10,633 nt of DNA from Candidatus Roizmanbacteria bacterium RIFCSPHIGHO2_02_FULL_43_11. Lineage in GTDB: Bacteria; Patescibacteriota; Microgenomatia; UBA1406; HO2-37-13b. The DNA lies in contig MFZT01000030.1 in assembly GCA_001789515.1 (NCBI GenBank), positions 1-10,633 on the forward strand. Direction: 5' to 3'. Under the pieces are notes generated by a model that made no database searches, was not told the DNA's origin, and saw only the letters and a program-made list of their open reading frames with translations. Shown here in pieces: positions 1-10,633 of this stretch (positions are counted from its first letter, which is position 1; every line of letters begins with the position of its first letter). The translations under genes were made by a program, and so were the position numbers.

Positions 1-256
1 ATTGTGAGGCTCCATTGGTGAGAGCAAATGGAATGGCCAGAAAGTAATACCACCAAGCGCCGTGAAAAACCCCCTGCGCTCCAGTTGTGGGCCCCAGGAG
101 AGTGATGTTTTTATCAACAACTATATCTTTTGCAACAAGAAAATCACGACCTTGGTCATAAGTATAGGGCACTGTTTCACGCATGATTGACGGAATTCGA
201 AGGGCAAGAAAAAGAATGACTATAATTATAGTTGCAACAAGCCAAGGCTTCTTCAT
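1..256 (-). CDS. GT39/ArnT-like membrane glycosyltransferase, N-terminal fragment
   Basis: The frame opens at ATG 256 and stays open for 85 codons to the left edge, so the C-terminal part lies outside. It begins MKKPW, followed by one hydrophobic segment (about residues 6-23). Next comes an extracytoplasmic stretch with YTYDQGRDF (31-39), GPTTGAQGVFHG (55-66) and the aromatic run WWYYF (68-72), leading into a second membrane segment. An acidic residue just after the first membrane helix (D34 here), followed by a Gly/Pro-rich loop, is typical of GT-C glycosyltransferases of the PMT/ArnT (GT39, GT83) type, which move a sugar from a polyprenyl-phosphate donor on the outer membrane face. Substrate cannot be told. 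The gene is divergent from 296-715 across 39 bases. There is no Shine-Dalgarno motif, but a TAATAT hexamer lies 8 bases before the ATG. The family call is fairly sure; the exact GT number is not. Confidence 0.82.
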   Translation of the reverse strand, partial: MKKPWLVATIIIVILFLALRIPSIMRETVPYTYDQGRDFLVAKDIVVDKNITLLGPTTGAQGVFHGAWWYYFLAIPFALTNGASQ

Positions 257-259
257 CTG

Positions 260-288
260 TTGTCATATTAGCCTATTTTTGATAGAAT
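260..288 (+). promoter_or_regulatory. Sigma70-type promoter with extended -10, leaderless
   Basis: TTGTCA (260-265, 5/6 to consensus) is followed by a 17-base spacer that ends in TGA, the extended -10 signature. TAGAAT (283-288, 5/6) comes next. Seven bases (289-295) then lead to the ATG at 296, which places the expected transcription start at or beside the A of the start codon. This is the best-formed promoter seen in the window. Confidence 0.7.
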
Positions 289-293
289 TGCCA
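265..293 (-). promoter_or_regulatory. Putative promoter of the GT39-like gene
   Basis: Read on the minus strand, TAATAT (270 to 265) is a 4/6 match to the -10 consensus. It is preceded 17 bases away by a weak TGGCAA at 293 to 288. Only 8 bases separate the hexamer from the ATG at 256, leaving a leader of one or two bases at most. The putative -35 overlaps the -10 of the divergent gene at 296. Confidence 0.4.
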
Positions 294-295
294 GC

Positions 296-715
296 ATGTC
301 ATTAACATCTGCTGAGTGTGGTGTCTCGGTTGGAGACGAGGTTCCAAAATCTCGGGACGACCGCTTTGAGTGCCCTGCTGTTAGGGCAAGCATACTTTTA
401 GGCCTTGCAGGTCTTCATGAGCTTGGGACTCCTGACGATGAGCGAACAAAGGCCGTTTATGAGATTGATGGGCCTATATGTTTACATCTTAGAGAGCAAT
501 CAGAAAACCCTGATTCTTATTTAAATTTTGCATGTCCAGAGATCCGAAGAAGGGCAATTGCAGAGATTTGTGAGATGGCATCAGCCGGATACTCAGCTTC
601 GGATTTACGAGAGGCACTGAGACTTGTCCATCCATTATTCAGACGGCAGGCCGAGTTTGATGTTTGGGATATTCTTCACCCGCCAGCTCCTGCCGCTCCC
701 ACTATGCTAACCTAG
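296..715 (+). CDS. Hypothetical small soluble protein, family not recognised
   Basis: This encodes 139 residues with no signal peptide and no membrane segment, the only clearly cytoplasmic protein here apart from the two GT2 enzymes. The N-terminus (1-25) is polar and probably flexible. Residues about 27-43 and 83-117 look strongly alpha-helical, with many Glu/Arg/Leu (for example RRRAIAEICEMA and SASDLREALRLVHPLF). The tail is Pro/Ala-rich (HPPAPAAP). Cysteines are scattered without a metal-binding spacing. I do not recognise a family and assign no function. G+C is about 48% by count, against 32-38% in the two neighbouring 60-base stretches counted, which may mean recent acquisition or simply a different amino-acid make-up. 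Support for its being real is a near-consensus promoter ending 7 bases before the ATG and an exact fit between divergent and downstream neighbours. It ends in TAG 43 bases before the next gene. Confidence 0.72.
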   Translation: MSLTSAECGVSVGDEVPKSRDDRFECPAVRASILLGLAGLHELGTPDDERTKAVYEIDGPICLHLREQSENPDSYLNFACPEIRRRAIAEICEMASAGYSASDLREALRLVHPLFRRQAEFDVWDILHPPAPAAPTMLT

Positions 716-745
716 GCCTAGAAATAACTTCTAACACGAGTAGAG

Positions 746-751
746 TAAAAT
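746..751 (+). promoter_or_regulatory. Putative -10 element, leaderless, for the MptB-like gene
   Basis: TAAAAT (5/6 to TATAAT) ends exactly 7 bases before the ATG at 759, the same spacing seen for the genes at 296 and 2632(-). No convincing -35 is seen 16-18 bases upstream, and no TG extension is present. No Shine-Dalgarno motif lies in 740-758, so a leaderless transcript is the simplest reading. Read-through from 296-715 is also possible. Confidence 0.45.
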
Positions 752-758
752 TATAAGT

Positions 759-1877
759 ATGGCAAAATTCTTTCAGAGATTCGCTGTGATTTTGTATGCA
801 ATCCTCATCGCTCTTCTTGCTCTCTATTCTTTTTCCCTCACTGATCCCAATATTACCTTTGTAAATCATGCTCTTTGGACCAATTTTCGAAATGTCATGG
901 TCGATTTCGGATATTATGATCGACCGCACTCTTGGCTAGCTTTCATTGCTCTCATTATTGCACTTTTTAGTTTCCACATGTATTTCGTTAAACACGCAAA
1001 AAAATATGCGCCCCTGCATATTGCGCTCGTTGCTGGACTGATACTTATCTTTGCCTATCCATTTCTTTCCCGCGATCTTTTTAACTACATGTTTGACGCA
1101 CGCATTTTGACTACCTACGGAGCAAATCCATATACGCATAGAGCAGCAGACTTTCCGGCTGATTCATGGCTGCGGTTTATGCACTGGACACACCGACCAT
1201 ATCCGTATGGGCCAATATTTTTACCACTCACACTCATCCCCTCACTCCTAAGTTTTGGAAAATTCGCAATGGGGTTCATACTTTTTAAGCTTTTATTTGT
1301 CGTTGCATATGTTTTCACCGTTTTGACATTACAAAAAAGAGATCGGACTTGGGCGATTTTTTTTGCGACTCACCCGCTTGTGTTGATTGAAGGACTTGTG
1401 AATGGTCATAACGATCTCATTTCAGTCTGGTTTGGATTGATGGGACTCCTTGCACTTAAAAACCGGCTCGCAGCAACTGCTTTATTTGGGCTATCGGCTG
1501 GGATTAAATATTTTACCTCAGCATTGTTTGCACTTTTGATCCCGCTTAAAAGAAACGTCGGAAGATATATCGCATTTGCCGGAGTTACCGCACCTGTTTT
1601 ATATATATCACTTACCGGCGAACCACAATCTTGGTATTATCTTAATTTTCTTATATTCATACCCTATTTTTTCGGTGGCCTTTCATCAACATATATCTTC
1701 TCCTTTGGTCTTCTTATGTCATATTATCCTTTTATCGCCCTTGGGGACTGGGGAAGACCTGGAAATACTGAGCTCAAGCACATGATTATAATCATATTTG
1801 CCCTACTGCAGATTGCGCATTATTTTTTCATGAAAAAATTCAGCAGAAGATGGAGTTTTATGCGAAAAGGAGCATAA
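759..1877 (+). CDS. GT-C membrane glycosyltransferase, MptA/B-GT87-like
   Basis: This 372-residue polytopic protein has hydrophobic segments at about 8-26, 58-77, 86-103, 152-190, 196-210, 218-234, 238-262, 269-286, 293-327 and 341-358. Landmarks match the polyprenol-phosphomannose-dependent mannosyltransferases (MptA/MptB) and GT87 relatives. These are SRDLFNY (104-110, D106 the likely catalytic acid on the first outer loop), GANPY (121-125), YPYGP (148-152) and NGHNDL (215-220). By family knowledge it would transfer a sugar from a polyprenyl-phosphate donor to a lipid-linked or protein-linked glycan on the outer face; mannose is only the family default. The start at 759 is taken because the first helix begins right after it and a -10 sits 7 bases upstream. 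The last 58 bases overlap the 3' end of the convergent GT2 gene, and the basic tail (KKFSRRWSFMRK) is written in that overlap. Superfamily confident, subfamily moderate. Confidence 0.85.
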   Translation: MAKFFQRFAVILYAILIALLALYSFSLTDPNITFVNHALWTNFRNVMVDFGYYDRPHSWLAFIALIIALFSFHMYFVKHAKKYAPLHIALVAGLILIFAYPFLSRDLFNYMFDARILTTYGANPYTHRAADFPADSWLRFMHWTHRPYPYGPIFLPLTLIPSLLSFGKFAMGFILFKLLFVVAYVFTVLTLQKRDRTWAIFFATHPLVLIEGLVNGHNDLISVWFGLMGLLALKNRLAATALFGLSAGIKYFTSALFALLIPLKRNVGRYIAFAGVTAPVLYISLTGEPQSWYYLNFLIFIPYFFGGLSSTYIFSFGLLMSYYPFIALGDWGRPGNTELKHMIIIIFALLQIAHYFFMKKFSRRWSFMRKGA

Positions 1878-2632
1878 CGTAAACCAAAGATAAGATGATT
1901 GCGTTTCAGAAATTTTTCATGAAGCCTCGATCCTGCTCCTCCTGTAGATTGAGCGTTTTTGTGCCAGATCACGATGGATGGATCATAGAGTAACTTTCCT
2001 GCGCGCTTTTTTATACGGGCACACCAGTCAGTGTCTTCATAGTACATAAAATATGACTCATCTATCATCCCAAATTTTTTCACTACATTTTCATGAAAGA
2101 CCATAAGGCATCCTGTCACAAAATCCGTTTCCTCGACCCGATTATATTGCCCCTGATCTACTTCGTCCACTCCTCGATGTAGACTCCAGGCATTTTTCCA
2201 GTCCATAACTCCGCCTGCATACCAAAGTACATTTCCTAGGTCAGCCTTGTCATATCGACCCTTATGAAACTCGTAGTCTTTTGCATAATAAATCTTTCCT
2301 CCAATAAGAGCTCGTGGGTGCTTTTCCAGTGCACTCTGGCAGGATTCAATGAAGTCCTCCGCCACAACAGTATCATTGTTCATAAAAACAAACTGCCGGT
2401 ATCCATCGTGCATTGCTTCTTTAAGACCAAGATTAAGCCCATACGCATATCCTTTATTTGGGCCTGTCATGACAGAGCAAAATGCAGGCCATGTATAGGA
2501 GGCCGGTTTTGTAGACAGATCTGCAACAAAAATATGAAATTTCCCAGATGTTTGCTTTTTAAAAGAGTTGAAAAAATCAGATAAATCAGCGTAGTTATTG
2601 TATACTACTGTTATTACTGCAATTGTATGCAT
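1820..2632 (-). CDS. GT2 glycosyltransferase, rhamnosyltransferase-like (WbbL type)
   Basis: This 270-residue GT-A enzyme has the expected order. The first strand is TIAVITVVYNNY (3-14), then NKGYAYGLNLG (59-69) for nucleotide-sugar binding and MNNDT (84-88) in the DxD metal-site position. TGCLM (173-177) follows, then YYEDTDWCAR (197-206) with the usual ED acidic pair, and IWHK (222-225). These are features of cytoplasmic-face family 2 enzymes related to dTDP-rhamnose:lipid-linked acceptor transferases; the sugar is not proved. I chose ATG 2632 because the fold's first strand starts two residues later and a perfect extended -10 ends 7 bases upstream. An in-frame ATG at 2665 would add 11 residues and has a GGAG motif 10 bases upstream, so it remains possible; a third ATG lies at 2641. 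The gene overlaps its neighbours at both ends: 6 bases at the start, 58 at the end. Confidence 0.9.
   Translation of the reverse strand: MHTIAVITVVYNNYADLSDFFNSFKKQTSGKFHIFVADLSTKPASYTWPAFCSVMTGPNKGYAYGLNLGLKEAMHDGYRQFVFMNNDTVVAEDFIESCQSALEKHPRALIGGKIYYAKDYEFHKGRYDKADLGNVLWYAGGVMDWKNAWSLHRGVDEVDQGQYNRVEETDFVTGCLMVFHENVVKKFGMIDESYFMYYEDTDWCARIKKRAGKLLYDPSIVIWHKNAQSTGGAGSRLHEKFLKRNHLIFGLRYAPFRIKLHLLLNFFMKK
1822..1839. repeat. Perfect 18-bp palindrome in a convergent gene overlap
   Basis: The sequence ATTTTTTCATGAAAAAAT equals its own reverse complement. It lies inside the 58-base tail-to-tail overlap of the genes at 759-1877 (+) and 1820-2632 (-). Read as codons, both strands give Phe-Phe-Met-Lys-Lys: residues 356-360 of the plus-strand protein and the last five residues of the minus-strand protein. 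It has A/T runs on both sides but no loop and only one G:C step per arm, so it would make a poor hairpin. A bidirectional terminator is conceivable but not supported. Confidence 0.85.
2601..2606 (+). promoter_or_regulatory. Putative -10 element for the gene at 2627
   Basis: TATACT (5/6 to consensus) lies 20 bases before the ATG at 2627, implying a leader of about 14 bases. It sits inside the coding region of the opposite-strand GT2 gene. No clear -35 is visible and the leader has no Shine-Dalgarno motif. The 9-mer TGTATACTA (2599-2607) recurs exactly at 4823-4831, 22 bases before the ATG at 4853. Confidence 0.35.
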
Positions 2633-2637
2633 ACAAT
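2622..2637. repeat. Perfect 16-bp palindrome holding two antiparallel start codons
   Basis: ATTGTATGCATACAAT is its own reverse complement. Its central ATGCAT contains the start codon of the plus-strand gene (2627-2629) and, on the other strand, the start codon of the GT2 gene (2632-2630). Because of the symmetry both proteins begin Met-His-Thr-Ile. It may double as a binding site for a dimeric regulator (inference). Confidence 0.9.
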
Positions 2638-4315
2638 CCATTATATCAAGGCGCGATTTGAACATCTAAAAAAGTCTCCATCACTTCTGTTTTTACTGGG
2701 CATCCCCATTATTACCTTGATAGTTATGGTCATAAATACTGGATATGTAAGTTATCCTGATGAATTCGTTAACCTTCTTGGAGGTAAGTATATCCTTGCA
2801 GGAAAATTGCCATATAGGGATTTCTTTGACCATCACTTGCCCCTTGCATGGTATCTGAGCGCCCCGATGCTGCTGATTTCATCTCAGTCATTTGTTATAT
2901 TTCGACTATTGTGGGCTGTTGCCGCTTTTTCGATTTTGTTTGGCGTTGGTCTCTATATACGGCAGGAACATAGGGAAATTGGGCATCTCTACTGGATCTT
3001 CCTTCTTTTATACCCATTTTTTGCTCTCTATTACTGGTTGCACTTGTATCTTGCCGATAGTCTCGCATTGATCTTTTTTTCATCAGCATTTTGGCTTTTG
3101 CTGAGCCAGACATATGCACCTCGCAAAAATTTTCGCACTGTAGTTTTCGCAGGTGTTATGGTATGGGCCCTTGTATTCTCCTCGTTAACATACCTCTACC
3201 TCGCTTTAGGCTTATATGCTTGGCTTGGATATCTTACATGGAAAGAATGGGGCATAAAGAAAGTCATGTATCTTGCAGGGCTTTGTTTATCTCCCTACAT
3301 CTTGTACGGAATGTATCTGTTTGTAAGTGGCACGTTTCAAGACTTTTGGACTGCTAACTTCACCTACAACTCGGAGTTATATTTAAGTCTTCCGAATTAC
3401 ACGCGAGGAACTCACTTTAATCCATTTAAATTTGTCTTAACACTCATCTTTAACTTTCACCAAACTTACTGGAAACAAGTTGTGGCAATTAAAGAATTTG
3501 ACATATACTTTCCTGTTGCCACGATGCTCGCTTGGAGCACTTTTGCCTTTCTTGCCTTGCTCTTTTTTGAGAATAAAATACTTGCACTCCTATTTTTCTT
3601 TATCCTATCTGTCTCTGCTCCGCGCAGCGACGTTTCTGATATTGATGAGACCAACTATCAAATCGCTGTTTATCTTGGACTTGGTTTGATTTCCGCACTT
3701 GTCAGCTTGTGGAGAGTAAAACAACTAAAATTTCAGGACGAATTATATGAAATATTCAGAAAACTTGCGACATTTTTTGTAGCTCTGTACCTGATCTTTG
3801 CCAGTATTTTCCTCATAAAAAATACTTATGACAAAACTTTCCAGCGCTATACACAGTTTTTGCCAAGCATTGGGGAGATAAAAGACTTTGCCAACTTTAC
3901 GCAGGACATTTTTCCAGGTGAGCAGCGCATCTACTGGGACGGCCCATACGAACCAACGGATTTATTTTACATTTCTGTTGATCAATTGCCTGGCAAGTAT
4001 ATCAGCCTTTTACCTCAATTTCGGGAAAACACCTACTTTGCATCAACCTTTATTGACCAGTTTGAGAAGAGCAAGCCTGCCATGATCATATATCTCCATC
4101 GTGCATCAATATTTAATACACCCGCAGATGAATTCGGAGCCTTTTTCCTTACGTGGATGAAGGGAAAATACGTGACTATTGACAGTCTTCAGAAATATAA
4201 GATCCTGAAATCTCCCACAAACTTTGGCGTTGGCGGAGATTTGTACTTTCGTGCTGATCTTGAAAGTCGAGTTATTCAAACACTGCTTGAGAAAGGCTAT
4301 ATTATTGAACGTTGA
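2627..4315 (+). CDS. PMT/ArnT-like GT-C membrane glycosyltransferase
   Basis: This 562-residue protein begins MHTIHYIKAR, then has a first membrane helix (about 18-37). The outer loop carries YPDEF (43-47, the Asp-Glu pair expected of GT-C enzymes), GGKYILAGKLPYRDFF (52-67) and DHHLPLAWYL (68-77). Further hydrophobic segments lie at about 86-110, 120-158, 171-203, 212-234, 264-276, 296-330, 344-361 and 379-397. A soluble domain (about 400-562), probably outside the cell, completes it. By family knowledge it transfers a sugar from a lipid-phosphate donor at the outer face; GT39 and GT83 are the nearest groups I recognise. No in-frame alternative start lies between 2627 and the first helix. Upstream the frame has no ATG, GTG or TTG before a stop at 2582, so ATG 2627 is well supported. 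It ends in TGA, overlapping the convergent small gene by 14 bases. Confidence 0.86.
   Translation: MHTIHYIKARFEHLKKSPSLLFLLGIPIITLIVMVINTGYVSYPDEFVNLLGGKYILAGKLPYRDFFDHHLPLAWYLSAPMLLISSQSFVIFRLLWAVAAFSILFGVGLYIRQEHREIGHLYWIFLLLYPFFALYYWLHLYLADSLALIFFSSAFWLLLSQTYAPRKNFRTVVFAGVMVWALVFSSLTYLYLALGLYAWLGYLTWKEWGIKKVMYLAGLCLSPYILYGMYLFVSGTFQDFWTANFTYNSELYLSLPNYTRGTHFNPFKFVLTLIFNFHQTYWKQVVAIKEFDIYFPVATMLAWSTFAFLALLFFENKILALLFFFILSVSAPRSDVSDIDETNYQIAVYLGLGLISALVSLWRVKQLKFQDELYEIFRKLATFFVALYLIFASIFLIKNTYDKTFQRYTQFLPSIGEIKDFANFTQDIFPGEQRIYWDGPYEPTDLFYISVDQLPGKYISLLPQFRENTYFASTFIDQFEKSKPAMIIYLHRASIFNTPADEFGAFFLTWMKGKYVTIDSLQKYKILKSPTNFGVGGDLYFRADLESRVIQTLLEKGYIIER
2640..2648 (-). promoter_or_regulatory. 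Consensus extended -10 of the GT2 gene, leaderless
   Basis: Read on the minus strand, TGATATAAT (2648 to 2640) is a perfect TATAAT with the TGn extension. Seven bases (2639-2633) separate it from the ATG at 2632, so transcription would begin at or beside the start codon. The -35 position with a 17-base spacer (2668 to 2663) reads TAGATG, a weak match, which is usual for extended -10 promoters. It lies within codons 5-8 of the opposite gene. Confidence 0.6.
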
Positions 4316-4811
4316 TTCGTGCCACGGTAACAGCATTTTTGTATGACACAAGCATTTTTTCATGCTCTCCTGGGTATTTATACCAACCGTTCACTGTTAA
4401 AAGTTCCGGAATTGTTTGCATGTAGACAAGGTAATATGCGTCCCCGGATCTGACAAGCATATTCACATCGTTTTTAAAAAAAATCTCCCCTTTTCTAGGA
4501 ACCTTCACTACATCTCCAAATTGGGACTTCTTTGTAAGAAGCTCCATGCTTTTAATTTTTGAGGACTGAAATCGTAATGTGAGCTTTGCGTTTTGATCAA
4601 TGATAGGTAGAATGGGATTTTTTTTGCTCAGACCATCACTCTGAAATGTAAAATTACCGGGAGATACCAACTCACGAAACTTCCAAAATTCAGACACATG
4701 TACCTTTTTCTCATATGTTATGCGCTCAATGTATTTTCTTACTTGTGCACGCGGATACCGAAGAAGAAATATTCCTATAAGAGCAAAAAGAAGAAGGTAA
4801 TAAGGTCTCAT
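4302..4811 (-). CDS. Small single-pass exported protein, function unknown
   Basis: This encodes 169 residues: MRPYY, one hydrophobic helix (about 4-17), then a basic stretch and a polar remainder rich in Lys and beta-prone residues. The layout suggests a membrane-anchored domain of about 145 residues, perhaps outside the cell, although the positive charges after the helix (R18, R21, R25) leave orientation unsure. No lipobox cysteine, cleavage site or known motif is visible. It has no recognised family. It is convergent with the GT-C gene at 2627-4315 (14-base overlap) and divergent from the PTPS-related gene at 4853 across 41 bases. ATG 4811 fits because the helix begins right after it. There is no Shine-Dalgarno motif in the 15 bases upstream. 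Its place among membrane glycosyltransferases suggests, but does not show, an accessory role in surface glycan assembly. Confidence 0.72.
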   Translation of the reverse strand: MRPYYLLLFALIGIFLLRYPRAQVRKYIERITYEKKVHVSEFWKFRELVSPGNFTFQSDGLSKKNPILPIIDQNAKLTLRFQSSKIKSMELLTKKSQFGDVVKVPRKGEIFFKNDVNMLVRSGDAYYLVYMQTIPELLTVNGWYKYPGEHEKMLVSYKNAVTVARINVQ

Positions 4812-4824
4812 AGTTTTATTGCTG

Positions 4825-4830
4825 TATACT
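4825..4830 (+). promoter_or_regulatory. Putative -10 element of the PTPS-related gene
   Basis: TATACT (5/6) lies 22 bases before the ATG at 4853, giving a leader of about 16 bases that contains a ribosome binding site. It overlaps the divergent -10 (4828-4833) by three bases. No clear -35 is seen. Confidence 0.4.
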
Positions 4831-4833
4831 ATA
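4828..4833 (-). promoter_or_regulatory. Putative -10 element of the small exported-protein gene
   Basis: Read on the minus strand, TATAGT (4833 to 4828, 5/6) stands 16 bases before the ATG at 4811, giving a leader of about 10 bases without a Shine-Dalgarno motif. It overlaps the plus-strand TATACT, so the two promoters could not be melted by two polymerases at once. Confidence 0.35.
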
Positions 4834-4843
4834 TCACATTTAA

Positions 4844-4848
4844 GAGGT
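4844..4848 (+). promoter_or_regulatory. Shine-Dalgarno site for the gene at 4853
   Basis: GAGGT, complementary to the 16S anti-SD, ends 4 bases before ATG 4853. It is the only convincing ribosome binding site in front of a first gene here, in contrast with the apparently leaderless genes. Confidence 0.55.
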
Positions 4849-4852
4849 CCTT

Positions 4853-6499
4853 ATGAAACTTTCAGACTATAAAATTTCATTCGTTATTATTTGTATTTCT
4901 TCTTTAATCTTCACCTTTAATCTTTTTGTACATGCCGGCGAACCAGCTACCTTTGATAGTCCCACACACATTACAACCTTGTACCAGGTTGCTGAAGGAC
5001 TTAAAAGTGGGGAATTCCCTGTGACATGGTTGCAAAAATTCGCACATTATGGTGCCCCTATTCCCTTGTATGCTCACCAAACCACGATGTATTTTGGTGC
5101 AGTAATATCCCTCTTCCTCAAAGACCCAGTACTTAGTTCTAAAATTCTAGCTTTTATCTTTTCAGTCATAGGAGGGTGGGGGATGTATCTATTACTGCGC
5201 CGGCACACAGATCCTTTGCCCGCACTTGTTGGATCTATTCTTTTTATGTTTGCACCTTATCGTATATTAAACACTTATGTCCGCGGGGCTCTTCCTGAGT
5301 TCGCGGCACAATCCCTTGCCCCGTATCTTCTGCTCAGTATTCACATGTTTATCAACTCAAGAGAATTCCGGAGTCTTGTGTTTATTACCATTATCACAGC
5401 ACTTCTTGTGCTCACTCATACATTTATGATCGTTATTACAGCTCCATTTGCCCTTCTTTATACTCTTGCAGCACGTCCGACTATGCGCCAAGCAATAATA
5501 TTAGGCATTGCCGGTATTCTTGGAATAGCTCTTGCTGGTTATTATATAGTGCCTTTGATTACTGAAATTAATTATTTTTATTATGGGCTTGAGCCAAATC
5601 ACTATAAAGAGGGACAATTTTTACAACTTAAAAACTTTCTTTCATCCACTTGGCCTTATATTACAGAAACAGATCGCTTCACACGACCGCATGTACTGTT
5701 AGGAGGGTTGCTCGAGGGTATTATCGTACTTTTTTCAACAGCATACTACACATTGATTAAGCGTCCACATAATCTATCTTTGCCGTTTGTTTCACTTTTG
5801 GCTAGTCTTATCTACATTATTCTCATGCTTCCGATTTCTGAGCCTTTATACCAAGCAAGCTCGTTCTTGGGGAATATCCAGCATCCTTGGCGTATGATGG
5901 CAGGTTATTCGCTTGCCGTTTCTATTCTGGCAGCACATATTCTGCACGAAGTCCGTGCGCGAAAAGCTCAGGCATTGATAAGTATTGCTCTGTGTAGCCT
6001 TGTCATGTTCCTTGCTGCACCACAACTGTATGCGAAGAATTACACACTTTATCCCATTTCACATTACGCATTTACAAAGGAAAATCTCCATGGGAATCCT
6101 ATGGTCACTCTATGGGCAGGAGAGCCTGAGGATTATCCACGTGTCAAAGATTCCATACGTACTATCGAGGGCAGTGCAAAAATTCAGCAGTTGCTGTATG
6201 AAAACACTCGTAGGGAATACCACATCCGCGTTGATTCAGATGCTCGTTTTGTCAGTTATACATTTTATTTTCCAGGGTGGCACGTCAAATCAAATGGTAG
6301 AGAAGTGCCGATTGAATTTCAGGATATAAATTATCGAGGTCTTACCACATTCAAACTACCAAAAGGAGATCATAGGGTACTTATAGAGTTTGTCCCTACG
6401 AAAAAACGAATGCTTGGATTTGCATTTTCAGCAAGTGCTCTTGTTATGATTCTGCTCAGTTCGGTAGTATATAAGAAATATGAAAAAATTATTAACTGA
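4853..6499 (+). CDS. PTPS-related (PF10131-like) polytopic membrane protein
   Basis: This 548-residue membrane protein belongs to the family often labelled '6-pyruvoyl-tetrahydropterin synthase-related'. That name is misleading, since none of the pterin enzyme's motifs are here. After a first helix (about 8-27) comes an outer loop with DSPTH (35-39), GEFPVTW (53-59) and AHYGAPIPLY (64-73). APYRILNTYVRGALPE (134-149) is the strongest family hallmark. More helices follow to about residue 390, including QHPWRM (343-348) before a late helix. A predicted outer beta-rich domain (about 400-515, with FYFPGWHVKSNGREVPI at 471-487) and a last helix (about 518-537) complete it. The general plan resembles GT-C glycosyltransferases and YfhO-like proteins, so transfer or ligation of sugars at the outer face is the likeliest role (inference). 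The start is fixed by GAGGT before ATG 4853. Its last 20 bases overlap the next gene, implying translational coupling. Confidence 0.85.
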   Translation: MKLSDYKISFVIICISSLIFTFNLFVHAGEPATFDSPTHITTLYQVAEGLKSGEFPVTWLQKFAHYGAPIPLYAHQTTMYFGAVISLFLKDPVLSSKILAFIFSVIGGWGMYLLLRRHTDPLPALVGSILFMFAPYRILNTYVRGALPEFAAQSLAPYLLLSIHMFINSREFRSLVFITIITALLVLTHTFMIVITAPFALLYTLAARPTMRQAIILGIAGILGIALAGYYIVPLITEINYFYYGLEPNHYKEGQFLQLKNFLSSTWPYITETDRFTRPHVLLGGLLEGIIVLFSTAYYTLIKRPHNLSLPFVSLLASLIYIILMLPISEPLYQASSFLGNIQHPWRMMAGYSLAVSILAAHILHEVRARKAQALISIALCSLVMFLAAPQLYAKNYTLYPISHYAFTKENLHGNPMVTLWAGEPEDYPRVKDSIRTIEGSAKIQQLLYENTRREYHIRVDSDARFVSYTFYFPGWHVKSNGREVPIEFQDINYRGLTTFKLPKGDHRVLIEFVPTKKRMLGFAFSASALVMILLSSVVYKKYEKIIN

Positions 6500-7625
6500 G
6501 AAACGCACTTTAGAATGGGGGAATGTGTTTCTTGTCAGTGTCCTTCCTGTGTTTGCAATCTTGCTTCCTTTTGCTCTTCACCTTTCGGATCTCTTCTTTC
6601 TTCACATCCCTGAACCTGGAATGCTGAATATTTTAAAAAACTGGGATGGACCTCATTACATTATTGTTGCACGAACATGGTATGATTTAGAAGCTATCAC
6701 AAAGCTCCTTTTTACAAGCGTCCCATCAACATATTATCCTGCCCACTTCCCTCTATATCCAGCATTTATTGCTCTGTTTGCCCCCCTTTTAGGGTATTTC
6801 TATGCCGGCCTTTTTGTGAATATTTCGTTTGGTGTTCTGTTAAATATTCTTTTTTATGAAATTGCAAAAGGATATACTAAGAGAGCTCTCTTTCTTACTG
6901 CAGTGTTCACGGTGTTTCCGGGGCGCTTCCTGGTAACTCGTGCTATTCTTGCCCCAGAAACCATGATGGTTTTTTTTATGCTTTTATCACTGTATTGTTG
7001 GGAGAAGCACCGATACGTTCAAAGTAGCGTGTGGGGGAGTTTGGGAATTCTAACGAAAATTAAAGCAGGTTTTTTGCTGCCAGCTTATATTGCATCAAGT
7101 CTGGAAGAGATGTTTCTTAAGCATAAAAACCTACCGGCAAAGCTTTTATGGACTGCCCTTATACCATTAACCCTACTTGCCCTTTTTACTTTCTTTAAAT
7201 TAAGAACAGGGGACTTCTTTGCCTTTCTCAATGCTGAAAAGGGAAATAATTTATTTGTGGCTTTTCCTTTTTCACAATTCAATTCTGCATCCACCTGGAT
7301 TGGGACCGCCTGGATCGAGGATGTTGTTTTCTACTTTGCAGGAATGATTATACTTACTGCCACTTTATGGAAATCTCAAGAAAATAGAAGCTGGTTTTAC
7401 TTCTCTCTTTTTTATACAGCTTTTCTTATTTTTGTACCACAGCGGGACATAACAAGATTTTCATTTCCACTCTACCCCCTCTTTCTCCTTACTTTTCATA
7501 AATTTTTCACCTCAAGAGAGTGGAAGATAGCGTTTGCATTTCTTTTACCTGCAATATATCTTTATGCAATTAATTTCATATTGCAGAACCAGGCACCAAT
7601 TTCCAATTACAGTCCATTTTTATAG
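6480..7625 (+). CDS. PIG-V-like (GT76/COG5542-type) GT-C mannosyltransferase homologue
   Basis: This 381-residue polytopic protein has NWDGPHY (54-60) after the first helix (about 15-34), AHFPLYP (88-94), APE (158-160) and RDITRFSFPLYPL (322-334). These are the landmarks of the PIG-V/GPI mannosyltransferase II family, in which the Asp of the WDGxHY motif is taken as catalytic. Other hydrophobic segments lie at about 95-127, 137-148, 161-173, 184-205, 221-238, 284-296, 305-319, 328-340 and 349-367. Eukaryotic members add a mannose from dolichol-phosphate-mannose; bacterial members are common near surface glycan genes and probably use polyprenyl-phosphate sugars. The acceptor is unknown. ATG 6480 overlaps the end of the PTPS-related gene by 20 bases, so the pair is probably co-transcribed and coupled. 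Twelve bases separate its TAG from the stop of the convergent GT2 gene, with no terminator hairpin visible. Confidence 0.85.
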   Translation: MKKLLTEKRTLEWGNVFLVSVLPVFAILLPFALHLSDLFFLHIPEPGMLNILKNWDGPHYIIVARTWYDLEAITKLLFTSVPSTYYPAHFPLYPAFIALFAPLLGYFYAGLFVNISFGVLLNILFYEIAKGYTKRALFLTAVFTVFPGRFLVTRAILAPETMMVFFMLLSLYCWEKHRYVQSSVWGSLGILTKIKAGFLLPAYIASSLEEMFLKHKNLPAKLLWTALIPLTLLALFTFFKLRTGDFFAFLNAEKGNNLFVAFPFSQFNSASTWIGTAWIEDVVFYFAGMIILTATLWKSQENRSWFYFSLFYTAFLIFVPQRDITRFSFPLYPLFLLTFHKFFTSREWKIAFAFLLPAIYLYAINFILQNQAPISNYSPFL

Positions 7626-7637
7626 ACATACATTGCC

Positions 7638-8516
7638 TCACTTAGACAGTTTCATCCAAAGATACAGAAATAAATTTTTGCCATCTATTTTCTTCACTTC
7701 CATCCAATGCAGTGTCTCATATAAGGCCCTAGAAAAAAACTGAGCAGGAACTTTCTCAATATGCTCTTCAGCACTTCTATACTTTCTCCCCTCCCACACA
7801 TACACGTACACCTGAAAGTAATACACAAGCTGTGAAAAGGCCATCACAAATCCATGCATGCCGTCTTTATATCCCTCATCCTTAAAGTAGCGGCTGATAA
7901 ACTCTGATAAGCCTTTTTGCAGTGCGTGCATGAGTGTCAAATCTGGGAGGTTTTTTGCCTCTGCTTTTGCGTACCTGTATGACTTTTCAAGATATTGATC
8001 ATAGGTTTGGTAGTTATGATGCTCTAGCGCAAGGCTCTCTACAGCAGGAACCAGATGTTCCCTTCCTTTTATTTCTGGCTGGGTATGAATATGTGTATCC
8101 CATTTTACGAACCCTTTTTTGAAAAATCTTACCTGATAATCTGGCCACCAGCGCGAATGTTGCATCCAGTGTCCCAAAATGATATTTTTCCTGGGTATCG
8201 TAAAGTAATCACAGTCAGACATGTGTGTTTTTATATAGGCCTGCAAATCTTTTGTCAAGATTTCATCCGGATCAATGTATAGAACCCAGGTGCCATGAGA
8301 TTCGTCAATAATTTTTTGGCGGAACAGCTCAATATAACTTGGAGTAGGATATGTTAAAATCCTAACATTTTTTATTGCTTTGATCTGTTTCAACATATCC
8401 TGTGACATTCCGATATCTGCTACAACTATTTCATCAGCAAAATCTCGTAAGGATTGAAGTGTTTTAAGAGGCGTCTCTCGCTCATCCTTGATGGCAACAA
8501 CAGCAGATATCTTCAT
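7638..8516 (-). CDS. GT2 glycosyltransferase, WaaE/KdtX-like
   Basis: This 292-residue GT-A enzyme begins MKISAVVAIKDER (1-13). LYIDPDE (79-85) carries the metal-binding acidic residues. HWMQHSRWWPDYQVRFF (116-132) and DTHIHTQPEI (140-149) are typical of the group containing the LPS-core glucosyltransferase WaaE/KdtX and related beta-glycosyltransferases. LEHHNYQTYDQYL (164-176) continues the family pattern, and the C-terminal part (about 195-292) is helical and aromatic, probably membrane-associated. One oddity is that the usual DxGSxD loop after the second strand reads ADIGMSQDM (33-41), so the Gly-Ser pair is altered. It most likely adds a sugar from a nucleotide donor to a lipid-linked acceptor on the cytoplasmic side. 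Its ATG overlaps the flippase stop codon as ATGA (8516-8513), the classic coupling arrangement. Cytoplasmic synthesis followed by flipping is a sensible pairing. Confidence 0.88.
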   Translation of the reverse strand: MKISAVVAIKDERETPLKTLQSLRDFADEIVVADIGMSQDMLKQIKAIKNVRILTYPTPSYIELFRQKIIDESHGTWVLYIDPDEILTKDLQAYIKTHMSDCDYFTIPRKNIILGHWMQHSRWWPDYQVRFFKKGFVKWDTHIHTQPEIKGREHLVPAVESLALEHHNYQTYDQYLEKSYRYAKAEAKNLPDLTLMHALQKGLSEFISRYFKDEGYKDGMHGFVMAFSQLVYYFQVYVYVWEGRKYRSAEEHIEKVPAQFFSRALYETLHWMEVKKIDGKNLFLYLWMKLSK

Positions 8517-9955
8517 GATGATTTGAACTCATTATATAACTCAGTGATCAGATTTTCTTTAAAGATCAGAAGAAGTGCGGCATAATAGCTTACAGCTCCA
8601 ACTACAATCATGATAACCGCGCTTACAACCCCCATATGCAATGTTCCTGCCTTGACTAGAAGAAGCATAACTGCCATGACAGCTCCTGATACAACATACC
8701 GCAGCATACTACCTAAAAAATCGAATGGTATTAAGGATCGTGCTTTAAGGATCACAATAACACAGGAAAGGGAGAGCATGAGGACAGTCAGGGGAAATCC
8801 ATACATGCCAAACATGCGAGTCAATGGAATGATGAGCAGCCAGGTTAAAACAGTCCAAGCGAGCATAAATGTTAACGAGATTTTTACTTTGCCAATGCCA
8901 TTGAAAAAGTTGATAAACGGTGTTGAATAACTGGACAGTAATCCTGAAAATACAAAGATATAGAAAATCGGCAAAGCTGGACGCCATTTTTCGTATTTCG
9001 GTAATATATCCACGATCAGCGGCATGAGAACAATCATCCCCAAACTTGCTGGAATTAAAATCATACTTTGATAACGAATAATTTTTTGAATAACATTTCT
9101 TTGCTTCTCATGATCATGCTGTATTCGGGAAAAAATCGGAAAGACCACACGGCTGATGTTGTCCATGATAATTCTCAACATACTCTCAGCCCATCTTTTT
9201 GCCCAGCCAATATATCCTAAAACCTGAAAACCAACGATCTTCCCCAAGAATAAATTAACCAGTTCATCCTTAAAAAGCGCAAGGAAAGACATTGATTGAA
9301 ATGGGACACCGTACGATAACAGATGCTTTGCACTTTTACGAGAAATTCCTACTCTAGGCATCCAGAAAGAGATGCTATACATCACAACAAGACCAATTAC
9401 AGCTCTTATGAGCACCCCATATGCAAAGCTGAGCAATCCAAAGCCTTTAATTGCAAGCACTGCCACAACGACATAGAAGCAGGTATTTTCAATTACCTGC
9501 ACAAGCACAATTTTGTGAAATCTTACTGAGCGCTCAAGAAAAACCGAGGGTATGGTTTTCAATGAAGAAATGAAAAAACTCGCCAACAAAGCCCAATAAA
9601 GGATACGCCCATCAAACCCAAGCTCATAGAAGCGTAGAATGGGATCAGTCAGCAGAAATCCAATAATAATAAGTGATACAATAATCCCCTGTTGAATGGT
9701 AAAAGCTGTTGATACATCTTCATCCGAGATATCGTTACGTTGAATCAAAGATGCTGCAAGGCCTATATCAGAAAAATAATTGAGAAACGCAATAATTGAG
9801 AGAACTGTGATGTAAATGCCAAAAATTTCCGGGCTTAAGTAGATCGTTAATACGACGTTTGCCGCAAAACCAAGCACTGCTGAATATCCGCTCTGGAAGA
9901 AGAGACTCAAAGTACTCACTATGCTTTTGCGCTTAAGCGTTGCATCTTGTGCCAT
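8513..9955 (-). CDS. Wzx/TuaB-type oligosaccharide-lipid flippase (MOP superfamily)
   Basis: This 480-residue protein has about twelve to fourteen hydrophobic segments and the normal length for the Wzx/RfbX/TuaB group. The N-terminal part reads KRKSIVSTLSLFFQSG (8-23), LSPEIFGIYI (40-49) and FSDIGLAASLIQR (61-73), the standard first-helix region. QVLGYIGWAKRW (244-255) and RVVFPIFSRIQHD (269-281) sit in the central region, followed by paired helices to the C-terminus. It should move a polyprenyl-pyrophosphate-linked oligosaccharide from the inner to the outer face of the membrane. The start at 9955 is chosen because the conserved KRK lies eight residues in. The gene then overlaps the upstream PTPS-related gene by 37 bases, and it overlaps the downstream GT2 gene by 4, so all three are probably one transcript. 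No Shine-Dalgarno motif is evident, consistent with coupling. Confidence 0.93.
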   Translation of the reverse strand: MAQDATLKRKSIVSTLSLFFQSGYSAVLGFAANVVLTIYLSPEIFGIYITVLSIIAFLNYFSDIGLAASLIQRNDISDEDVSTAFTIQQGIIVSLIIIGFLLTDPILRFYELGFDGRILYWALLASFFISSLKTIPSVFLERSVRFHKIVLVQVIENTCFYVVVAVLAIKGFGLLSFAYGVLIRAVIGLVVMYSISFWMPRVGISRKSAKHLLSYGVPFQSMSFLALFKDELVNLFLGKIVGFQVLGYIGWAKRWAESMLRIIMDNISRVVFPIFSRIQHDHEKQRNVIQKIIRYQSMILIPASLGMIVLMPLIVDILPKYEKWRPALPIFYIFVFSGLLSSYSTPFINFFNGIGKVKISLTFMLAWTVLTWLLIIPLTRMFGMYGFPLTVLMLSLSCVIVILKARSLIPFDFLGSMLRYVVSGAVMAVMLLLVKAGTLHMGVVSAVIMIVVGAVSYYAALLLIFKENLITELYNEFKSS

Positions 9956-10633
9956 AGGGGTGATGATATCGTTAATAATAGCACGGCAAGAGAGGTGAAA
10001 GATATAAGGTTACCGGCAGCTTGCACTTGGGTCTGAGAATATTGAACGAGGACTGTTGTCACAGGCGATTTTGATCTTACAAGTGGTCTACCCAATTGGT
10101 CGAACTTCTCTGGCACATAAAGCTTATTGTTAATGAAAATTTTCCAATTCGGGAAATAGTGGATATTTATGAGAAAAATTTTCGAACTTGTTTGAGCTTC
10201 ACGGGTAAAAAGGCCTTGTTGCAGGGTATTAACCGATCCGTTATCAAGCGGGGACAACACATTCCTGATATCAAAATTAGAATTTTCTAATGATCGCCAT
10301 GCTTTATAGTTTGCAGTCTTTGGAAGATACTCGGGAATTCTGAATGCAGCTTTTTGTTCACGATACTCTTGCGAAGAAAATGTCTTATCATAAACTTTTG
10401 CATCCAGCTGACCCTCAGGATTAGAAATAAAATATTGCTTTCCCTTAATAAGCAGTACTATTACTATGACTGCAAGAAGATATTTCCCAAACTTTTTGGT
10501 ATCGAGTATATGGAAGATATATGCAGACGCGAACGAAAGTCCAAATACCGAAAACGTGAGAAAGCGCCATGGAAATTGAAAAACCTTCAATGGCTCCCAG
10601 AGAAAAGCTGAATATTGTGTAACCAGAAACGTG
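9919..10633 (-). CDS. PTPS-related/YfhO-like membrane protein, C-terminal fragment
   Basis: The frame is open to the right edge, so only the last 237 residues are visible. A TTG at 10590 could be mistaken for a start, but the frame continues upstream of it as TQYSAFLWEPLKVF, a good family sequence. QFPWRF (19-24 of the visible part) matches the QHPWRM motif of the protein at 4853-6499. A helix, a soluble domain (about 65-190) with IHYFPNWKIFINNKLYVP, and a terminal helix (about 205-222) follow in the same order, so the two are diverged paralogues. The soluble domain presumably lies outside the cell. It is the first visible gene of the minus-strand operon, overlapping the flippase gene by 37 bases. 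Function is inferred only from family and context: an outer-face sugar transfer, ligation or polymerisation step. Confidence 0.8.
   Translation of the reverse strand, partial: TFLVTQYSAFLWEPLKVFQFPWRFLTFSVFGLSFASAYIFHILDTKKFGKYLLAVIVIVLLIKGKQYFISNPEGQLDAKVYDKTFSSQEYREQKAAFRIPEYLPKTANYKAWRSLENSNFDIRNVLSPLDNGSVNTLQQGLFTREAQTSSKIFLINIHYFPNWKIFINNKLYVPEKFDQLGRPLVRSKSPVTTVLVQYSQTQVQAAGNLISFTSLAVLLLTISSPLWHKMQRLSAKA

Follow-up and report, generated by a model that had tools for sequence, protein, structure and literature searches.

A putative leaderless promoter inside the divergent gene at an interlocked pair of gene starts in Candidatus Roizmanbacteria

In Candidatus Roizmanbacteria bacterium RIFCSPHIGHO2_02_FULL_43_11, two divergent genes start on the same six bases of DNA, and these bases form the centre of a perfect palindrome. 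Does this symmetry serve a regulator of both genes, or does another signal hold the two starts together? The DNA analysed here (the window, 10,633 nucleotides) is one of the 51 contigs that make up a 708,812-base genome, which we call G000. Strands alternate along the glycan gene cluster of the window, and neighbouring open reading frames overlap at 1820-1877, 4302-4315, 6480-6499, 8513-8516 and 9919-9955 (by 58, 14, 20, 4 and 37 bp, respectively).

Two genes and their shared start

The sequence ATTGTATGCATACAAT at 2622-2637 is self-complementary throughout its 16 bp and contains both start codons (Table 1). The plus-strand frame, with its ATG at 2627-2629, encodes 562 residues beginning with MHTIHYIK, and the minus-strand frame, with its ATG at 2632-2630, encodes MHTIAVITVVYNN. 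The initial annotation had described a perfect palindrome, antiparallel starts within ATGCAT, two proteins beginning with Met-His-Thr-Ile and no intergenic space between them. The sequence and the translated frames agree with it on all these points, and interlocked starts are conserved in relatives.

Table 1. Coordinates of features at the junction (positions in the window)
Feature	Position	Strand	Basis or remark
GT2 glycosyltransferase gene (270 aa, start at 2632)	1820..2632	-	Pfam PF00535; 143 of 144 genomes searched have relatives
Multi-pass membrane protein, 562 aa, probable GT-C glycosyltransferase (family A)	2627..4315	+	AlphaFold2 model, PDB fold matches
Perfect 16-bp palindrome ATTGTATGCATACAAT	2622..2637	none	Among 27 head-to-head junctions, in G000 only
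ATGCAT, overlapping start codons of GT-C (+, 2627) and GT2 (-, 2632)	2627..2632	none	Sequence
Extended -10 box TTGATATAAT of GT2	2640..2649	-	In GT-C codons 5-8 (CAT TAT ATC AAG = H Y I K)
7-nt spacer from -10 hexamer to GT2 ATG; predicted transcription start 2632-2633	2633..2639	-	Spacer conserved
Candidate -10 TATACT for GT-C, 20 nt before ATG, weak	2601..2606	+	Position not conserved
Candidate -10 TATTAC for GT-C, 9 nt before ATG, weak	2612..2617	+	Sequence not conserved

The minus-strand protein, GT2, matches Pfam family PF00535 (Glycos_transf_2) at E 6.5e-13, with 49.4 bits against a cut-off of 23.3. Its frame contains further in-frame ATGs at 2641 and 2665. We rejected the former because it overlaps the conserved -10 box described below and many relatives have Ile there (e.g. 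G020, G021, G034), and the latter because it is not common to relatives. The start at 2632, as initially annotated, is thus the one that relatives favour, rather than one at 2665.

No Pfam match was obtained for the plus-strand protein, nor for any of 14 members of its family at E 0.05. The AlphaFold2 model (mean pLDDT 83.6, pTM 0.84) has its nearest PDB folds in chains of the GT-C enzymes Pmt4, oligosaccharyltransferase and DPY19; one match only has E below 0.001, and TM is 0.27-0.40 for the first twelve. Judged from this model, the protein is likely, though not proven, to be a GT-C glycosyltransferase, and we refer to its gene as GT-C. Relatives (family A) occur in 23 of the 144 genomes searched. 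A scan for named relatives with the single protein found none; those obtained by an alignment-based scan belong in 12 of 17 cases to Candidatus Roizmanbacteria, the rest being titled Patescibacteria, Microgenomates or bacterium.

Palindrome and -10 box in related junctions

Junction reading covered genomes G000-G083 of the 144 searched, and class-level genomes beyond G083 were left out. The region upstream of the best GT2 match was read in 69 of these 84 genomes. Fourteen junctions stand outside the read set (G007, G009, G014, G017, G039, G041, G043, G044, G050, G066, G070, G074, G075 and G079), and G001, the only genome in the set from the same genus as G000, was excluded since a stretch of N precedes its GT2 match. 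We classified 27 junctions as head-to-head, for which the opposing open frame had to span 600 nt or more and have an ATG near the GT2 match. Some of the other 42 contexts are not co-directional. The genes diverge around a repeat in G013, G048, G051 and G060 and around a gap in G011; in G022 the start is interlocked and TATACT is present, but the opposing frame is interrupted; and in G076 a contig edge cuts the context short.

At the junction two gene starts stand face to face. In 25 of the 27 head-to-head junctions, drawn from 18 genera of the order, the two starts either directly adjoin each other or share 6, 9 or 12 bp. Among these in-register junctions the interlock amounts to 9 bp in 14, to 0 bp in five, to 12 bp in another five and to 6 bp in G000 alone. 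The gene opposing GT2 belongs to GT-C family A in nine of them and to a second membrane family, B, in sixteen.

The palindrome does not follow this conservation. The initial annotation had read it as a symmetric site for a dimeric regulator of both genes; the junctions of relatives contradict this, since it is present in one of 27 head-to-head GT2 junctions, that of G000, and the 24 other in-register junctions keep both starts without the symmetry. A scan of 40 bases around the start of the GT2 match gave a longest perfect palindrome of 16 bp for G000 and of 4-10 bp for the remaining 26 junctions (in G024 the GT2 start lies just outside the scan, and two consecutive outer pairs only match there). 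Beyond the start codons, 62 of 240 outer pairs are symmetric in the 24 other junctions, which is the chance level given 0.259 per pair from composition. Consecutive outer pairs number five in G000 and at most two in every other junction. Among the junctions compared, symmetry is thus not kept beyond coding need.

How unusual is the palindrome by itself? Base composition predicts 0.21 palindromes of at least 16 bp in the window and 200 first-order Markov simulations predict 0.185, with at least one perfect palindrome of this length in 17% of simulations. The window contains two, one at 2622-2637 (16 bp) and one at 1822-1839 (18 bp). The latter, ATTTTTTCATGAAAAAAT, lies within the 58-bp tail overlap of a GT87 gene (plus strand, 759-1877) and GT2 (minus strand, 1820-2632). 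Because a 6-bp overlap of two start codons yields ATGCAT, the extra symmetry is confined to the outer five pairs, and for one junction named beforehand these match with a probability of about 0.0012. The palindrome is unusual for a single chosen site, but it was noticed post hoc and is without conservation. Compared with the related junctions, it is probably lineage-specific and coincidental, an accident for which the 6-bp start overlap and a chance match of five flanking pairs suffice.

The aligned junctions point to a different conserved signal, an extended -10 box at 2640-2649, just outside the palindrome. Exactly 7 nt separate the end of the box (consensus TTGATATAAT) from the GT2 ATG in 24 of 25 in-register junctions; in the exception, G019, the spacer is 10 nt. 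The box reads (C/T)TGATATAAT in 23 of the 25, CTGATATACT in G073 and GTGCTATAAT in G012. This exact (C/T)TGATATAAT form is present in 23/27 head-to-head junctions versus 1/42 other GT2 contexts, the single case being G076, where the contig ends beside a family B fragment; some TATAAT is found nearby in 7 of these 42. Two of the 27 junctions have no in-register box next to GT2. In G049 a repeat separates GT2 from the opposing gene, and in G068 GT2 faces a different gene and TATAAT-N7-ATG is kept in another register.

On the GT-C strand the box is read as x-Tyr-Ile, always in frame (with Ser for Ile in G012). The Tyr codon over the box is TAT in 25/25 junctions versus 72% of Tyr elsewhere in the same genes, and the Ile codon is ATC in 24/24 versus 27%, kinship of the genomes being ignored in both comparisons. 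The start of GT-C shifts by 0-12 bp while the distance between the box and the GT2 ATG stays fixed.

We rejected common descent of families A and B as the source of the shared N-terminus, as hhalign detected no homology (probability 0.7%, E 0.083, profiles of 14 and 9 sequences). Both families have TATATC or TATAGC near the start where they abut GT2. In family A, 9/9 genes abutting GT2 have it versus 0/10 not abutting; in family B, it occurs in 16/16 abutting genes and 4/4 repeat-displaced ones (genus g13) and in 0/10 others. Among the ten others are L155, which loses its N-terminus at a contig end, and G074, the clearest exception, in which a family B gene without the motif faces GT2 head-to-head and the two matches are 38 nt apart. 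Family A matches at contig edges or partial (L017, L022-L025) and family B matches lacking a locus were excluded from these counts. G000 itself carries a family B relative elsewhere (G000:C8:12495-13874), with 31% identity to the G021 protein.

Genus g13 represents a special case. In five of its genomes (G013, G048, G049, G051, G060) the box and GT2 are separated by repeat-like sequence. These genomes retain the box (TGATATAAT in four of them, GCTATAAT in G051), but 7 nt beyond it the triplet reads AGA or AAA and no longer ATG in 5/5. This pattern fits an ATG that once served a leaderless mRNA and was lost when GT2 started further down; the loss may be a single ancestral event. The g13 insertions upstream of GT2 (L112, L048, L100, L101, L102) differ, several having the form GTCATTCC...GGAATGAC. 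A dispersed palindromic repeat, AACTAGTTATAACTAGTT, was noted in 4 of 10 sampled contigs of G000 (L070 2030, L071 1132, L072 3159/3169, L074 1502).

A proposed mechanism and its rivals

We propose that GT2 is transcribed leaderless from an extended -10 promoter embedded in the divergent GT-C gene and that the palindrome is accidental, and we assign this reading a probability of about 0.75. The box at plus-strand positions 2640-2649, within the first codons of GT-C, would be the GT2 promoter. From the interlock, the box, its spacing, the codon bias and the -10 enrichment (see below), all of them readable in the DNA itself, we infer that RNA polymerase starts about 7 nt past the box, at the GT2 ATG (2632) or one base before. 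The resulting mRNA would have no leader and so would need no Shine-Dalgarno (SD) site; no purine-rich SD string was seen when the 20 nt before 2632 were read by eye. A leaderless gene should have its -10 box ending some 5-9 nt before the start, and GT2 of G000 does, with TATAAT-N7-ATG. GT-C would initiate on the same few bases in the opposite direction, probably from a promoter inside GT2, and its N-terminus (x-Tyr-Ile) would be set by the GT2 promoter. Because the GT-C start is 0-12 bp from the GT2 start and points in the opposite direction, two polymerases would hardly fit there together.

The promoter of GT-C is less distinct. No conserved one was found across the 25 junctions, and G000 offers the weak candidates of Table 1. 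A perfect TATAAT precedes the GT-C ATG by 6 nt in 4/25 junctions (G030, G045, G047, G063) and by 9 nt in G034, so that a local GT-C promoter probably exists at least there. Further, TATAAT occurs 31-40 nt before the GT-C ATG in 16/25 junctions, opposite Asn-Tyr codons of GT2. AAT-TAT is used at this site in 15/25 cases versus 11.9 expected (in other contexts 8/16 versus 7.6); codon choice gives no support, and we do not claim a promoter there.

Several other explanations can be imagined. If the palindrome were an operator, a dimeric regulator would bind 2622-2637 and control both genes. Perfect symmetry centred on the double start suggests as much, as does the rarity of such palindromes, of which about 0.2 are expected in the window; yet the other 26 head-to-head junctions lack it, outer symmetry is at the chance rate, and none of ten ORFs scanned in the window has a regulator match in Pfam. 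We rejected the palindrome as a conserved operator, and an operator at 2622-2637 seems to us extremely improbable. It is also conceivable that x-Tyr-Ile is kept for the sake of the GT-C protein, for example for membrane insertion, with TATAAT on the opposite strand as a by-product. The position of the motif in coding sequence, always in frame, agrees with this. Such a need of the protein would not account for its absence from members that do not abut GT2 (0/10 in family A, 0/10 in family B), for the exclusive use of ATC, for a spacing to the GT2 ATG that is fixed while the GT-C start moves, or for TATAAT-N7-ATG persisting in G068 in a different register, and we regard it as highly unlikely.

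Alternatively, GT-C might possess no promoter of its own and be read antisense through GT2 from the upstream GT87 gene (759-1877), leaving the junction promoter to GT2 only. An arrangement of this type is called a noncontiguous operon. Plus-strand genes at 759-1877, 2627-4315, 4853-6499 and 6480-7625 are indeed interrupted by minus-strand genes, and the search for a conserved GT-C promoter was negative; the TATAAT sequences 6 or 9 nt before the GT-C ATG in five genomes speak against read-through, which we hold to be unlikely. The embedded leaderless promoter of GT2 could also be part of something more elaborate. Two face-to-face leaderless starts could constitute a built-in exclusive switch, in which polymerase at one start covers the other, so that at a given moment only one of the two transcripts, GT2 or GT-C, is made in a cell; two unrelated membrane families would have been captured opposite the GT2 promoter, their N-terminus being written by it. 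We hold this extension to be unlikely as well; if true, surface glycan would vary from cell to cell without any regulator.

Known systems and probable leaderless starts in the order

In leaderless bacterial genes a -10 (TA-like) box lies some 10-12 bp ahead of the start codon, according to the available parts of two surveys (Zheng 2011 PMC3160421; Nakagawa 2017 PMC5397173). GT2 resembles the genes described there in having a TATAAT-like box that would place the transcription start at the ATG, and no SD site. It differs from them in that the box lies in coding sequence of a divergent gene with an overlapping start and is retained across 18 genera of an uncultured group, which these parts of the surveys do not mention (PMC3160421, PMC5397173). 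Bidirectional promoters of E. coli, as far as the accessible portion of the account describes them, have symmetric -10 elements and start sites that diverge, most often at a distance of 18 bp; binding one way prevents binding the other way (PMC12825309). Two opposite transcripts from a short DNA stretch and potential competition of polymerases are common to both systems; unlike what that portion describes, GT2 and GT-C have face-to-face geometry, and no symmetric bidirectional promoter is seen at their junction. Counted from the GT-C ATG, the GT2 box begins 13 nt downstream, on the wrong side for divergent starts, and a polymerase using it in reverse could therefore not make a full GT-C mRNA.

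Beck and Warren reportedly included face-to-face divergent (overlapping) promoters in their classification. As in that class, the promoters of GT2 and GT-C would point at each other and the transcripts overlap at their 5' ends; the GT2 side is clear, and the GT-C side shows TATAAT-N6-ATG in 4/25 junctions and only candidates in G000. What sets the junction apart from that class is that translation and, presumably, transcription start at the same points, and that the promoters would be located in coding DNA. The junction would thus combine leaderless genes with face-to-face promoters, both of known kinds.

To our knowledge, expression signals of the uncultured Candidate Phyla Radiation (CPR) have hardly been measured. 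The junction provides an RNA-free comparative test, in which a promoter constrains the N-terminus of the opposing protein across 18 genera. It also calls for caution: in such genomes, start prediction based on SD sites may put starts in the wrong place, and conservation of an N-terminus can reflect a promoter on the opposite strand.

In the open-licence literature, searched in part among the best matches listed, we found no account of leaderless mRNA from CPR/Patescibacteria. With genes called from their first ATG rather than from measured starts, TATAAT ends 4-10 nt before that ATG in 29/189 genes in 200 kb of G019 versus 0.65 expected (internal ATGs 11/3222), and in 10/123 genes in 121 kb of G000 plus the junction locus versus 0.26 expected (4/1903). 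SD-like strings are not enriched in either sample (G019, 14/189 genes versus 380/3222 internal ATGs; G000, 8/123 versus 240/1903). The 3' end of the G000 16S rRNA gave no match to the search string used; in the five relatives whose 3' end was located the anti-SD is intact, so SD initiation may also occur. The sampled DNA suggests that leaderless starts are common in the order. Published surveys count TA-like signals at such a distance as leaderless genes (PMC3160421, PMC5397173), and the available part of one of them adds that AT-rich bias alone is no proof of a leaderless gene (PMC5397173). YchF, a protein that favours leaderless translation, is retained, according to the accessible part of a further account (PMC12641178).
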